This document shows, one piece after another, positions 1 to 64,000 of a stretch of 64,000 bases of DNA. Origin of the DNA: Roseovarius aestuarii (GTDB lineage: Bacteria; Pseudomonadota; Alphaproteobacteria; Rhodobacterales; Rhodobacteraceae); the NCBI RefSeq assembly GCF_019966515.1, contig NZ_JAIMIB010000005.1, forward strand, positions 1 to 64,000, given 5' to 3'. The notes under the pieces were generated by a model, which saw only the letters and a program-made list of their open reading frames with translations, did not search any database and was not told where the DNA came from. How positions within the stretch are numbered: the stretch's first letter is position 1; each line of letters begins with the position of its first letter. The position numbers and the translations under genes are program-made.

Positions 1-89
1 GCTCTAAGCAGCCAATCCATAGCGTCAAAAAGAACATGTTTACCGCCCGCTCAACGGTCACGGTGCCAAAGTGCGGTTCGTCAATCGCT

Positions 90-359
90 TCAATGCAGGG
101 TGAATTCACCCGTTACATTGCGCCACTCACCGGGGGAAATCATCTTGCGGTGACTGAAGGACACGGAATGCAGCGGCCCCTCAATCTCGCGCTGCCAGAA
201 TTCGATGAACTCGAACAGGCGCGGATGATCCGGCGCGGTGTCATATTCTTGCCAGACAAAGCTGTTGAGGACATGGGTGTAATCCGGCATGTGATAGAAC
301 AATTCAGCCGTTGTCAGCCCGTAGCCCTTCAGCATCATCTCTGTTTCAGACATACTCAT
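90..359 (-). CDS. usg: Usg family protein
   Basis: This 89-residue soluble protein has the Usg family pattern: an N-terminal MLKGYGLTTAE block, a VWQEYD core, and FWQREIEGPLHSV near the C terminus. Usg proteins are common in alphaproteobacteria, were first noted near tryptophan genes, and have no established biochemical role. The start at 359 is supported by AAGGAG seven bases upstream of ATG; a second ATG lies two codons in. The gene is divergent from gyrA across about 170 bases. Family assignment is from recognised motifs; function is unknown. Confidence 0.85.
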   Translation of the reverse strand: MSMSETEMMLKGYGLTTAELFYHMPDYTHVLNSFVWQEYDTAPDHPRLFEFIEFWQREIEGPLHSVSFSHRKMISPGEWRNVTGEFTLH

Positions 360-532
360 CTTACTACTCCTTACAAACTCGTCTGATATCTTAATTGTGG
401 GGCAAAAAAATTACTTTTCAATGAAAACAATATGTTGACACCGCGCGGTGGCAGCAATCGATGCGATGATACAACAGCCATTGCGCCCTACATCCTGCCT
501 CTGATATAAGTCAGACAACTAAATATAGACCA

Positions 533-3313
533 ATGAACAGGACAGGCATTCACGTGAACGACACGCCGCAACCCCCTGAAGATATGGATGAAAACACACC
601 GGAACGCCCAGTGTATGACGGCCCGAAAATCTCGATCACGGACGAGATGAAAACGTCCTATCTTGATTATGCCATGTCCGTCATCGTCAGCCGGGCCATT
701 CCCGATCTGCGCGACGGGTTGAAACCAGTGCACCGGCGCATTCTTTACGCGATGCACGAAACGAATAACGGGCATGACAAGCCCTATCGCAAGTCTGCCC
801 GCCCGGTGGGCGATGTCATGGGTAAGTACCACCCCCACGGGGACAGCGCGATCTATGACGCGCTGGTGCGGATGGCGCAGGATTTCTCGATGTCGCTGCC
901 GCTGCTGGACGGACAGGGCAATTTTGGCTCGATGGATGGCGATAACCCGGCGGCGATGCGCTATACCGAGGTGCGGATGGACAAGCCCGCCGCCTCGCTG
1001 CTGGCGGATATCGAGAAAGATACCGTCGATTTTCAAGACAATTATGACGGCAAGGATCGCGAACCAACGGTCCTGCCCGCACGTTTCCCCAACATGCTGG
1101 TCAATGGCGCGGGCGGCATTGCCGTGGGCATGGCGACGAACATTCCGCCGCATAATTTGGGCGAGGTCATCGATGCCACCCTGGCACTGATCGACGACCC
1201 GGACCTGACCAGCGAACAGCTGATCGACTATGTCCCCGGTCCCGATTTTCCCACTGGCGGCATCATGCTGGGCCGGTCCGGGGCGCGCAAAGCCTATATC
1301 GAAGGGCGTGGCAGTGTCATCATCCGCTCGAAAACCCGGGTCGAGGAGATCCGTAAGGATCGCTACGCCATCGTCATCGACGAGATCCCCTACCAGGTGA
1401 ACAAGGCGGCAATGATCGAAAAGATCGCCGAACAGGTGCGCGAGAAGAAGATCGAAGGCGTCAGCCACGTGCAGGACGAATCCGACCGCAACGGTGTGCG
1501 TGTTGTCGTGGAACTCAAGCGCGATGCCACTGCCGAGGTGGTGCTCAACCAGCTTTTCCGTTTCACGCCGATGCAGACCTATTTCGGCTGCAACATGCTG
1601 GCGCTGAACGGCGGTCGACCCGAGCAATTAACTTTGCGCGCCTTCCTGACATCGTTCATCACCTTCCGCGAGGAAGTTGTTGCACGCCGTACAGCGTTCG
1701 AGCTGCGCAAAGCCCGCGAACGCTCTCATATCCTCTGTGGCCTGGCTGTGGCGGTCAGCAATGTCGATGAAATCGTTGCCACCATCCGTTCCTCTGCCGA
1801 TGCGGCCGAAGCGCGCGAGAAACTGATGACGCGCCGCTGGCCCGCCGGTGATATTCTGGAATATATCGCACTGATCGACGATCCGACGCACACGGCCAAT
1901 GATGACGGCACTTACAACCTGTCTGAAGCGCAGGCCCGTGCCATTCTGGAACTGCGCCTGCAACGCCTGACCCAGATTGGTGTCAAGGAAGTGACTGACG
2001 AGCTGCAAGAACTGGCTGGCAAGATCAAGGAATACCTTGCCATTCTCGCCTCGCGCGACCGGATCATGGGCATCATTGCCGACGAGCTGCGCGAGGTGCG
2101 CGACCAATTCGCCGTGCCACGCCGGACCGAGATTGTCGACTGGTCGGGCGATATGGAAGACGAAGACCTGATCGAGCGTGAAGATATGGTCGTGACCGTG
2201 ACCAGCGGCGGCTATATCAAGCGTACGGCATTGGCCGATTTCCGCGCCCAGAAGCGTGGTGGCAAAGGTCTGAGCGGCATGCAAACCAAGGAAGAGGATG
2301 TGGTGACCACGCTCTTCGTGGCCAACACCCATACGCAGCTTCTGTTCTTTACGACCGATGGCATGGTCTACAAGCTCAAGACCTGGCGGCTGCCGCTGGG
2401 CGGGCGGACCTCAAAGGGCAAGGCCATCGTCAACATCCTGCCCATCCCCACGGGCGTCTCCATCGCGGCGATCATGCCGGTGGACGTGCCCGAGGATCAA
2501 TGGACCGATCTGCAAATCGTCTTTGCCACCTCGGCAGGGACCGTGCGCCGTAACCGGCTTTCGGACTTCACCAACGTGAAATCCAACGGCAAGATCGCGA
2601 TGAAGTTCGAGGATGATCACGCCGAGACCAAGCTGATCAATGCCCGCATCTGTTCGGATGATGATGACGTCATGCTGGTTACCAAATCAGGTCGCGCCAT
2701 CCGCTTTCCGACAACCGAATTACGGGTGTTCAACTCACGCTCGTCTGTCGGAGTACGCGGTGTAAAGCTTTCCGGTAACGACGAGGTCGTCTCGATGTCG
2801 ATCATCCGGCATTTCAACGCGACGGCGGATGAACGCGCGGCCTATCTCAAGATGCGCCGCGCCCAGGAAAACGCAACCGAGGACGACGCGAGCGGTGATG
2901 AAGACGGCGACGAAAACGCCAGCATCAGCCAGGAACGCTTTGATGAGATGAAGGCGGCTGAAAACCTCATCCTTACCATCACCTCGGGCGGCGCGGGCAA
3001 GCTCAGCTCGTCCCACGGTTACCCGGTGCGCGGTCGCGGTGGCATGGGCGTGGCGGCCATGGACAAGGCAATGCGCGGCGGACCCTTGGTCGCGTCTTTC
3101 CCGGTCTCGCTGGATGATCAGATCATGTTGGCGACGTCCAAAGGGCAGTCGATCCGCGTGCCGGTCAACGGTATCTCGTTCCGGTCGCGCAGCGCCGGTG
3201 GCGTGCGGGTGTTCAACACCGGTAAGGGCGAAGAAGTCGTCAGTGTCGCCTGGATCGCGGAACAGGCCGATGAAGATGAAACACTTGAGGCACCGGTAAC
3301 GCCAGAGGAATAG
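533..3313 (+). CDS. gyrA: DNA gyrase subunit A
   Basis: GyrA is the DNA-cleaving subunit of gyrase, which introduces negative supercoils with GyrB. At 926 residues it is slightly longer than E. coli GyrA (875). The catalytic tyrosine is Y144 in AMRYTEVRM. The quinolone-determining segment [13 protein letters not shown] has Ser105 and Asp109 in the usual drug-sensitive state. The C-terminal pinwheel starts after about residue 540 and carries the GyrA box QKRGGKG, which separates GyrA from ParC. A charged acidic insert (about 780-805) and an acidic tail add length. The ATG at 533 has no strong ribosome site; GTG at 554, after AGGACAGG, is an alternative start. Confidence 0.97.
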
Positions 3314-3358
3314 CAAGCTGGCGCGCGAGTGTGCTGTCCCACAAATCCCGGAAATGAG

Positions 3359-4213
3359 GTGTCAGAGATAACGCAGAATATCCCGGTGCTTGTTCTTGGC
3401 TCGGGCGGTCGGTTGGGCCGCCTTCTGCGCCGCATCTGGGCGCGGCATCCCCCCGCCGGGGTCGATCTGCATTTCCAATCGCGCCGGGCACATGCCCATC
3501 CCCAAAGCCACCAATGGTCGCCGGGCCAACCTGCGGATACCCTGCCGGTCTGCGATACGGTCATCGCGCTTTGGGGACAAACCGAGGGCGACGCCGAGGC
3601 GCTGGCCCTTAACGCAAGCCTTGCCGGACAAAGCCGTGCTGTAGCACTGGCCTGTGGCGCCACCCGACTTTTGCATCTGTCGAGTGCCGCGATTTATGGC
3701 GGCGCCGTAGATGCCACCGAGACCACACCCGCCGCACCGGTCAACGACTATGGCCGCGCCAAACTGGCGCTGGAAATGCGCGTGGCCGGATTTGATGATC
3801 CTGGATTGCGTCATGTCTGCCTGCGCCTCGCCAATGTCGTGGGCGCAGATAGCCTTGCCCCGGCACTAAGGCGGGGCACCCCGGTGATCCTTGACCGCTT
3901 CGCCGACGGCGAGGGCCCGCTGCGCAGCTATATCGGGCCGGAAGATCTGGCAGACATCCTGATTGCGCTGGCCCGGGTGCCGCCGGGCGATCTGCCTGCC
4001 ACGCTGAATGTCGCTGCGCCCGAACCGGTTGCCATGCAGGCTCTGACCACAGCGGCCGGGCGAGACATTACCTGGCGCGACGCCCCGCCGATGGCTCTTC
4101 AACGCGTTACCATGGACACCACACGTCTTGCCCAATTATTGCCAGCACTGAACCCCACATCCGATGCAGCGGTTTTGATTGAGCGTTGGCAGCAACACCT
4201 TTCAACAGACTGA
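3359..4213 (+). CDS. NAD(P)-dependent epimerase/dehydratase-like protein (extended SDR)
   Basis: This protein of about 284 residues has an N-terminal Rossmann nucleotide-binding motif (VLGSGGRLGRLL) and an SDR-type active-site pair in NDYGRAKLALE (Tyr and Lys four apart), after SSAAIYGG. These are features of the extended short-chain dehydrogenase family that acts on nucleotide sugars and related substrates. The substrate cannot be read from sequence. GTG at 3359 is preferred because GGAA lies five bases upstream and the glycine-rich strand follows immediately; an upstream GTG at 3329 would add ten unlikely residues. It follows gyrA at 45 bases and precedes another nucleotide-sugar enzyme, so a cell-surface sugar role is possible. 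Confidence 0.75.
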   Translation: MSEITQNIPVLVLGSGGRLGRLLRRIWARHPPAGVDLHFQSRRAHAHPQSHQWSPGQPADTLPVCDTVIALWGQTEGDAEALALNASLAGQSRAVALACGATRLLHLSSAAIYGGAVDATETTPAAPVNDYGRAKLALEMRVAGFDDPGLRHVCLRLANVVGADSLAPALRRGTPVILDRFADGEGPLRSYIGPEDLADILIALARVPPGDLPATLNVAAPEPVAMQALTTAAGRDITWRDAPPMALQRVTMDTTRLAQLLPALNPTSDAAVLIERWQQHLSTD

Positions 4214-4462
4214 CCACACGCCAAAGGTGCAAACGCTGCCGCTGGATTACGTAAACGTGACGCGATGTGTCCGGCTTGGGTGAAATTCTCCGACCTGTGG
4301 CCTGCAAACGACCTATCGGCATTATATATCTTTGTTTCGTTGTAAAACTCAGTGGCGTTAACGTGACTTGTTCGATTGATACCGCACAGGGTAAGCTACG
4401 CCGCAAGATCAGAAACTGCCGGTTCACGGAACTGGTAACCAGTAATCGGGGCAATAAATCCG
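4214..4462. other. Intergenic region without a clear gene
   Basis: This AT-richer spacer separates the SDR gene from the nucleotide-sugar dehydratase. Short overlapping frames on both strands have no recognisable motifs. It probably holds the promoter of the downstream gene, but no convincing -35/-10 pair could be fixed. Confidence 0.5.
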
Positions 4463-6325
4463 TTGAAGGCATCCGGCACGAAAGACAGCGTCGACACACC
4501 GCTTGCGCACGGTCAACGAGCAAGGTGGTTCATGGTGACGGAACTGCTGCTGATAGCACTGGCCTATATCGGCGCCTCTTGGCTTTTATCGGCCACTGAA
4601 AGCTGGACGCTTCTGCCGCCCGCCGCCTTGGGAGACCTGATAATCCTCTTGGGAATCGGCGCGATCGCGACAATTGTTCTGCGCCGCCGCAGCAGACCCG
4701 TTACCGGTTCCCCGACACAGACGGTCACAACCGCCGCGCTGACCGCTCTTGCGTTCACAGTGGGCGGTGCGGTTTTCGCGCCTGTGGTCACGGTTATCGC
4801 CACGCCGCCGCATGTTTTCGTCGTCACCGGGCTGATATTCCTGATCCTCAGTGCCGCGCACAGGCTCGTCCTGCGCCAGCGCGAAAGGGATTGCATCAAG
4901 GTGCTGATCTACGGTGCTGGTCGCACCGGGCAGAATTTTCTCGCAACACTGACCGCACGGGACGGTCTGCGCCCGGTTGCCTTCGTGGATGACGACACCC
5001 AACTACAGGAGAGCAGGATCGGTGGGCTTGATGTCTACGCGCCCGATAAAGTCGCTGACCTTGTGGCTCAACACCATGTCAGCCGTATCGTTCTGGCGAT
5101 GCCACGCGCCTCTGCTGCTGTTCAGTCCCGCATCATCCGCAACCTCTCGCGGCTCGACTGTGAAATCCACACCCTGTCCGCCTATACTGAACCGGCAGAC
5201 GTCCAGGGTACCCCTGCCAAACCCGTTGACCTGCATACCCTGATGGGCCGCGACCGGCTTGAAGAGGATCTGCCCGGCGTTTCCGACACCTACCACTCCC
5301 GTTCGATCCTCGTGACCGGCGCAGGCGGGTCGATCGGGTCGGAAATCTGCCGCCAGCTTATGGCTTGCGATCCTGAACGGCTGGTGCTGATGGATCATTC
5401 CGAACTCATGCTGTTCGAGATCGACCGCGAGCTGCGTCATATGGGCAGTGATGTCGATATCCAACCGGTCTTGGGATCGGTTTGTGAACGTGATCTGGTG
5501 ACGGGTGTGATGGCGAAATACAAGGTCGATACCGTCCTGCACGCCGCCGCCTATAAACATGTACCGATGGTCGAATATAACGCGCTGGAAGGCATGCGAA
5601 ACAACGTGCTGGGCACCAAGGTCGTGGCTGACGCCGCGCGTGACGCGGGGGTCGAGCGCTTCATTCTGGTCTCTACCGACAAGGCGGTGCGGCCCTCGTC
5701 GATCATGGGGGCCTCGAAACGTTTTGCCGAGCTGCTGATTCAGGATATGGCGACCCGCTCGACCAAGACGCGCTTTGCGATGGTGCGGTTCGGCAATGTG
5801 CTGGGCTCGTCCGGCTCGGTCATTCCGCTGTTCCGCGAGCAGATCGCCCGTGGCGGCCCCGTGACGTTGACCCATAATGACATCACCCGCTACTTCATGA
5901 CCATCCCCGAGGCAGTGCAACTGGTGCTGTTGGCAGGCACGTTCTCACGCGGAGGCGACGTGTTTGTGCTTGATATGGGCAAGCCGGTCCCGATCCGCGA
6001 CGTCGCCCGTAAATTGATCGAAAGCGCGGGACTCAGCGTGCGTGACGCGACCAATCCAAAGGGCGATATCGAGATCAAGATCACAGGTCTGCGCCCGGGC
6101 GAAAAGATGCACGAAGAACTGCTGATCGGTTCGGATATGCTGACCACACCCCATAAGCGCATCCTGCGCGCGCAGGAAGATCACCTTTCCGAGATTGAAA
6201 TGGCCAACGCGCTCAACGCGCTGAAACAGGCGATCGAGACACGCGATCCGAAACTGATGAACGAAACGCTGTCAAAATGGATCGAACGGGCTGACAAGGC
6301 TAAACCGGTCATCGTCAATGAATAA
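4463..6325 (+). CDS. FlaA1/WbpM-like nucleotide-sugar 4,6-dehydratase (polysaccharide biosynthesis)
   Basis: This membrane-anchored enzyme of 620 residues probably converts a UDP-N-acetyl sugar during capsule, O-antigen or exopolysaccharide synthesis. About four hydrophobic segments occupy residues 22-140. A first Rossmann-like domain begins at VLIYGAGRTGQ (about 148). The catalytic SDR domain has VTGAGGSIGSE (about 284), STDKAVRPSSIMGASKR (about 403), and MVRFGNVLGSSGSVIPLF. Length and order match WbpM/FlaA1/CapD long forms. The TTG at 4463 gives the cytoplasmic lead usual before the first membrane helix; the ATG at 4532, preceded by AAGGTGG, is a reasonable alternative. Which sugar it uses is not determined. 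Confidence 0.88.
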   Translation: MKASGTKDSVDTPLAHGQRARWFMVTELLLIALAYIGASWLLSATESWTLLPPAALGDLIILLGIGAIATIVLRRRSRPVTGSPTQTVTTAALTALAFTVGGAVFAPVVTVIATPPHVFVVTGLIFLILSAAHRLVLRQRERDCIKVLIYGAGRTGQNFLATLTARDGLRPVAFVDDDTQLQESRIGGLDVYAPDKVADLVAQHHVSRIVLAMPRASAAVQSRIIRNLSRLDCEIHTLSAYTEPADVQGTPAKPVDLHTLMGRDRLEEDLPGVSDTYHSRSILVTGAGGSIGSEICRQLMACDPERLVLMDHSELMLFEIDRELRHMGSDVDIQPVLGSVCERDLVTGVMAKYKVDTVLHAAAYKHVPMVEYNALEGMRNNVLGTKVVADAARDAGVERFILVSTDKAVRPSSIMGASKRFAELLIQDMATRSTKTRFAMVRFGNVLGSSGSVIPLFREQIARGGPVTLTHNDITRYFMTIPEAVQLVLLAGTFSRGGDVFVLDMGKPVPIRDVARKLIESAGLSVRDATNPKGDIEIKITGLRPGEKMHEELLIGSDMLTTPHKRILRAQEDHLSEIEMANALNALKQAIETRDPKLMNETLSKWIERADKAKPVIVNE

Positions 6326-6340
6326 CCCCCGCGGAGCCGG

Positions 6341-7009
6341 TTAGCGGACTTCGGCTGCTTCTTCATCGGTCAGAAACCGTGCTTTTGTCACGTCGAAAAT
6401 CTTACCGTCTGGCGAGGTCAGAAGCCCCAAGGATGCCAGAAACGGGTCCGTCGTGAGTTCCTTGGCCCAGGGCGATGCCGCGATCTTATCCAGACGCTCA
6501 AGCAACTCGTCAATCGACGCTTCGGTGATCTTGATGATGTTGAATCGCCCGGCAGAGGCATCCAGTAACTCGTTTAGCGCACCGTATAGCTCGGCGGGCA
6601 GATCATCCTGATGATCCAGAAACGTATTGACCGCGCCGGTGAAATCTTCTGAAAAAGCATCAAAATGCCCAAGCGCGTAATCGGTATCCTCCGCCGCCAG
6701 ACGGGCCTGAAGATAGCCCAGGTCGATGGCGAGTTGCGCCTGTTCAATCTCTTGCGCAAGCACTGTCTTTTCTTGCTCAAGGGACAGAATTTCCGACGCG
6801 AGTTCCTGACGTTGAGTGTCAAAAAACCCGGTAATCCATGCGGTTCCGACACCGACCAGTGCCAGTATGATCGGCGTCAACCCACCCAGATAGCCGGGAC
6901 GCTTCCACCATGCCAGCGAGGCCTCTGAAATCTCGGCCCGCAGTTTTTCAAGTTCAAGGCGTTTGTGTTCAACTTCCAACTCTGCCAGTTCGGCATCTTT
7001 TTCAGTCAT
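6341..7009 (-). CDS. Hypothetical coiled-coil membrane protein
   Basis: Unrecognised 222-residue protein. An acidic and basic helix (1-30) precedes one membrane segment around residues 42-62 (GLTPIILALVGVGTAWITG). A heptad-rich stretch follows (about 67-105, with repeated E-Q-E patterns) that should form a coiled coil, then an acidic C-terminal domain. The topology suggests an inner-membrane protein with a coiled-coil stalk. It converges with the dehydratase gene with only 15 bases between stops. The start is ATG at 7009. Confidence 0.6.
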   Translation of the reverse strand: MTEKDAELAELEVEHKRLELEKLRAEISEASLAWWKRPGYLGGLTPIILALVGVGTAWITGFFDTQRQELASEILSLEQEKTVLAQEIEQAQLAIDLGYLQARLAAEDTDYALGHFDAFSEDFTGAVNTFLDHQDDLPAELYGALNELLDASAGRFNIIKITEASIDELLERLDKIAASPWAKELTTDPFLASLGLLTSPDGKIFDVTKARFLTDEEAAEVR

Positions 7010-7276
7010 CGCAAAATTCTCTCTTAAAAAGTCCAGCGTAGCAAAAATACCCTAACCTCCCAACCAGATTTCACCGGACGCGCGGATTGACGCAATCAGT
7101 ATCCGCCAGCGCAGGTCAGGTTCAGTGGGACACGCCCAGATTCGGGGGTTGTTAGCCTACGCACTCCTTGATGCAATATCTCATCAAATCGCCAACGCGC
7201 AGGGCGGCATCGTCAGTACGCGGCGGGCTGCACCCCGCATTCAAAACTCAGCTAGCGGTGAGTTCGCCCGGGGATA

Positions 7277-8746
7277 TCATGCCGGATAGAGCGCGCCGAA
7301 TTTTTCCTCGATATATGCCATCAACGGTCCTGCTGTCGGCTCCGCGCCACAGGCGCGGGTAATCAGCTCTCGCGGCTCATAAAGTCCGCCGTGCTGCTGC
7401 ACGTTCTCTCCCAGCCAGGCGGTTGCCTCGGCCAGGTCACCGGTCGCAAGCTGCGCATCCAGATCGGGCACCGCCTGGCGCAGGGCTTCGTGCAGGCAGC
7501 CGGCATAGACATTGCCCAGGGAATAGGTCGGAAAATACCCGAAAAGGCCCACAGACCAATGCACATCCTGCAGACACCCGTCCGAGGCGCGGGTGACTGC
7601 GTAGCCGAAATCAGCAGCGAACCGGTCATTCCACGCGGCCTCGAGATCGGCCACCGCCAGATCGCCCGAGATCAGCGCGCGTTCCAGATCGAAGCGCAAC
7701 ATGATGTGAAGATTATATTGCACCTCATCCGCCTCGGTCCGGATGAAACCGCGATGCAACCGGTTGACGGTGGCATAAAACTCATCCGCGTCCGCCACAC
7801 CCATATCGCCGAACCGGTCGCGCATCTGTTCAAAAAGCCAGCCACAGAACGCCCGGCTGCGGCCCAGCTGGTTCTCGTAAATCCGGCTTTGGCTTTCATG
7901 CACACCCATCGACACACCCTGCCCCACTGGCGTCAGCACATAGTCGCGGTCGATCCGCTGCTCGTAACAGGCATGCCCGACCTCGTGGATCGTCGAATAG
8001 ATGCAGTTGAAGGGATCGGTTTTACTGGTCCGGGTGGTGATGCGCACATCATCGCCCGACCCCGAACTGAACGGATGCACCGCTTTGTCAAGCCGCCCGC
8101 GCGCCATGTCATAGCCAAAGAGTTTCGCCAGTTCCCGCGCCAGTTTCATCTGCTGCTGCGGATCATAGCTGCCGCTGACAGCCGCGCGCTCGGGATGGTT
8201 CAGCGCCCGCTCGCGCAAGGCCACGAGGCCTGGGCGCATTTCATCGAACATGGCCTGAAGTTGTGCCCCGGTGGCGCCCGGTTCGTAATCATCCATCAGC
8301 GCGTCATAGGTATCGCCGCCATCTGCCAGTGCTGCGCCTTCTTCGCGCTTGAGCCGCACGACCTCTTGCAGAACCGGGGCGAACGCGGCGAAATCGTTGT
8401 TTTCGCGCGCCTCAGCCCAATTGCCCTGCGCCCGGCTGGTCAACCGCGCCAGTGTCGTCGCCAGATCGGCAGGCACACGCTGCGTCCGCTCGAAACTGCG
8501 CTTGATCAGCCTCAGTTGCGCCGCGCCCGCCTGATCCGGGGCCTCTGCCGCCGCCAGCAGATCCCCGACCTGGGGAGCGGTGCGGCGGGCGTGGATCACC
8601 GCCTCAAGCGCGCCGCTTTCCTCGGCCCGTTGCGGGGCAGCACCGCGCGGCATCATGGTTTCCTGATCCCAACCAAGCCGGCCTGCAATCTGGCTCAACG
8701 CTTCAGTTTCTCGCTGATATACCATCAGTTCGTCAAATGCGGTCAA
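7277..8746 (-). CDS. Carboxypeptidase M32 (thermostable carboxypeptidase Taq family)
   Basis: Zinc metallocarboxypeptidase of 489 residues, a normal size for M32. The zinc site HEVGHACYE has His254, Glu255 and His258. Family signatures HPFSSGSGDDVRITTR (HPF and DxRxT) and GVHESQSRIYEN are also present. M32 enzymes remove C-terminal amino acids from peptides in the cytosol, with broad specificity. The frame begins with TTG at 8746, one base after the ctaA stop; ATG at 8725 is a possible later start. The spacing suggests an operon with ctaA and trmJ. Confidence 0.92.
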   Translation of the reverse strand: MTAFDELMVYQRETEALSQIAGRLGWDQETMMPRGAAPQRAEESGALEAVIHARRTAPQVGDLLAAAEAPDQAGAAQLRLIKRSFERTQRVPADLATTLARLTSRAQGNWAEARENNDFAAFAPVLQEVVRLKREEGAALADGGDTYDALMDDYEPGATGAQLQAMFDEMRPGLVALRERALNHPERAAVSGSYDPQQQMKLARELAKLFGYDMARGRLDKAVHPFSSGSGDDVRITTRTSKTDPFNCIYSTIHEVGHACYEQRIDRDYVLTPVGQGVSMGVHESQSRIYENQLGRSRAFCGWLFEQMRDRFGDMGVADADEFYATVNRLHRGFIRTEADEVQYNLHIMLRFDLERALISGDLAVADLEAAWNDRFAADFGYAVTRASDGCLQDVHWSVGLFGYFPTYSLGNVYAGCLHEALRQAVPDLDAQLATGDLAEATAWLGENVQQHGGLYEPRELITRACGAEPTAGPLMAYIEEKFGALYPA

Positions 8747-8747
8747 C

Positions 8748-9887
8748 TTAGTTCCCCCGGATGGATTGTGCCTGCGGATAAAGGCTCAGGAAGCGAGCGC
8801 GCAGGATCAGCACCCAGAGCGCCACGGCAAGAAGTTGGTGCACGATCGCGACCTGCCACGGCGCGCCGTAAACGACTGTCATGATGCCAAGGGCGATCTG
8901 CCCCAGAAGGGCGATGAACGCCGCCTTGAACGCCACGCGCGTCGCGCCATTGGCGCTGCGCCGCCCACGCAGGAAGACGACCACCGAGAATACCAGTAGC
9001 AGGTAGCCCACGATGCGGTGAATGAACTGCACCAGCCCCGGGTTTTCAAAGAGGTTCCGCCAGCCCAGCTCGGCCATCCAGATCGTCGGGGGTAATATCT
9101 GCCCGCCCATCAGCGGCCAATCGGTATAGCTGCGCCCGGCGTCGATGCCCGCGACAAGCGCACCGATGAGGATTTGCAGAAAGGCGAAATGCAGCCAGCC
9201 GGTGGATAGCCCGAAAAGCTTTACCTCCTTGCCGCGCCGCGCCTGCATCAACTCACGCTCGTCTCGACCCAGCAGGAACACATACCACGCGATGAAACCC
9301 AGGATTACAAAGGCCAGCCCCAGATGCGTCGCCAGTCGGTAGCTGGCCACATCGGTCATGCCAGCCCCAAGCCCCGAGGCGACCATCCACCACCCCACGG
9401 CGCCCTGTATGCCGCCCAGAACGCCCAGGAGCAGCAAACGTTGTGTCCAGCCTGTGGGGATTTTCCTGGTTGTCAGAAAGAAAAGGAACCCAATCGCCCA
9501 GACAAGGCCGATCACCCGGCCCAGCTGCCTGTGGCCCCATTCCCACCAGTAGATTCGCTTGAAATCATTGAGTTCCATCCAGCTGTTCTGGACCTGAAAC
9601 TCGGGAATTTCCTTGTATTTGGCGAATTCCGCGTCCCAGTCGGCGGCGCTCATCGGGGGAAGCGCGCCGGTGACCGGTTTCCATTCGGTGATCGAAAGCC
9701 CGCTATCGGTCAGGCGCGTCAGCCCGCCCACGGCGATCATCACCACGACCAGCGTGAACAGCACCAAAAGCCAGGCCCGGATCGCGCCCCGCGCGCCCTT
9801 GCGCCCCTGATCGATCATGCCACCCTTGGGTGCCTCGCGCACCGGTGCCTTGTCGACCTCTTCGAAAATACTGCGCTTGCCGCTCAT
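8748..9887 (-). CDS. ctaA: Heme A synthase (COX15/CtaA family)
   Basis: Inner-membrane protein of 379 residues that oxidises the C8 methyl of heme O to give heme A for aa3-type cytochrome oxidase. Family features include GGLTRLTDSGLSITEWKPVTG in the first helix region, EFQVQNSWMELNDFKRIYWWEWGHR with conserved His and Glu, and a later FIHRIVGYLL helix with a heme-ligand-type His. About eight transmembrane helices are visible, as expected of the alphaproteobacterial two-repeat type. The start is ATG at 9887. It lies between trmJ upstream and the M32 peptidase downstream. Confidence 0.95.
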   Translation of the reverse strand: MSGKRSIFEEVDKAPVREAPKGGMIDQGRKGARGAIRAWLLVLFTLVVVMIAVGGLTRLTDSGLSITEWKPVTGALPPMSAADWDAEFAKYKEIPEFQVQNSWMELNDFKRIYWWEWGHRQLGRVIGLVWAIGFLFFLTTRKIPTGWTQRLLLLGVLGGIQGAVGWWMVASGLGAGMTDVASYRLATHLGLAFVILGFIAWYVFLLGRDERELMQARRGKEVKLFGLSTGWLHFAFLQILIGALVAGIDAGRSYTDWPLMGGQILPPTIWMAELGWRNLFENPGLVQFIHRIVGYLLLVFSVVVFLRGRRSANGATRVAFKAAFIALLGQIALGIMTVVYGAPWQVAIVHQLLAVALWVLILRARFLSLYPQAQSIRGN

Positions 9888-9954
9888 CCCGCCTGTCCTT
9901 TACCTTCCGGGCCAGAGCCTAGTGCGGCAATGCCCCCCCTTCAAGCATCCCCGT

Positions 9955-10695
9955 TCAGCGATTTTTCCAGCGGACCATCTGCCGCATCACCCCGTGCAGC
10001 ATCTGCACATCGGCGCGGGTCAGCGGCATCCGGCTCCACATGTTACGCAGGTTGATCTTCATGCCCTCCGCCTTGGCCTCGGGAAAGAAAAACCCGGCCT
10101 CGCCCAGCCGATCCTCGTAATGCACTGAAAGCTTCTCGATCTCGATCTGCTCGGCCCAGTCGGTCTTGGCCATGTCAACCCGCTCGGGCGTCACCTCGCC
10201 CTGCGCGCGTTGCCATTCATAGGCCGTCAACAACACACATTGCGCCAGGTTGAGCGAAGCAAATTCCGGGTTCACCGGCACGTTGATGATCGCGTTGGCG
10301 CGGGAGATGTCGTCGTTTTCCAGCCCGGCGCGTTCGGGCCCGAACAACACCGCCACCTTTTCACCACCCGCGATCTTTTCGGCCGCGATCTGCATGGCGC
10401 GTTCCGGGCTGACAATTGGCTTGGTCAGCCCACGCGCCCGCGCCGTGGTGGCAAGGACATAATGGTATTCTTCCAGCGCTGCGGGCACATCGGCGCACAA
10501 AACCGCCTCGTCCAGCAGCCGCCCGGCACCGCTGGCCATCGCCACGGCGTTCGGGTTGGGCCAGCCGTCACGCGGCGCCACGATCCGCATCCGGTCCAGC
10601 CCGAAATTCCACATCGCCCGCGCCGCCGCGCCGATATTCTCGCCCATCTGCGGGCGCACCAGCACAAAGGCGGGCTGTGGGCGATCTGTCGGCAT
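9955..10695 (-). CDS. trmJ: tRNA (cytidine/uridine-2'-O-) methyltransferase TrmJ-like
   Basis: SPOUT-class RNA 2'-O-methyltransferase of about 246 residues, probably modifying position 32 of tRNA with S-adenosylmethionine. The three SPOUT motifs are in order: FVLVRPQMGENIGAAARAM (motif 1), VAVLFGPERAGLENDDI (motif 2), and VNPEFASLNLAQCVLL (motif 3 of the trefoil knot). Length fits TrmJ rather than TrmL. ATG at 10695 is chosen because GGAG lies nine bases upstream; an ATG at 10728 would add a basic lead without a ribosome site. It is probably first in a minus-strand operon with ctaA. Confidence 0.88.
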   Translation of the reverse strand: MPTDRPQPAFVLVRPQMGENIGAAARAMWNFGLDRMRIVAPRDGWPNPNAVAMASGAGRLLDEAVLCADVPAALEEYHYVLATTARARGLTKPIVSPERAMQIAAEKIAGGEKVAVLFGPERAGLENDDISRANAIINVPVNPEFASLNLAQCVLLTAYEWQRAQGEVTPERVDMAKTDWAEQIEIEKLSVHYEDRLGEAGFFFPEAKAEGMKINLRNMWSRMPLTRADVQMLHGVMRQMVRWKNR

Positions 10696-10827
10696 GTTGC
10701 GCGGCTCCGTTACTCTTCTGCGCCTCATAGGCCAAAGCCTTGCCCGGGAAAAGCCCCGCCCCCCGCTTCTTCCTGGCGAAAATACTCAAAAAACCTACAT
10801 TGGCCTCACCCAGCAACGGAGGCAAAC

Positions 10828-11157
10828 ATGGCTTATGACGAAGGACTGGCCGAACTGATGCGCGGCGATCTGGCCGAACTGCCGGGCCTGACCGAGAAAA
10901 AGATGTTCGGCGGGCTGTGTTTTCTGCAGCATGGCAACATGATCTGCGGCGTGCATGCGGGCGGCGCGATGTTCCGCGTCGGCAAGGAAAACGAGGCGGC
11001 GGCGCTTGACCTGAACGGGGTTGGCCCGATGACATTCACCGGTCGCAAGATGGGTGGCATGGTCGACGCCGATGACGGCGCGATGGCCGATGACCGGATC
11101 CGGCACGAACTGGTCAGCCTTGCCCTTGGGTTTGTCGCGACCCTGCCGCCGAAATAG
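10828..11157 (+). CDS. TfoX N-terminal domain-like protein
   Basis: Small protein of 109 residues resembling the TfoX N-terminal domain, with the block EKKMFGGLCFLQHGNMICGV and the later FTGRKMGGMV. In gammaproteobacteria TfoX links to competence; stand-alone domains in alphaproteobacteria have no proven role. ATG at 10828 is preceded by GGAGG, which fixes the start well within a longer open frame. It is followed by a ThiE-like gene after 70 bases. Confidence 0.78.
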   Translation: MAYDEGLAELMRGDLAELPGLTEKKMFGGLCFLQHGNMICGVHAGGAMFRVGKENEAAALDLNGVGPMTFTGRKMGGMVDADDGAMADDRIRHELVSLALGFVATLPPK

Positions 11158-11227
11158 CCGCTCAGATACGTGGACCAGCCACAATTTCCACGCTATAGCG
11201 GCGCAAACCCATGCAGGAGCGCCGACA

Positions 11228-11848
11228 ATGGCCGAACCAGAGCAGCCGCAACTTTATCTCATCACCCCGCCCGAGATTGAACTCAGCCGGTTTCCCGATC
11301 AGCTTGCCGCCGTGCTTGATGCCCATGACATCGCCTGTGTGCGCCTGAGCCTTGCCAGCCAGGATGAAGACCGCATTGCGCGCGCCGCCGATGCCTGCCG
11401 CGAGGTGACCCATGCCCGTGACGTGGCGCTGGTGATTGACAGCCACCTGATGCTGGTCGAACGGCTGGGTCTTGACGGTGTGCACCTGACCGACGGTGCG
11501 CGATCGCTGCGCGCTGCCCGCAAGGAACTTGGCCCCGATGCCATCGTCGGCAGCTTCTGTGGCACCTCGAAACACGAAGGGATGAATGCCGGTGAATCCG
11601 GGGCCGATTATATCAGCTTCGGCCCGGTCGGGGTCTCGGCGCTTGGCGACGGTGCCACCGCCGACAGCGCGCTTTTCGACTGGTGGTCGCAGATGATCGA
11701 ACTGCCCGTAGTGGCCGAGGGGCATCTGGACGCTGACCTGATACGCAACCTCGCGCCTGTCACCGATTTCTTCGGTATCGGCGCGGAAATCTGGTCGGCC
11801 GACGACCCCGGCTCTGCTCTTAAGGTGCTGTTGAGTGCGATGGAATGA
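11228..11848 (+). CDS. Thiamine phosphate synthase/TenI-like protein
   Basis: TIM-barrel protein of 206 residues in the ThiE/TenI superfamily, starting at ATG 11228 after CAGGAGC. Recognisable elements are YLITPP at strand 1, DGVHLTDGARSLRAAR, IVGSFCGTSKHEGMNAGESGADYISFGPV, and a phosphate-binding FFGIGAEIW near the C terminus. ThiE joins the thiazole and pyrimidine halves of thiamine; TenI-like members can lack this activity. No other thiamine genes are nearby and no TPP riboswitch was seen upstream, so the exact reaction is uncertain. Confidence 0.75.
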   Translation: MAEPEQPQLYLITPPEIELSRFPDQLAAVLDAHDIACVRLSLASQDEDRIARAADACREVTHARDVALVIDSHLMLVERLGLDGVHLTDGARSLRAARKELGPDAIVGSFCGTSKHEGMNAGESGADYISFGPVGVSALGDGATADSALFDWWSQMIELPVVAEGHLDADLIRNLAPVTDFFGIGAEIWSADDPGSALKVLLSAME

Positions 11849-11901
11849 TGAGATTCTAACTCCACTATAACATTTATTATCAATGCTTTAAAAGATAATG
11901 T

Positions 11902-12891
11902 TCACGCACCAATGGGGTTGTTCTCTGGCACCGCGATCACGCGGCTGCCCTCGACAAATGCCTTCAGGCTGAAATTCCACTTCGCGCCCGGCCAGTGTAT
12001 TGTCATCTCGCGTTTGCGCGGGCGATAGACGGCGGTGTAAAGCGTCCCGAAACCGGCTGAAAACGCGGTCGAGTAAAGCGGCGGCTTGAGAAATGCGTTG
12101 ATGAATTTTTCCTGCGTCTCGCGATGCAGGGTCAGGCGCTGCAACAGGTAGCGCTCACGTTCGACCGTCGCGGTGAACCGCGCATGGCTGACCCATTCGA
12201 CATTTTCCTGATGGTTCGTCGCCACGGCCGCATGGGTGATTACTGCAGGCCGGTCCGGTGCCATCATCACCGTCATGTAACGCCGCTTCGCATCCACCAC
12301 AGTCACGTTATAGCTCATATGGGTGGGCACGCGGGCCAGCACCTCGCCCGCCTCTTCCGCGGTCTTGCAGGTTTGCAGCACATAGCGCAGGATAATCGGC
12401 ACGCCGAACCCCTCGCCCACCACGCGGCGCCCGCCAAAGGTCAGCGATATGGCCAGGCCCGAGTCGTTGCAGCCATCGACCAGACCCCATAGCCCGTCAG
12501 AGGTACCCATCACCGCCCGGTCCAGCCAATTGGTGCGCACGATCAGGCTGTCAAAAGCTTGCGGGCTGTAATCGTAGTTGCGCACCATCACCGGCTGTGC
12601 GCCGGGCCAGATCGCCTGGGAACAACCCGAAAGATACGGCGGCGGACAATAAAAACTCAGAAATCGCGCCTGCTGATCGCCCCCACCTGCCAACTCGCAA
12701 AGCTTGTCGTAAAGCGGCACCAGCTCGGGCATATGCGTTTCCAGCGCCCGGCGGCATTCGAGGTATTTGGGACGGGCATTATCCCCTTCGCGCGACCACC
12801 AGCGCTGATAGTCGGGCCAGTACTCCGCAAAAATCCCGGCCCATTTGGGGCCGGGTTGATCTTCGGATATGGCGCGCCAGAGAACGTCCAT
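11902..12891 (-). CDS. C45-family autoproteolytic acyltransferase/hydrolase
   Basis: Ntn-hydrolase-like protein of 329 residues in the C45 (acyl-CoA:6-aminopenicillanate acyltransferase-like) family. The probable nucleophile is Cys90 in LSGCSQA, which would become N-terminal after self-cleavage. It is followed by the family motif PVMVRNYDYSP and by GLWGLVDGCNDSGLAISLTFGG. Known members cleave or transfer acyl groups on amide bonds. It is last in a tight minus-strand set: only 10 bases separate it from the ATP-grasp gene, which suggests action on the amide that ligase makes. The substrate is unknown. Confidence 0.8.
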   Translation of the reverse strand: MDVLWRAISEDQPGPKWAGIFAEYWPDYQRWWSREGDNARPKYLECRRALETHMPELVPLYDKLCELAGGGDQQARFLSFYCPPPYLSGCSQAIWPGAQPVMVRNYDYSPQAFDSLIVRTNWLDRAVMGTSDGLWGLVDGCNDSGLAISLTFGGRRVVGEGFGVPIILRYVLQTCKTAEEAGEVLARVPTHMSYNVTVVDAKRRYMTVMMAPDRPAVITHAAVATNHQENVEWVSHARFTATVERERYLLQRLTLHRETQEKFINAFLKPPLYSTAFSAGFGTLYTAVYRPRKREMTIHWPGAKWNFSLKAFVEGSRVIAVPENNPIGA

Positions 12892-12901
12892 ATCACGGCG
12901 C

Positions 12902-14386
12902 TTACATGATCTTGTGGTGGCTGTCGGTCAGTTCTTGCGCCGTTGGCAGGGGCCGCGCCGCGAATTGTGACTTGATACCGTGAATCCACCGTTTGGCACG
13001 CTCATTTAGCTTGAAACCGGGCGTCATCGATCGCCCACGCGTTACCAGTATGCCCAGATCAGCCCCTTCATAGCGGAAATCGCCGGGCTTCTGGATGCGC
13101 AGGAAGAAGGCTTCGTTCTCATTCTCGACCGCCCGACGGTGATAGTCGAAACGGTTGAACTCGACCCGACCGTCCTCGTCCATCCGGTAGATGCCGGTGG
13201 GTGGCGCCTGAGTGATCACGTCGACGCTGTCATCAGTGTGCTTGATCACCATCTGCGACCAGTTGTCGATCATGTCCGGATCGGCCCAGCGGGCGTTCAA
13301 TTCGTCCACATCCAGCTTGAATTTCTTCGAGCAGAATTCCAGCAGGTGGAACAGGAAGAGCGGCGCATCCGCATGGGCAAAGGCCGCATGGTTGGTCATC
13401 GATGACGCACCGGTGATGCGTGGATTCAGCTCGCCCAGCCAGATATCTCCGGTCTTCTTGTCGATCAGGAAATCCAACTCGAAATAGCCGCGATAGCCTT
13501 CCTTGCGCAGCTGTTCGCCGAACTTGAAGGTCAGATCGCGCGCCTGCTGGCGGACCTTGGGTGCAAATGCGGTCGAGAAGATTTCGTTACCGCACCAGCC
13601 GCCGCGATAGGGTGTCAGATCCTTGAACCCGACCAGTTCGGTCATCAGCGGGCCCACGATCGTGCCTTCCGAGGTAGCGCAGGCCTCGATCGCCGAGCCG
13701 CGGCAATCGATCCGCATCATGATCTTGATCTCGCCCTCGCCGACGATCTCGTGTTCATGTCGACGGAAATCGGCCTCGGACTTGATGAAGAACGTGGTGT
13801 GGCCGCTGTCGCCAAAGGCCGATTGCAACACCAGATCATGACCGATCCCGGCCTTTTCGCAAATCTTGCGCAGATGCGCGTAATCCTTGACCTCGCTCAG
13901 CGTATTGGGGACCGACGGCACCCCGGCCTTGTTGCCGATCCGGACGGTTTCGATCTTGTTGTCCATCTTGGTGCGCAGCTTGGCCTTGGGGAACCAGACC
14001 CTGCCGCCCAGTTCCTTGACCAGCCGCTCGGTTTCCTCGTCGAACATCAGGAAGACGAAATTGGGCTTGCCACCGCGCCGCTTGATCAGGTCGATCACTT
14101 CCTTGTGCTGCAACAGATAGTTGTTGATATCCTCGATCGACTGGAACTCGGCATGGGGCGCCTCGGAGGGTACGAAGGTGTTCGGATGCTGCCCGTCATA
14201 ACAATCTATATAGCTGATATACTTGAAATTCTTGGCCCATTCATCAATGCCCAGAAGGTTGAAGTTCGTGGCCGACACGAAATAGATCGGGTCCTCGCTG
14301 CGATGAAAATAACGCCGGATCTCCGAGATGTTCTTTAACACCTTGCGTGGCTTCGGCTTGCCTTTAGTTGAGGTTCTCTTGGCCAT
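12902..14386 (-). CDS. ATP-grasp ligase (biotin carboxylase-like)
   Basis: Protein of 494 residues with an ATP-grasp fold. The metal-binding stretch ELDFLIDKKTGDIWLGELNPR contains the ExNPR signature of the family, and LVLQSAFGDSGHTTF supplies the nucleotide-binding loop. No biotin attachment domain is present, so annotation as a carboxylase is doubtful; carboxylate-amine ligation is more typical of stand-alone ATP-grasp proteins. It sits 27 bases downstream of the PLP decarboxylase, which would make an amine, and 10 bases upstream of a C45 amidohydrolase-type protein. The start is ATG at 14386 after a strong purine run. The ligated substrates are not known. Confidence 0.8.
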   Translation of the reverse strand: MAKRTSTKGKPKPRKVLKNISEIRRYFHRSEDPIYFVSATNFNLLGIDEWAKNFKYISYIDCYDGQHPNTFVPSEAPHAEFQSIEDINNYLLQHKEVIDLIKRRGGKPNFVFLMFDEETERLVKELGGRVWFPKAKLRTKMDNKIETVRIGNKAGVPSVPNTLSEVKDYAHLRKICEKAGIGHDLVLQSAFGDSGHTTFFIKSEADFRRHEHEIVGEGEIKIMMRIDCRGSAIEACATSEGTIVGPLMTELVGFKDLTPYRGGWCGNEIFSTAFAPKVRQQARDLTFKFGEQLRKEGYRGYFELDFLIDKKTGDIWLGELNPRITGASSMTNHAAFAHADAPLFLFHLLEFCSKKFKLDVDELNARWADPDMIDNWSQMVIKHTDDSVDVITQAPPTGIYRMDEDGRVEFNRFDYHRRAVENENEAFFLRIQKPGDFRYEGADLGILVTRGRSMTPGFKLNERAKRWIHGIKSQFAARPLPTAQELTDSHHKIM

Positions 14387-14413
14387 GTTATCTGGTCCCT
14401 CCCTGATTGTTGT

Positions 14414-17146
14414 TTATTCTGCAGCCCGGCTGGCGGCACCCTGTCCCGCCTGGCGCGCTAACGCTTCGGACGAGAAGATGCGCAGGCCCAGATCGGGCCG
14501 GTAGCCGTGGATTTCGTTCACATCCAATGCCCGCATGAAATCAAGAATTTCATCCGAGATTACCTGCCCCGGCACGAGGATCGGAAAGCCCGGCGGATAG
14601 GGGATGATGAACGTGGCCGACACCATGTCGACCCCCTCCTGGGTTTTGGCGTTGTTCAAATCGACGTAATCGCAATTGCTTTCGTCATAACTCATGAAAA
14701 ACGCGGTCCGGATGTCACCTTCGGGCGTGGTCCCTTCGCTGCGAAACGCGTCGTGGAACCGGCTGAAATCCGGCAGCGGCGGCAGGTCTTCCATCAGGCT
14801 TTTCACCCGCTTGTCGAAGGCCCGCTGTTCCATTTGCGAGGCATCGTCCTGAAGGTCGTCAAGCTCCTGCGCGATCTGCACCAGCACCTCGATCAGATAG
14901 GCAACCGACGACCGCGTGGTGCCGATATTGGTCATGAAGAGGACGGTGTTGCGCGAGGTCTTGTTGATCTGGATGCCGAATTTTTCCATCAGAATCTTGG
15001 TCTTGAACGTATCGCCGTCCCAACCCGTACCGCCCACGGCCAGTGTGACCCGGCTGGCATCGAGCACGAATTCGTCCCTGGCCCAACTGTCCCAGATATC
15101 GTCCCAGCCCTGATCGGGTTCGTAATAGGACTTGATCCCGCTTTCGCGATGCTCCTCGGGGACCATATCGGACGCGGTTAATATCTTGAAATACTTCTGC
15201 AAAAGCGGATGCGTGGCAATCGCTTTGCGCATCGACAATGCCGCTTCGATCTGGCGCTGGACAAACTCGTACCCTTCCAGCTCCACCTGTCTGCGGCCCA
15301 CATCAAGCGAGGCGATGATCTGGTAGTTCGGCGAGGTGGAGGTATGGGTCATATAGGCTTCGTGAAAGCTCTGTTCGACCTCACCTTTGAAATCCTGATC
15401 ATGCACATGGATCATTGATCCCTGTCTCAGTGAAGTCAGGGTTTTATGCGTCGAATGCGTGGCATAGGCACGTACCCGTGCATCCGGCGGCGGCAGCAGG
15501 CGGGTATTCAGCAACGCCTCCATATCCGCGTCTTTCAACGCCTCCTGCTGCGCCTCATAGGCCGAGGCGGATTTGGTGGTGCGCAGATTCTCGCGCAGGA
15601 ACTCGGCCGTGGCCATGGCGGTGCGTTGGCGATAGATCGGGTTGAAACGCGCGAAGGCGAACCAGGCCTCATCCCACAGGAACACAAGGTCCTTTTTGAT
15701 CGCCAGGCATTCCTCCATGACGCGGCGCACATCATAAACCACCCCGTCGAAGGTGCAGTTGGTCAGCAAGAGCATCCGCACGCGGTCCAGCTTGCCCGCG
15801 GCCTTCAACTCCAGCAGTTGTTTCTTGATCTCCCGCACCGGCACGGCGCCATACATTGAATATTCATTCAGCGGATAGCTGTCGAGATAAACGACATTCG
15901 CCCCTGACAGCACCATGCCGTAATGGTGCGACTTGTGGCAGTCGCGATCCACCAGCACGATATCGCCGGGCCTGACCAGCGCCTGCACCACAATCTTGTT
16001 GCAGGTCGACGTGCCGTTGGTGGCAAAAAACGTCTGTTTCGACCCGAACGCCCGCGACGCATTTTCCTGTGCCTTCTTGATCGGCCCTACCGGCTCCAGC
16101 AGGCTGTCCAGCCCGCCGCTGGTGGCCGAGGTTTCGGCCAGAAAGATATTGGGCCCGTAAAACGCTCCCATATCCTGAATCCAGTGGCTGCGGCTGATCG
16201 ACTTACCGCGACTGATCGGCATCGCGTGGAAAACACCAGTGGGTTGTTTGGAATAATCCTTGAGTGCCGTGAAAAACGGGGTTTTGAACCGGGTCTGCAC
16301 GCCACGCAGGATATTGAGATGTAGTTCCTGAAAATCTTCCTGATTATAAAAAACCCGACGGCAGCGCCCCAGATCAAGCCCGGCAATCGCCTCGACCGAC
16401 CGATCGGTGATCAGGTAGCTGTCAAGCTCAGGGCGCACCTTGGCAATCAGGCGGGTCAGCTTTGGGCCGTAATCTTCGGGGCGCATCTCGTCGATATCTT
16501 CTTCGACATCCATCAGCGTCAGATAGCGTTGCAAAACCGAGATTTCGTTGCGCGACTTCAGCGCCAGACCGGGGCGTATCACCACCGCCTGAATATTATG
16601 GTTAAACAGGATGCCGATCAGCGCATCCTCGAAACTGGGCACGATCACCGGCTCATAATGAAACTGATCTTCGTTCCGGTGCATGCTTTGCAGCGAGCTG
16701 CGCAGCCAGCGTTCCTGATGCTCGTTGAGGTCATCAACCACCAGCACCTCGAAATAGGGCTTGGTCATCGCGCGGGCTTCGGGCGACAGCAGCGCTTCAT
16801 CTTCCAGTTCTTCGGTATCGGCCTCGTCCCGACCCAGCGGGATGGCGCGGCGGCGATAGGCACCCGAAATCAGCGCCCGCGTGATCCGCCGCACATTGAA
16901 CGCCAGATCTTCGAAATTGCGATGTTCGAAATGGCGCCGCAGATGATCGAAAGCGGTGATGCCCGGGAAGGCCCAGTAGGTTTCGATCGGCGCCAGTTGC
17001 TGTAGCAGGTCCTCGACCCGTGGCGTCAGTTTCTTTATGGTTTTTTCGTCGGGGGACCGGGCAAGCGCGTTTGCTACTTCATTCAAAGCACTCCAGCTGT
17101 CCGACCTGAGCTGAATGGCACTGAAATAATTGCTCATCGTCTTCAT
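14414..17146 (-). CDS. Orn/Lys/Arg-type PLP-dependent decarboxylase
   Basis: Protein of 910 residues in the fold-type I basic amino acid decarboxylase group. A receiver-like wing domain lies at about 115-210 (starting at EVLVVDDLNEHQ). The PLP domain has FATNGTSTCNKI, a WDEAWFAF segment with the cofactor Asp, and the Schiff-base lysine in THSTHKTLTSLRQG. A large C-terminal domain follows, with PYPPGFPILVPGQ. It is longer than E. coli CadA or AdiA (about 715-755). GGAGG ten bases before ATG 17146 supports this start. It heads the group with ATP-grasp and C45 genes. The amino acid used (Arg, Lys, Orn or another) cannot be told from these motifs. Confidence 0.88.
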   Translation of the reverse strand: MKTMSNYFSAIQLRSDSWSALNEVANALARSPDEKTIKKLTPRVEDLLQQLAPIETYWAFPGITAFDHLRRHFEHRNFEDLAFNVRRITRALISGAYRRRAIPLGRDEADTEELEDEALLSPEARAMTKPYFEVLVVDDLNEHQERWLRSSLQSMHRNEDQFHYEPVIVPSFEDALIGILFNHNIQAVVIRPGLALKSRNEISVLQRYLTLMDVEEDIDEMRPEDYGPKLTRLIAKVRPELDSYLITDRSVEAIAGLDLGRCRRVFYNQEDFQELHLNILRGVQTRFKTPFFTALKDYSKQPTGVFHAMPISRGKSISRSHWIQDMGAFYGPNIFLAETSATSGGLDSLLEPVGPIKKAQENASRAFGSKQTFFATNGTSTCNKIVVQALVRPGDIVLVDRDCHKSHHYGMVLSGANVVYLDSYPLNEYSMYGAVPVREIKKQLLELKAAGKLDRVRMLLLTNCTFDGVVYDVRRVMEECLAIKKDLVFLWDEAWFAFARFNPIYRQRTAMATAEFLRENLRTTKSASAYEAQQEALKDADMEALLNTRLLPPPDARVRAYATHSTHKTLTSLRQGSMIHVHDQDFKGEVEQSFHEAYMTHTSTSPNYQIIASLDVGRRQVELEGYEFVQRQIEAALSMRKAIATHPLLQKYFKILTASDMVPEEHRESGIKSYYEPDQGWDDIWDSWARDEFVLDASRVTLAVGGTGWDGDTFKTKILMEKFGIQINKTSRNTVLFMTNIGTTRSSVAYLIEVLVQIAQELDDLQDDASQMEQRAFDKRVKSLMEDLPPLPDFSRFHDAFRSEGTTPEGDIRTAFFMSYDESNCDYVDLNNAKTQEGVDMVSATFIIPYPPGFPILVPGQVISDEILDFMRALDVNEIHGYRPDLGLRIFSSEALARQAGQGAASRAAE

Positions 17147-17225
17147 GAAACATCGTCCTCCCTTTCGTTTTCGCAACTGCGATCAACCGGCACCCTCCCC
17201 GGTGCCAATCGCCGCAATTGTCGCA

Positions 17226-17250
17226 AAGGACGCATGTTGCACGCGTCCTT
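17226..17250 (-). terminator. Possible terminator hairpin after the nitrilase-family gene
   Basis: An eight-base stem (AAGGACGC paired with GCGTCCTT) with a nine-base loop overlaps the stop codon of the amidase gene and precedes the decarboxylase gene. A second hairpin, GGCACC/GGTGCC, lies at 17189-17206. Neither has a long T tract, so termination would be partial at best. Confidence 0.4.
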
Positions 17251-18265
17251 ACCCGCTGGCGGTTTTATCCACAGTCGGGATTTTCTGAACCTGCCCGGCA
17301 TCGTCATTTGCCGGGCTATGCCCCGCCGCCGGCGTTTCGATGCGCGGGTCCGTCAATATCAACGGGGCACCTTTTTCCCACTGTTTGGGCATTTCCAGCG
17401 GTCCCAGCGTCTGCAAATAGGCATCGGCCCCGCTGGCGCGGTCATAGACCGGGAATTCCACCTCGCGGTCGCGGAAGCTTTTCAGGACCTGCCCGAGGCC
17501 TTTCATGCCGGTATTGCGCTGCCGCCGCACCTGATCCAGATCGATCTCGATGGGGAAGATATCTTCTTGCCCGGCGGCCTGATGCAACACCTGCGCCGAT
17601 GGGTCCACGACGCAGGATTTACCCACCCCGCCCGAGCCCAATCCGTTCACATCGAACACGTAGCACTGGAATTGCGCCGCCGTGGCCCGCGCAATCGCCA
17701 GTTCCGCGTCACGGTCAGTTGTGCCGGTCAGTACCGGGTGCAACAGCACTTCGACGCCCTGCGCGGTCAGGTGACGCGTGGTTTCTGGGAACCAGATGTC
17801 ATAGCAGATCGACAGGCCGAAGCGGCCCACATATGGCACATCGAAAATACAGAACTCGGTGCCTGCTGAAACGCCAGCCTCGTACGGCCTGAACGGGAAC
17901 ATCTTGCGATAGGTCGACACGATTTCGCCCTCGGGGTTGATCACCACCGAGGTGTTGTAGATCCGCCCGTCCGCTGCGGTTTCAAACATCGAACCGGGTA
18001 TCAGCCAGATATTGTGCCGCTTGGCATCTTCCTGCAAAAGCCGGATCGTGTCGTTTTCCAGCGGCTGCGCGAATTTCGTCAGCGGGCCATAGGCCGCCAG
18101 TTCGCTGAACAAAACCATCTGCGTCCAGGGAAACCGGGCCATGGCCAAATCAATCTTATGCCGCAGCGCGTCCACGTTCGGATGGGCGGCGGCGACATGC
18201 ATCTGGATGCCTGCAATCGCAAAAGGGGTCACGTCTGTCGTCCTCGAGATGCCCGTAAGGCTCAT
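17249..18265 (-). CDS. Carbon-nitrogen hydrolase (nitrilase superfamily amidase)
   Basis: Cytosolic amidase of 338 residues with the full nitrilase triad: Glu55 in LFSELAAYGP, Lys121 in STYRKMFPF, and Cys154 in LSICYDIWFPE. Members include N-carbamoylputrescine and other amidases. Lying upstream of an Orn/Lys/Arg decarboxylase, it could act on an amide or carbamoyl derivative of the same polyamine-like product. ATG at 18265 is chosen because conserved sequence begins about 15 residues later and the long upstream extension is low quality; no strong ribosome site is visible. The C-terminal 30 residues look disordered. Confidence 0.85.
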   Translation of the reverse strand: MSLTGISRTTDVTPFAIAGIQMHVAAAHPNVDALRHKIDLAMARFPWTQMVLFSELAAYGPLTKFAQPLENDTIRLLQEDAKRHNIWLIPGSMFETAADGRIYNTSVVINPEGEIVSTYRKMFPFRPYEAGVSAGTEFCIFDVPYVGRFGLSICYDIWFPETTRHLTAQGVEVLLHPVLTGTTDRDAELAIARATAAQFQCYVFDVNGLGSGGVGKSCVVDPSAQVLHQAAGQEDIFPIEIDLDQVRRQRNTGMKGLGQVLKSFRDREVEFPVYDRASGADAYLQTLGPLEMPKQWEKGAPLILTDPRIETPAAGHSPANDDAGQVQKIPTVDKTASG

Positions 18266-18402
18266 GGGTGGAGGTCGAGTGTTACATACCCGTTCGGGAC
18301 AGTCCACAGCGACGTGGCAACAATTTTTGGCAATCTTGCACACGCGTGTCTTTGCATAACGAATACCCGCAAGACGCGTCACGATAATAACTATTGCCGG
18401 TC

Positions 18403-18444
18403 TCAATATTGACAAGCGGTTGTAGTGTGGTCTTTCAATATTCT
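18403..18444 (+). promoter_or_regulatory. Putative promoter/operator region of the BenE-like gene
   Basis: A TTGACA (18409-18414) sits within the perfect palindrome TCAATATTGA (18403-18412). A second near copy, TCAATATTCT, occupies 18435-18444, exactly 32 bases on. The spacing equals about three helical turns and the second copy lies where a -10 or start site would be, so a repressor could cover the promoter. The -10 element itself is poor. Confidence 0.4.
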
Positions 18445-18458
18445 CGAGGATAACGAGT

Positions 18459-19634
18459 ATGACAGAAACGCCCGGCCCTATGCCGCCCGCCCAGACCGTT
18501 TCGACCGGCTTTGTCGTGGCCATCGTGGGCTTTTTCAGCTCCTTTCCGATCCTGCTGCAAGGGATGGATGCGATGGGGGCGGATCATGATCAGGCGGCCT
18601 CGGGGCTGATGGCAGCCGCGTTGTCGATGGGCATCGCTGGCATTTTCCTGAGTCTCTGGACGAAAAAACCGGTCAGTGTTGCCTGGTCCACCCCCGGTGC
18701 AGCGCTTCTTGCGGTCAGTGCCACGCCGCAATTCGGTTTCGAAGCCGCCGTCGGTGCCTTCTTGATCGCCGGTTTCATGACTGTGCTGGCCGGAATTGTG
18801 CGCCCTATCGGTCGGGCGATCGCCCTGATCCCGGGGCCGTTGGCGCAGGCCATGCTGTCGGGTGTGCTGTTATCGATCTGCGTCGTACCATTTCAGGCAG
18901 CAGCGCAGGATCCGTGGATGGCCCTGCCGATTATCGCAACCTGGTTTGCCATAAGCCGGATCAACCGGCTGGTGGCCGTGCCTGCCACCGTGCTGATGGC
19001 GGCACTGATGGTACTCTTCAGCACCGGTTTCGCCGTGCCCCTGCCCGACGCGCCCTTCACGCAGCTGGTTGTTGTCCGCCCGGTCTTCACTCTAGATGCC
19101 ACGCTGGGTATCGCGCTGCCGCTTTTCATCGTCACCATGGCCACCCAGAATATTCCCGGTCTCGCTGTGATGCGCAGCTATGGTTACGCGCCTGCACCGG
19201 GGCCACTTTTGTCCGCTGTCGGCGGGGCCAGCATGATCTCGGGCCTGCTGGGGGCACCGGCCACCTGCCTGGCCGCGATCACCGCCGCGATGTGCTCGAA
19301 CGAGGACAGCCACCCGAACCCGGCGCTGCGTTACTGGTCGGCAGCGATGGCCGGACTGTTCTATTGCCTGCTGGGAATCTTCGCCGCAATCATCACCACT
19401 TTTGCCGCCGCCGCGCCCCCGCTGCTGCTGGGAACACTGGCCGGTATCGCGCTGCTCGGGGTTTTCGCCAGCAGCGCCCTTGCCGCCTTTGATGATGCGG
19501 AATATCGCGAAGCCGCCGCGATTACCTTCCTGATCACCGCATCGGGGGTCTCCGTCTTTGGCCTGAGTGCCGCGGTCTGGGGGCTGATCGGGGGCGGGAT
19601 CGTGCAGATCGTCAAACGCCGCAGCGCCGGATAA
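18459..19634 (+). CDS. BenE-family benzoate/proton symporter-like protein
   Basis: Polytopic inner-membrane protein of 391 residues with about twelve hydrophobic segments. BenE-like features include the N-terminal FFSSFPILLQGMDAMG region, LSVAWSTPGAALL, and the conserved MATQNIPGLAVMRSYGY and GAPATCLAAITAAMC blocks. BenE proteins import benzoate or related aromatic acids with protons. No benzoate-degradation genes are nearby, so the substrate is open. The start at ATG 18459 follows GAGGATAACGAGT. It is divergent from the amidase gene across about 190 bases. Confidence 0.82.
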   Translation: MTETPGPMPPAQTVSTGFVVAIVGFFSSFPILLQGMDAMGADHDQAASGLMAAALSMGIAGIFLSLWTKKPVSVAWSTPGAALLAVSATPQFGFEAAVGAFLIAGFMTVLAGIVRPIGRAIALIPGPLAQAMLSGVLLSICVVPFQAAAQDPWMALPIIATWFAISRINRLVAVPATVLMAALMVLFSTGFAVPLPDAPFTQLVVVRPVFTLDATLGIALPLFIVTMATQNIPGLAVMRSYGYAPAPGPLLSAVGGASMISGLLGAPATCLAAITAAMCSNEDSHPNPALRYWSAAMAGLFYCLLGIFAAIITTFAAAAPPLLLGTLAGIALLGVFASSALAAFDDAEYREAAAITFLITASGVSVFGLSAAVWGLIGGGIVQIVKRRSAG

Positions 19635-19693
19635 CGTGCAAGGCGACCACAGGCGTTTTCGCTTATTTGCCGTGATGGTTGAATAGTAACGCT

Positions 19694-19721
19694 TTGGATT
19701 CGCGCGCTCTGCCGCTATCAT
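19694..19721 (+). promoter_or_regulatory. Putative promoter of the protease-STAND-nuclease cassette
   Basis: TTGGAT at 19694-19699 and TATCAT at 19716-19721 are separated by 16 bases, a plausible sigma-70 pair. Transcription would begin near 19728, ahead of a short leader frame with a good ribosome site. Assigned by eye only. Confidence 0.35.
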
Positions 19722-19763
19722 CCCGCCATTGTATTTACGACCAGTATTTTCAGGAGCGGGATT

Positions 19764-19847
19764 ATGTCAGCCGGAATCTTCCACCCCCTTTGTATGTCAG
19801 GCCGTGCGGTCCGCCCTGCCCGAAAGCCTGATACGCAGTTCCGGTAA
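19764..19847 (+). CDS. Possible 27-residue leader peptide
   Basis: A short frame starts at ATG 19764, preceded by CAGGAGC ten bases upstream, a better ribosome site than that of the next gene. It encodes 27 residues, is basic towards the end, and stops 14 bases before the GTG of the protease gene. Its position between the putative promoter and the cassette suggests a translated leader that could couple or control translation. The peptide itself has no recognised motif, so it may be chance. Confidence 0.3.
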   Translation: MSAGIFHPLCMSGRAVRPARKPDTQFR

Positions 19848-19861
19848 GGGCGGACCTGCCG

Positions 19862-21649
19862 GTGTCCCGCGCCTTACCACTCTCTCGCCTCGCGCCGCTA
19901 ATTAGCGACAATCCGACGCTGGTGGATCAGGTGTTGGAAACGATCTATAACGGCTGGCCCTATCAGCACCGGCTAGAGACGTTGGCTATGACCGCGCAGA
20001 TTTGTGGTGAAACCCTTGCAACCACCCTGCACCAGACTCTGACGGCGGATGAGGTCGATCAGCAATTCCTGTCGATCCTGCGGGCACGCGGCATCGACCT
20101 CTTGCCGCAAAACGGCTTTGTTCCGCCTATTTTCGATGATGTCGAAAACGATGCCATCGACCCAGACGCGCTGGCAACATTCAACAATTCCGCCCGTACC
20201 GGGCGCTGCCGGATTGTCGTGGGGGACAGGGTCATGGGCAGTGGCGGGCTGATTTCACGCCGCCTTGTTCTGACCGCCGCCCATGTCATCCGCGAGGCGC
20301 TCGCGCCCTCTTCAGGCCTGCGCAACAAACCGCCCCGCCTGATGGTCCGCGGTGCCGATGGCAGGGATTATCCGGCATGGTATGTCTTCGTCTCGCCCCC
20401 GCATGACAACGAGTTGCAGAATATGCCTGCCCCAGAGGATGCCTATGACAGCCACACGGATGTCGCGCTGCTCAGGGTCTACAAACCTCTCGGGCGCCGC
20501 CACAAGTTCGGGCATTTTGACACGAGGAAAGAACCGCCGAAAACGACGGGCACCCACCGGCTCTGGCTGGTGCATTTCCCGGAAGGTCAGGACACCGGCT
20601 ACTCCATCGGCCGCTACAAGCGCGACACCGCCCGCACCATGTATCTGCCACATGATGCAGAAACCAACGGCGGTTCGTCGGGTGGGCCAGCCTTTGATGG
20701 CGGTTTCACCTATATCGGCCACCATCAGGGCGCGCTTGGCCGCGATGGCCGGATCGTACCCTTTGACCGCTATTTCGGAAACGCCGAGTTCAAACAGGTG
20801 CTCGATAACGATCGCGCCCCCGATTACCTCTGGTCGATTGACGAAAGCATCGATAGCCACATGATCATCGGGCGCGAGCCGTTCTTTGACGCGCTCACCG
20901 CCATCACCGAAGACACGGCGCAAGCGTTGCGCGGCATCTGGGTTCGGCGCATGGATACCAGTCGCGAGGCCGGGCTTTCCTTCAGCTACAAGATCCTCAA
21001 CGCCTTTCTGCAGGCCCATGACAGCCGGGCTGAAACACACCGTATCTCGACCGATCTGCTCAGCGATGATCTGCTGGGCGATGTTGGCCTGCAGGTGCTA
21101 GGCCCCGATGCCACGCCACAGGCCTCGTCCGGCGTGGAAAGCGGGGAAACCAGCCTCGCCGCCACCGACAAGGACCGCGCCAAAACCCTGGCCAGTGCAT
21201 TGCAAAAGCGCGCTGCCGAAAATAGCCAGACCCATTGGTACTATTTCGACAACCCGCCCTCGGGTCTCTCGCGTACGGCGCAGGTACAGATGGAGCATCT
21301 GGTGGCCGAGCTTCTGACCCGCCCCAACTTGCGCATCGTGCTGGCGGGGTTCGAGACCTTCAGTCTTGCAGACCGTCAGTTCGAAACCATCATGGAAGCC
21401 CGCGATCACGGACCTCCGGGGCTGTTCATCGAATATATCGGAGAATTTACCCGCGACGATCTGCACCAGACTGTCGCAGCGATGGTTGATGATCTTGGCC
21501 TGGGCTGGAACGCCGCCATAATCGACCATGTGATCACCTTCGTGCTGGCTGATTTTCCCTCGGTCGCCGGGACATATCCCTCTGGTATCGCGGCGGAAGT
21601 GGCCGAAAAGTTGCGCACTCATGTCCGGCTGATGGAGGGGATAAGATGA
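19862..21649 (+). CDS. Trypsin-like serine protease with effector-associated-like N terminus and STAND-like C terminus
   Basis: Unnamed 595-residue protein. Residues 1-85 form a compact helical domain resembling adaptor (effector-associated) domains of bacterial conflict systems. Residues about 110-320 are a trypsin-like protease with an intact triad: His141 in LTAAHVI, Asp200 in HTDVALLRV, and Ser273 in NGGSSGGPAF. After IIGREPFFDAL (about 335) a C-terminal region looks like an NTPase fold without a Walker A loop, perhaps an inactive STAND-type domain. There is no signal peptide, so it should act in the cytosol. GTG at 19862 is the only reasonable start after the upstream stop. The stop overlaps the next start (ATGA), indicating translational coupling. 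Protease assignment is firm; the flanking domains are inference. Confidence 0.8.
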   Translation: MSRALPLSRLAPLISDNPTLVDQVLETIYNGWPYQHRLETLAMTAQICGETLATTLHQTLTADEVDQQFLSILRARGIDLLPQNGFVPPIFDDVENDAIDPDALATFNNSARTGRCRIVVGDRVMGSGGLISRRLVLTAAHVIREALAPSSGLRNKPPRLMVRGADGRDYPAWYVFVSPPHDNELQNMPAPEDAYDSHTDVALLRVYKPLGRRHKFGHFDTRKEPPKTTGTHRLWLVHFPEGQDTGYSIGRYKRDTARTMYLPHDAETNGGSSGGPAFDGGFTYIGHHQGALGRDGRIVPFDRYFGNAEFKQVLDNDRAPDYLWSIDESIDSHMIIGREPFFDALTAITEDTAQALRGIWVRRMDTSREAGLSFSYKILNAFLQAHDSRAETHRISTDLLSDDLLGDVGLQVLGPDATPQASSGVESGETSLAATDKDRAKTLASALQKRAAENSQTHWYYFDNPPSGLSRTAQVQMEHLVAELLTRPNLRIVLAGFETFSLADRQFETIMEARDHGPPGLFIEYIGEFTRDDLHQTVAAMVDDLGLGWNAAIIDHVITFVLADFPSVAGTYPSGIAAEVAEKLRTHVRLMEGIR

Positions 21650-24600
21650 AACCGCTTCCGGATCATCTGGAAACCCTGTCCGAGCGCGCCCGGCTTTATG
21701 CCGCCCTGCATGATGGCTTCCGTCCGGTCGACGCGATTACCTGGGCGAATGGCGGCAGCGTTCCCGATGACACCCAGACTGTTGCCCGCGCCCTCGCTAT
21801 GTTGCGACCCGACTGCGGCGCGCTGCCAGCAGAGCATCCCGATCCTCCGCTCTGGTCGATGCGTCCTGCCGCGCGACGCAAGATACTGGCCACGGAGATG
21901 CCGGACGACACCGAGGATGTCGATTTCAGCACGCCGATCACCGATGCGCTTACAGGCAAACGGGATTATGCCCCTGCCCGGCTAGCGGCGCTGGCAGAGC
22001 AGGGACGCGACATTGCCCGTATCGCCGCCATCACCGGCACACTTGATCGCGCTGGTCCCCGGGCAAAGGGATATAAGCATCTGGTCGCCTTGCGCGGATT
22101 GTTGAACCGCTTGCGCGCCGAAAAACGCACCGACGCCATCCTCAGCGAGGGCTTCGTCGGGCGCGAGAACGAACTGGCGCGCCTTGCCCGCTGGATCGCC
22201 AAACCGCAATCAACGACGCCGCTCAAGGCGATCTATATCTCCGGCATGGCCGGGATCGGGAAATCCTTTCTGATGGAACAGGCGGTGCAGAACGCGCGAC
22301 TGAAACACCTGCCCATCTTCGTCCGCCTCGATTTCGACCGCTCGGGCCTCAATGTGCTCGATCGCGAAAGTTTCATCGACGAGATTTCGCGCCAGGTGGG
22401 CGACGGGCTGCCCGAGATATCCAAGACACTGCGCGAGCTGCGCCTCAAGATCGCGGGCAAGGATGCGCCGGTTACCGACAGCAAACAAACCGAACCGCAG
22501 CAGACATTGATTGAGACGCTCGCCAGGGCGGTGCGGGCCTCGGGTCGGACGCTCCTGATTATTCTCGACACGCTCGAGGTCTTGCGCAGCGCCGGTGAAA
22601 CCCGGATCGAGGCGCTTTTTGAAAATCTCGACCTGCTGTCCCATGCCGGTATCGATCGGATCAGCATCATCGCCGCCGGGCGCGGCAACGCGCTAGAACC
22701 GGCCCCGAAGCGGATCACAGGCAAACCCCTGTGGCTGACCGGCCTGCCGGATCATGCGGCACGCGCGTTCCTGCGCGACCGCAATGTCCCCGACGCCCTA
22801 TGGCCGCGCGTGATGGCACTGGCGCGGGGCAATCCGCTCTTTCTGCTGCTGGCCGCCAAGGCCGTCGCGCTGGACGGGTTTGACGAGGCCGAGCTGCCCG
22901 GCGACATCACCGACGAAACCGTTGGCGGCTATCTCTACCGGGCGATCCTGTCGCGCCTGCCCGCGCCCCTGAACCGCGTCGCCACCGAGGCGTTACTGTT
23001 GCGTCATGTTACACCTGAGATCCTTCTTAATGTCGTGGCGCCGGTCACCGCCCCCGATCTGACCCGGGCCGGGGCGGATAAGGCGTTCGAATTGCTGAAA
23101 GCTCAGGACTGGCTGGTGATGTCCGGCCCCGACGGCACCGAGGTTCAGCACCGCATCGACGTCCGCCGCGCCTTCCTGCCCCGGATCTATGCCGCCGATC
23201 CGAACATTGCGGCATCGGTCAATCGCCGCGCCGTCGATTGGTTCAGCGCCCTTGATCCGTTCGAAACGCTTTATCATCAACTGCAACTGGTGCGCATCGG
23301 CGACAAAACGCCGAACCCCATCCCCACGGATCTGGCCCTGCGCTTCGATGAATTCATGCTCGAAGAACTGCCCGCCAGCGCCCGCGATGCGGTACGTCAC
23401 GCACAGGGTCGCCGGTCGGATTTCGGCCGGGCGGGTGACGTCACCACCACGCGCCACCCTGATGCGCGCGCCGTCACCGATCTCGACCTGCTGCTGAAAA
23501 AGGGTGATCTGCGCGAGGCAGGCTTCGTGATCGATAATGCCCTCAACGGGGAAATCGACCCCGACAGCCCTGCTGCCCGGTTGATGCTGTGCCATCACTG
23601 GCTGACCGGTCGCTGGTCTCTGGCGCAAAAGGCGCTGAACGCATTGCCGGAAGCCGCACTCGAACAGGCCGTTATCCACGATCCGTTGCTGCAGGGTCGT
23701 GTCCTGCTGGAGCTTTATGCCGAATATGATTTCGACACGCTGGCCGAAATGCTGTGCGATCCGGTCCTGCTGAACGCCGCGTTGCACTGCCACACCGAAT
23801 CCGCGCGTATCGGCATGGCCGGCGGGGCGCTTGATTTCGCGCTGATCGTGGCGCTTGCCGAAACCGCGAAACCGCCGCAGCTTGGCCTGGCGCGGGGCAT
23901 TCTGGCCCATAACGGGCTGGAGGACTGGCAGGCCCGCGAACGCGCCCGCGAAATGGTGCAATCACGCCGCCACCGCCACGGTCTGACATCCCGCGCAACC
24001 GGTGCCGCGGCGCAGGCGATTGGCCTTGCATGTCTGTCGCCCTTCGGGCCGCGTCTGCGGGCCTATCTTGCAGCCAGCCACAGCGCCCGCCCCGGTGAAT
24101 GGCTGGTAAAGGCGGCGACCATGCCGCGAACAGCCGCCCAGCGTTATACGCCCACTCTTCAGGCCGTTGACCAGGCCTTACCCACACGGTTCCTGACACC
24201 GCCCGATGTCGCCGCCGGGTTCGATCTGCTTGGCCTCACGGCAGAATGGGCCACCGGCTTTGCCGCCTTCAACACCATCCCCGACTTTCCGGCTTTGGCC
24301 CGGGCCGCCGATCGCTGGCGGCGGGTGGCAGCGGGGGAATGGTGCTGGGGCAAGACGCGCCCGCCGTATTTTGTCGGTACCGATGGCGATGCAGATCGGG
24401 TTACGCTCGACCGCGCCAAACGCCTGATACAGGCGGATGACCCGGTGCACAGCGCGACCCGTGAGCTGTTGCTCTGGGGCAGCCCCACGCACCCAAGGGC
24501 CGAGGCCACGCGCCACCTGCTTGCGCGTTTTGCCAGACGCTCGGACCGGGCACAGGGCCTGCCATCGCTGCCGGCCACGCTCCGCCACCTGACCGACACG

Positions 24601-24684
24601 GGCGTTCCCCCGCTGCTCGCTGCACCGCTCGCAGTGCTGGCGACGAAAAACATCCTTCTGAAAGACGCATTATCCGCCACCTGA
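21646..24684 (+). CDS. STAND-family NTPase (NACHT/AP-ATPase-like signalling ATPase)
   Basis: Protein of 1012 residues. A helical N-terminal region (1-160) precedes FVGRENELARL (about 170), the typical entry to STAND ATPases. Walker A is GMAGIGKS (200-207). Walker B is LLIILDTLE (about 303-311). The GxP motif ALARGNPLFLL (about 391-401) marks the helical lid. A winged-helix-like segment follows, then about 500 residues of helical, probably repeat-type, sensor. STAND proteins are switches that oligomerise with ATP after sensing a trigger. No nuclease or protease domain is present here, so its effectors are likely the two adjacent proteins. It overlaps the upstream gene by four bases. Confidence 0.82.
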   Translation: MKPLPDHLETLSERARLYAALHDGFRPVDAITWANGGSVPDDTQTVARALAMLRPDCGALPAEHPDPPLWSMRPAARRKILATEMPDDTEDVDFSTPITDALTGKRDYAPARLAALAEQGRDIARIAAITGTLDRAGPRAKGYKHLVALRGLLNRLRAEKRTDAILSEGFVGRENELARLARWIAKPQSTTPLKAIYISGMAGIGKSFLMEQAVQNARLKHLPIFVRLDFDRSGLNVLDRESFIDEISRQVGDGLPEISKTLRELRLKIAGKDAPVTDSKQTEPQQTLIETLARAVRASGRTLLIILDTLEVLRSAGETRIEALFENLDLLSHAGIDRISIIAAGRGNALEPAPKRITGKPLWLTGLPDHAARAFLRDRNVPDALWPRVMALARGNPLFLLLAAKAVALDGFDEAELPGDITDETVGGYLYRAILSRLPAPLNRVATEALLLRHVTPEILLNVVAPVTAPDLTRAGADKAFELLKAQDWLVMSGPDGTEVQHRIDVRRAFLPRIYAADPNIAASVNRRAVDWFSALDPFETLYHQLQLVRIGDKTPNPIPTDLALRFDEFMLEELPASARDAVRHAQGRRSDFGRAGDVTTTRHPDARAVTDLDLLLKKGDLREAGFVIDNALNGEIDPDSPAARLMLCHHWLTGRWSLAQKALNALPEAALEQAVIHDPLLQGRVLLELYAEYDFDTLAEMLCDPVLLNAALHCHTESARIGMAGGALDFALIVALAETAKPPQLGLARGILAHNGLEDWQARERAREMVQSRRHRHGLTSRATGAAAQAIGLACLSPFGPRLRAYLAASHSARPGEWLVKAATMPRTAAQRYTPTLQAVDQALPTRFLTPPDVAAGFDLLGLTAEWATGFAAFNTIPDFPALARAADRWRRVAAGEWCWGKTRPPYFVGTDGDADRVTLDRAKRLIQADDPVHSATRELLLWGSPTHPRAEATRHLLARFARRSDRAQGLPSLPATLRHLTDTGVPPLLAAPLAVLATKNILLKDALSAT

Positions 24685-24718
24685 AAGCAGTATTTCATTT
24701 TTGTAAAAGGAGTTGATT

Positions 24719-26686
24719 ATGACCAACGGAGACACCAGCGAAAGCATCAACCGCCTTGGCAGGCTGTCGCAGGACGGCACTTTCGACAAGGTTCTGAGCA
24801 GTATCAGGTCCGGCAATCCCGTACTGGAGGAGATGAAGCTGACCGAAGACCGACTGCGCGAGGCCCTCAATGCGCCGATGGACGGGCTCGAATCCGTTGG
24901 TCTGGTGCCGGGTGAGTTGGAGGCGATCATCGAACTGGTGGGCCGCCCACCCCTGGTAGTCCAGAATGACAAGGTGCAGGGCAAGACCACGCTTGACGAC
25001 TTCTTTCCCGACAATATCGGCGGGAAAATCGCCCGGGTGGAAAAATTCCTGCCCTCGGTCGGCCGGATCGAATTCTTCAATCATGACCGCGCCTGGGGCG
25101 GCACGGGCTGGGTGATTGACGAGGATGGCAGCGACCATCTGCTGGTCGTCACCAACCGCCATGTCGCCAAGTTCGTCGCCCGGCGGAATTTCCGTGGCGA
25201 GGCCGTCTATGCCTACGGCCCCGGCAATGTGCGCTATGGCGCGCGCATCGATTTCGTCGAGGAGGTCGACATCCAACCTGACCCGGGCCGCGTCTTCGTG
25301 ATTGAGGAGTTTACCTATCTCGCCGATGACATTTCAGCCGATGTCGCGCTGGGCCGCATCGCCCGCAACACCGGTATGCCGCGCATCGCGCCCCTGCCGC
25401 TGGCCGAAACCGATGGCGAGGATGGCGAAACTGTAGGGCTGGTGGGCTATCCAGCTTACGATTCACGCAATGAACACCAGCATATGGACGCCTATTTCAA
25501 AGACCTCTACGATGTGAAACGCTTTGCCCCGGGCTATCTGATCAAGGGCGACGAACTGGGTATTCTCAGCCATGACTGCACCAGTCTTGGCGGCAATTCC
25601 GGTTCACCCCTGATCAGCCTCGACCGGGGTGTCGCACTTGGCCTGCATTTTGCCGGGCGCTATGGCGTCGCCAACAGCGCTGTGCGCGCCAGCACCCTCA
25701 AGGGTATTCTAGCCGGCCAAAGCCAAATGCATGTCATCGCCGCCCTGACCGGACAGGCCACCGAGGCCGCCGATCGGGCACATGCCACGGATTTCTTTGC
25801 CGGTCGCGATGGCTATGATCCCGATTTCCTGCAGGAGGTCACGGTCCCCCTGCCCGACCTGCCCGTCAGTCTGGAACTGGCCGCGCCAGAAGACGCCACG
25901 CCCGAACGTCCGCACGAGCTGCGCTACCAGCATTTCGGCGTGCTCTATTCCGCCCGCAACAAGGGCCCGGCAGTCACCGCGTTCAACATCGATGGCAGCC
26001 GTTTCCACGCCATTAAACGCCACAACAGCACCTGGTTTCACGACCTGCGCATCCCCCGCGACATCCAGCTTGACCGCGAAGCGTATGGCCACGCCAGGAT
26101 CGACCGGGGTCACATGGTGCGCCGCTTCGCCACCAACTGGGGCACCGAGGACGAGGCAAAACGCGCCAATCTCGACAGCTACCACTATACCAATGCCAGC
26201 CCGCAACACGCCTCGCTCAACCGGTCGCGCGCGAAATGGCTGGGGCTTGAAGATTACATCCTGTCCAGCACCCGCACCCATGGGTTCCGCGCCAATGTCT
26301 TTACCGGGCCGGTCTATACGCCCGACGACCCCGAGCTGGGCACGTCCGGCGCACCGCTGCCGCTGCATTTCTGGAAGGTCGTGACCATGTTGACAAAGAA
26401 CGACTGCGGCGAGATGCAGCTTCACGCCACCGCCTACGTGCTCAGCCAGGGCCAGTTGATCCAGCAGATGCTGCAGGAGGACGGGCTGACCGAAAGCACC
26501 GAAGGCTTTGAATTCGGCGAGTTCAAGACCTTCCAGATCCGCATCGCTGATCTTGAGGCCATGACCGGCTACGATTTCGGCGCACTACGCGAGCATGACC
26601 CGCTGAACACGCTTGCGCAGACGGAAACGGCCATAACCGCCAAACCGGTGATCGAACTCGATGCGCTCCGACAAATCGTGCTCTGA
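24719..26686 (+). CDS. Trypsin-like protease fused to a DNA/RNA non-specific (DRGH) nuclease
   Basis: Protein of 655 residues with two apparently complete enzymes. Residues 1-90 are a helical adaptor. Residues about 110-330 are a trypsin-like protease: His148 in TNRHVAKF, Asp208 in DISADVALG, and Ser294 in GGNSGSPL. Residues about 400-620 are a Serratia-type nuclease with DRGHMVRR (His465), YTNASPQHASLN (Asn residues) and GLEDYIL (Glu511), matching the catalytic and metal-binding positions of that family. No signal peptide or obvious inhibitor is present, so the nuclease is probably held inactive until processed. AGGAG six bases before ATG 24719 fixes the start, 34 bases after the STAND gene. 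Confidence 0.88.
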   Translation: MTNGDTSESINRLGRLSQDGTFDKVLSSIRSGNPVLEEMKLTEDRLREALNAPMDGLESVGLVPGELEAIIELVGRPPLVVQNDKVQGKTTLDDFFPDNIGGKIARVEKFLPSVGRIEFFNHDRAWGGTGWVIDEDGSDHLLVVTNRHVAKFVARRNFRGEAVYAYGPGNVRYGARIDFVEEVDIQPDPGRVFVIEEFTYLADDISADVALGRIARNTGMPRIAPLPLAETDGEDGETVGLVGYPAYDSRNEHQHMDAYFKDLYDVKRFAPGYLIKGDELGILSHDCTSLGGNSGSPLISLDRGVALGLHFAGRYGVANSAVRASTLKGILAGQSQMHVIAALTGQATEAADRAHATDFFAGRDGYDPDFLQEVTVPLPDLPVSLELAAPEDATPERPHELRYQHFGVLYSARNKGPAVTAFNIDGSRFHAIKRHNSTWFHDLRIPRDIQLDREAYGHARIDRGHMVRRFATNWGTEDEAKRANLDSYHYTNASPQHASLNRSRAKWLGLEDYILSSTRTHGFRANVFTGPVYTPDDPELGTSGAPLPLHFWKVVTMLTKNDCGEMQLHATAYVLSQGQLIQQMLQEDGLTESTEGFEFGEFKTFQIRIADLEAMTGYDFGALREHDPLNTLAQTETAITAKPVIELDALRQIVL

Positions 26687-26697
26687 CATGCGGCCGC

Positions 26698-26713
26698 GCC
26701 CGGACCTCCGGGC
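26698..26713 (+). terminator. Possible terminator hairpin after the nuclease gene
   Basis: GCCCGG and CCGGGC pair around a four-base loop, 12 bases after the nuclease stop. There is no T tract, so this is a weak or Rho-assisted terminator candidate. Confidence 0.35.
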
Positions 26714-26867
26714 CGACCAGTGTGGAAAGAGTCACGGTCAACGGATTCAATGCGGTTTGTTTTGGCCTGAAGCAGCCATAAACACAAAGGCGCGCATATA
26801 CGACGCGCGAGGTGTAATCTCTCGATGGCAGCTCAGGGCCAAATTTTTAGCATACGTCTGACCAATT

Positions 26868-29015
26868 CTAGAACGGCAGCAGGAAGGCCCGCACCATCCG
26901 GAGAATGCCTCCGCCCATGCCAACGCGGCGGCACTGGCTTGTGTCATAGACCACCACATGTTGCCGCCGGTCGGCTTTGCGCACCGAAAAGCTCGACAGG
27001 AACGTGTCGCTGACGGTCAGCGAACTGACGATGTTGAACTGCGCATCGCGCCGCCAGGCGATCAGGCTGGACGATTGCATGATGCTGCGCGTCGCCTTCC
27101 CCGCCCCCACAAGCGGTTTGGATTCAGTCCGCAGAAACAGCCGCCCCGGCCCTTTGACCGAGTGATAGATCGCCCGGCCAAAAATCAGCGCACCCAGCGA
27201 CAGCGAAATCGTCCGCCCCAGCCTGCAGCCCTCCGAAAACCCGATCAGGGTCGAGATATCGACAAAGACCTCATCGCCTTCCAGCAGGTTCCACTCCAGG
27301 ATCTCGGCTGGCGGATCAACGATCAGATCGCAGGACTTGATCTGCTTGTCGGCCTCGAAATCCACCAGGCACATGGCCAGATTGCGTGAAAAAAGCCGTT
27401 TGATCACCAGTTGCAGCGGTTGCGGAATGCGGCGGCGGTCCACCACGTTGTTACCGCAGGCCCGGAACGCGAGGTAATAGCGCGCATGCCCGTCAGTGGA
27501 TCTAAGCTCCAGCTGTGATCCACGGGCCGTCGTCTTGCCGATCTTGCCGGCGGTGGCCTCGTCCTCTTCCTCCGCCGTGGCCGCCCTGAACGGCACGCGG
27601 GCATAGAACACCCGCGCAAAGACGATCATCTGCGACTTGATAAGGATCAGGATCGAAAACAGCAGCGAGGCCAATCCGAAATACCGCAGACCGGTCGCTG
27701 TGTCATTGATACGCCGCCTGGTCTGCGCCTTCATCACACCGGCGCGGCGTTCGACCTCGGCAATCGCGGCGGCCGAGTTATTGGCGACGCCGCCATCGGC
27801 GCGTTCCAGATCGCGCCGGAAATCCTCTAGCATGTTCTCGCGCGCCGAAACATAGGCGCTGTTGATCATGCTCTTGATGCCGTTCTGAATGTAGCACCCG
27901 AAATCCAGAAAGCCGCAACGCCTTGTGCGCGTGCCAGGGAACCTGCCGGGCATCACCTCCCGCGTCGCATTCAGCACCGCATCGGTGTTGCCATCGAATT
28001 TCTGCTGTTCGGCGCGAATCCGGGCCGTAATTGCTGCGGTCTGGGCGTTGACCAGCCGCTCGACTGCATGTTCTGCCGCACTCTCGACCGTATCGGGCGG
28101 CGCCCCGGCGAAGTCGGGTGACGGCAGGGCCGCCCCGCCCTCATAGACCGTCACATCCCCACTTGCCTCGAGACTATTCAGGGTCCGGATCATCGGCTGG
28201 TGCACCCAGCGGTCGTTCAGGATGATATAGAGGATCAGGAAAAACAGGAAGATCAGGGGCATCGGCCACCAAAGCTTCAGCGTTGTCTTGCGAACACTCC
28301 GCAACAGCCGTGGGTCGGTCTTCTTGGTGGCCTGATGGGTGCCCCGGTTCTCCTGCTTGAACTTTACCAGCATGCGCAGAACCATCAGCACCGTCAGGCT
28401 GATCAGCACACTGATCTGCGACGGGAAATACCCCCTGAACAACGCGCCGGCCAGGGTTCGCCCGCCGAAAAAGCTGAACAGGATCAGGTCCAGAATGAGA
28501 ACGATCAGAACTGTCCGGAACAACATGCGCGACAGGGTTGGCTGCAGGGTGGCGGCCAGGAGGCTCAGCAGGCCCGTTAACGTATAAAGCGTAAAAAACG
28601 TGGTCATCTCGATGCCCTGGAAGAACCGGTAGGGTTCCGGCAAGACCTGACCTTCCTGCGGTGGCTCAGGCGGGGTGATCAGTGCGCCCAACCCGAAGGC
28701 CTCCAGCGGGCGCTGGTCTTTCAGCGCGATGGCCAGCAGGATCAGCGCCGATACGGATGCGACTGCGGGCGCCAGGGCACGTGTCACCAGTGCCGCTGCC
28801 ACCGCGACGCCCACCAGGACGACCGCCACCCAAGGCAGATAGACCTGCGGCGACAAGGCCAGCTCGGCCGTCATCTCGGCATTCCACGGGGCGAAGATGA
28901 TGCCGCTGATCATGAAGGGCATCAGAGTCAGCAGTACGATGCCATTCTGCTCTTCCCGCAAAATTTCAGGGGCCCGGGTCTTAGAAGCCGCCCAAAGGGC
29001 ACGCAATTGCTGCAT
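26868..29015 (-). CDS. Large multi-pass membrane protein, unknown function
   Basis: Unrecognised protein of 715 residues. Several hydrophobic helices lie in residues 25-220 and another near 250-270 (LIFLFFLILYIILN). A long, mostly helical, charged loop (about 275-450) contains Cys pairs in RRCGFLDFGCYIQNG. A further membrane helix follows (about 455-475). The C-terminal 230 residues are beta-rich and include LIGFSEGCRLGR and VKGPGRLFLRTESKP, which resemble the AIM24/TspB beta-sandwich fold. It converges on the protease-nuclease gene with 180 bases between stops, so it could be a partner but is on the other strand. The start is ATG at 29015. Confidence 0.6.
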   Translation of the reverse strand: MQQLRALWAASKTRAPEILREEQNGIVLLTLMPFMISGIIFAPWNAEMTAELALSPQVYLPWVAVVLVGVAVAAALVTRALAPAVASVSALILLAIALKDQRPLEAFGLGALITPPEPPQEGQVLPEPYRFFQGIEMTTFFTLYTLTGLLSLLAATLQPTLSRMLFRTVLIVLILDLILFSFFGGRTLAGALFRGYFPSQISVLISLTVLMVLRMLVKFKQENRGTHQATKKTDPRLLRSVRKTTLKLWWPMPLIFLFFLILYIILNDRWVHQPMIRTLNSLEASGDVTVYEGGAALPSPDFAGAPPDTVESAAEHAVERLVNAQTAAITARIRAEQQKFDGNTDAVLNATREVMPGRFPGTRTRRCGFLDFGCYIQNGIKSMINSAYVSARENMLEDFRRDLERADGGVANNSAAAIAEVERRAGVMKAQTRRRINDTATGLRYFGLASLLFSILILIKSQMIVFARVFYARVPFRAATAEEEDEATAGKIGKTTARGSQLELRSTDGHARYYLAFRACGNNVVDRRRIPQPLQLVIKRLFSRNLAMCLVDFEADKQIKSCDLIVDPPAEILEWNLLEGDEVFVDISTLIGFSEGCRLGRTISLSLGALIFGRAIYHSVKGPGRLFLRTESKPLVGAGKATRSIMQSSSLIAWRRDAQFNIVSSLTVSDTFLSSFSVRKADRRQHVVVYDTSQCRRVGMGGGILRMVRAFLLPF

Positions 29016-29230
29016 TCAGAAAATCCATTAGAACTACGGGCAGAACGCTAACCTTGGCCGGTCCGATGCGTCAATAGTGCGAAATTCATTACTGAAAACC
29101 AGTCACTTACCGGTGACACCGGTGGCGGCGATCAAACACCGGCGGAGCGCCGCTTGACACGCCGCATATGGACCTAACAGGCGGGGTATCTACCCGGACA
29201 CCGTTCCGCTCCGGGCTGTCAGAGCAAGCG

Positions 29231-29629
29231 TCACACCGCGCCGCAATATTTGTCGATCAAACCGATTAGCTCACCGGGAGAGATGGGTTTGGCCATATAC
29301 CCGTCCATTCCAAGTGATTGAACCGCCAGCGGGTGGTGGTATTTCGGATCGGCAGTAACAGCGACGATCGGAATGTTTCGCGGCGGGTCATCGACATGTG
29401 CCCGAATTCTTTTTGTGGCGTCGATCCCCGACAAAACCGGCATATGGATATCCATGAGAACCAGCCCATATGACCCCGGATCATCTTCGATTTTCTTGCA
29501 ACCGGAAACACCGTCATGAGCCAGATCCACATCCAGCCCGACCTCAAGCGTTTCGATGATCTTTTTCATCATGAACCGGGCGAATGTATTATCTTCGACG
29601 ATCAGAATCTTCTTTCTGCGTCCCCTCAT
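29231..29629 (-). CDS. Single-domain response regulator (CheY-like)
   Basis: Receiver-only protein of about 132 residues: acidic pocket ILIVEDN, phosphoacceptor Asp60 in LVLMDIHMPVLSG, Thr/Ser at VAVTAD, and Lys in MAKPIS. No output domain is present, so it acts by protein contact or phosphotransfer. ATG at 29629 is used; GTG at 29635 is in frame. It is divergent from a second receiver gene and near a CHASE histidine kinase, its likely partner. Confidence 0.87.
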   Translation of the reverse strand: MRGRRKKILIVEDNTFARFMMKKIIETLEVGLDVDLAHDGVSGCKKIEDDPGSYGLVLMDIHMPVLSGIDATKRIRAHVDDPPRNIPIVAVTADPKYHHPLAVQSLGMDGYMAKPISPGELIGLIDKYCGAV

Positions 29630-29830
29630 CAGCACCCCTCCACGCCCCTGTGTTCAACTGTAGACACAGGCTTGAGAACTAACAACCCAGAGATGATCAG
29701 TGGGGCTGGAAATCATCACCGACCTTCTGGTCAATAGCGTCAAAGTAGCTGTTTTTTAACGCAGATGTGAAAAGGGCACTCCACCGATACGGGTATTGCA
29801 AAATAAACATTAGTATCTTACTAACCATTG

Positions 29831-29867
29831 TTTATTAATCGTTAACGTGGCTTCTTGATCGTTAACG
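29831..29867 (+). promoter_or_regulatory. Direct repeats and CtrA-like site upstream of a receiver gene
   Basis: The ten-base sequence ATCGTTAACG occurs twice (29838-29847 and 29858-29867), 20 bases apart, on one face of the helix. TTTA-N7-TTAAC (29831-29846) is one mismatch from the CtrA consensus TTAA-N7-TTAAC. The location in the divergent region fits a regulator site. Confidence 0.35.
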
Positions 29868-29891
29868 CGTGATGTGACCAGGACCGGCCTT

Positions 29892-30281
29892 ATGCGCATT
29901 TTGCTATTAGAGGATGATGAACCCACTCGGGCGGTCTATCGGGAATGCATCGCAAGCGCCGGCCATGAAGTAATCGAATGTGGCACGATTGAACGCGCGA
30001 TAACAGTTCTTCGGACCAAGCGGATCGACCTTTTCGTGATTGATCTTTTGATCGGCAAATCCAACAGTTTGGGCTTTGCCCAATTTGCCGGGTACGCCGC
30101 GCCGGATGCGGAAATCATCCTGATCACGGGTACGGGAAGCTTTACCAAGGGCGAGGTATTGGCGGAGTATCCCGGCATAAGCTGGATATTGCGCAAACCC
30201 CTTCCGGTTGGCGATCTTAAGGCTTTTGTCGATTACGCAGGCCGACGCAGATCGCAACGCTGCCAGATCGGGGTGACGTAG
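29892..30281 (+). CDS. Single-domain response regulator
   Basis: Receiver protein of 129 residues starting at ATG 29892. It has ILLLEDDE, the phosphoacceptor Asp51 in FVIDLLIG, a Thr in LITGTGS, and the conserved Lys in LRKPLP. The loop after the Asp lacks the usual MP, so phosphorylation kinetics may differ. It is followed, after about 90 bases, by the CHASE histidine kinase, suggesting one signalling cluster. Confidence 0.83.
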   Translation: MRILLLEDDEPTRAVYRECIASAGHEVIECGTIERAITVLRTKRIDLFVIDLLIGKSNSLGFAQFAGYAAPDAEIILITGTGSFTKGEVLAEYPGISWILRKPLPVGDLKAFVDYAGRRRSQRCQIGVT

Positions 30282-30369
30282 GGTGGGTTTCAGTGTGCAG
30301 CCAAACGGGCAACGCAGAAGCAGTCTGGGTTCGTGCTGATCTGATCGGGTTGATGGGGGGCCGGTTACA

Positions 30370-32277
30370 ATGAACAAGGAAGCAACGGCACCGCTGCATA
30401 TCGAACGGGCCATGGGAATCCCGCCCGACATTGTCCAACGCGAAAAACAGGCGCTGGAAAAGCACAGCCGACTTCGCTTTGTGCATTGGCTGGCCGTTGT
30501 TCTGTCCCTCGTTTTGACAATTTCAATCTGGCATTATTCGCGTGTGCAGGTTGCGCTCAGGACCGAAGCAAGGTTCGACCACGCGGCCAATCAGACCGAA
30601 GGCCTCATCAGGGAACGCCTGAAAAAATACGAGCTTGCGTTATGGGCCGGCGTTTCCGCGCTGAAAACCCACGACAACGATGTCGATCTGGCGCGGTGGC
30701 GAACGTTTTCAAACGACCTGGAGATCGAACACAGATACCCCGGCATCAATGGGATCGGCGTAATCCATCAGGTCGCTCCGGAAGATCTGCAGGCGTATCT
30801 CGAACGCGAGCGCCGTGACCGCCCCGACTATCGCATACACCCTCCACACGACGGCGACATCTTTCAGCCCATCACCTATATCGAGCCCGTGGACATCAAC
30901 CTGGAGGCCGTCGGCCTTGATATGGTGCACGAAACCAATCGCCATACCAGCCTGAACCAGGCCAGGGATACCGATACGGCACAGATCACAGGCCCCATCA
31001 TTCTGGTTCAGGACAAGGGCCGGACCCCGGGCTTTCTGTTTTTTGCGCCGTTCTACGACAGTGAAGATCATGAGACCTTGCAGAGCCGCCGGGCCAGCTT
31101 TGCCGGTGCGGTCTATGCGCCGTTTGTCGTCAAAAAGCTCATGAGCGGCGTTCTGGACAAAGACCGGCGATTGACCATGATCCGCATCACCGACGGCGAC
31201 GAGATCATCTATGACGAAATCCACGCGGAAGATGCGGATTATGATGACGATTCACTCGGGAAAAAGCGCATTACCATGCAGCTATACGGGCGCGAATGGA
31301 CGCTCGACATTCGCGCCGGGCTGGACTTCCGGGCGAATAATGCGGGCTTTGAATCCACGGCACTACTTATAGCTGGCATCATCATTGATCTGGCACTTCT
31401 GAGCCTGTTCTTCCTGCTGTCGCGGGCAAACCGGCGCGGTCTGCGCTTTGCCGACATGGCGACAGAAGCCCTCAACGCTGAATCGCGTGCGCTTCAGGAT
31501 ACAAACAGGAAACTCGAAATCGCACATGCCGAGGCCGAGAGCGCCAGCGAAATGAAGTCCGTCTTTCTGTCAACCATGAGTCACGAGGTCCGCACGCCCC
31601 TGACCGCCATCAGCGGCATTCTGGTGCTCCTGGAACGCGCGGGCCTGCCGCAACAGCAAAATAAGCTGGTCCAGGCCGGGAAAATGGCCTCGGACAAGTT
31701 GATGAAGCTGCTAACCGACGTATTGGATTCCTCGCGGCTCGAGGCGGATGCCCTGGAATTGTGGGAACGCGAAGTCGCCGTGAAGCCCCTGGTCGAAGAA
31801 TGGCGCACGCTCGCGGAAGGCATGATCGAGAAGCTCCAGAAAGACATCGTCGTTGTGACGGATATTTCGATCGATACCCCGGCGACGATCATCATTGACG
31901 ATATCCGGCTGTCACAGGTGCTCAACAACCTGATGGACAACGCCATACGCTTCACTGAAACCGGGACGATCACGATCAGCACCTCGGCCGAAGGCCGTGC
32001 GCCGGGGCAGATGACCTCGATCGTGATCTCGCTTGCTGATACCGGCGCGGGGATCGCAGAGGATGACCTGGCCGTTATCTTCGAACGTTTCAGGCAGGTT
32101 GATGGTTCTCTGACGCGGACCCGCGGCGGTGCCGGGCTTGGGCTGGCGATCAGTTATGAGCTGATCGAGCTGATGGAAGGTGACCTTAGCGTGTCCAGTC
32201 AGTTGGGCAAAGGCACGTGTTTTGAGCTGCGCCTGCCAATACGCGGTGTGACGAAGAAAGGCGGTGACCGTGCCTAA
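30370..32277 (+). CDS. CHASE-domain sensor histidine kinase
   Basis: Inner-membrane kinase of 635 residues. A first membrane helix is at about 37-56; the periplasmic CHASE domain covers about 75-315, with GINGIGVIHQV and GDIFQPITYIEPVD. A second helix is at about 329-351. The HisKA box has His405 in STMSHEVRTPL, and the ATPase domain has NLMDNAIRFT, DTGAGI and GGAGLGLAIS. CHASE domains bind small extracellular ligands. There is no receiver domain in the protein, but its 3' end overlaps a receiver gene and two more receivers lie upstream. Ligand unknown. Confidence 0.92.
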   Translation: MNKEATAPLHIERAMGIPPDIVQREKQALEKHSRLRFVHWLAVVLSLVLTISIWHYSRVQVALRTEARFDHAANQTEGLIRERLKKYELALWAGVSALKTHDNDVDLARWRTFSNDLEIEHRYPGINGIGVIHQVAPEDLQAYLERERRDRPDYRIHPPHDGDIFQPITYIEPVDINLEAVGLDMVHETNRHTSLNQARDTDTAQITGPIILVQDKGRTPGFLFFAPFYDSEDHETLQSRRASFAGAVYAPFVVKKLMSGVLDKDRRLTMIRITDGDEIIYDEIHAEDADYDDDSLGKKRITMQLYGREWTLDIRAGLDFRANNAGFESTALLIAGIIIDLALLSLFFLLSRANRRGLRFADMATEALNAESRALQDTNRKLEIAHAEAESASEMKSVFLSTMSHEVRTPLTAISGILVLLERAGLPQQQNKLVQAGKMASDKLMKLLTDVLDSSRLEADALELWEREVAVKPLVEEWRTLAEGMIEKLQKDIVVVTDISIDTPATIIIDDIRLSQVLNNLMDNAIRFTETGTITISTSAEGRAPGQMTSIVISLADTGAGIAEDDLAVIFERFRQVDGSLTRTRGGAGLGLAISYELIELMEGDLSVSSQLGKGTCFELRLPIRGVTKKGGDRA

Positions 32278-32647
32278 GGATGTGCTCGTTGTTGAAGATG
32301 ACGAACTATCGCAATTCGTGATCGTCGAGATGTGTCGCGAATTGGGGTTTCGCTGCCTGACCGCCGATGGAGGCCGAGAGGCAATCGACATTGCCACGGC
32401 AAATGCCGACACGATTGGCGTCGTCCTCATGGACCTTCACATGCCCGAGGTTTCGGGACTGACCGCCACCAAGGCCATCCGGAGCACCCCATCGGATCCG
32501 CCGAAAAACATCCCCATCGTCGCGACCACCGCAGATATTCACTGGCACAGCGCCAGACGCTGCCTTGAATACGGGTTCAACTCGGTTCTCCCCAAACCCC
32601 TGAATTTTGATGATCTGTCGGCAATACTTGGCAGGTTTGCTGCGTAG
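32264..32647 (+). CDS. Single-domain response regulator, coupled to the CHASE kinase
   Basis: Receiver protein of 127 residues with VLVVEDDE, phosphoacceptor Asp57 in VVLMDLHMPEVSG, and Lys in LPKPLN. It starts at GTG 32264 (or GTG 32270), inside the last codons of the kinase gene, so the two are translationally coupled and very likely cognate. No output domain is present. Confidence 0.87.
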   Translation: MTVPKDVLVVEDDELSQFVIVEMCRELGFRCLTADGGREAIDIATANADTIGVVLMDLHMPEVSGLTATKAIRSTPSDPPKNIPIVATTADIHWHSARRCLEYGFNSVLPKPLNFDDLSAILGRFAA

Positions 32648-32894
32648 GCGGCGGTGGTGTCCGACAAAATCTAGCGGGTCGCATTCAATTGAATTTCTAC
32701 ATGCGTAAAGAAAGTTGAAACTGCATCTGTGACGGCACATGAGCATAGAGAGCCAGATGGGTTCAGTTCTGTGCGACGAGATAGGGAACCCGATAAACCC
32801 ACTCCCACAGCTTCGGTTTCAACCAGCTTTTCGTCATTGCCGGGTGCCCGTCCGTAGTCCGATCTTGCCCAACCTGCGTTGTCAGATGCCGAAC
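32648..32894. other. Spacer downstream of receiver and Sel1 genes
   Basis: No supported gene. A 24-codon minus-strand frame (32763-32837), rich in Trp and Lys, is open but has no ribosome site or known relative. The region separates two convergent transcription units. Confidence 0.5.
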
Positions 32895-33032
32895 TTAGTT
32901 GCGGCTTTTGATCAACCGGCACGCCGACACGCTTTTGAGTGCGCACCCCCTTCGAAATGCCGCAATGGCGGCAACAGGGTTTTTGTGCACTCCCTGCCCA
33001 AGACGGTATGCAATGCCTAGCCAGCCGCAAGA
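32895..33032 (-). pseudogene. Cut-off C-terminal Sel1 repeat (after in-frame TGA)
   Basis: Directly after the TGA at 33033-33035 the same frame continues for 45 codons to TAA at 32895-32897. The encoded sequence, starting SCGWLGIAYRLGQGV and ending with FRRGCALKSVSACRL, is a further Sel1-type repeat with both Cys positions conserved. Five upstream repeats have TGG or an equivalent codon where this TGA lies. This is therefore the separated tail of the upstream gene. Confidence 0.75.
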
Positions 33033-34643
33033 TCAGCCATCGCCCAGTTCACACCCCTTTTTGAATGCAGATGCAGCGGCCGAATAATCCTGTTTCACAC
33101 CATCGTCGTCGCGATATAGTTTTCCAAGGCGGCCACAAACCCAGCCTTGTCCAAGTTTGCAGCCCTTTTTGAACGCGGCCACCGCCGCCGGATAGTTCTG
33201 TTCGACGCCATCATCACCGGCACGATACAATTTTCCAAGCCAACCACAAGACCAGCCATCATCCAGGTCGCAACCCTCTTGGAAAGCAACCACCGCCGCC
33301 GGAGAGTTCTGTTTCACACCTACTCCGTCGTGATGCAATTTTCCGAGCCAACTGCAAGACCAGCCGTCATCCAAGTCACAGCCCTTTTTGAACGCAACCA
33401 ACGCCGCTGGATAATCTTGTTCCACGCCATCACCGGCGTGGTAAAGCTTGCCAAGGCGACCGCAAGACCAGGCCTCATCCAAGCTGCAGCCCTCTTGGAA
33501 AGCAGTCACCGCCGCCGGATAACTCTGCGTTACACCCTCCCCGTCGTTATGCAACTTGCCAAGCCAGCTACAAGACCAGCCATCACCCAAGTCACAGCCC
33601 TTTTGGAACGCAACCAACGCCGCTGGATAATTCTGTTCGACGCCATCACCGTCGCGATACAATTTTCCAAGCCGGCCGCATGTCCCTTTTTGCCCCTGTT
33701 CACAAAGAGCTTTGTAATTTTCTAGCATTGTTTCGTTTGAGCACATGCCCTCGCGTTCGAAAAAACAGGCATTGACGAAAAACTTACGCCGCGCATCAGG
33801 GTTTTCTGATATCCTTGCCGAATGAAGGCAAGTACTCCCCGGCGCCAATTTGCACAGGGCCCGGTCAAATATCGTACGACCGGATTTGTCAGGAATTACC
33901 AGCAGAGTACATGCCAGAAACGCCCAAAAGGTAATGAAGGCCAGAACAAAGGCCAAAGACTGTCCGGGGTTTTCTTCCACGTCCAAAATTCGGCCGATGC
34001 ATGTATGCGTGAATATTCTGTTCACAGACGTGCTGACCAGATACCCGATGGACCAGATCGACGTGATGAATGTCGAATAGAAGAATATGGAGTAGATCGA
34101 AAAGAGCCCGACCAGCTCAGGAAAATCGATTAAGCTGCCTCCCCGGGCAAGAATATAGATGGATATCGATGCCCAGATGATCAGGGCTGTCAGACACAGG
34201 TCAGTGCTAAGCCATAATGCATTCTTGAGCCGGCTATCTGACCTTCTCAGCCGCTCCAGAACCCATCTCGTTTCGAGCAGCGAAATATAGTCTGCGATGA
34301 TGTTTACAAAAAGCGCGATCGAGATCGTTTTCAACACGGTCAGGTTGCCGTTCGTGCGCACCTCAAGAACGCCAAGTCCTTCCGAAAGTACGAAATACAA
34401 AAAGACGACCGACACGATAGAGGCAAGCGACGAGCGCAACAGACATTTGAAGCTCAGGTGGTTTTCACCAAAGGCGTTGTCAAAAAGTTTGCAAAACTGG
34501 TTCGCCCAGGTGTCTTGGTATGCCCCGATCAGCCAGTACGATAGGTTTTCGCGTACATTCTTGTTCAAATGAGAGATGGGGAAACTGATCGCACCATATG
34601 CAATGGAAGCGAAGGTAAATGCTAACACCAGGTACACAATCAA
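33033..34643 (-). CDS. Sel1-repeat membrane protein, truncated by a premature stop
   Basis: Protein of 536 residues. The first 280 hold about five or six membrane helices. After about residue 290 come Sel1/TPR-like repeats of 36 residues, with consensus G-x-LGKLYRDGDGVEQNYPAA and paired Cys in KGC and WSC, which resemble Hcp-type disulfide-linked repeats. Such arrays bind proteins, often in envelope or stress pathways. The frame stops at a TGA that replaces the Trp codon in the repeat motif GDGWSCG, and the reading frame continues beyond. The start is TTG at 34643 with GTG at 34637 as an option; both are weak. Confidence 0.72.
   Translation of the reverse strand: MIVYLVLAFTFASIAYGAISFPISHLNKNVRENLSYWLIGAYQDTWANQFCKLFDNAFGENHLSFKCLLRSSLASIVSVVFLYFVLSEGLGVLEVRTNGNLTVLKTISIALFVNIIADYISLLETRWVLERLRRSDSRLKNALWLSTDLCLTALIIWASISIYILARGGSLIDFPELVGLFSIYSIFFYSTFITSIWSIGYLVSTSVNRIFTHTCIGRILDVEENPGQSLAFVLAFITFWAFLACTLLVIPDKSGRTIFDRALCKLAPGSTCLHSARISENPDARRKFFVNACFFEREGMCSNETMLENYKALCEQGQKGTCGRLGKLYRDGDGVEQNYPAALVAFQKGCDLGDGWSCSWLGKLHNDGEGVTQSYPAAVTAFQEGCSLDEAWSCGRLGKLYHAGDGVEQDYPAALVAFKKGCDLDDGWSCSWLGKLHHDGVGVKQNSPAAVVAFQEGCDLDDGWSCGWLGKLYRAGDDGVEQNYPAAVAAFKKGCKLGQGWVCGRLGKLYRDDDGVKQDYSAAASAFKKGCELGDG
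33036..33690 (-). repeat. Tandem ~108-base repeats encoding Sel1 units
   Basis: About six imperfect 108-base units, each coding one 36-residue Sel1 repeat, lie head to tail within the Sel1 gene. They differ at many synonymous and some nonsynonymous sites, so the array is not newly duplicated. Such units can expand or contract by recombination. Confidence 0.8.
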
Positions 34644-34799
34644 TTTTTACTCTTTTCCGAATAATGAGGTAATGTCTGAAGACAATTGTTAACCAATTCT
34701 AAAGATTTGGAAAAGCTGCAAAGCTTTTGCTCATCGCGGCTGAATTAACCTGAAATGCGATCTATGCGCCTCTTTCTCAGATGATTTAGCAGGAGCGGC

Positions 34800-35048
34800 T
34801 CAGCAGTCCCCGTCCAGCCCGGCCTTCAACGCTTGGAATTCGCGCATCTGCGCCTCCTGTCTTGCCCGCAGAAGCGCTTCGCGGCCGTTCTCGGCTTTTT
34901 CCAACGCTTCAAGATCGCGGGGTGAAACCAACGCCGCCACGGGTTTGCCGTGACGGGTAATCAGAACACGCTCGCCGCTGGCCAGCACCTGATCCAGATA
35001 ACTGCGCAGGTTGTCGCGCAGACGAATGCTGTTGGTTTCGTTATGCAT
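34800..35048 (-). CDS. Phd/YefM-family antitoxin-like protein (orphan)
   Basis: Protein of 82 residues with the Phd/YefM DNA-binding N-terminal domain: IRLRDNLRSYLDQVLASGE and VLITRHGKPVAALVSPRDLEALE. The C terminus is charged and helical, as in toxin-neutralising tails. The usual toxin gene downstream is absent: the 156 bases to the Sel1 gene hold no suitable frame. It may be a solitary regulator or a relic of a toxin-antitoxin pair. The start is ATG at 35048. Confidence 0.82.
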   Translation of the reverse strand: MHNETNSIRLRDNLRSYLDQVLASGERVLITRHGKPVAALVSPRDLEALEKAENGREALLRARQEAQMREFQALKAGLDGDC

Positions 35049-35178
35049 GGTGCCTTCCTCGCGTGGTCGTGTCAGTTTCAGGACGAAGAGTTAAAAGGAT
35101 GCTTTCGTTGCGTTCCATCCTGCTCGAACGCATTCAAAACGCGCCTGCGCACGGGCGCCCGTCTCGCCCTGCGTGATG

Positions 35179-35219
35179 CGTACGTTTTGGGCGTACGAAA
35201 CGTACGTCACGTACGTTTC
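35179..35219. repeat. Cluster of four CGTACG palindromes upstream of tmRNA
   Basis: CGTACG occurs at 35179-35184, 35192-35197, 35201-35206 and 35210-35215. The last two sit within a perfect 11-base inverted repeat (35197-35207 and 35209-35219) separated by one base. The array ends seven bases before the -35 box of the tmRNA promoter, an operator-like position. Confidence 0.7.
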
Positions 35220-35225
35220 CCGCCT

Positions 35226-35253
35226 TTGCAAATCACCCGGGACCGCCTATATA
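35226..35253 (+). promoter_or_regulatory. Promoter of the tmRNA gene
   Basis: TTGCAA (35226-35231) and TATATA (35248-35253) are 16 bases apart, a good sigma-70-type pair. The expected start, near 35260, matches the 5' UUCG hairpin of the tmRNA precursor. Confidence 0.6.
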
Positions 35254-35259
35254 TGAACT

Positions 35260-35580
35260 GTCCTTCGGGACTATGAACATAAACGCGCTCGTAATAAGCG
35301 GATCGGACCCGGGGGCGGTACCCGGCGGCTCCACCAAAATCCCTTTCATTTGAAGGGCTTCGGGGCCGAAACAGGATCGACGAACGTCTAAAGGGGTTAG
35401 CTTTGTTTCGGTGAGGTACCACCGTTATCGGTCCGAACAGTACAATTGCAAATGACAATCGTGCTCCGGTGGCTCTCGCTGCGTAAGCAGTTGGAACATC
35501 GAAACTTAAGCCCTTGTCTCTAGCCAGATAAGGCGGGGTTCGCAGGCACCTGGCAACAGAAGCCTGCACTTCTTACCCTG
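35260..35580 (+). ncRNA. ssrA: Transfer-messenger RNA, circularly permuted two-piece type
   Basis: The acceptor piece comes first and ends at 35328-35336 with GGCTCCACCA-type sequence, preceded by a T-arm-like CCGGG/CCCGG stem. A removed spacer (35337-35361) holds a CCCTT/AAGGG hairpin. The coding piece starts at GGGGCC (35362-35367), which pairs with GGCTCC to form the acceptor stem. The tag frame begins at GCA 35448 and reads ANDNRAPVALAA, with TAA at 35484-35486. tmRNA with SmpB rescues stalled ribosomes and adds this tag, which ClpXP and others recognise; sspB lies 4.6 kb away. The 5' end is set by a GTCC-TTCG-GGAC hairpin; both outer ends are approximate. Confidence 0.93.
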
Positions 35581-35622
35581 TCGCCAGCCCTACCCGCTCA
35601 TTCGCCGGTCCCATCTACGCGC

Positions 35623-35647
35623 GAAAAGAGGCCCGTGACGACGGGCC
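35623..35647 (-). terminator. Rho-independent terminator (probably bidirectional)
   Basis: GGCCCGT and ACGGGCC form a seven-base stem with a GACG loop. Read on the minus strand it is followed by TCTTTTC, ending the secreted repeat-protein gene. It may also stop tmRNA transcription from the other side. Confidence 0.75.
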
Positions 35648-35669
35648 CCTTCTGTGGCTGATCTGGTCG

Positions 35670-37718
35670 TTACGCGGACGGCTTGAAGCAGAACGACTGG
35701 CTGACACGCCGCGACCTGTGACGGCCGCTGATGCCATAGCCGTTTGACGCCGGGTTGAAGCGACCCACATGTGCCCGGTCCGTAGCCTGTAGCGTCACCG
35801 TATATCCACATTCGATCGGCGGGTTACCCCCGGTCGCATCGCGGTGTGCCGCCGACAGGTTGAAGCGCGCCAGCAGGATGTTCGATCCCGCAGGCAGTGT
35901 ACCCTGATCCTGCAGCTCCGGACGTGTCCGGTAGCCGCGTGTCAGTGTCAGCGGTGCAAAAGGTGCCGGTACGGTCGGCCGCGTCGTCACCGGCACCGTG
36001 GTCTCAAGCCCGACCTCGCCACCGGTCCATGTCAGGCTGAGATGATCGAAATGTGCGTCGAAAACCTCGCCATGCACGTCGATCACCGTATCCGCGCCAC
36101 CGCCCACAACTTCGCACTGATTGCCGAACGGTACGCCCGCGCCCAGATCGTGCAGGGCGATTACCGGATCATTCGGTGCCTTGTTGTCGAGCCGCACTCG
36201 AACCCAAGCTGATGATGTCTCGGTCCCGGGTGTGCCGATCTCCCGCAGCACAATACGAATGCGCGCCGTTGTGCTGTCAAGTGACCCGGATTTCCAGAAC
36301 GCAAGCGACGGGTCATTAGCACAGCCATGCACTGCCGGGCGCCAGTAATCGGTCAGGCGATACCAGCCGGTATCCGTTGGTGAATAATCGGTGGAAGCAT
36401 AGGGGTCGGAGGGCGACCCGCAGGGCGCAGTGTCGCGCAGCCAGCCATCCGACAGCGGATGTCTGACCGGTACGGGTGTCACCCCGCCTTCCTCCAGCAC
36501 CTCAACCCTGAACTCATGCGTCGTGTATTCCGAGCATGCCCAATTCGGCACAGACCCTTCAACCCTCAGATCACCGCCAAACGGGCGATCACCATCGGCA
36601 TTGCCCGCGCCATCCAGCACGCCGACATCGAACATGCCGGCAAAGGGATCAGCCGCCGGGTTTGTCTGACGGATGCGGGATATCTGCACCTCGCTGATAC
36701 GGGTGATGAAAAAGTCGCAGCGGTCTACCACAGGTCCTCCGTTTGCGGCCAACGCGTCCAGACCCATATCGGAATCCAACGGTTCGAGCGAACCGATAAG
36801 ATCCTTATTTCGCAGGAAAATACCTGGCCCGACCACGAGGGCGTCACCGTCAGAAAACGTCTTGTCTCGCGCCTGGATTTCAGTCGACAGCAACTCGATC
36901 GGAACATTTTCAATCGGATCCATTGCAGGCGTGTAGGCGTCCAAGCCGTAATCCACACCCTTGTCCGGAAGGCCGGACGGCAATAGCGGCAGCAGATCAT
37001 TATTTGATCGCACGATGGTCCCGGTCTTGGCCGACAGCAGATCACCATCCAGAAACTGCGGTTTCTGAACGCTGGGTGGTGTTCCCTCGGTCGAAAACAG
37101 GATGTCCGTGTTCGTGCCTTCCAGAATCTGGATCAGGATGTCGGGATTGTCCCGCAGTTGGTCAACATCCGTGCCGTCCAGCTTTGCCAGCAATTCACGT
37201 TTTTCGCCCGGCGCGCCTTCGATATGAACGGCATCAAGACCCAGATTAAGGCTCCGTGGCAGATTGAACTGCACCAGCAAAGCATTGTTGGGCACAACCG
37301 ACCCATTGCTGAACAGCAAATCACCTGCTGTAAATTGCCCGGACCCGTTGACGGAATCTATCTCGGTCGAGAACGCCGCGAACACGGTTGAGCGGTCGAT
37401 CTCGATTTTCTCCAACGCATCAAGCCCGTGATCGAACTCGTTGGTATCAAACACGAACAGAAGCTCTTCATTGCGCGCGCAGATCGAGGTGCCGACGCCG
37501 GTTTCGAATGTCAGCAGGTCACCGTCCGATACCACCGGACCGCCCGGCAATTGCGGACCTTGCGACAAGAAGTCTTCAGACGTCGAAAACCAGAGCCCCT
37601 CACATTTGGCCAGGTTGATATTCTGCGCCTGGGCGGACTGCACCGCAGATAGCAGAAGGGCCGAGGCCATTGCCGAGGCGACAAAGACCAATCGACCCGA
37701 AAAATCGGGTAAAATCAT
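35670..37718 (-). CDS. Secreted protein with four internal repeats, unknown function
   Basis: Unrecognised 682-residue protein. A signal peptide (LVFVASAMASALLLS... cleavage likely after AQA at about 32) sends it to the periplasm or outside. Residues 43-345 contain four degenerate units, each with F/L-S-T-E, then DGDLL or GDLL, then N-x-x-LL, and finally GLDA; copies start near 44, 116, 208 and 289. The C-terminal half is beta-rich, with TSSAWVRVRLDNKAP. GGAG eight bases before ATG 37718 fixes the start; an upstream frame has no ribosome site. It is transcribed alone and has its own terminator. Confidence 0.68.
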   Translation of the reverse strand: MILPDFSGRLVFVASAMASALLLSAVQSAQAQNINLAKCEGLWFSTSEDFLSQGPQLPGGPVVSDGDLLTFETGVGTSICARNEELLFVFDTNEFDHGLDALEKIEIDRSTVFAAFSTEIDSVNGSGQFTAGDLLFSNGSVVPNNALLVQFNLPRSLNLGLDAVHIEGAPGEKRELLAKLDGTDVDQLRDNPDILIQILEGTNTDILFSTEGTPPSVQKPQFLDGDLLSAKTGTIVRSNNDLLPLLPSGLPDKGVDYGLDAYTPAMDPIENVPIELLSTEIQARDKTFSDGDALVVGPGIFLRNKDLIGSLEPLDSDMGLDALAANGGPVVDRCDFFITRISEVQISRIRQTNPAADPFAGMFDVGVLDGAGNADGDRPFGGDLRVEGSVPNWACSEYTTHEFRVEVLEEGGVTPVPVRHPLSDGWLRDTAPCGSPSDPYASTDYSPTDTGWYRLTDYWRPAVHGCANDPSLAFWKSGSLDSTTARIRIVLREIGTPGTETSSAWVRVRLDNKAPNDPVIALHDLGAGVPFGNQCEVVGGGADTVIDVHGEVFDAHFDHLSLTWTGGEVGLETTVPVTTRPTVPAPFAPLTLTRGYRTRPELQDQGTLPAGSNILLARFNLSAAHRDATGGNPPIECGYTVTLQATDRAHVGRFNPASNGYGISGRHRSRRVSQSFCFKPSA

Positions 37719-38011
37719 TCTATTTCTCCACAAATTGGGGCGCCCGGAAATTGGTCGGGCCTGATATCGGCGGAACAATTTTCGCCGAACAATTCAACTT
37801 TAACACGAAAAACCCAGAGGCCGGAGTGTGGAATACCTTACCTGCCCTGATCTCAGGCCGCCCAAACGAACAGCACCGTGATCGCACAAAATCACCGAAA
37901 CATTGACAACGCTCCAATTATTACCGAAATTCTGGCCATGGGGCCGATATGCGACTGCCCCGTGAGGCGCCAGCCCAAAGTCGCATCCACTGTTTTGCCA
38001 GAGGATGTGCC

Positions 38012-38824
38012 ATGCCTGCTCTTAATGAAATTACCCCGCAACAATTGCTGCGACTGATTGGAACGCCCGACTGTCCAGTCATTGTCGACATCAGCATCGA
38101 CCCGGATTTCGAGGCTGATCCCTATCTCATTCCCGGCGCGTTCCGCCACCCCCACACCGAAACATCCGCCCTGATCAAGCGCTTAAACGGCAGGAATTGC
38201 GTTGTTGTCTGCCAGAAAGGCATCAAGTTGAGCCAGGGTATGGCTGCGCTGCTTCGCAGTGAAGGGCTAAAAGCTGAATATCTCTCAGGTGGGAATTACG
38301 GTTGGCGCGACACACCCGCTGCGCCGCGTCTTCCAGCATCTGCTCTGCCCGCCCCTGTTGGTGACAGCACGCTTTGGGTGACGCGTCACCGGCCCAAGAT
38401 CGACCGGATCGCCTGCCCTTGGCTGATCCGGCGTTTTGTCGATCCCGCTGCCCGTTTCTTGTTTGTCTCACCCGCCGAGGTCGAAGGGGTCGCAGAGCGT
38501 TACGCGGCGATCCCGTTTGATATCGAAGGCGTATTCTGGTCACATCGGGGGGAACGATGCACCTTCGATACCATGCTCGAAGAATTTGCCCTTCAGACCG
38601 AAGCGCTTTCGCGTTTGGCGACCGTGGTTCGGGGCGCCGACACCAACCGCCACGACCTGACACCGCAATCGGCGGGGCTGCTGGCCCTGTCCGTCGGCTT
38701 GTCCCGTCAGTACCGGGATGACACGGAACAGCTTGAGGCGGGATTGGCATTATACGACGCCCTGTACCGCTGGGCGCGCGATGGCTATGACGAGGGTCAC
38801 AACTGGCCCACGGCAAAAAGCTGA
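38012..38824 (+). CDS. Rhodanese-ChrB-type chromate resistance protein
   Basis: Protein of 270 residues. Residues 1-100 form a rhodanese-like domain with the Cys loop VVVCQKGIKLSQG. The rest matches the chromate-resistance (ChrB C-terminal) domain: LWVTRHRPKIDRIACPWLIRRFVDP, GERCTFDTMLEEF, and RGADTNRH. ChrB-type proteins take part in chromate resistance and sometimes in regulation of chrA. AGAGGA six bases before ATG 38012 fixes the start. It ends five bases before chrA, so the two are an operon. The N-terminal rhodanese replaces the usual ChrB N-terminal region. Confidence 0.85.
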   Translation: MPALNEITPQQLLRLIGTPDCPVIVDISIDPDFEADPYLIPGAFRHPHTETSALIKRLNGRNCVVVCQKGIKLSQGMAALLRSEGLKAEYLSGGNYGWRDTPAAPRLPASALPAPVGDSTLWVTRHRPKIDRIACPWLIRRFVDPAARFLFVSPAEVEGVAERYAAIPFDIEGVFWSHRGERCTFDTMLEEFALQTEALSRLATVVRGADTNRHDLTPQSAGLLALSVGLSRQYRDDTEQLEAGLALYDALYRWARDGYDEGHNWPTAKS

Positions 38825-38829
38825 CGCCC

Positions 38830-40083
38830 ATGCAAAACCCTACATTGTCTGAGTTGTTTCGCGTCTTTGGCCGCATTGGCTTGATGTCCTTTGGTGGGCC
38901 TGCCGCGCAAATCTCTTTGATGCACACCGAGTTGGTCGATCGCCACAAATGGTTGAACGAGCAACAGTTTTTGGGTGCACTATCCTTCTGCATGTTGCTG
39001 CCCGGCCCCGAGGCTATGCAACTGGCGACCTATTCCGGCTGGCGTTTGCACGGCATTCGCGGCGGGCTGCTTGCAGGGCTTCTTTTTGTACTGCCCGGCG
39101 CGTTTGTCATCCTTTGCCTCGCCATCGGCTACTCGTTCTACGGTGACCTGCCCCTGGTACAGGCGGTATTTGTCGGCATTCAGGCCGCCGTCGTGGCGAT
39201 CGTCATCAAGGCGCTGATGAACCTCTCGCGCAAAGCGCTTGCCGGCTGGGACAGCTGGATGCTCGCCTTTCTGGGGTTTGCCGCGATCTTTGTCTTCTCG
39301 GTGCCGTTTCCTGCCATCATCGCGATTGCCGCGCTCTGGGGATTTGCCAAAACGTCCACCCCTACGCCCGAGCTTCATCCCGTCAGCCCGCCCAAAGCGG
39401 CGTTATCGGCAACACTGGTCACAGTAATGATCTGGGGCGCGCTCTGGATTGCGCCGCTTGCCCTGCTCTATCTGACCGGGGCGACATTCCTGACCCAGTT
39501 GGGACTGTTCTTCAGCAAACTGGCGGTGGTCACCTTCGGCGGGGCTTACGCGGTGCTGGCCTACATGACACAGTCCGTCGTCGACACTCATGGCTGGCTG
39601 ACCACGGCGCAGATGATTGATGCCTTAGGACTGGCCGAAACCACACCCGGCCCGCTTATTCTGGTGACCGAGTTCGTGGGCTTTCTGGCCGGGTTTCAGC
39701 AAGGCGGAATCGCATTAGCGCTAATCGCTGGTGCGCTGACCCTCTGGATGACATTCACACCCTGCTTCTTGTGGATATTCGCCGGAGCGCCTTATGTTGA
39801 AAATATCCTTGCCCGGCCCCGGCTAAAAGGCGCGTTTGCCGCGATTTCAGCCGTAGTGGTCGGCGTCATCCTCAACCTGTCGGTCTGGTTTGCCCTGCAT
39901 GTTCTCTTTTCCTCGGTCTCGCGTGGCCGCTTCGGACCGATGCCTGATCCCGGCAGTTTCTCGGTGCTCAGCGCCGGTTTTGTCGCGCTTGCCTGCCTGC
40001 TTTTCCTGGTACTGCGCCTGCCGATGCTGACCGTGCTCGCGCTTACGGCTGGCACCGCGGGATTGTTGCATTTTTTCGCCTGA
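38830..40083 (+). CDS. chrA: Chromate efflux transporter ChrA (long form)
   Basis: Inner-membrane protein of 417 residues made of two homologous CHR domains. The first has FGRIGLMSFGGPAAQISLMH, and the second FFSKLAVVTFGGAYAVLAYM with GLAETTPGPLILVTEFVGF. About ten membrane helices are visible. Long-chain ChrA proteins export chromate; some transport other oxyanions. It directly follows the rhodanese-ChrB gene. Confidence 0.92.
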   Translation: MQNPTLSELFRVFGRIGLMSFGGPAAQISLMHTELVDRHKWLNEQQFLGALSFCMLLPGPEAMQLATYSGWRLHGIRGGLLAGLLFVLPGAFVILCLAIGYSFYGDLPLVQAVFVGIQAAVVAIVIKALMNLSRKALAGWDSWMLAFLGFAAIFVFSVPFPAIIAIAALWGFAKTSTPTPELHPVSPPKAALSATLVTVMIWGALWIAPLALLYLTGATFLTQLGLFFSKLAVVTFGGAYAVLAYMTQSVVDTHGWLTTAQMIDALGLAETTPGPLILVTEFVGFLAGFQQGGIALALIAGALTLWMTFTPCFLWIFAGAPYVENILARPRLKGAFAAISAVVVGVILNLSVWFALHVLFSSVSRGRFGPMPDPGSFSVLSAGFVALACLLFLVLRLPMLTVLALTAGTAGLLHFFA

Positions 40084-40154
40084 GGGCACGTACGGTGGGT
40101 CTTTTGTTTTGATAAGAATCCCCTATGCTGAAGAACAGCCAGCCGGGGAAGCAC

Positions 40155-40622
40155 ATGTCTCGTTCTATCGATTATGGAAACCTGATGCACCGGGCCATGC
40201 GTGGCCTGATACAGGATGTGCTGAATGACGTGCGCGACAACGGATTGCCGGGGGCGCATCATTTCTTCATCACCTTCGACACGACCCATCCCGACGCGCG
40301 CCTCGCCGACTGGCTGAGAGAGCGTTATCCAAGCGAAATGACCGTTGTCATGCAGCATTGGTTCGATGATCTGGAAGTGACCGATGCGGGCTTTTCGGTG
40401 ACGCTGAATTTCGGCGATGCACCGGAAAATCTCTACGTGCCCTATGACGCGATCGAAACCTTCGTCGATCCCTCGGTGGAATTCGGATTGCGGTTCGAGA
40501 CACAGGAAGATGACGAGGATGACGGATCGGAGGCCGACGCTGACGAAATTGCCAGCGAAGATCACGCCGAAGACGAAAAACCAGAGGCGGATGTCGTAAG
40601 CCTGGACAGTTTTCGCAAGTGA
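40155..40622 (+). CDS. sspB: ClpXP protease adaptor SspB, alphaproteobacterial type
   Basis: Protein of 155 residues. The folded core (about 1-115) starts with IDYGNLMHRAMRGLIQDVL and contains HHFFITFDTTHPDARLADWL, VVMQHWFDDLEV and FSVTLNFGDAPENLYVPYDAI, the alpha-SspB substrate-binding fold. A disordered acidic linker leads to a C-terminal ClpX-binding tail (VVSLDSFRK). SspB delivers tmRNA-tagged proteins to ClpXP. GGGGAA eight bases upstream of ATG 40155 supports the start. The tmRNA gene is 4.6 kb upstream. Confidence 0.9.
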   Translation: MSRSIDYGNLMHRAMRGLIQDVLNDVRDNGLPGAHHFFITFDTTHPDARLADWLRERYPSEMTVVMQHWFDDLEVTDAGFSVTLNFGDAPENLYVPYDAIETFVDPSVEFGLRFETQEDDEDDGSEADADEIASEDHAEDEKPEADVVSLDSFRK

Positions 40623-40689
40623 TTTTCGCCACTCCAACCTGATTTTCCTGAATTTTCAACGAATACACTGGCGTAGACACCTTGTTGCA

Positions 40690-40717
40690 TTGAACTTTCC
40701 TGTTTCTCGGGTATGAC
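40690..40717 (+). promoter_or_regulatory. Putative promoter of fumC
   Basis: TTGAAC (40690-40695) and TATGAC (40712-40717) are 16 bases apart, 30 bases before the fumC ATG. The next bases hold the ribosome site GAAGGAGAG. Confidence 0.5.
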
Positions 40718-40746
40718 GTTTGCAACACTTGAAGGAGAGCCCAGAC

Positions 40747-42138
40747 ATGTTCCAAACCCGCACCGAAACCGACAGTTTTGGCCCGCTCGAAGTTCCTGCG
40801 GATAAATATTGGGGCGCTCAAACGCAACGCTCGATCATGAACTTCCCGATCGGTTGGGAAAAGCAACCTGTGGCCGTTGTCCGCGCCCTCGGGGTGATCA
40901 AGAAAGCCTGCGCGCAGGCGAACATCGAATTGGGCAAACTGGACAAGGAACGCGGCGAGGCCATCGTTCAGGCCGCAGGCGAAGTTGTCGACGGCAAGCT
41001 CGATGACAATTTCCCTCTGGTGGTCTGGCAAACCGGATCCGGCACCCAATCCAATATGAACGCCAATGAGGTGATCGCCAATCGCGCGATTGAAATTCTG
41101 GGCGGTCAGATCGGGTCCAAAGACCCTGTTCATCCGAATGATCACTGCAATATGGGGCAATCCTCGAACGATACGTTCCCTACCGCCATGCATATCTCGA
41201 CCGCGATGACGGCGCATGATGTGCTGCTGCCCGGTCTGGCGAAGTTGCACGCGGCGCTTGAACAAAAAGTCCGGCAATTCGACGGTATCATCAAGATCGG
41301 TCGCACCCATACACAGGATGCGACACCGCTGACGCTAAGCCAGGAATTCTCGGGCTATACCCATCAGGTCGCCATGGGGATCGCACGGGTGAAATCTGCC
41401 CTGGGAAGGATTTATGAACTGGCGCAGGGCGGCACCGCGGTTGGCACCGGGCTGAATACCACCAAAGGGTGGGACACGATGGTCGCTGCCAACATGGCCG
41501 AAATTACCAGCCTTCCCTTCGTGACCGCACCCAACAAATTCGAGGCTCTGGCCGCCCATGACGCGATGGTGGAAATGTCCGGCGCGCTAAAGACCGTTGC
41601 GGTCTCACTATTTAAAATCGCCAATGATATCCGGTTGTTGGGATCAGGCCCGCGCTGCGGATTGGGCGAGCTGGTGCTGCCCGAAAACGAACCTGGTTCT
41701 TCGATTATGCCGGGCAAGGTCAATCCAACCCAGTGCGAGGCGCTGACTCAGGTCTGCGCCCATGTCATGGGCAACGACGCAGCGGTGGGTTTTGCCGGGT
41801 CTCAGGGGCATTTCGAATTGAATGTCTACAAGCCGATGATGGCCTATAACGTCTTGCAATCCATGCAGCTCTTGGGGGATGCGTCGTCTGCTTTCACCGA
41901 TAATCTGGTAGACGGGCTCAGAGCCGATGAGGTTCGAATCGACAAGCTGATGCGCGAGTCACTGATGCTGGTTACGGCACTTGCCCCTGAGATCGGGTAT
42001 GATAACGCCACCAAGGTCGCCAAGACTGCACACATGAACGGCACCACTTTGAAAGAAGAAGCCATTTCGCTGGGCTTCGTGGACGAAGAAACATTTGATC
42101 GGGTGGTACGTCCGGAAAACATGGTTGGTCCCAAGTAA
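40747..42138 (+). CDS. fumC: Fumarate hydratase, class II
   Basis: Iron-independent fumarase of 463 residues that interconverts fumarate and malate in the citric-acid cycle. The superfamily signature [11 protein letters not shown] is intact, and [21 protein letters not shown] and [13 protein letters not shown] supply active-site residues. Length is normal for class II. GAAGGAGAG precedes ATG 40747. The stop overlaps the start of the next small gene by one base. Confidence 0.97.
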
Positions 42139-42314
42139 TGGCGGAGCCGGTCAATCTGAACCGGTTCCGCAAGGCGAAAGCGCGAGCGGATCGCAAGGCT
42201 CAGGCCTCTGAGAACGCCGTGAAATTCGGTCGCACCAAAGCTGAAAAGGATCTGGAAAAGGCGCGAACAGACAAGGCCTGCGCAGAGATCGAACGACACA
42301 AGCTGGACGAATGA
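42138..42314 (+). CDS. DUF4169-family small protein
   Basis: A 58-residue, very basic and helical protein whose ATG shares its first base with the last base of the fumC stop. It reads [20 protein letters not shown] at the start, which matches the small family found after fumC in Rhodobacteraceae. Its stop overlaps the start of the RHH gene by four bases, so all three are translationally coupled. Function unknown; a nucleic-acid contact is suggested only by charge. Confidence 0.8.
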   Translation: MAEPVNLNRFRKAKARADRKAQASENAVKFGRTKAEKDLEKARTDKACAEIERHKLDE

Positions 42315-42529
42315 GCGGTCGGCCTGTCAAACATTCCCTGACGTTGCGCGGGCATCGCACCAGCGTTTCGCTGGAGGAAGAGTTTTGGCACGCCTTTCGC
42401 GAGATCGCCACGGAACAAGATAAACCAATCAACGTCTTAGCCGCCAAAATTGATGCAGATCGCGGACCAGATATCGGCCTTGCATCTGCCATTCGCCTTT
42501 ATGTGTTAAAGCATTTTCGCGATACGTGA
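42311..42529 (+). CDS. Ribbon-helix-helix domain protein
   Basis: Protein of 72 residues with a ribbon-helix-helix-like pattern: HSLTLRGHRTSVSLEEEFWHAFREIA, followed by a second helix with INVLAAKID. Such domains usually bind DNA as dimers; this stand-alone form is common after fumC in related genomes. ATG at 42311 overlaps the upstream TGA. Confidence 0.8.
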   Translation: MSGRPVKHSLTLRGHRTSVSLEEEFWHAFREIATEQDKPINVLAAKIDADRGPDIGLASAIRLYVLKHFRDT

Positions 42530-42600
42530 CCGTATGACTGCTTTGAGCACAATGCGGAACAAAGTCATTCGCTTTGCCATCGACGTCCCTTACGGAGAAT

Positions 42601-42918
42601 TCAAAGGAATTCCATTTGAACAATGGAAACTACAAGGAGCAGTAACATAATGATAATTGCAACCACACCAAGCTTCTTGGACCCCAAGTAATATTCCCCC
42701 AAGAGAACGACACATGAACAAGCTAACCAAGGAAGTATGAGAAAACTGGCAATATCTGGGAGGTCCCATTCTGCCAGCAAGATTGCATAAACAATTGCGG
42801 CCCCCGCGAATGCAACGATGCGAATAGAATTCCGCCAGACGGGGTGCCTTGGTCTTTCCTCTGAGCCGTAGATGCCGATGGCCACGAAGCTGAAAATTAG
42901 TTCTAGAGCTTCCGCCAT
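42601..42918 (-). CDS. Small membrane protein, unknown function
   Basis: Unrecognised 105-residue protein with about three membrane helices (near residues 31-47, 57-77 and 82-102) and a short basic loop. The region has lower GC than its neighbours, which may point to acquisition. ATG at 42918 follows AGAAGAC. No partner gene is evident. Confidence 0.5.
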   Translation of the reverse strand: MAEALELIFSFVAIGIYGSEERPRHPVWRNSIRIVAFAGAAIVYAILLAEWDLPDIASFLILPWLACSCVVLLGEYYLGSKKLGVVAIIIMLLLLVVSIVQMEFL

Positions 42919-43023
42919 GTCTTCTCGCGTGGTTTGATTAGTGTTCCTTATTTGTTGGTTTGCAATCTGTCCATTTTAAGGCTCGATTGGTCGAATAGTC
43001 CAAAAGTCCGCTTCGTCCGCTTT

Positions 43024-44391
43024 TCACCACTTATGGCGTGTCACGCGCAGCCAGATACCTTGTTTGCCTCTGACCGTGAGGTGCGCCACCGGCATCGCGG
43101 GTCTGTCCGGCACCAGATCGAAACGGTAGTCGCGTACCAGCATCGATAGAAGCAGCGGACCTTCGATCATCGCGAACCCCGCGCCGGGGCAGACGCGTTG
43201 GCCGGTTGAGAAAGGGATGTAGGCGGTGCGCAGGCAGGTTTTGCCATTCTCTGAGGAATAGCGGGCCGGATCGAACCCGTCGGGATTATCCCACAGCCTT
43301 TGATGCCGGTGCAGGTGCCAGGGGCTCAGCACGATCTGCGCGCCTTTGGGCACTTTGCGATCGCGAAACTCTTCAGGGCATGTCGCCTCGCGTACCATCA
43401 TCGGAACCGGTGGATAAAGCCGAAGTGTTTCCCGAAAAACATCCCGCGACACGCGCAATTTCGACAGGCCGGAAAACCCGAAATCGCCCGCAAATGCGGC
43501 CTCTGCCTCCTGCGCCATCCGCTCTTGCCACTCGGGATACATCGCCAGCAAATATAGCGCCCAGGCCAGCGCCGAGGCGCTGGTTTCGTGCCCTGCGAGG
43601 AAAAAGATGGCAACCTGATCAACCATCTCGTCGGTCGAAAAAGCATCACCCGTCTCTGGATCTGTTGTGGTCATGATCTTCGTGGCCAGATCGTCGGGCG
43701 CATCCCCTGAACGGATCTGCTCCATCCGCGTCTGGGTGAGCGCCGTGATCAGGGTGCGGATGTGTTTCGCGGTCGCCTTGGTCTGGGCTTTGTGAAACCG
43801 CGGAAACCAGCGCGGCAAGGGCAACAGCGCCCCAAGATTGACCACCGGTTGCGCCCGCTGATGGGCGCGAAAACTGTCAAAGACCTGCGCCGCAACCTCG
43901 TGTTCGATCGGGATTGAGAACAGCGTGCGAAAGATCACGTCGGCGGCAGCGTGACTGGTCTGCGCCTCGATTTCCAGCGACCCCCCCGTCGCATAGGGTT
44001 TCAGACGATCCACCGCCCCCTGTCCGGCGGCCAGCATGGCAGGAAAGGCATCGCGCAAGCGCCCCCCCTCAAAGGCAGGGTCAATGATACGGCGTTGACG
44101 CTTCCAGACCTCGCCATTGGTGACAAAGACCGAGTTGCCCAGAAGCGGCCTGAGGCCCTCGCGGATGCGGTCAGATTTCGGGAAATCATCCGGGCGCTGC
44201 TTGAGCACAAGGTCTATTAGCTCGGGCTGATTGCAAAGGTAGGACCGGAAGAACGGCGTTTTGAATTCCGCCATCCAGGCGCGATAGAGCCTTGCGGGCT
44301 GCGCCGATAGGATATCCTGTCGAAAAAGCTGCAGATAGCGCCAGAGCGAGACCTTGCCGTCGCGGTGGTTGGGTTTCGGCGGCAGGGTCAT
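43024..44391 (-). CDS. Cytochrome P450
   Basis: Heme monooxygenase of 455 residues. The heme ligand is Cys401 in FSTGQRVCPGAGF. The oxygen-binding I helix is AGHETS (about 266-271). The ExxR motif is ETLR (321-324). No membrane anchor is present, so it is soluble and needs separate redox partners, which are not in the window. Similarity to CYP102/fatty-acid-type patterns (DPARYS, RLYPPVP) suggests a hydrophobic substrate, but this is inference. Its start overlaps the stop of the upstream hydrolase-like gene (ATGA). Confidence 0.93.
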   Translation of the reverse strand: MTLPPKPNHRDGKVSLWRYLQLFRQDILSAQPARLYRAWMAEFKTPFFRSYLCNQPELIDLVLKQRPDDFPKSDRIREGLRPLLGNSVFVTNGEVWKRQRRIIDPAFEGGRLRDAFPAMLAAGQGAVDRLKPYATGGSLEIEAQTSHAAADVIFRTLFSIPIEHEVAAQVFDSFRAHQRAQPVVNLGALLPLPRWFPRFHKAQTKATAKHIRTLITALTQTRMEQIRSGDAPDDLATKIMTTTDPETGDAFSTDEMVDQVAIFFLAGHETSASALAWALYLLAMYPEWQERMAQEAEAAFAGDFGFSGLSKLRVSRDVFRETLRLYPPVPMMVREATCPEEFRDRKVPKGAQIVLSPWHLHRHQRLWDNPDGFDPARYSSENGKTCLRTAYIPFSTGQRVCPGAGFAMIEGPLLLSMLVRDYRFDLVPDRPAMPVAHLTVRGKQGIWLRVTRHKW

Positions 44392-45587
44392 GGGGTGATA
44401 CTTGTATAAGGAGAGGTGGGCGTCTCGATCCGCGATTTGGAGGGGGTGCGTCCCTTGAACCGGTCGCGAAGGGTTTGCGGCCCAGCCGTGATCTGGAAAT
44501 AATCATAGTCGCCGGGCTGATCAAAGGCACAGAGATACTGAAAATGCAGGCGGAAGAAGCGCCAGCGCAGTTCGCGCCAGCGCGCGGGGCTGAGCGTCTG
44601 AGTGAACGCCGCCGACAGAACAAGCGGCCAGCGTTTACCCTCGGTCGCCACGCCGCTGACGTTGACCGGATCACAAAGCGCAAAGGCGCAACCATCCCCG
44701 GGCGCGGTGACGTCAACCCAGGTGAGCGCATCACTGGTCGAAAGATACTGCAGATCGGCGCGCAACCGGTGAGCCTCCGGCAGGAACGAGACCATCGGCA
44801 CGACCTGGCCAAGCGAGAGGAATGCCAAAGCTGGGCCGTTGTCTGGCCCCCTGCCCTGTCGGATCACATCAGCAAGGATCGACACGGCCAGATGTGCGCC
44901 CGAGGAATGGCCTATTACCAGCACCTCATCGGCATCACCTCCAAGGACCTCGGCAATGGCGCTGGTAAATTCGGCCATCCGCGCCTCAAGCGCGGGCGGG
45001 TTGGCGCCGCCCGCCTGTGCCGAATAGGCATAGTCATGCATCAGGTAATAGGCGAAGAACTTGTTGTCCTTCTTGCGGAACCATTCCAGCACGAAAGGAA
45101 TCACCACCACGCCCCCATAGATCATCGACGGGTGAAGCAGCGCCAGAATCGACCCCACGCCCCATGCCAGAAAAAGCGCCAGCAGGAGCTGCACCAGCAA
45201 GAAGGCCACCGGGTAGAGCGCGGCAATGACAGGTCCCTTACGCAGGCGCATCAGTCGGCGGAGTGCGCCGGTACGGATATAGGTCCACGCGGTACGGACG
45301 AGTTGCAGGTAAGTCGCAAAGATACCCCGATCCATGCTGTCGCGCACGATATCGGACCAGATTAGTGTTTCGAAATCGCTGATGGTGTCGATGCCGTCGA
45401 TAGTGGCCTCGACATGCCAGCCATAGCGCCCGGCGCTTTGTCCGGGGCTCAGCATAATCTCATAGCCCGACACCGCCGCCTGCACCGCGCTTTCCTTGCG
45501 GTAAAGCTCGCGGTAGCGACGGGGATGGATTGGGTCGTAGCCCGGAATATAGAAGACGTGCCTGCGTCGCACAGTTTGGCTGCTCAT
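44388..45587 (-). CDS. Membrane-associated alpha/beta hydrolase-like protein
   Basis: Protein of 399 residues. VFYIPGYDP near the N terminus and VLVIGHSSGAHLAVS (nucleophile elbow, about 230-245) indicate an alpha/beta hydrolase. Two hydrophobic segments (about 143-185) look like a membrane hairpin. The acid and His residues could not be fixed with confidence. It is translated directly upstream of, and overlapping, the P450 gene, so the pair may act on the same lipid-like substrate. The start is ATG at 45587. Confidence 0.65.
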   Translation of the reverse strand: MSSQTVRRRHVFYIPGYDPIHPRRYRELYRKESAVQAAVSGYEIMLSPGQSAGRYGWHVEATIDGIDTISDFETLIWSDIVRDSMDRGIFATYLQLVRTAWTYIRTGALRRLMRLRKGPVIAALYPVAFLLVQLLLALFLAWGVGSILALLHPSMIYGGVVVIPFVLEWFRKKDNKFFAYYLMHDYAYSAQAGGANPPALEARMAEFTSAIAEVLGGDADEVLVIGHSSGAHLAVSILADVIRQGRGPDNGPALAFLSLGQVVPMVSFLPEAHRLRADLQYLSTSDALTWVDVTAPGDGCAFALCDPVNVSGVATEGKRWPLVLSAAFTQTLSPARWRELRWRFFRLHFQYLCAFDQPGDYDYFQITAGPQTLRDRFKGRTPSKSRIETPTSPYTSITP

Positions 45588-45626
45588 AAGGCCGACGTTA
45601 GCGCAGGATTTTGGAATGCGGTAGGA

Positions 45627-46379
45627 TTATCCGATATTGGCAAGTGCCGGAAAAACCTCAAGCAGCCAGAAAGAGAAGGCCGAGAAACCGCCTGTCAGCA
45701 TCAGCAGGCCGATCGTCCACAAGAGCAGGCCCATGCAGCGCTCAATCTGCTCCATATGACGCTTCATCCAGCCCATGAAACCGGTGAGACGCGGCAGGAA
45801 GGCGGCAACCAGCAGGAACGGCACACCAAGTCCAATAGCATAGATCGCCAACAGCAACGTTCCGCGCGGCACCGAACCTTCTGACGCTGCAAGCGACAGG
45901 ATCGCACCCAGCTGAGGCCCGATGCAGGGTGTCCAGCCAAAGGCAAAGGCAAGCCCCAGGATATAGGCGCCAAAGGCCGAGCCGCCACGGTCGCCCGCGT
46001 CCAGCCGCGCCTCGCGATCCAGAAAGCCGATGCGATAGATGCCGATGAAATGCGCTCCGAATGTCATCACCAGAAGACCCGCTACCGTATTGAAATAGCT
46101 CTGGTATTGCAGAAAGGTCGACCCGATCGCCGAGGCCGCAAACCCCAGGAACAGGAAGACCGTCGACAGCCCGAGCACGAAAAAAAGCGCGGGCACAGTG
46201 GCACGGGCGCGTTGCCCGCCATTGGTGGCCAGATCATTTATCGTCACACCGCTCATATACGCCAGATAGGGTGGCACGATGGGCAGAACGCAGGGGCTGA
46301 GGAACGAGATTACCCCAGCCAATAACGCCACGAACATGGCGGGCAGAAGGGTCGCGTCTATGATCTCGATGCCAAACAT
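45627..46379 (-). CDS. ccdA: Cytochrome c biogenesis protein CcdA
   Basis: Inner-membrane protein of 250 residues with six membrane helices. It carries electrons from cytoplasmic thioredoxin to periplasmic thiol-reducing proteins for cytochrome c maturation. The redox Cys residues are in FLSPCVLPIVPPYL and FGWTPCIGPQLG, each in its usual helix. ATG at 46379 follows GGGAGAA; the in-frame upstream extension is unlikely. Divergent from the TusA-like gene. Confidence 0.93.
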   Translation of the reverse strand: MFGIEIIDATLLPAMFVALLAGVISFLSPCVLPIVPPYLAYMSGVTINDLATNGGQRARATVPALFFVLGLSTVFLFLGFAASAIGSTFLQYQSYFNTVAGLLVMTFGAHFIGIYRIGFLDREARLDAGDRGGSAFGAYILGLAFAFGWTPCIGPQLGAILSLAASEGSVPRGTLLLAIYAIGLGVPFLLVAAFLPRLTGFMGWMKRHMEQIERCMGLLLWTIGLLMLTGGFSAFSFWLLEVFPALANIG

Positions 46380-46471
46380 TTCTCCCACATAATCAATTCT
46401 GTGGGCCGCGTCACGGGGCCATCGGTCACAACCTTGTGGACAGCGCGTGAGTTGGCGCATATGTCGCGCCC

Positions 46472-46699
46472 ATGAACGAGATCGAAATCGACGCCAGAGG
46501 ACTTTTGTGCCCCCTGCCCGTGCTCAAACTGGCCAAGCGGATAAAGGCGCTGGCGACAGGTGATCAGGTGCGCCTGTTGGCAGATGATCCGGCGGCGGTT
46601 GTTGATGTGCCGCATTACTGTACGGAATCGCGCCATGAGCTGCTGTCGGTCACTGAGGGCGATGGTTGTCAGATTTATCTTGTGCGCAAAACCGGGTAA
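46472..46699 (+). CDS. TusA/SirA-family sulfur carrier-like protein
   Basis: Protein of 75 residues with the family motif LLCPLPVLKLAKRIK, where the Cys of CPxP carries persulfide sulfur. Such proteins relay sulfur for tRNA thiolation or cofactor synthesis, or support redox proteins. It is divergent from ccdA, a combination that could link thiol chemistry, but it may be separately expressed. Confidence 0.85.
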   Translation: MNEIEIDARGLLCPLPVLKLAKRIKALATGDQVRLLADDPAAVVDVPHYCTESRHELLSVTEGDGCQIYLVRKTG

Positions 46700-46731
46700 C
46701 GGTTTTCGTCTAAGGTTCGATTGAACGCCCT

Positions 46732-47157
46732 TTATTCTGGCGGACGGAATCGTTCCCGCGGAATGACGGCAACGGGCGTAAGTTCCACCAGGAAGTGCTC
46801 GTGTCCCAATCCGGCTACCACGACCGAGGTCGACACCGGCTCGTGACCCGCTGGCAGGAACTCCAGGCGGATTTTCTGAATGCCCGGCAACTGGTCGCGG
46901 TTGGTCAAATAGGTGGTAATCGCGACGATATCGGACAGCTTGCCGCCAACTTCCGACAGTAGCGTTTCGATGTTTTCAAAGCACTTTCGCGTCTGCGTTT
47001 CGACGTCGCCAATGCCAACAACTTGCTCTTCAGCATCCCACGCGACCTGCCCAGTCAGGTGAACCACAATCCCGTCAGGCTGAATGGCTCCCATCTGGAA
47101 CCCGCGCCCCTTGGCTTTCCAGACGTTCTGGGCTTCAAATCCCTTTGGCATTGCCAT
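46732..47157 (-). CDS. RidA-family protein
   Basis: Protein of 141 residues with the RidA/YjgF/UK114 fold. It contains HLTGQVAWD, KCFENIETLLSEVGGKLSDIVAITTYLT, and the late GHEHFLVELTPVAVIP. RidA proteins hydrolyse reactive enamines and imines; this subgroup lacks a proven substrate. AGGAAAC precedes ATG 47157. Confidence 0.88.
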   Translation of the reverse strand: MAMPKGFEAQNVWKAKGRGFQMGAIQPDGIVVHLTGQVAWDAEEQVVGIGDVETQTRKCFENIETLLSEVGGKLSDIVAITTYLTNRDQLPGIQKIRLEFLPAGHEPVSTSVVVAGLGHEHFLVELTPVAVIPRERFRPPE

Positions 47158-47245
47158 GTTTCCTGGTGCTGAAGGACAGAGTTTTCGATCGTGGTGACGA
47201 TAGTGCCAGCAAGGTACCATCATCTTCCGAATATGAGATTACGCC

Positions 47246-47277
47246 GAAAAGAAAAAACGGCGCCACCAAGAGCGCCG
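47246..47277 (-). terminator. Rho-independent terminator of rne
   Basis: CGGCGC and GCGCCG form a stem around an eight-base loop. On the minus strand it is followed by TTTTTTCTTTTC. It lies 24 bases after the rne stop and is the strongest intrinsic terminator in the window. Confidence 0.88.
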
Positions 47278-47300
47278 CAATTCTCTGCATTTAACGCATT

Positions 47301-50021
47301 CTAGCGCCCCAGAGACCACCAGCCCCTGCGCTTTGGCTTATCAGGATCCGGTGCTTCTTCCGCGACCGGTTCCGGCGTGGGCTTCGGAGACTCCTCAGCC
47401 GTGACAACCTCTGCTGCTGGCTCTGCGGTCGCTTCGGCCATCGCGGGTTCGAGGGCTGGCGCAGTCTCGGCTTCAGGCTCTTTCTTCTTCGCACGCGACC
47501 GGCGCTTCTTGGGCTTTTCCTCGGCTTCAGCAACCGGTTTCGCTTCATCCACGGCAGTCTCCACGACCTCAGGCGCCGCTTTTAGCTCGGTGTCAGGGTC
47601 TGCTTCCGCCGTTGCGGCCTCGGCCTTTTTGCGTGGTTTACGGGTACGTTTAGGCTTTGGTTTGGATTCTTCCTCCGCAGCGTCCGCTTTAGGGTCGGCA
47701 GCCTCAGCTGGAGTTTCTTCTACGGGTGCTTCTTCCTTCGATCTCTCGTCGCTGGCTTCGCTTCCAGAATCAACGGGGGGCGGATCGCCCTCGTCAGCTT
47801 GCGCATCAGCAGATTGATCCTCGGCCCCGTTCTCGGACTTGGACTTGCGGCGACGACGACGGCGGCGGCGTTTCTTGGGCTTCGCCTCTTCATCACCTGC
47901 AACGGTTTCTGCCGCTTCTTCGATCTCTTCGTCCTGCGCCTCTTCGTCGATGTCGTCCATCAGCGAACTGTTCACCGATACAACCGGTGCCGTCGCCTCG
48001 GGCACTCGACGCGTGGCGGTCTTGAACTTCTCGAGTGAGAAATCGGGGCTGATCAGCATCGGATCACCCTCGATCCGCACGGAAAGCCCGTAACGCGATT
48101 CGATCTGGGCCACGTGTTCGCGTTTCTGGTTCATGATGAAATTGGCAATGCCAACCGGACATTTGACCAGAACCTCGCGTGAGCGGCGGCGGGTGCCTTC
48201 CTCTTCGATCTGGCGCAGGATCGACAGCGCCAGATTGTCGTCCGACCGGATCAACCCCGTGCCGTGACAGGCCTGACAGGGCTGGGTTGTCGCCTCGATC
48301 ATGCCGGGACGCAGACGTTGCCGGGACATTTCCATCAGGCCAAAACCGCTGATCCGACCCACCTGAATGCGGGCGCGGTCGGTCTTGAGCTTGTCCTTCA
48401 TCCGCTTTTCGACGGCCGAGTTGTTGCGGCGTTCGTCCATGTCGATGAAGTCGATCACGATCAGCCCGGCAAGGTCACGTAGACGCAGTTGGCGGGCAAC
48501 TTCCTCGGCAGCTTCAAGATTGGTCTTGAGCGCGGTTTCCTCGATCGAACCTTCCTTGGTGGCACGGCCCGAGTTGACGTCGATCGCGACAAGCGCCTCG
48601 GTCACGCCGATCACGATATAGCCGCCGGACTTCAGCTGTACCGTCGGGTTGAACATGGCGCTGAGGTAGCTTTCAACCTGATGGCGCGCGAAAAGCGGCA
48701 TCGCGTCGGCATAGTGTTTCACGTTCTTCGCATGGGACGGCATGATCATCTTCATGAAGTCCTTGGCAATTCGATAACCGCGCTCGCCTTCGACCAGCAC
48801 CTCGTCAATCTCGCGATTGTAAAGGTCACGGATCGAGCGTTTGATCAGGTCGCCCTCTTCATAGATCTTGGCGGGCGCGGTCGATTTCAGCGTCAGGTCG
48901 CGAATCTGCTCCCACATGCGTTGAAGGTATTCGTAATCGCGCTTGATCTCGGATTTGGTTCGTTTCGCCCCGGCGGTTCGCACGATGAGGCCCGCGCCGG
49001 GGGGCACGTCAATCTCATTGGCGATTTCTTTAAGCTTCTTGCGGTCGACTGCGTTGGTGATCTTGCGGCTGATACCGCCGCCACGGGCGGTGTTGGGCAT
49101 CAGGACGCAGTAACGCCCCGCGAGGGACAGGTAGGTGGTCAGCGCCGCGCCCTTGTTGCCGCGCTCTTCCTTGACGACCTGCACCAGAAGGATCTGGCGA
49201 ACCTTGATGACTTCCTGGATCTTGTAACGGCGTGGCCGCGGTTTACGCACCGGGCGAATGTCTTCGCTGTCATCCTCGTCGGCGACGGATTCGATGGTTT
49301 CATCCTTGGCCGTGGCATCGGATGTGCGCGCATCGTCGCCATCATCATCACCGCTGTCGTCATCATTGCCAGCGTCCGCATCATCCGCATCGTCAGCCGT
49401 CGGTGTATCCTCGTCTACACTCTCGGCATCTGCCGGCACATCCTTGACAGTTTCGCCATCCTCGGATGCTGTTTCGCTGCTCTCGTCCTGCTCTGCAGGT
49501 TCCTCGACCGGCGTCTCCTTGACCAATTCCATCGGCGATGTGGCTTCGTCTGGGTCAAGCGCATCATCGCCCAGATCGATGGTTTCCATGCCCGAGATCT
49601 GGCCGTCCGTGACCTCAGAGGTCACAACGGCATCATCTGATTTGGTCTTTTCAGCCTTGGATTTCGACCGTGACCGCGAGCGGCGTTTTTTCGGTTTTTC
49701 CTCTTCCTCGTCACGCGCTTTCATTGCCTCGGCATAGGCGCGCTCTTCTTCCATCAGCGCCTCGCGATCGGCGACAGGGATCTGGTAGTAGTCAGGATGA
49801 ATTTCCGAAAAGGCCAGGAAACCGTGGCGATTTCCGCCATAGTCCACGAAGGCCGCCTGAAGCGACGGTTCGACCCGGGTAACTTTTGCGAGGTAGATAT
49901 TGCCAGCTAGCTGGCGTTTATTCTCGGACTCAAAGTCAAATTCCTCAACCTTGTTTCCATCCACCACCACAACGCGAGTTTCCTCTGCGTGGGTGGCGTC
50001 GATAAGCATTTTCTTAGCCAT
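47301..50021 (-). CDS. rne: Ribonuclease E (Rne/Rng family)
   Basis: Endoribonuclease of 906 residues and scaffold for the RNA degradosome. It opens with KKMLIDATHAEETRVVVVDG. An S1 domain starts at NIYLAKVTRVEPSLQAAFVDYGGNRHGFL and is split by a disordered acidic insertion (about residues 100-255) before resuming at KVRQILLVQVVKEERGNKGAALTTYLSLAG. The DNase I-like site includes LIVIDFIDMDERRNN. The zinc-link Cys pair is in CQACHGTGL. The C-terminal 240 residues are low-complexity, rich in Glu, Lys, Pro and Ala, with an RRRRRRK arginine patch for RNA or partner binding. ATG at 50021 is the family-standard start. Confidence 0.95.
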   Translation of the reverse strand: MAKKMLIDATHAEETRVVVVDGNKVEEFDFESENKRQLAGNIYLAKVTRVEPSLQAAFVDYGGNRHGFLAFSEIHPDYYQIPVADREALMEEERAYAEAMKARDEEEEKPKKRRSRSRSKSKAEKTKSDDAVVTSEVTDGQISGMETIDLGDDALDPDEATSPMELVKETPVEEPAEQDESSETASEDGETVKDVPADAESVDEDTPTADDADDADAGNDDDSGDDDGDDARTSDATAKDETIESVADEDDSEDIRPVRKPRPRRYKIQEVIKVRQILLVQVVKEERGNKGAALTTYLSLAGRYCVLMPNTARGGGISRKITNAVDRKKLKEIANEIDVPPGAGLIVRTAGAKRTKSEIKRDYEYLQRMWEQIRDLTLKSTAPAKIYEEGDLIKRSIRDLYNREIDEVLVEGERGYRIAKDFMKMIMPSHAKNVKHYADAMPLFARHQVESYLSAMFNPTVQLKSGGYIVIGVTEALVAIDVNSGRATKEGSIEETALKTNLEAAEEVARQLRLRDLAGLIVIDFIDMDERRNNSAVEKRMKDKLKTDRARIQVGRISGFGLMEMSRQRLRPGMIEATTQPCQACHGTGLIRSDDNLALSILRQIEEEGTRRRSREVLVKCPVGIANFIMNQKREHVAQIESRYGLSVRIEGDPMLISPDFSLEKFKTATRRVPEATAPVVSVNSSLMDDIDEEAQDEEIEEAAETVAGDEEAKPKKRRRRRRRRKSKSENGAEDQSADAQADEGDPPPVDSGSEASDERSKEEAPVEETPAEAADPKADAAEEESKPKPKRTRKPRKKAEAATAEADPDTELKAAPEVVETAVDEAKPVAEAEEKPKKRRSRAKKKEPEAETAPALEPAMAEATAEPAAEVVTAEESPKPTPEPVAEEAPDPDKPKRRGWWSLGR

Positions 50022-50120
50022 GTTGTCCAATTGCATCGCGGCAATCGCGCCTGCCCTGGTGGGGCGGCGAGGTGCGGGCAATGTCTGATAAGGGCGATAG
50101 CGGGCGCACGTGCCGGACGA

Positions 50121-50252
50121 CTAGAGAGGGCGCCTGTGTCGGCCCCTGCTCTGACGATATTGTGCCTCGCGCGCTTCATCGCGTTTCTTCTCCGGCGCCT
50201 TTAGTGGCACCAATTTACGGCCTGCTTTTTCCTCTTTAGAGGATGCGGGCAT
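50121..50252 (-). CDS. Possible small basic protein upstream of rne
   Basis: A 43-residue frame (starts MPASSKEEKAGRKLVPLKAP) that is rich in Lys, Arg and Glu. Its ATG directly follows the stop of another small frame (TAAATG), and both run towards rne. AGGG lies eight bases upstream. No family was recognised, so this is a candidate only. Confidence 0.38.
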   Translation of the reverse strand: MPASSKEEKAGRKLVPLKAPEKKRDEAREAQYRQSRGRHRRPL

Positions 50253-50360
50253 TTATTTGGCCCTGTTTTCAAGGGCCCAATCGGTCTGTTCAGGGGCGCG
50301 GATGTGTTCCAGCACGTATCTGATACAGCGAATCTCATGCGGCGCAGTTCGGTTGAACAT
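50253..50360 (-). CDS. Possible 35-residue protein upstream of rne
   Basis: A short frame starting MFNRTAPHEIRCIRYVLEHI, amphipathic and helix-prone, ends in TAA next to the ATG of the following small frame. ATG at 50360 is the only start after an upstream stop; the ribosome site is weak. No family was recognised. Confidence 0.35.
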   Translation of the reverse strand: MFNRTAPHEIRCIRYVLEHIRAPEQTDWALENRAK

Positions 50361-50860
50361 CTGCCGTCAAATCACACTAAAGCGTGCGGTGGTGAAATTA
50401 CAATGGTGAAAATGCGCGGAGTCTTGGGCAATATTGCGCAGGGTCGTACGATCGGTTGCCTGATTGTCTTCTTTTCCCGGCGCATTCGCCACAAAACTAT
50501 CGCTGTTGCATGATCCGGATATGTGAAGTTGCTGTTGATCCTGTCGACCATTGGACATGATGCATGCATTTTAGACGTTCACCACCCTGATCATAGCGCA
50601 TGCGGCAACCCATCCCGATCGGCGCTGGCTTGACTGAGATTGCAGGTCTGCTTCGTGTCAGGTTCGACCGGTGCAGGAATCTTAGAACCACACGGGATCA
50701 AGGTGCGCAGCGTCGTCTGAGGATCGCCCGAGTCCTCCTCCCGACCGTTGATCCTGTACATCAAGCGACCCCAAATACCGTTGGATATGCGCCTAAAATA
50801 TACCAGATTTCTTAGCTACGAATTGACGTCTGAGGAGCAATTTAGAGGGAATATTCAACG
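50361..50860. other. 500-base intergenic region
   Basis: No convincing gene, RNA or repeat was found. Short frames on both strands lack motifs. The right end should hold the promoter of the DUF3617 gene; GAGGAGC lies 40 bases before its ATG, but there is no clear -35/-10 pair. Confidence 0.55.
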
Positions 50861-51316
50861 ATGAGCCGCTTAATCTACGGCGTCATGCTGGCTTTCTCCG
50901 TGGCGTGTGTGAGTCCTGCTATTGCCGAACGGACCATTTCGGTCAAACCAGGGCTGTGGGAATATACCCATAGTCTTGAAATACCGGGTCTTGTGAGTCC
51001 TCTTGAAAAACCCAAGACCGAATGTATCAACGCGGAAGAATCCGAACGCAATTTGTCCGACCTGCTTGGCAAGCTGTCGAAAGATGCTGGATGTACAGTT
51101 ACGAACCTGAAATCGTCTTTGAGTACCGTCAATTTTGATCTGGTCTGCACGCGAGATGTCGCGAGCGCTTCGCTGCAATCAACCGGGCACCTAGCGTTCA
51201 GGTATGGCCGCGAGGAAATTACCGGCACGGCTGATGGTACGATCTCCCTGAACGGGGTGGAATTACCGGTACAGGCCACTGGCATGGCCCGTCACATTGG
51301 CAGGTGCAAGAACTGA
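50861..51316 (+). CDS. DUF3617-family exported protein
   Basis: Protein of 151 residues with a signal peptide (cleavage after AIA near 22) and the DUF3617 pattern KPGLWEYTHSLEIPG, followed by conserved Cys residues and a C-terminal MARHIGRC. Members are small periplasmic or outer-envelope proteins of unknown function. It is a single gene followed by a terminator-like hairpin on the opposite strand. Confidence 0.78.
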   Translation: MSRLIYGVMLAFSVACVSPAIAERTISVKPGLWEYTHSLEIPGLVSPLEKPKTECINAEESERNLSDLLGKLSKDAGCTVTNLKSSLSTVNFDLVCTRDVASASLQSTGHLAFRYGREEITGTADGTISLNGVELPVQATGMARHIGRCKN

Positions 51317-51577
51317 CATCCAGACCAACACTTTCGCGCGCATTGGCATTTCGGCGATAGCAATATTCGTGATTGGGAAGGAATTGGCCTTTCACACAGG
51401 AAACAAGTAGCCGTCCGTCACCCGTTTTGACTGATAGGTCGTCGGCGCGAGGAGAAACGTCAACCACAAGCAGATCAAAGACCCGCGTTATCAGCGGCAA
51501 CTATCATTCCGGAAATAGGGGAAGGCAACTGCGTGGTGCGGGCAGTTGCCATATCACCTAACCCAATCGATGCGCCG
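51317..51577. other. Spacer between DUF3617 and dctD-like genes
   Basis: The two genes converge here. A minus-strand frame extends from 51500 into the end of the DUF3617 gene but shows no recognised motif. Apart from the hairpin at 51524-51550, nothing else is seen. Confidence 0.5.
51524..51550 (-). terminator. Terminator-like hairpin after the dctD-like gene
   Basis: GGCAACTGC and GCAGTTGCC form a perfect nine-base stem with a nine-base loop, 27 bases after the regulator stop. The minus-strand sequence continues TTCCCCTATTTCC, a modest T-rich tail. Confidence 0.55.
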
Positions 51578-52912
51578 TCAGAGATAATCGGAGCGCTGCA
51601 ACCCGTATTTGGCCATCTTTTCGTTCAGCGTCCGGCGCGGCAGGCACAGCTCGTCCATCACCGCGGCGATCGAGCCCTTGTGGCGGCGCATGGTGTTGTC
51701 GATCAGCATACGTTCGAATGCCTCGACATATTCCTTGAGCGGTTTGCCCTCGGTCGTCATCACCGGTTGCATTTCTTGATGATCCGACATCAGGAGCGAT
51801 GCAATAGTGCCCGATCCGCGGCGCGATTGCAGCACGGCGCGTTCGGCCACGTTGAATAGCTGCCGCACATTGCCGGGCCAAGGCGCCTGCAAAAGTTGCG
51901 CGGCCTCCTGGGCCGATACTTTTGGCGGCTCGCAACCATAATCATCGGCGAACTGATCGCCGAAGCGGGTGAAGAGCGTCAGGATATCCTCACCACGTTG
52001 ACGCAGCGGCGGCACAGTGATGCGCAGGCTGGCCAGACGGTAGAACAGGTCGGCGCGCAGGGCATCTTCGCAGGTTCGGTCCTGTTCCTGCATGTTGCAG
52101 ATGGCAACGATACGGGTTTCGGGCGGCGTGCCCTCTTCGTTCATGAAGGTCAGCAGCCGGGCCTGCACCGCCTCGGAAAGCGCCTCGATATCTTCCAGCA
52201 CAAGTGTACCGCCACGCGCCTCTTCCACCGCCGGAAGCTGAGTATCTTCGGGGTTCATCGGGCCAAAAAGGCGTTTCATCAGCGCGTCTTCCTCGAAGGC
52301 CGAACACGGCACGAGGACGAATTTCTTGCCGGCGCGCGCACCCACCGCATGCAGCGCATGGGCCACAAGCGTCTTGCCAGTGCCGGTTTCGCCTTCGATC
52401 AGCACATGACCGTCGGCTTGCCCCAGATCAAGGATATCTTCCTTGAGGCGTTCCATGATCGGGCTGGCGCCGATGAGCTTCTTCATCAGTTGCCCACCAT
52501 CGGAAAGTTCACGGCGCAGGGCGCGGTTATCCAGCGTCAGGCGACGGGCATTGGCGGCCTTCTTGGCCAACTCGTTCATCCGGTCTGGATTGAACGGCTT
52601 TTCAAGGAAATCATAAGCGCCGATGCGCATTGCCTCGACCGCCATCGGTACATCGCCGTGGCCAGTGATCATGATCACTGGCAATGAGCTGTCAGCGCCC
52701 ATCAGCTTTTTCAGAAACTGCATCCCGTCCATGCCGGGCATCTTGATGTCGGTCACGACAATGCCGGGATATTCAGGCCCGAGCTTCTTCAGCGCGTCTT
52801 CGGCGCTGGCAAAGGCCTCGGTGTCGTAACCGGACAGCGCAAGCCATTGGCTGATGGATTGGCGCATGTCCTTTTCATCATCGACGATTGCGATTTTCAT
52901 GGCGCTAGGCAT
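51578..52912 (-). CDS. DctD-like response regulator lacking the GAFTGA loop
   Basis: Protein of 444 residues: receiver (1-120, phosphoacceptor Asp in VVTDIKMPGMDG), AAA+ domain (Walker A GETGTGKT, near 175; Walker B GGTLVLEDIEAL), and a Fis-type HTH at the C terminus (GSIAAVMDELCLPRRTLNEKMAKYG). The GAFTGA loop that contacts sigma-54 is absent: after LMKRLFG the sequence is PMNPEDTQLP. Known relatives without this loop, such as Rhodobacter capsulatus NtrC, act with sigma-70. The gene follows the kinase by five bases. C4-dicarboxylate sensing is inferred from overall similarity; no dct transporter is nearby. Confidence 0.82.
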   Translation of the reverse strand: MPSAMKIAIVDDEKDMRQSISQWLALSGYDTEAFASAEDALKKLGPEYPGIVVTDIKMPGMDGMQFLKKLMGADSSLPVIMITGHGDVPMAVEAMRIGAYDFLEKPFNPDRMNELAKKAANARRLTLDNRALRRELSDGGQLMKKLIGASPIMERLKEDILDLGQADGHVLIEGETGTGKTLVAHALHAVGARAGKKFVLVPCSAFEEDALMKRLFGPMNPEDTQLPAVEEARGGTLVLEDIEALSEAVQARLLTFMNEEGTPPETRIVAICNMQEQDRTCEDALRADLFYRLASLRITVPPLRQRGEDILTLFTRFGDQFADDYGCEPPKVSAQEAAQLLQAPWPGNVRQLFNVAERAVLQSRRGSGTIASLLMSDHQEMQPVMTTEGKPLKEYVEAFERMLIDNTMRRHKGSIAAVMDELCLPRRTLNEKMAKYGLQRSDYL

Positions 52913-52917
52913 ATCGT

Positions 52918-54678
52918 TTACTCCGCTGCACGGGTCTCTTCGGGTAAGATAGGCAACTGCATTTCAAATACAGCCCCCCCGTCTGATCCGTTATGGGCGG
53001 TCAGACGTCCCCCAAGGTCGTTTACGATACCCGACGAAATGGCAAGACCCAAGCCGACACCATCGCCGGGCTGCTTGGTAGTATAGAACGGTTCGAACAG
53101 GTTGTCGTGGTCGGTGATGCCGGGGCCGTTATCGCGCACGGTGAGGCTGGCGGTCTCGCCCGCCGCCAGGATGATGTCGAGCGTGGGATCATCGACACTT
53201 TCGGTTGCGTCCAGTGCGTTGCGCAAAAGATTGATCATCACCTGCTCAATCCGAACCCGGTCGCCCATCACCAGCACCGGCTGATCCGGCAAGGCACGGT
53301 TGATCACCACATGGCGCTGGCGCAGTTGCGGTTCCATCAGCGACAAGGCTGATGACAGCGCATCGCCCATATTTACAGGCTCCATCGCATCCGCATTGTG
53401 GCGCGCGTATGATTTCAGTTGCTTGGTGATGGCGCCCATCCGTTCGATCAGATCGTCGATCCGCTGGAACGAGGAAAGTGATTCCTCAGGACGGTTGCGT
53501 TGCAGCAGCAATCGCGCCCCCGCAAGGTAGGTTTTCATCGCGGCCAGCGGCTGGTTGAGCTCGTGACTGACTGCCGCCGACATCTCGCCCAAGGCGGCCA
53601 GTTTCGAGCTTTGCGCGAGCGTCTGTTCGGCCACCGCAAGGTTCTCCTGCACCCGTTCACGTTCGGCAATTTCCCGCTGTAGTCGGGCGTTCAATGCGCG
53701 AAGCTCTGCCGACTCGCGCTGGAACAACACCATGCGCAACGCTGTTTTGCGGTTCAGGAAATAGAAGGCCAGCGCCAGAAGAATCGCAAACACCATGATT
53801 TCGAGCGCCAGGAAGCCGTTCACCTTTTCCCGCACGCTATTATAGGTTGTAAAACTGGCAATCCGCCATCCGCGAAACGCGACGCGCCCCTCGACCCTCA
53901 TCACCGCTTCGCCCTGCAGATAGGCGTCTGCGGGCAGCGTGGTCCAATCCTGGGTGGCCTGAATCGCGCGTTCGATAGCACTGGTTACCGGCTGACGGGT
54001 CAGTGCTGCCTCCTCGCTCAACCCGCGCCAGCGCGGTTCTGTCGACAGGATGATCTTGCCTTCGCTATCGCTGACCAGCACCGCGTCTGAAATCCCTGAC
54101 CAGGCGCGTTCGTATTTCGCCAGATCAACCTCGACCACGATCACACCAATAAGCTGGTTCTGGCTTTCGATACGGCGGGAATAGAAAAAACGGTAATCGC
54201 CAGCCTCGCCTTCAAGCACCTTGAAAACCGTATCGGTCGAGCGCAGGGCATCAATGAAATACGGCGCCTGCGGGTGGCTTTCGCCCAGTGAATTGCGATC
54301 ACTCGAGGCCACCGTGCGCCCGTCTTTGTCCAGAAGCGTCAAGTGCTTGGCGCCGATCTCATCGATGAACGAGATCAGCCGCGCCGTTGACTGGGTGTAA
54401 TCGCCCGAATTCAGCGCGATGATCAGCGCCGGGTCGCGAGCCAGAAGCTGAGGAACAATCGCGTTCTGACGAAGCTCCGACAACAGGTTGCCGCTATAAA
54501 GCACCAACCGAAGTTCCGCCCGGTTACGGGTGGTTTCGGTAAAACGGTCGGTCAGCAGACGGTTGGTGACGAAAACGATGGCAATGGCCGCGGCCATCAA
54601 GACCAGCAAAGCCCCCCGTGCGCGCCAGCTGAACGTGCTTGGACGATTGACCGTCTCGGTGGGCGTTGACGTTGTCAT
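52918..54678 (-). CDS. DctB-like sensor histidine kinase
   Basis: Inner-membrane kinase of 586 residues. Membrane helices are at about 23-42 and 285-308, with a periplasmic double-Cache-like sensor between them. The HisKA box is AAVSHELNQPLAAMKTYL, and the ATPase has NLLRNALDAT, DNGPGI and GVGLGLAIS. The domain layout matches DctB, which senses C4-dicarboxylates, but the ligand is inferred. It is the partner of the downstream regulator. Confidence 0.87.
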   Translation of the reverse strand: MTTSTPTETVNRPSTFSWRARGALLVLMAAAIAIVFVTNRLLTDRFTETTRNRAELRLVLYSGNLLSELRQNAIVPQLLARDPALIIALNSGDYTQSTARLISFIDEIGAKHLTLLDKDGRTVASSDRNSLGESHPQAPYFIDALRSTDTVFKVLEGEAGDYRFFYSRRIESQNQLIGVIVVEVDLAKYERAWSGISDAVLVSDSEGKIILSTEPRWRGLSEEAALTRQPVTSAIERAIQATQDWTTLPADAYLQGEAVMRVEGRVAFRGWRIASFTTYNSVREKVNGFLALEIMVFAILLALAFYFLNRKTALRMVLFQRESAELRALNARLQREIAERERVQENLAVAEQTLAQSSKLAALGEMSAAVSHELNQPLAAMKTYLAGARLLLQRNRPEESLSSFQRIDDLIERMGAITKQLKSYARHNADAMEPVNMGDALSSALSLMEPQLRQRHVVINRALPDQPVLVMGDRVRIEQVMINLLRNALDATESVDDPTLDIILAAGETASLTVRDNGPGITDHDNLFEPFYTTKQPGDGVGLGLAISSGIVNDLGGRLTAHNGSDGGAVFEMQLPILPEETRAAE

Positions 54679-54717
54679 GGCATAAGAATACGACGCACGG
54701 GGCGGCGCCTCAAGCTC

Positions 54718-55386
54718 TTAGGCGTGCACGAGTTGCTCAACTACATGTGAAAACAGCGCGGCCCCCTCGGCATTGCCGTGCAGCGCCTCGGCCATACGCT
54801 CGGGATGGGGCATCATCCCCAATACGCGGCGATTTTCCGACAGCACCCCGGCGATGTCGGCGACCGACCCGTTGGGATTGTCGGTATAGGTGAACGCGAC
54901 GCGATCTTCGCCCTTAAGACGAGCCAGATTATCCGCATCGACATTGTAATTGCCATCATGATGGGCAATCGGCACAGTGATCACCTGCCCTTTGTCGTAA
55001 CCGCCGGTATAGATGCTGTCGGCGGTTTCGACCTTCAACCCCACCGGTTTGCAGATGTATTTCAGCGCGGCGTTGCGCAACAGCGCCCCCGGCAGCAATC
55101 CGGTTTCGGTCAGGATCTGAAAGCCGTTGCAGACGCCAAAGACATAACCGCCCTTGTTGGCGTGGCTGATGACCGAGCGGCAGATCGGCGAATTGGCAGC
55201 AATCGCCCCGCAGCGCAGGTAATCGCCAAAGGAAAACCCGCCTGGAACGCCGATGAAATCCACGCCCGCCGGCATCTCGGTGTCCTTGTGCCAGACCATA
55301 CTGACCCTGGCCCCTGCCCGCTCCAGCGCCACGGCAAGGTCACGGTCGCAGTTCGATCCGGGGAAAACAATGACCGCTGCATGCAT
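54718..55386 (-). CDS. purQ: Phosphoribosylformylglycinamidine synthase, glutaminase subunit
   Basis: Class I glutaminase of 222 residues. It supplies ammonia to PurL in the fourth step of purine synthesis. The nucleophile Cys is in [10 protein letters not shown]; the start [16 protein letters not shown] and the late MMPHPERM (His and Glu triad region) are typical. Its ATG shares a base with the purS stop, giving coupled translation. Confidence 0.96.
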
Positions 55387-55625
55387 CAGACCAGCTCCAC
55401 CGAGTAGCTTTCGATCACCGTGTTCGCCAGCAGCTTTTCACACATGGCAGTGACAGTATCGCGGGCCTGCGCCTCATCGGTTTCCGCCAGCTCGAGTTCG
55501 ATCACCTTGCCCTGACGCACTTTTTCGACCCCGTCGAACCCCAGCGAGCCAAGCGCATGGCGCACCGCCTCGCCCTGCGGATCCAGAACCCCGTTTTTCA
55601 GCATGACATGCACGCGTGCTTTCAT
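55386..55625 (-). CDS. purS: Phosphoribosylformylglycinamidine synthase subunit PurS
   Basis: Protein of 79 residues with the PurS pattern [20 protein letters not shown] and [15 protein letters not shown]. PurS forms the bridge between PurQ and small PurL. It lies between purC and purQ in the typical order. Confidence 0.95.
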
Positions 55626-55683
55626 CGGATTTACCCCATTTTCCGTTGGCGCAGGATGCGCCGGGTTGGTGACCCTGCCCCGA

Positions 55684-56445
55684 TCAGTTGATCAGGGTGG
55701 GCCGGATCATCGGTGTCGCGCCTTTGGGCATGACGCCCAGGCGGGTGGCAACCTCGGTATAGGCATCGGTCAGGTTGCCCAGATCGCGGCGGAACACGTC
55801 CTTGTCGAGCTTCTGTCCGGTTTCGATATCCCACAGGCGGCAACTATCGGGGCTTATCTCGTCGGCCACGATCAGACGCTGGAAATCCCCTTCAAAGACA
55901 CGCCCGATCTCGATCTTGAAATCCACCAGACGAATGCCGACGCCATACATGACGCCCGCAAGGAAGTCATTCACCCGCAAAGCGAGGGAAAGGATATCGT
56001 CCATGTCCTGCTGGCTGGCCCAGCCGAAGGCGGCGATATGTTCCTCGGTCACCAGCGGATCACCAAGTGCGTCGTCCTTCAGGCAATATTCGACGATCGG
56101 GCGCGGCAATTGCGTGCCCTCGTCCATGCCCAGACGTTTGGCCATCGTCCCGGCGGCATAGTTGCGCACGATGACTTCCAGTGGCACGATTTCGCAGGAT
56201 CGCACCAGTTGTTCGCGCATGTTCAGCCGTTTCATGAAATGCGTCGGCACGCCGATATTATTCAGCCCGGTCATGAAATATTCACTGAGCAGGTTGTTGA
56301 GCACACCCTTGCCCTCAATCACCGCCTTCTTCTCGGCGTTGAACGCGGTTGCATCATCCTTGAAATACTGGACAATCGTGCCCGGCTCGGGACCCTCATA
56401 CAGGGTTTTTGCCTTGCCTTCGTAAATCTTCTTGCGCCGTGCCAT
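55684..56445 (-). CDS. purC: SAICAR synthetase
   Basis: Protein of 253 residues that joins aspartate to CAIR with ATP in purine synthesis. It has [29 protein letters not shown], and [11 protein letters not shown], all family signatures. GAGGT precedes ATG 56445. It is first in the purC-purS-purQ operon. Confidence 0.97.
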
Positions 56446-56601
56446 GCACACCTCGTCGCTTGACCGGGGATGATCCCCTTGGTCGTTGCGTCCTCATAGT
56501 CCATGGGCACGATTGCCGCAAGATCACGTTGAGCCCTTGCGAACGGAGGCTGTGGGTTGCATATCATAGGGGAACAGCAAGTCATTAGCAGGGAATTGAC
56601 C

Positions 56602-56916
56602 ATGACCACCTTCGACGACCGCGAAAACGCCTTTGAAAACAAGTATGCCCATGACGAGCAGATGAATTTCAAAGCTGAGGTGCGCCGCAACAAGCTTCTG
56701 GGCCTCTGGGCAGCGGAACTGCTTGGTAAAACCGGTGAAGATGCGGATAATTATGCCAAAGAGGTCGTGAAATCGGATTTCGAGGAAGCCGGGATCGAAG
56801 ATGTCGTGCGCAAGGTCGCAGGCGATCTGGGCGATCTGGCCGATGCCGACACAATCCGTAATAAAATGGGTGAGTTGCTGATCGTTGCCAAGAGCCAGAT
56901 CATGAACGAAGCCTGA
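56602..56916 (+). CDS. F1-ATPase inhibitor zeta subunit (DUF1476)
   Basis: Protein of 104 residues matching the alphaproteobacterial zeta subunit: TTFDDRENAFENKYAHDEQM, then FKAEVRRNKLLGLWAAELLG. In Paracoccus the N-terminal segment blocks reverse rotation of the F1-ATPase. AGGGA precedes ATG 56602. It is divergent from purC and has a terminator after it. Confidence 0.92.
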   Translation: MTTFDDRENAFENKYAHDEQMNFKAEVRRNKLLGLWAAELLGKTGEDADNYAKEVVKSDFEEAGIEDVVRKVAGDLGDLADADTIRNKMGELLIVAKSQIMNEA

Positions 56917-56941
56917 TCCAGCGATCGGATTAGTAACAGGG

Positions 56942-56959
56942 CGCGCCTTTCGGGGCGCG
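56942..56959 (+). terminator. Terminator of the zeta-subunit gene
   Basis: CGCGCC and GGCGCG form a stem with a TTTCGG loop, 25 bases after the stop, followed by TTCT and a T-rich stretch. Confidence 0.6.
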
Positions 56960-57114
56960 TTCTACAGTTTGTTTGTCAATTTGTCCTGAGTGGACAAAGC
57001 GCAGCTGCCACCGGATACAAACTCACCTCACATAGATGATGAAGATTATGAGTTTGCCTGCCGGACCCAAGCATGACACACGAAATCGCAGAACACATGT
57101 GGGAATGCTGACAA

Positions 57115-58125
57115 ATGACAAATGCCCTGAGCCGGCTGATGGACACGCGCGCCTGGATATTGGCAGATGGTGCGACCGGGACCAACCTGTTCAACATGGG
57201 GTTGGAAGCGGGTGAAGCACCCGAAATGTGGAATGATCAGCACCCCGACCGTATCCATTCGCTCTATAAATCCACCGTGGATGCGGGCAGCGATCTGTTT
57301 CTGACCAACTCGTTCGGCGGTAACGCGGCTCGGCTGAAACTGCACGGCACCGAGAGGCGCGCCAATGAACTATCACGCATTTCCGCCGAGATCGGCCGCG
57401 AGGTGGCCGATAAGGTCGACCGCACTGTGGTCGTCGCCGGGTCAGTCGGGCCCACGGGCGAAATCATGGCCCCGATGGGCGCGCTGACGCACACGCTGGC
57501 GGTCGAGATTTTCCACGAACAGGCCGAGGGCCTGAAGGATGGCGGTGCCGACGTGCTTTGGCTGGAAACCATCAGCGCGCCCGAGGAATACATCGCCGCC
57601 GCCGAGGCATTCAAACTGGCAGACATGCCCTGGTGCGGCACCATGAGCTTTGATACCGCAGGGCGCACGATGATGGGCATGACCTCGGCTGATATGGCGG
57701 GGATGGTCGAAAAGCTCGACAATCCGCCACTGGCATTCGGGGCGAATTGTGGTGTTGGGGCTTCGGATCTGCTGCGCACCGTGCTTGGTTTCGTGGCACA
57801 AGGTACGGAACGGCCGGTCGTGGCCAAGGGGAATGCCGGTATACCGAAATATGTTGATGGCCATATCCACTATGACGGCACCCCAGACCTGATGGCTGAT
57901 TATGCGGCGCTCGCGCGCGATGCGGGCGCGACGATCATCGGCGGCTGTTGCGGCACCATGCCCGAGCATATCTCCAAGATGCGCGAAGCTTTGGAAACGC
58001 GGCCGCAAAACGAACGCCCGACATTGGATCAGATCACAGCGGCACTGGGATCGTTTTCCTCTGCCGCGGACGGCACAGGCGATGACGAACCCGCCCCCCG
58101 CCGTCGCCGCCGCAGACGGGGCTGA
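57115..58125 (+). CDS. Betaine-homocysteine S-methyltransferase-like protein
   Basis: Homocysteine S-methyltransferase of 336 residues. It has DGATGTNLFNMGLEAG at the N terminus, the zinc Cys in FGANCGVG, and the pair in IIGGCCGTMPEH. It makes methionine from homocysteine with a methyl donor such as betaine. It lacks cobalamin domains, so it is a stand-alone enzyme. The tail is Arg-rich. The start at ATG 57115 has no strong ribosome site. Confidence 0.88.
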   Translation: MTNALSRLMDTRAWILADGATGTNLFNMGLEAGEAPEMWNDQHPDRIHSLYKSTVDAGSDLFLTNSFGGNAARLKLHGTERRANELSRISAEIGREVADKVDRTVVVAGSVGPTGEIMAPMGALTHTLAVEIFHEQAEGLKDGGADVLWLETISAPEEYIAAAEAFKLADMPWCGTMSFDTAGRTMMGMTSADMAGMVEKLDNPPLAFGANCGVGASDLLRTVLGFVAQGTERPVVAKGNAGIPKYVDGHIHYDGTPDLMADYAALARDAGATIIGGCCGTMPEHISKMREALETRPQNERPTLDQITAALGSFSSAADGTGDDEPAPRRRRRRRG

Positions 58126-58273
58126 CCTGCGTTTGCGCGGTACACCGGGCTAACACCCTTATTGCACCGGCGTTCACGACAACCTGACCAGCAAAGCACT
58201 CAGGGCCATAGACAGCACGATTGCGTTAACGGGCAATTTGCGCAACTAATGTCCTGCCCTGACGGAGAATGCG

Positions 58274-59755
58274 ATGCGCAAGGTTTTGATTGGTATTGCT
58301 TCGGTCCTGTTGATGACCGGAGCCGCCTTAGGTGAGCCGTCCGGCACGTTTCGCCATGCTCACGAATTAGGTTTCGGAGCGCATTCCAGCCTTGATCCAA
58401 TCTCGAAAGGTCGCGTGCTTCAGATCACCGAGAAAATCATGAACCGCCTGGCCCGTCCCGGCCTGGATGGCAAACCTCGACCCGATCTTGCCACCGGATG
58501 GAGCGTAACGCCCGACGGGATGACCTGGACATTCACCCTGCGTGATGACGTCCGGTTCCACGATGGCAGCGCTTTTGACGCCGATGACGTCGTCTATACG
58601 ATTAATCGCATTCTCGACCCCGAGATGGACAGCCCGGTGCGGTCCGTCATCAGCATGGTGAAAGAAATCGAAGCTGTTGACCCTCTGACCGTGCGGCTGA
58701 ACCTGAAACATGGCTATGCCGATCTGCCGCTTCAGCTGATGGATGCGCGTATGCGGATTATTCCCGACGGGTCTGGTGATACGATCGGTCAGACCGGTAT
58801 TGGCACCGGACCGTTCAAGGTCACGAAATTCGATGCCGACGGGGTCAGCTATCTTGTGGCGAATACCGACTATTGGGAGGGTCCGCCGAAACTGGCGATG
58901 ATCGAGGTGATCGGGATACCGGACGCCCAAGCCCGGCTTACGGCATTTCTGAGCGGACAGCTCGACATGGAGCGAGGCATCGACCCGTCGCTGCGCCGGG
59001 TGCTGCAGAACTCGGACAGATACAATGTGCAGGACATTCCGACCGGCAACTGGATCGGAATGGTGTTTCGCACCGATGTCCCACCCTACGATGATGTGCG
59101 GGTACGTCGGGCGATCCGGCTGGCAGTCGATCGGGAAGACCTGCTGAAGCTGGCGCTCGGCGGCGGCGGCATCATCAGTTGCGATACACCCGTGGGACCC
59201 AACGACCAGTATCGTGCCGATCTAGACTGCCCTCAGGACATTGACAAAGCCCGAGCGTTGCTGGCCGAAGCGGGCTATCCCGACGGGCTGGATATCGAGA
59301 TCCATATCTCGACGCTGGAGCCTTCGTGGCCGTCGATGGCCGTGGCCCTGCAGGAACAACTGGCGGCAGCAGGTATTCGCGTGAAGGTCGTCAAGGCGGC
59401 AACTGATGGCTACTGGTCGCAGGTCTGGATGCAAAAGGACGCAGTCGGTACCCGCTGGGGCGAACGCCCTGCCGATCAGGCACTGAACGAAATCTTCCGG
59501 TCGACGGCGCAATGGAATGAAAGCTTTTTCAAGGATCTGACTTTCGATGCAATGCTGGACATCGCCAGTCAGGAGCTGAATTTCAATGAACGCCGCGACC
59601 TCTATGTGGGCGCACAGAAATACCTTTTCGAACACTCGGGAACCCTGATCCCCTATCACATCACCCAGTTGGTCGGATTGTCCACACGGGTGCACGATCT
59701 GGACGAGGTCAAGAACGACGCCGTCCGCTGGCATCTGGTACGGGTCACGGAGTAG
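58274..59755 (+). CDS. ABC transporter substrate-binding protein, family 5 (peptide/opine type)
   Basis: Periplasmic binding protein of 493 residues with a signal peptide ending near ALG (about 20). Family-5 features include LATGWSVTPDGMTWTFTLRDDVRFHDGSAFDADDVVYT and DDVRVRRAIRLAVDRE. Such proteins bind oligopeptides, nickel, or sugars. No permease or ATPase genes are next to it, so it is an orphan here. GGAG precedes ATG 58274. Confidence 0.9.
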   Translation: MRKVLIGIASVLLMTGAALGEPSGTFRHAHELGFGAHSSLDPISKGRVLQITEKIMNRLARPGLDGKPRPDLATGWSVTPDGMTWTFTLRDDVRFHDGSAFDADDVVYTINRILDPEMDSPVRSVISMVKEIEAVDPLTVRLNLKHGYADLPLQLMDARMRIIPDGSGDTIGQTGIGTGPFKVTKFDADGVSYLVANTDYWEGPPKLAMIEVIGIPDAQARLTAFLSGQLDMERGIDPSLRRVLQNSDRYNVQDIPTGNWIGMVFRTDVPPYDDVRVRRAIRLAVDREDLLKLALGGGGIISCDTPVGPNDQYRADLDCPQDIDKARALLAEAGYPDGLDIEIHISTLEPSWPSMAVALQEQLAAAGIRVKVVKAATDGYWSQVWMQKDAVGTRWGERPADQALNEIFRSTAQWNESFFKDLTFDAMLDIASQELNFNERRDLYVGAQKYLFEHSGTLIPYHITQLVGLSTRVHDLDEVKNDAVRWHLVRVTE

Positions 59756-59912
59756 GATCAACCGGCCCCGTTCAGCACGCGTGGTCGGATTTTCGAACAA
59801 CGTCGGCTAAACGAAAGCTGACATTCGGGCCACGAAGACGAGTAACCGTATTGCGGACAAAATGAGCTTTAGCTGCAATTGTGCGAACGGCAGCTTACGG
59901 GATTGGCTGCTG

Positions 59913-60803
59913 TCAGGTGTAGACGAAGTGGTTGATGAATACCCGCAAACGTGGCAACTCACGAAGCTCCCGAGCGAAGTATATGAAGAAGCGAGGTCGG
60001 TCTGGTGTAAACTCGGTCAATATTTGCACCAGATGACCCTGTCGCAGATCTTCTTCTACACCAGCTCTGAGCGACCACCCGATGCCAACATCACGGCGGG
60101 CTGCGTCAACCACAGTACGAAGGTCATTGAATATAATGGACCCTTTTCCTTCGATCACCTGTGGCTCCCTATCAACCAAAAACTCCCAAGGTGTTATTCT
60201 CCCTGAGTTGACCCGGCGATGGCGAATGCATTTATGCTCCAACAGATCAATCGGCACCTTTGGTACGCCAAATTGCCCCAGATAGGCAGGTGATGCCACG
60301 TAAGCCCCCTGCATCGGTTTGCTAAGCGCTTTGGCGATCATCTGGTCTTCGAGTAAATCGCCCAACCTGATCCCAGCATGAAAGCCCTTCGTGGTAATAT
60401 CAACCAGCCCCTCGTCAATGGACAGGTCAAGCTCTATTTCGGGGAACAGAGTTTGGAAGTCAGCCAGGCGGGGAGCGACCACGGCCTCCCAGGCGCGAAA
60501 CGGCAGGGTGATGCGCAGCACCCCGGACACTGCCCCAGCCTCAGATCGGACAGCTTCGATTGCCGCGTTTGCTTCAGACAGCACATGACGGGTTTGCGCG
60601 AGTAGCTTTCTGCCCGCATCCGTTAGGACGACTGAGCGCGTGTTGCGCACAAACAATGCCGTGCCAAGATGATCTTCGAACTGTTTGAGCTGCTGAGACA
60701 CCGCAGAAGCCTGCACGCCCAGCACGCCCGCTGCGGCACGAAGCGTTCCTTGCTCCGCGATGGCATGAAATGTTCGTAGCCCCAGAAGACGTACCCGGTC
60801 CAT
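59913..60803 (-). CDS. LysR-family transcriptional regulator
   Basis: Protein of 296 residues with an N-terminal winged helix-turn-helix (TLRAAAGVLGVQASAVSQQLKQFEDHLG) and a periplasmic-binding-like effector domain. It is divergent from the EamA transporter, which it probably controls through the dyad at 60822-60837. The effector is unknown. Confidence 0.92.
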   Translation of the reverse strand: MDRVRLLGLRTFHAIAEQGTLRAAAGVLGVQASAVSQQLKQFEDHLGTALFVRNTRSVVLTDAGRKLLAQTRHVLSEANAAIEAVRSEAGAVSGVLRITLPFRAWEAVVAPRLADFQTLFPEIELDLSIDEGLVDITTKGFHAGIRLGDLLEDQMIAKALSKPMQGAYVASPAYLGQFGVPKVPIDLLEHKCIRHRRVNSGRITPWEFLVDREPQVIEGKGSIIFNDLRTVVDAARRDVGIGWSLRAGVEEDLRQGHLVQILTEFTPDRPRFFIYFARELRELPRLRVFINHFVYT

Positions 60804-60821
60804 TATGTTCCTCAGCTAATG

Positions 60822-60837
60822 ATATTGTATAGAATAT
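60822..60837. promoter_or_regulatory. LysR-type operator dyad
   Basis: ATATT and AATAT flank a six-base centre (GTATAG), giving a T-N11-A type dyad within the LysR-EamA intergenic space. It lies 72 bases before the preferred EamA start. Confidence 0.5.
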
Positions 60838-60908
60838 ACTCTGTTATCGAACAATGGGAAACCGTCTACGCTGACACGCGAAAGCAAGTTTCCACAAAGC
60901 GAGTATCC

Positions 60909-61847
60909 ATGATGCCGACATTGCCCTCAGAGCGCACGATGACGTCTGGCATCATCACGATTATCCTCACGGTGTTTGCGATGGCGCTAACGGATGCCTT
61001 CGTGAAATACGCCAGTTCGGACATGACCTTATGGCAGATCTACGTGTGCCGCTCCTGCCTTGCATTGCCTGTTTTGGTGCTGCTTGCAAAAGGTCGCATC
61101 CGCCCGATGGCAATTGGATGGGTCAGCTTGCGAAGCCTGATGCTGGTTGCGATGTACCTCGCCATCTATGCTGCGATCCCGGTCCTTGATCTGTCGGTCA
61201 TTGCCGCGACGCTCTACACTGCCCCTTTGTTCATCGTTCTGCTCTCTGCACTTTTCCTGAAAGAGCAGATCAGGCTGGCGCATTGGTGTGCCGTTGGTAT
61301 CGGGTTTGTCGGCGTATTGGTTGTCGTACAGCCCCGTGGAGAAGACTTTACCTCACTGTCGCTGATCCCGGTGATTGCTGCCTTCCTCTACGCGTCTGCG
61401 GCGGTGCTCACGCGGGCCAAATGCGTGGCCGAGGCCCCGGTGACGCTCGCCATCAGCCTCAACATGGCGCTGGTGATCTGTGGCGCACTCGTGTCTCTTG
61501 GTCTCTGGCTGTTTCCGGTGACAGATGCAGATCGCTATCTGTTCCTCTTGGGGACGTGGTCGCCACTTAATGCAGCCACTCTGGGAGTTCTGGCCATCAT
61601 GGCAGCGCTGATCATCGGGGTCACGCTTGGCGTTGCGCGAGCCTACCAGTCTCCGCGCCCGCAGGTGATTGCGATTTTCGACTATGCTTATCTTATCTTT
61701 GCAGCTTTTTGGGGCTTTGTGTTCTTTGGCGAACTTCCAGACAAATTCACGATTGGAGGGATAGCCCTGATTGCCCTGGCCGGGTTAATGATCCTGAACA
61801 CTGACAGCCCTGAAGCGAAGACTGATCAACGTTCAAATACGGCCTGA
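60909..61847 (+). CDS. EamA/DMT-superfamily transporter
   Basis: Inner-membrane protein of about 312 residues with ten hydrophobic helices in two EamA repeats. It has ALTDAFVKYASSDMTLWQIYVCRS and, at the start of a second repeat, a YLIFAAFWGFVFFGELPD segment. Such proteins export amino acids or metabolites. ATG at 60909 is chosen because a start at 60819 would overlap the operator and add a non-conserved lead. Confidence 0.88.
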   Translation: MMPTLPSERTMTSGIITIILTVFAMALTDAFVKYASSDMTLWQIYVCRSCLALPVLVLLAKGRIRPMAIGWVSLRSLMLVAMYLAIYAAIPVLDLSVIAATLYTAPLFIVLLSALFLKEQIRLAHWCAVGIGFVGVLVVVQPRGEDFTSLSLIPVIAAFLYASAAVLTRAKCVAEAPVTLAISLNMALVICGALVSLGLWLFPVTDADRYLFLLGTWSPLNAATLGVLAIMAALIIGVTLGVARAYQSPRPQVIAIFDYAYLIFAAFWGFVFFGELPDKFTIGGIALIALAGLMILNTDSPEAKTDQRSNTA

Positions 61848-61903
61848 AATGCAAAAACGCGACCATTCGATCGCGCAGAAGCATCGGTCATGGTGGGCAC
61901 AAC

Positions 61904-61936
61904 GCCGTCATCTGACTTACCCCGTCAGATGACGGC
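61904..61936. repeat. Perfect 13-base hairpin between convergent genes
   Basis: GCCGTCATCTGAC and its exact complement flank a seven-base loop (TTACCCC). It lies between the EamA and glutamine-synthetase-like stops. There is no T tract on either side, so it may be a bidirectional processing or Rho-assisted terminator element. Confidence 0.6.
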
Positions 61937-61987
61937 ATTCGAGCGGCCCCGCGCCTTGTCACCGCCTGCCGGGGGTGCCGGAGCTGG

Positions 61988-63325
61988 TCAGATATCCAGA
62001 GTGTTGTCTTTTTCCCACTGGCTGAAATGCGCGGTGAAGGAATTCCATTCCTGCATTTTCATCTTGATATAGGCGGCCGAGAATTCCTCGCCCAGCATCG
62101 CCTTCAACTCCTTGTCCTTATCGTAGGTCCGGATCGCATCCAGCATGTTGAGCGGCAGTTTCGGCGCGCCGCGTACCTTGTGACCTTCGGCATACATGTC
62201 AATGTCATGACGCTTGCCCGGATCGGCCTTGTGGCGGATCCCGCTGAGTCCCGCGGCGATGATCACCGCCTGCAAAAGATATGGGTTGACCGCGCCATCG
62301 GGCAGGCGCAGTTCGAACCGGCCGGGACCTGGCACGCGCACCATGTGGGTACGGTTGTTGCCGGTCCAGGTCACGGTATTGGGTGCCCATGTCGCGCCCG
62401 AGGTGGTGCGCGGCGCGTTGATCCGCTTGTAGCTGTTCACCGTCGGATTGGTGATCGCGGCCAAGGCGCTGGCATGTTTCATGATGCCGCCCAGGAAATG
62501 CGCGCCCTTTTCGCTGAGGCCCAGTTCTCCGGTCTGGCCCGTGCCTGTGCCCGCCTCGATGGCGAAAACATTGGTCTTGGCCTTGTCGCCGGGCGCATCC
62601 CACACGGAAATATGCGCATGGCAGCCATTGCCGGTCAGGCCCTCAACGGGCTTGGGCATGAAGGTCGCTCGGAAGCCGTGCTTTTCGGCCACGGACCGGG
62701 TCATGAATTTGAAGAAACTGTGCTTGTCGGCGGTGCGGAGCGCGTCGTCGAATTCCCAGTTCATCTCGAACTGGCCATTGGCGTCCTCGTGGTCGTTCTG
62801 ATACGGACCCCAGCCCAGATCAAGCATGTAGTCGCAGATCTCGCGCACCACGTCATAGCGCCGCATCACAGCCTGCTGGTCATAGCAGGGCTTGTCGGCG
62901 GTATCGTATTCGTCGCTGAGAGCTGATCCGTCGGGCGTCAGCAGAAAATATTCGGCCTCGATCCCGGTCTTGACATGCATGCCCTCGTCCGCCGCCTCGG
63001 CGATCAGCTTGCGCAGCACGTTGCGCGGAGCCTGCGCCACGTCTTCGCCATCCATCACGCAATTGCCCGCCACCCAGGCGACTTCAGGTTTCCACGGCAG
63101 CTGGATCACGGAACTGGGGTCCGGTACCGCCAGCATGTCCGGATGCGCGGGTGTCAGATCCAGATAGGTGGCAAAGCCGGCGAACCCGGCGCCTTCCTCT
63201 TGCATATCGGCAATCGCCTGTGCCGGCACCAGCTTGGCCCGCTGTGCCCCGAACAGATCGGTGAATGAAATCATGAAGTATTTTACGCCGTTTTCCGCAG
63301 CGTAGGCGGCCAGATCTGTTGTCAT
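61988..63325 (-). CDS. Type III glutamine synthetase/gamma-glutamylmethylamide synthetase-like
   Basis: Protein of 445 residues in the GlnT/GmaS group. It opens with VKYFMISFTDLFGAQRAKLVP and has the catalytic-barrel motifs KTGIEAEYFLL, NGCHAHISVWD, NRTHMVRVPGPGRFELRLPDG and NPYLLQAVIIAAGL. GlnT joins ammonia to glutamate; GmaS uses methylamine. A glutamate-synthase-like gene upstream is shared by both glx-glnT and mgs-gmaS gene sets, so context does not decide. ATG at 63325 follows GGAAAGGA. No mgd genes are in view. Confidence 0.85.
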   Translation of the reverse strand: MTTDLAAYAAENGVKYFMISFTDLFGAQRAKLVPAQAIADMQEEGAGFAGFATYLDLTPAHPDMLAVPDPSSVIQLPWKPEVAWVAGNCVMDGEDVAQAPRNVLRKLIAEAADEGMHVKTGIEAEYFLLTPDGSALSDEYDTADKPCYDQQAVMRRYDVVREICDYMLDLGWGPYQNDHEDANGQFEMNWEFDDALRTADKHSFFKFMTRSVAEKHGFRATFMPKPVEGLTGNGCHAHISVWDAPGDKAKTNVFAIEAGTGTGQTGELGLSEKGAHFLGGIMKHASALAAITNPTVNSYKRINAPRTTSGATWAPNTVTWTGNNRTHMVRVPGPGRFELRLPDGAVNPYLLQAVIIAAGLSGIRHKADPGKRHDIDMYAEGHKVRGAPKLPLNMLDAIRTYDKDKELKAMLGEEFSAAYIKMKMQEWNSFTAHFSQWEKDNTLDI

Positions 63326-63354
63326 GGAGTTTTTTCCTTTCCCTGTTGGCATAG

Positions 63355-63379
63355 AAAAGGGGCGGTTTGGCCGCCCCTT
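63355..63379 (-). terminator. Terminator/attenuator between glutamate-synthase-like and GSIII genes
   Basis: GGGGCGG and CCGCCCC form a strong stem with a five-base loop, extended by A-T pairs. On the minus strand it is followed by TTTTCT, 12 bases after the stop of the upstream gene. Partial read-through would reduce expression of the synthetase gene. Confidence 0.75.
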
Positions 63380-63390
63380 GTCAACTTTTT

Positions 63391-64000
63391 TCAGAACCCT
63401 GTGCCCGGCTTGCCCGGCCACCAGTCGGTGCCCGACAAAGGCACCTGCGCCATGGCGGCGGCCTCCATCGTCAGGGCCACCAGATCTTCAGGCTCCAGAT
63501 TGTGCAGATGGTTCTTGCCGCAGGCGCGCGCGATGGTCTGCGCCTCAAGCGTCATCACCTTGAGGTAATTGCGCAGACGCCGCCCGCCCTCGACCGGATC
63601 GAACCGCGCGGCAAGCTCGGGATCCTGGGTGGTGATGCCGGCAGGGTCCAGCCCCTCGTGCCAGTCATCATAGGCGCCCGCGGTGGTGCCGAGTTTCTGA
63701 TATTCGGCCTCCCATTTCGGGTCGTTGTCACCGATGGCGATCATCGCCGCGGTGCCGATGCTGACGGCGTCCGCGCCCAATGCCATCGCCTTGGCCACAT
63801 CCGCACCCGAGCGGATGCCGCCCGACAGGATCAACTGCACCTTGCGGTGCATCCCCAGATCCTGCAGCGCTTGAACCGCCGGACGGATGATCGCCAGCGT
63901 CGGCTGACCGACATGCTCAATGAACACGTCCTGCGTCGCCGCCGTGCCGCCCTGCATGCCATCAAGCACGACCGCATCCGCGCCCGCCTTGATCGCCAGA
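63391..64000 (-). CDS. FMN-binding glutamate synthase-like protein (partial, runs off right edge)
   Basis: C-terminal 200 residues of a protein whose start lies beyond the window. It carries the FMN barrel end of the glutamate synthase large-subunit family: LILSGGIRSGADVAKAMALG, ADAVSIGTAAMIAIG, and upstream KAGADAVVLDGMQGGT. Related proteins are GlxD and MgsC, subunits that transfer glutamine- or glutamate-derived nitrogen. It is in the same direction as the type III synthetase. Confidence 0.85.
   Translation of the reverse strand, partial: LAIKAGADAVVLDGMQGGTAATQDVFIEHVGQPTLAIIRPAVQALQDLGMHRKVQLILSGGIRSGADVAKAMALGADAVSIGTAAMIAIGDNDPKWEAEYQKLGTTAGAYDDWHEGLDPAGITTQDPELAARFDPVEGGRRLRNYLKVMTLEAQTIARACGKNHLHNLEPEDLVALTMEAAAMAQVPLSGTDWWPGKPGTGF

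What the first reader, a model, noticed from the sequence alone, without database searches (positions are those of the whole stretch)
11902..18265. Decarboxylase, ATP-grasp ligase, C45 acyltransferase and amidase as one possible pathway
Seen: three genes with gaps of 10 and 27 bases, plus an amidase 100 bases upstream. Known chemistry: a PLP decarboxylase makes an amine, ATP-grasp enzymes join carboxylate to amine, and C45 and nitrilase proteins act on amide bonds. Inference: the set makes and recycles an amine-derived amide, perhaps a polyamine conjugate or signalling molecule. I know of no described pathway with this combination.
Basis: partly seen in the sequence, partly recalled or inferred. 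Interest (0 to 1): 0.68.

Follow-up and report, generated by a model that had tools for sequence, protein, structure and literature searches.

The report
Conserved glutamate-linked amide-handling enzyme operon
Four enzyme genes that stay together in many marine bacteria, and in part in some root-nodule bacteria, seem to form an undescribed pathway that turns an amino acid (perhaps glutamate) into an amine, joins it to something using ATP and later cuts it free again.

Summary
The window carries nitrilase (NIT), PLP decarboxylase (DC), ATP-grasp protein (GRASP) and C45 Ntn-hydrolase on the minus strand, and they are a conserved unit. The order NIT-DC-GRASP-C45 is kept in 70 of 72 close relatives with enough flank and in 16 of 16 regions from other genera of the family (two loci are in both sets). 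In the family sample DC and the close GRASP type occur in the same 26 genomes.
GRASP lacks biotin-carboxylase motifs (0 of 23), so a ligase is likelier than its database name. DC is nearest M. tuberculosis Rv2531c, which has a structure but no known substrate. All 112 DC rows have Asn where Lys/Arg decarboxylases have the Glu thought to bind the side-chain amine; this argues against a polyamine. Neighbours point to glutamate and GABA: VcGluP-like glutamate importer (35 of 80 loci), GABA transaminase (14 of 80), glutamate dehydrogenase in rhizobia; some contexts differ.
Best reading: glutamate-type decarboxylation, ATP-driven ligation, then hydrolysis or transfer by C45 and nitrilase. No substrate is shown. 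Three of five rhizobial loci have a NifA/sigma-54-like promoter before DC. My paper searches found no description of this combination.

The parts
17249..18265 (-). NIT: nitrilase-superfamily amidase, first gene of the operon (GTG start at 18232 possible)
   Evidence: PF00795 E 1e-33; Glu55, Lys121, Cys154 invariant in 10 of 10 aligned
14414..17176 (-). DC: PLP fold-type-I decarboxylase of the Rv2531c kind (ATG start at 17146 possible)
   Evidence: OKR_DC_1 E 6e-77; 838 bits to PDB 9n0n; Lys578, Asn738, Gln871 and Arg584 invariant in 112 of 112 rows, 110 distinct
12902..14386 (-). GRASP: ATP-grasp protein, predicted carboxylate-amine ligase (database name 'biotin carboxylase')
   Evidence: NF005096 760 bits; ATP-grasp fold; biotin-carboxylase motifs absent
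11902..12891 (-). C45: Ntn-hydrolase/acyltransferase, last gene of the operon
   Evidence: PF03417, NF040521 over cut-off; Cys90 invariant in 25 of 25; model pLDDT 91.9, best PDB match isopenicillin N acyltransferase 2x1c

Best explanation
The four genes encode one accessory pathway of glutamate/GABA-linked nitrogen metabolism. DC removes the alpha-carboxyl of an amino acid whose side chain is not cationic, most likely L-glutamate, giving GABA (inferred). GRASP spends ATP to join that amine, or glutamate itself, to a carboxylate partner as an amide (inferred from fold and from loss of the biotin-carboxylase motifs). C45, a Cys-dependent Ntn enzyme, and NIT, a Glu-Lys-Cys amidase, then transfer or hydrolyse the amide. 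Free GABA goes to GabT-type transaminases, which sit next to the operon in some relatives. Shown here: gene identities, conserved order, matched presence and absence, active-site residues, glutamate-importer and GABA-transaminase neighbours. Not shown: any substrate or product, or the direction of the C45 reaction.
For: Operon order and co-occurrence. DC: Asn738 aligns with LdcI Glu526 and is Asn in 112 of 112 rows, 110 distinct; PMC5607190 (passages) predicts Glu526 as a lysine-binding residue from docking. Arg584 stands where the three AdiA/LdcI-type sequences displayed have Ser (112 of 112). Glutamate importer: TAXI SBP in 35 of 80 loci; the L034 copy matches PDB 8s4j at 410 bits; 8s4j occurs in PMC11574862, the paper on glutamate-specific VcGluP (passages), and its residue numbers fit the chain with an offset of 28; Y45, S75, Q93, E125 equivalents kept in 35 of 35, Y200 in 30 of 35. 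GabT: the L161 copy passes TIGR00700, like copies in 14 of 80. Another class III aminotransferase (NF005685 over cut-off in the two loci tested, L059 and L070) lies downstream of C45 in 15 of 80. Glutamate dehydrogenase next to DC in rhizobial L142 and L173 and 5 kb off in L176 (L142 checked). GRASP-C45 beside an arginine-to-GABA-type set in L144 and L145 (L144 checked). DC without GRASP beside AspT antiporters in L147, L148, L175. Fold: PylC and BesA, amide ligases (roles recalled), tie with biotin carboxylase and PurK (Z 22.7 and 22.1; best row 24.2).
Against: No activity is known for any DC of this family; PMC12910592 (passages) says the Rv2531c structure study did not clarify it. The importer could supply the ligase rather than the DC. 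AspT neighbours fit aspartate as well. In L174 a DC stands near LysE/ArgO, ArgP, arginase, ornithine cyclodeaminase and an 'amine transport' ABC system, and in L149 some 2.7 kb from ectB, which fit basic or diamino acids. 29 of 80 loci have none of the TAXI, class III aminotransferase or glutamate-synthase-like clusters, and the window is such a case: its genome's best TAXI match is on another contig. Only 14 of 80 have a true GabT. Type-2 GRASP loci L050-L053 carry GRASP, C45 and NIT without an adjacent DC, and 3 of their 4 genomes have no DC at all. Two loci put the set in an ectoine-degradation operon, which gives no obvious GABA. A ligase and two amidases in one operon could equally be a protection cycle or a biosynthesis.
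Confidence: 0.35

Rival explanations
1. Polyamine conjugation: DC makes cadaverine, putrescine or agmatine, GRASP acylates it, and C45 and NIT release it (a Puu-like cycle without glutamine-synthetase-like PuuA).
For: DC is in the Orn/Lys/Arg decarboxylase superfamily. An XRE-type regulator is in 24 of 80 loci; its homologue at L161 matches the PuuR model below cut-off (142 against 211 bits). GabT is in 14 of 80. Type-2 locus L052 also has a DAO-family oxidase and an aldehyde dehydrogenase, as Puu has (recalled). The DC of L174 sits among basic-amino-acid genes.
Against: The residue predicted to bind the distal amine is Asn in 112 of 112 rows, and PGE is PGQ in 112 of 112. I saw no polyamine-synthesis gene among the ten most widespread neighbour clusters, though not every cluster was annotated. 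The L052 oxidase (a piece of 375 residues) scores only 120 bits against its best NCBIfam model, cut-off 633.
Confidence: 0.19
2. DC is an aspartate (beta-alanine) decarboxylase, and the ligase makes a beta-alanyl amide which C45 and NIT hydrolyse.
For: AspT antiporters beside DCs without GRASP (L147, L148, L175), with aspartate 4-decarboxylase in L147 and L175. Most rhizobia are said to lack PanD (PMC10228743, passages). Some C45-family proteins cleave beta-alanyl amides (recalled).
Against: The importer beside the operon in 35 of 80 loci is of the glutamate type. The set is accessory (26 of 149 family genomes), unlike a vitamin pathway.
Confidence: 0.15
3. The set belongs to osmolyte or amino-acid catabolism in general (ectoine, arginine) and processes different amides in different hosts; the DC is a loosely attached partner.
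For: Ectoine operon context with DoeA and DoeB over cut-off (L166); arginine-type context without adjacent DC (and by eye L178); DC-less type-2 loci; DC without GRASP and a second, 50% identical DC in G101.
Against: In the family sample DC and type-1 GRASP are never separated (26 and the same 26 genomes).
Confidence: 0.2
4. GRASP is a biotin carboxylase as annotated, and the genes are neighbours without a common pathway.
For: NF005096 name, over cut-off; biotin-carboxylase-like fold.
Against: QVEH and ECSxQRRxQK are absent in 23 of 23 rows, and the Gly-rich loop reads GDSG[HKR]T in 23 of 23; gene order is strongly conserved.
Confidence: 0.03

Closest known systems
M. tuberculosis Rv2531c (PDB 9n0n/9n0o)
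   Same: Same long decarboxylase, 838 bits over nearly the full length; shares the Asn, Arg and PGQ positions
   Different: Substrate unknown; its gene neighbours were not examined here
E. coli LdcI/AdiA (Lys/Arg decarboxylases)
   Same: PLP core with STHK lysine
   Different: Glu526-type residue and PGE motif absent; about 150-200 residues longer
Puu gamma-glutamylputrescine pathway (details recalled)
   Same: Logic of ATP-dependent amide formation, later hydrolysis and a GABA transaminase; regulator related to PuuR near 24 of 80 loci
   Different: Ligase is ATP-grasp, not glutamine-synthetase-like; hydrolases are C45 and nitrilase; a decarboxylase is part of it
Isopenicillin N acyltransferase and NAAA (Ntn enzymes)
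   Same: Fold; Pfam AAT and an invariant Cys
   Different: 12-19% identity in the first 15 rows; substrate unknown
PylC and BesA ATP-grasp ligases
   Same: Same fold, Z 22.7 and 22.1
   Different: 10-12% identity, tied with carboxylases; no shared function shown
Ectoine doe operon
   Same: In L166 (checked) and L167 (by eye) the set is embedded in it
   Different: Not part of the window operon

Membership tests
Biotin carboxylase | ATP-grasp E-x-N-x-R motif | tested here: met
   ELNPR aligned to EMNTR in the 8 of 23 rows printed; E319, N321, R323 invariant in 25 of 25
Biotin carboxylase | QVEH, ECSxQRRxQK and Gly-rich GGGG[KR]G motifs (catalytic role recalled; letters from the same genome's carboxylases L002, L003) | tested here: not met
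   QVEH 0 of 23, ECSxQRRxQK 0 of 23, GDSG[HKR]T in 23 of 23; both carboxylases have QVEH and ECSxQRRxQK
Orn/Lys/Arg decarboxylase superfamily | PLP lysine in STHK, with His414 and Asp502 | tested here: met
   112 of 112 rows
Lys/Arg/Orn-specific decarboxylase | Glu526-type residue for the distal amine | tested here: not met
   Asn in 112 of 112 rows; Asn also in Rv2531c; the role of Glu526 rests on docking (PMC5607190)
Glutamate decarboxylase (function) | Converts Glu to GABA | not testable with these tools
   Only context and residue evidence; by family it matches OKR_DC_1
C45/AAT family | Pfam AAT domain and conserved nucleophile Cys | tested here: met
   Cys90 in 25 of 25
C45/AAT family | Autoproteolytic maturation | not testable with these tools
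   Needs protein
Nitrilase superfamily | Glu-Lys-Cys triad | tested here: met
   E55, K121, C154 in 10 of 10
Puu pathway | Glutamine-synthetase-like PuuA ligase in the set | tested here: not met
   The operon's ligase candidate is ATP-grasp
Rhizopine-type system (rhizobial loci only) | Nodule-expressed synthesis beside nif genes plus uptake genes | tested here: inconclusive
   NifA/sigma-54-like pairs in 3 of 5 loci; nifHDKE beside DC in L143; no expression or product data

The most novel reading that the evidence does not exclude
The DC-GRASP-C45 core is a new amine-conjugate pathway whose first enzyme is a second, unrelated kind of glutamate decarboxylase (GABA-forming, Orn/Lys/Arg-decarboxylase fold). 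On rhizobial symbiotic plasmids it has been placed under NifA/sigma-54 control to make an opine-like GABA or glutamate conjugate in nodules, which the adjoining ABC importer and amidase take back.
Probability: 0.12. Interest if true: 0.85.

Novelty: new variant of a known kind. Interest (0 to 1): 0.58.

Why it matters
It turns four loosely annotated genes, one probably misnamed 'biotin carboxylase', into a coherent and testable pathway shared by marine Rhodobacteraceae, other proteobacteria and symbiotic plasmids. It offers a substrate hypothesis (acidic amino acid) for a decarboxylase subfamily that has a solved structure but no known reaction.

Tried and rejected
Biotin carboxylase reading of GRASP: rejected on motifs. 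Naming GRASP's partner by fold: failed, because carboxylases, PurK, PylC and BesA tie. Counting cluster 6 (30 of 80) as GABA transaminase: corrected to 14 of 80 (two copies cut at a locus edge, at 44-47%, not counted); the rest are other class III aminotransferases. Counting cluster 12 (8 of 80) as glutamate synthase: its representative (195 aa) gave no Pfam match; only the representative of cluster 17 (5 of 80 loci) did. NifA promoter: no pair in 2 of 5 rhizobial loci (L142, L143) nor upstream of NIT in the window; the motifs were recalled, and the shuffles kept base content only. Sigma-70 promoter and terminator scans of the window gave no more than shuffles. Several plasmid copies look decayed: 8 of 32 GRASP records cover under half of the query. 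A first regular expression for the Glu526 position found nothing and was replaced by an alignment; of 155 DC hits only ORFs over 800 aa with over 500 aligned were counted (111 plus the window). Paper searches gave no description of the set in their listings. In PMC8305402 (passages) an ATP-grasp 'biotin carboxylase', Bphy_7724, is up in a nifA mutant; I did not test whether it is a homologue, and its direction is opposite to NifA activation. The paper on Rv2531c itself (PMC12329521) is not held.
Full report
What is there. The window lies on contig C55 of a 4.76 Mb genome. On the minus strand, in transcription order, are NIT (17249-18265), DC (14414-17176), GRASP (12902-14386) and C45 (11902-12891), with gaps of 72 or 102, 27 and 10 bases. 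Pfam and NCBIfam give CN_hydrolase, OKR_DC_1, 'biotin carboxylase' NF005096 (over cut-off) and C45/AAT. The own genome shows no OKR_DC_1 match outside DC and no other protein over the NF005096 cut-off.

Is it one unit? In 149 genomes of the family, GRASP of the same type (>=77% identity) occurs in 26; a second type (about 45% identity) is in G100, G034, G038 and as a second copy in G119, plus a 105-residue fragment in G028. A separate search with DC found it in 26 of 148 genomes, and they are the same 26. Of 72 with enough flank, 70 show NIT-DC-GRASP-C45 on one strand; L107 has NIT between DC and GRASP, and L113 has no NIT found. All 16 regions L034-L049, fetched from 16 of the 26 genomes, show the order too; in L048 C45 lies 2.4 kb off. 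Two loci are in both sets, and all are related genomes, but the window's outer neighbours (5-26 kb) are not kept. At E<=1e-40 GRASP is in 8 of 289 genomes of the class and 11 of 398 of the phylum, family members included.

Variants. L168 has NIT-GRASP-C45-DC. L170 and L171 have DC-GRASP-C45 without NIT in the stretch. L169 has DC-GRASP with C45 and NIT on the other strand. In Shinella L144 and 'Roseateles' L145, and by eye in Sinorhizobium L178, GRASP-C45 stand with agmatinase-like, 5-guanidino-2-oxopentanoate decarboxylase, aldehyde dehydrogenase, D-amino-acid dehydrogenase and racemase genes, and no adjacent DC (L144 checked). Type-2 loci L050-L053 have GRASP, C45 and NIT without adjacent DC; of G100, G034, G038 and G119 only G119 has a DC, and it also holds a type-1 set. 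DC without GRASP stands beside AspT antiporters in L147, L148 and L175, among basic-amino-acid genes in L174 (the same plasmid carries GRASP elsewhere) and some 2.7 kb from ectB in L149.

The enzymes. DC: best PDB relative is Rv2531c (838 bits), whose activity is unclear according to PMC12910592 (passages). PLP residues are intact in 112 of 112 rows (window included; 110 distinct). LdcI Glu526, predicted by docking to bind lysine (PMC5607190, passages), aligns with Asn738, which is Asn in 112 of 112. Arg584 stands where the three AdiA/LdcI-type sequences displayed have Ser, and is Arg in 112 of 112. PGE is PGQ (Gln871 in 112 of 112). These changes remove negative charge and add positive charge near the PLP lysine in sequence; whether Arg584 lines the pocket was not tested. 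GRASP: AlphaFold2 model pLDDT 87.1, ATP-grasp fold of the biotin-carboxylase, PurK and PylC kind. Against two carboxylases of the same genome it keeps E-x-N-x-R but has QVEH in 0 of 23 and ECSxQRRxQK in 0 of 23 rows. C45: model pLDDT 91.9, nearest isopenicillin N acyltransferase, then NAAA and acid ceramidase. NIT: Glu-Lys-Cys kept in 10 of 10.

What it works on. Neighbours within 9 kb in the 80 loci: TAXI SBP 35, TAXI permease 36, XRE-type regulator 24, class III aminotransferases 30, Usp 18. All 24 regulators match the L161 copy at 49-58%, which scores below the PuuR cut-off. The L034 SBP matches PDB 8s4j at 410 bits; 8s4j is named in PMC11574862, the paper on glutamate-specific VcGluP (listing, passages), and the binding residues Y45, S75, Q93 and E125 have counterparts in 35 of 35, Y200 in 30 of 35 (numbering mapped by hand; M201 is Thr in L034). 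The own genome has two matches to this SBP, so 35 of 80 is far above what scattered genes would give, though the loci are related. GabT proper is in 14 of 80 loci, and an NF005685-type aminotransferase is downstream of C45 in 15 of 80. Rhizobial L142 and L173 have glutamate dehydrogenase next to DC, L176 5 kb off. From this I infer glutamate or GABA as the common currency. It is an inference: 29 of 80 loci have none of the TAXI, class III aminotransferase or glutamate-synthase-like clusters, AspT neighbours allow aspartate, and L174 and L149 point to basic or diamino acids.

Rhizobial side line. On five Rhizobium or Sinorhizobium plasmids DC-GRASP, with C45 in three of them, stand together; in L143 DC starts 1.1 kb from nifH. 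In L172, L173 and L176 a NifA UAS and a sigma-54 -24/-12 match (0-1 mismatch) lie 63-89 bases apart upstream of or at the DC start (expected 0 to 0.003 per region in base-content shuffles); L142 and L143 have none; the nifH control of L143 is found with 2 mismatches. In L142, L143 and L173 an ABC importer (peptide type by my reading), an amidase and an RpiR regulator follow. Some copies are decayed.

Verdict. The idea of one pathway is well supported; its polyamine flavour is not favoured. The chemistry proposed is the most economical one that I see, but no step of it has been shown.

Noticed in passing
window 19862-26686, + strand: Three adjacent genes: Trypsin_2 domain protein, 1012-aa AAA/NTPase protein, and Trypsin_2 plus DNA/RNA non-specific endonuclease protein; looks like a protease-NTPase-nuclease conflict system.
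   Followed up: no
window 35244-35577, + strand: tmRNA gene, tag ANDNRAPVALAA.
   Followed up: no
L184 5811-11808 (own genome, other contig): The own genome's TAXI SBP and permease lie beside an NF005685 aminotransferase on the other strand, the same two kinds of gene that flank the operon in relatives.
   Followed up: partly
L172, L173, L176 upstream of DC: NifA UAS plus sigma-54-like promoter pairs before a decarboxylase operon on rhizobial plasmids.
   Followed up: partly
L147, L148, L175: DC without GRASP beside AspT antiporters; in L147 and L175 also aspartate 4-decarboxylase and in L175 an HdeA/HdeB-family chaperone: possibly an acid-resistance set.
   Followed up: no
L142 and L173: Nif11-like RiPP precursor with radical-SAM epimerase and C-methyltransferase near the DC operon.
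   Followed up: no
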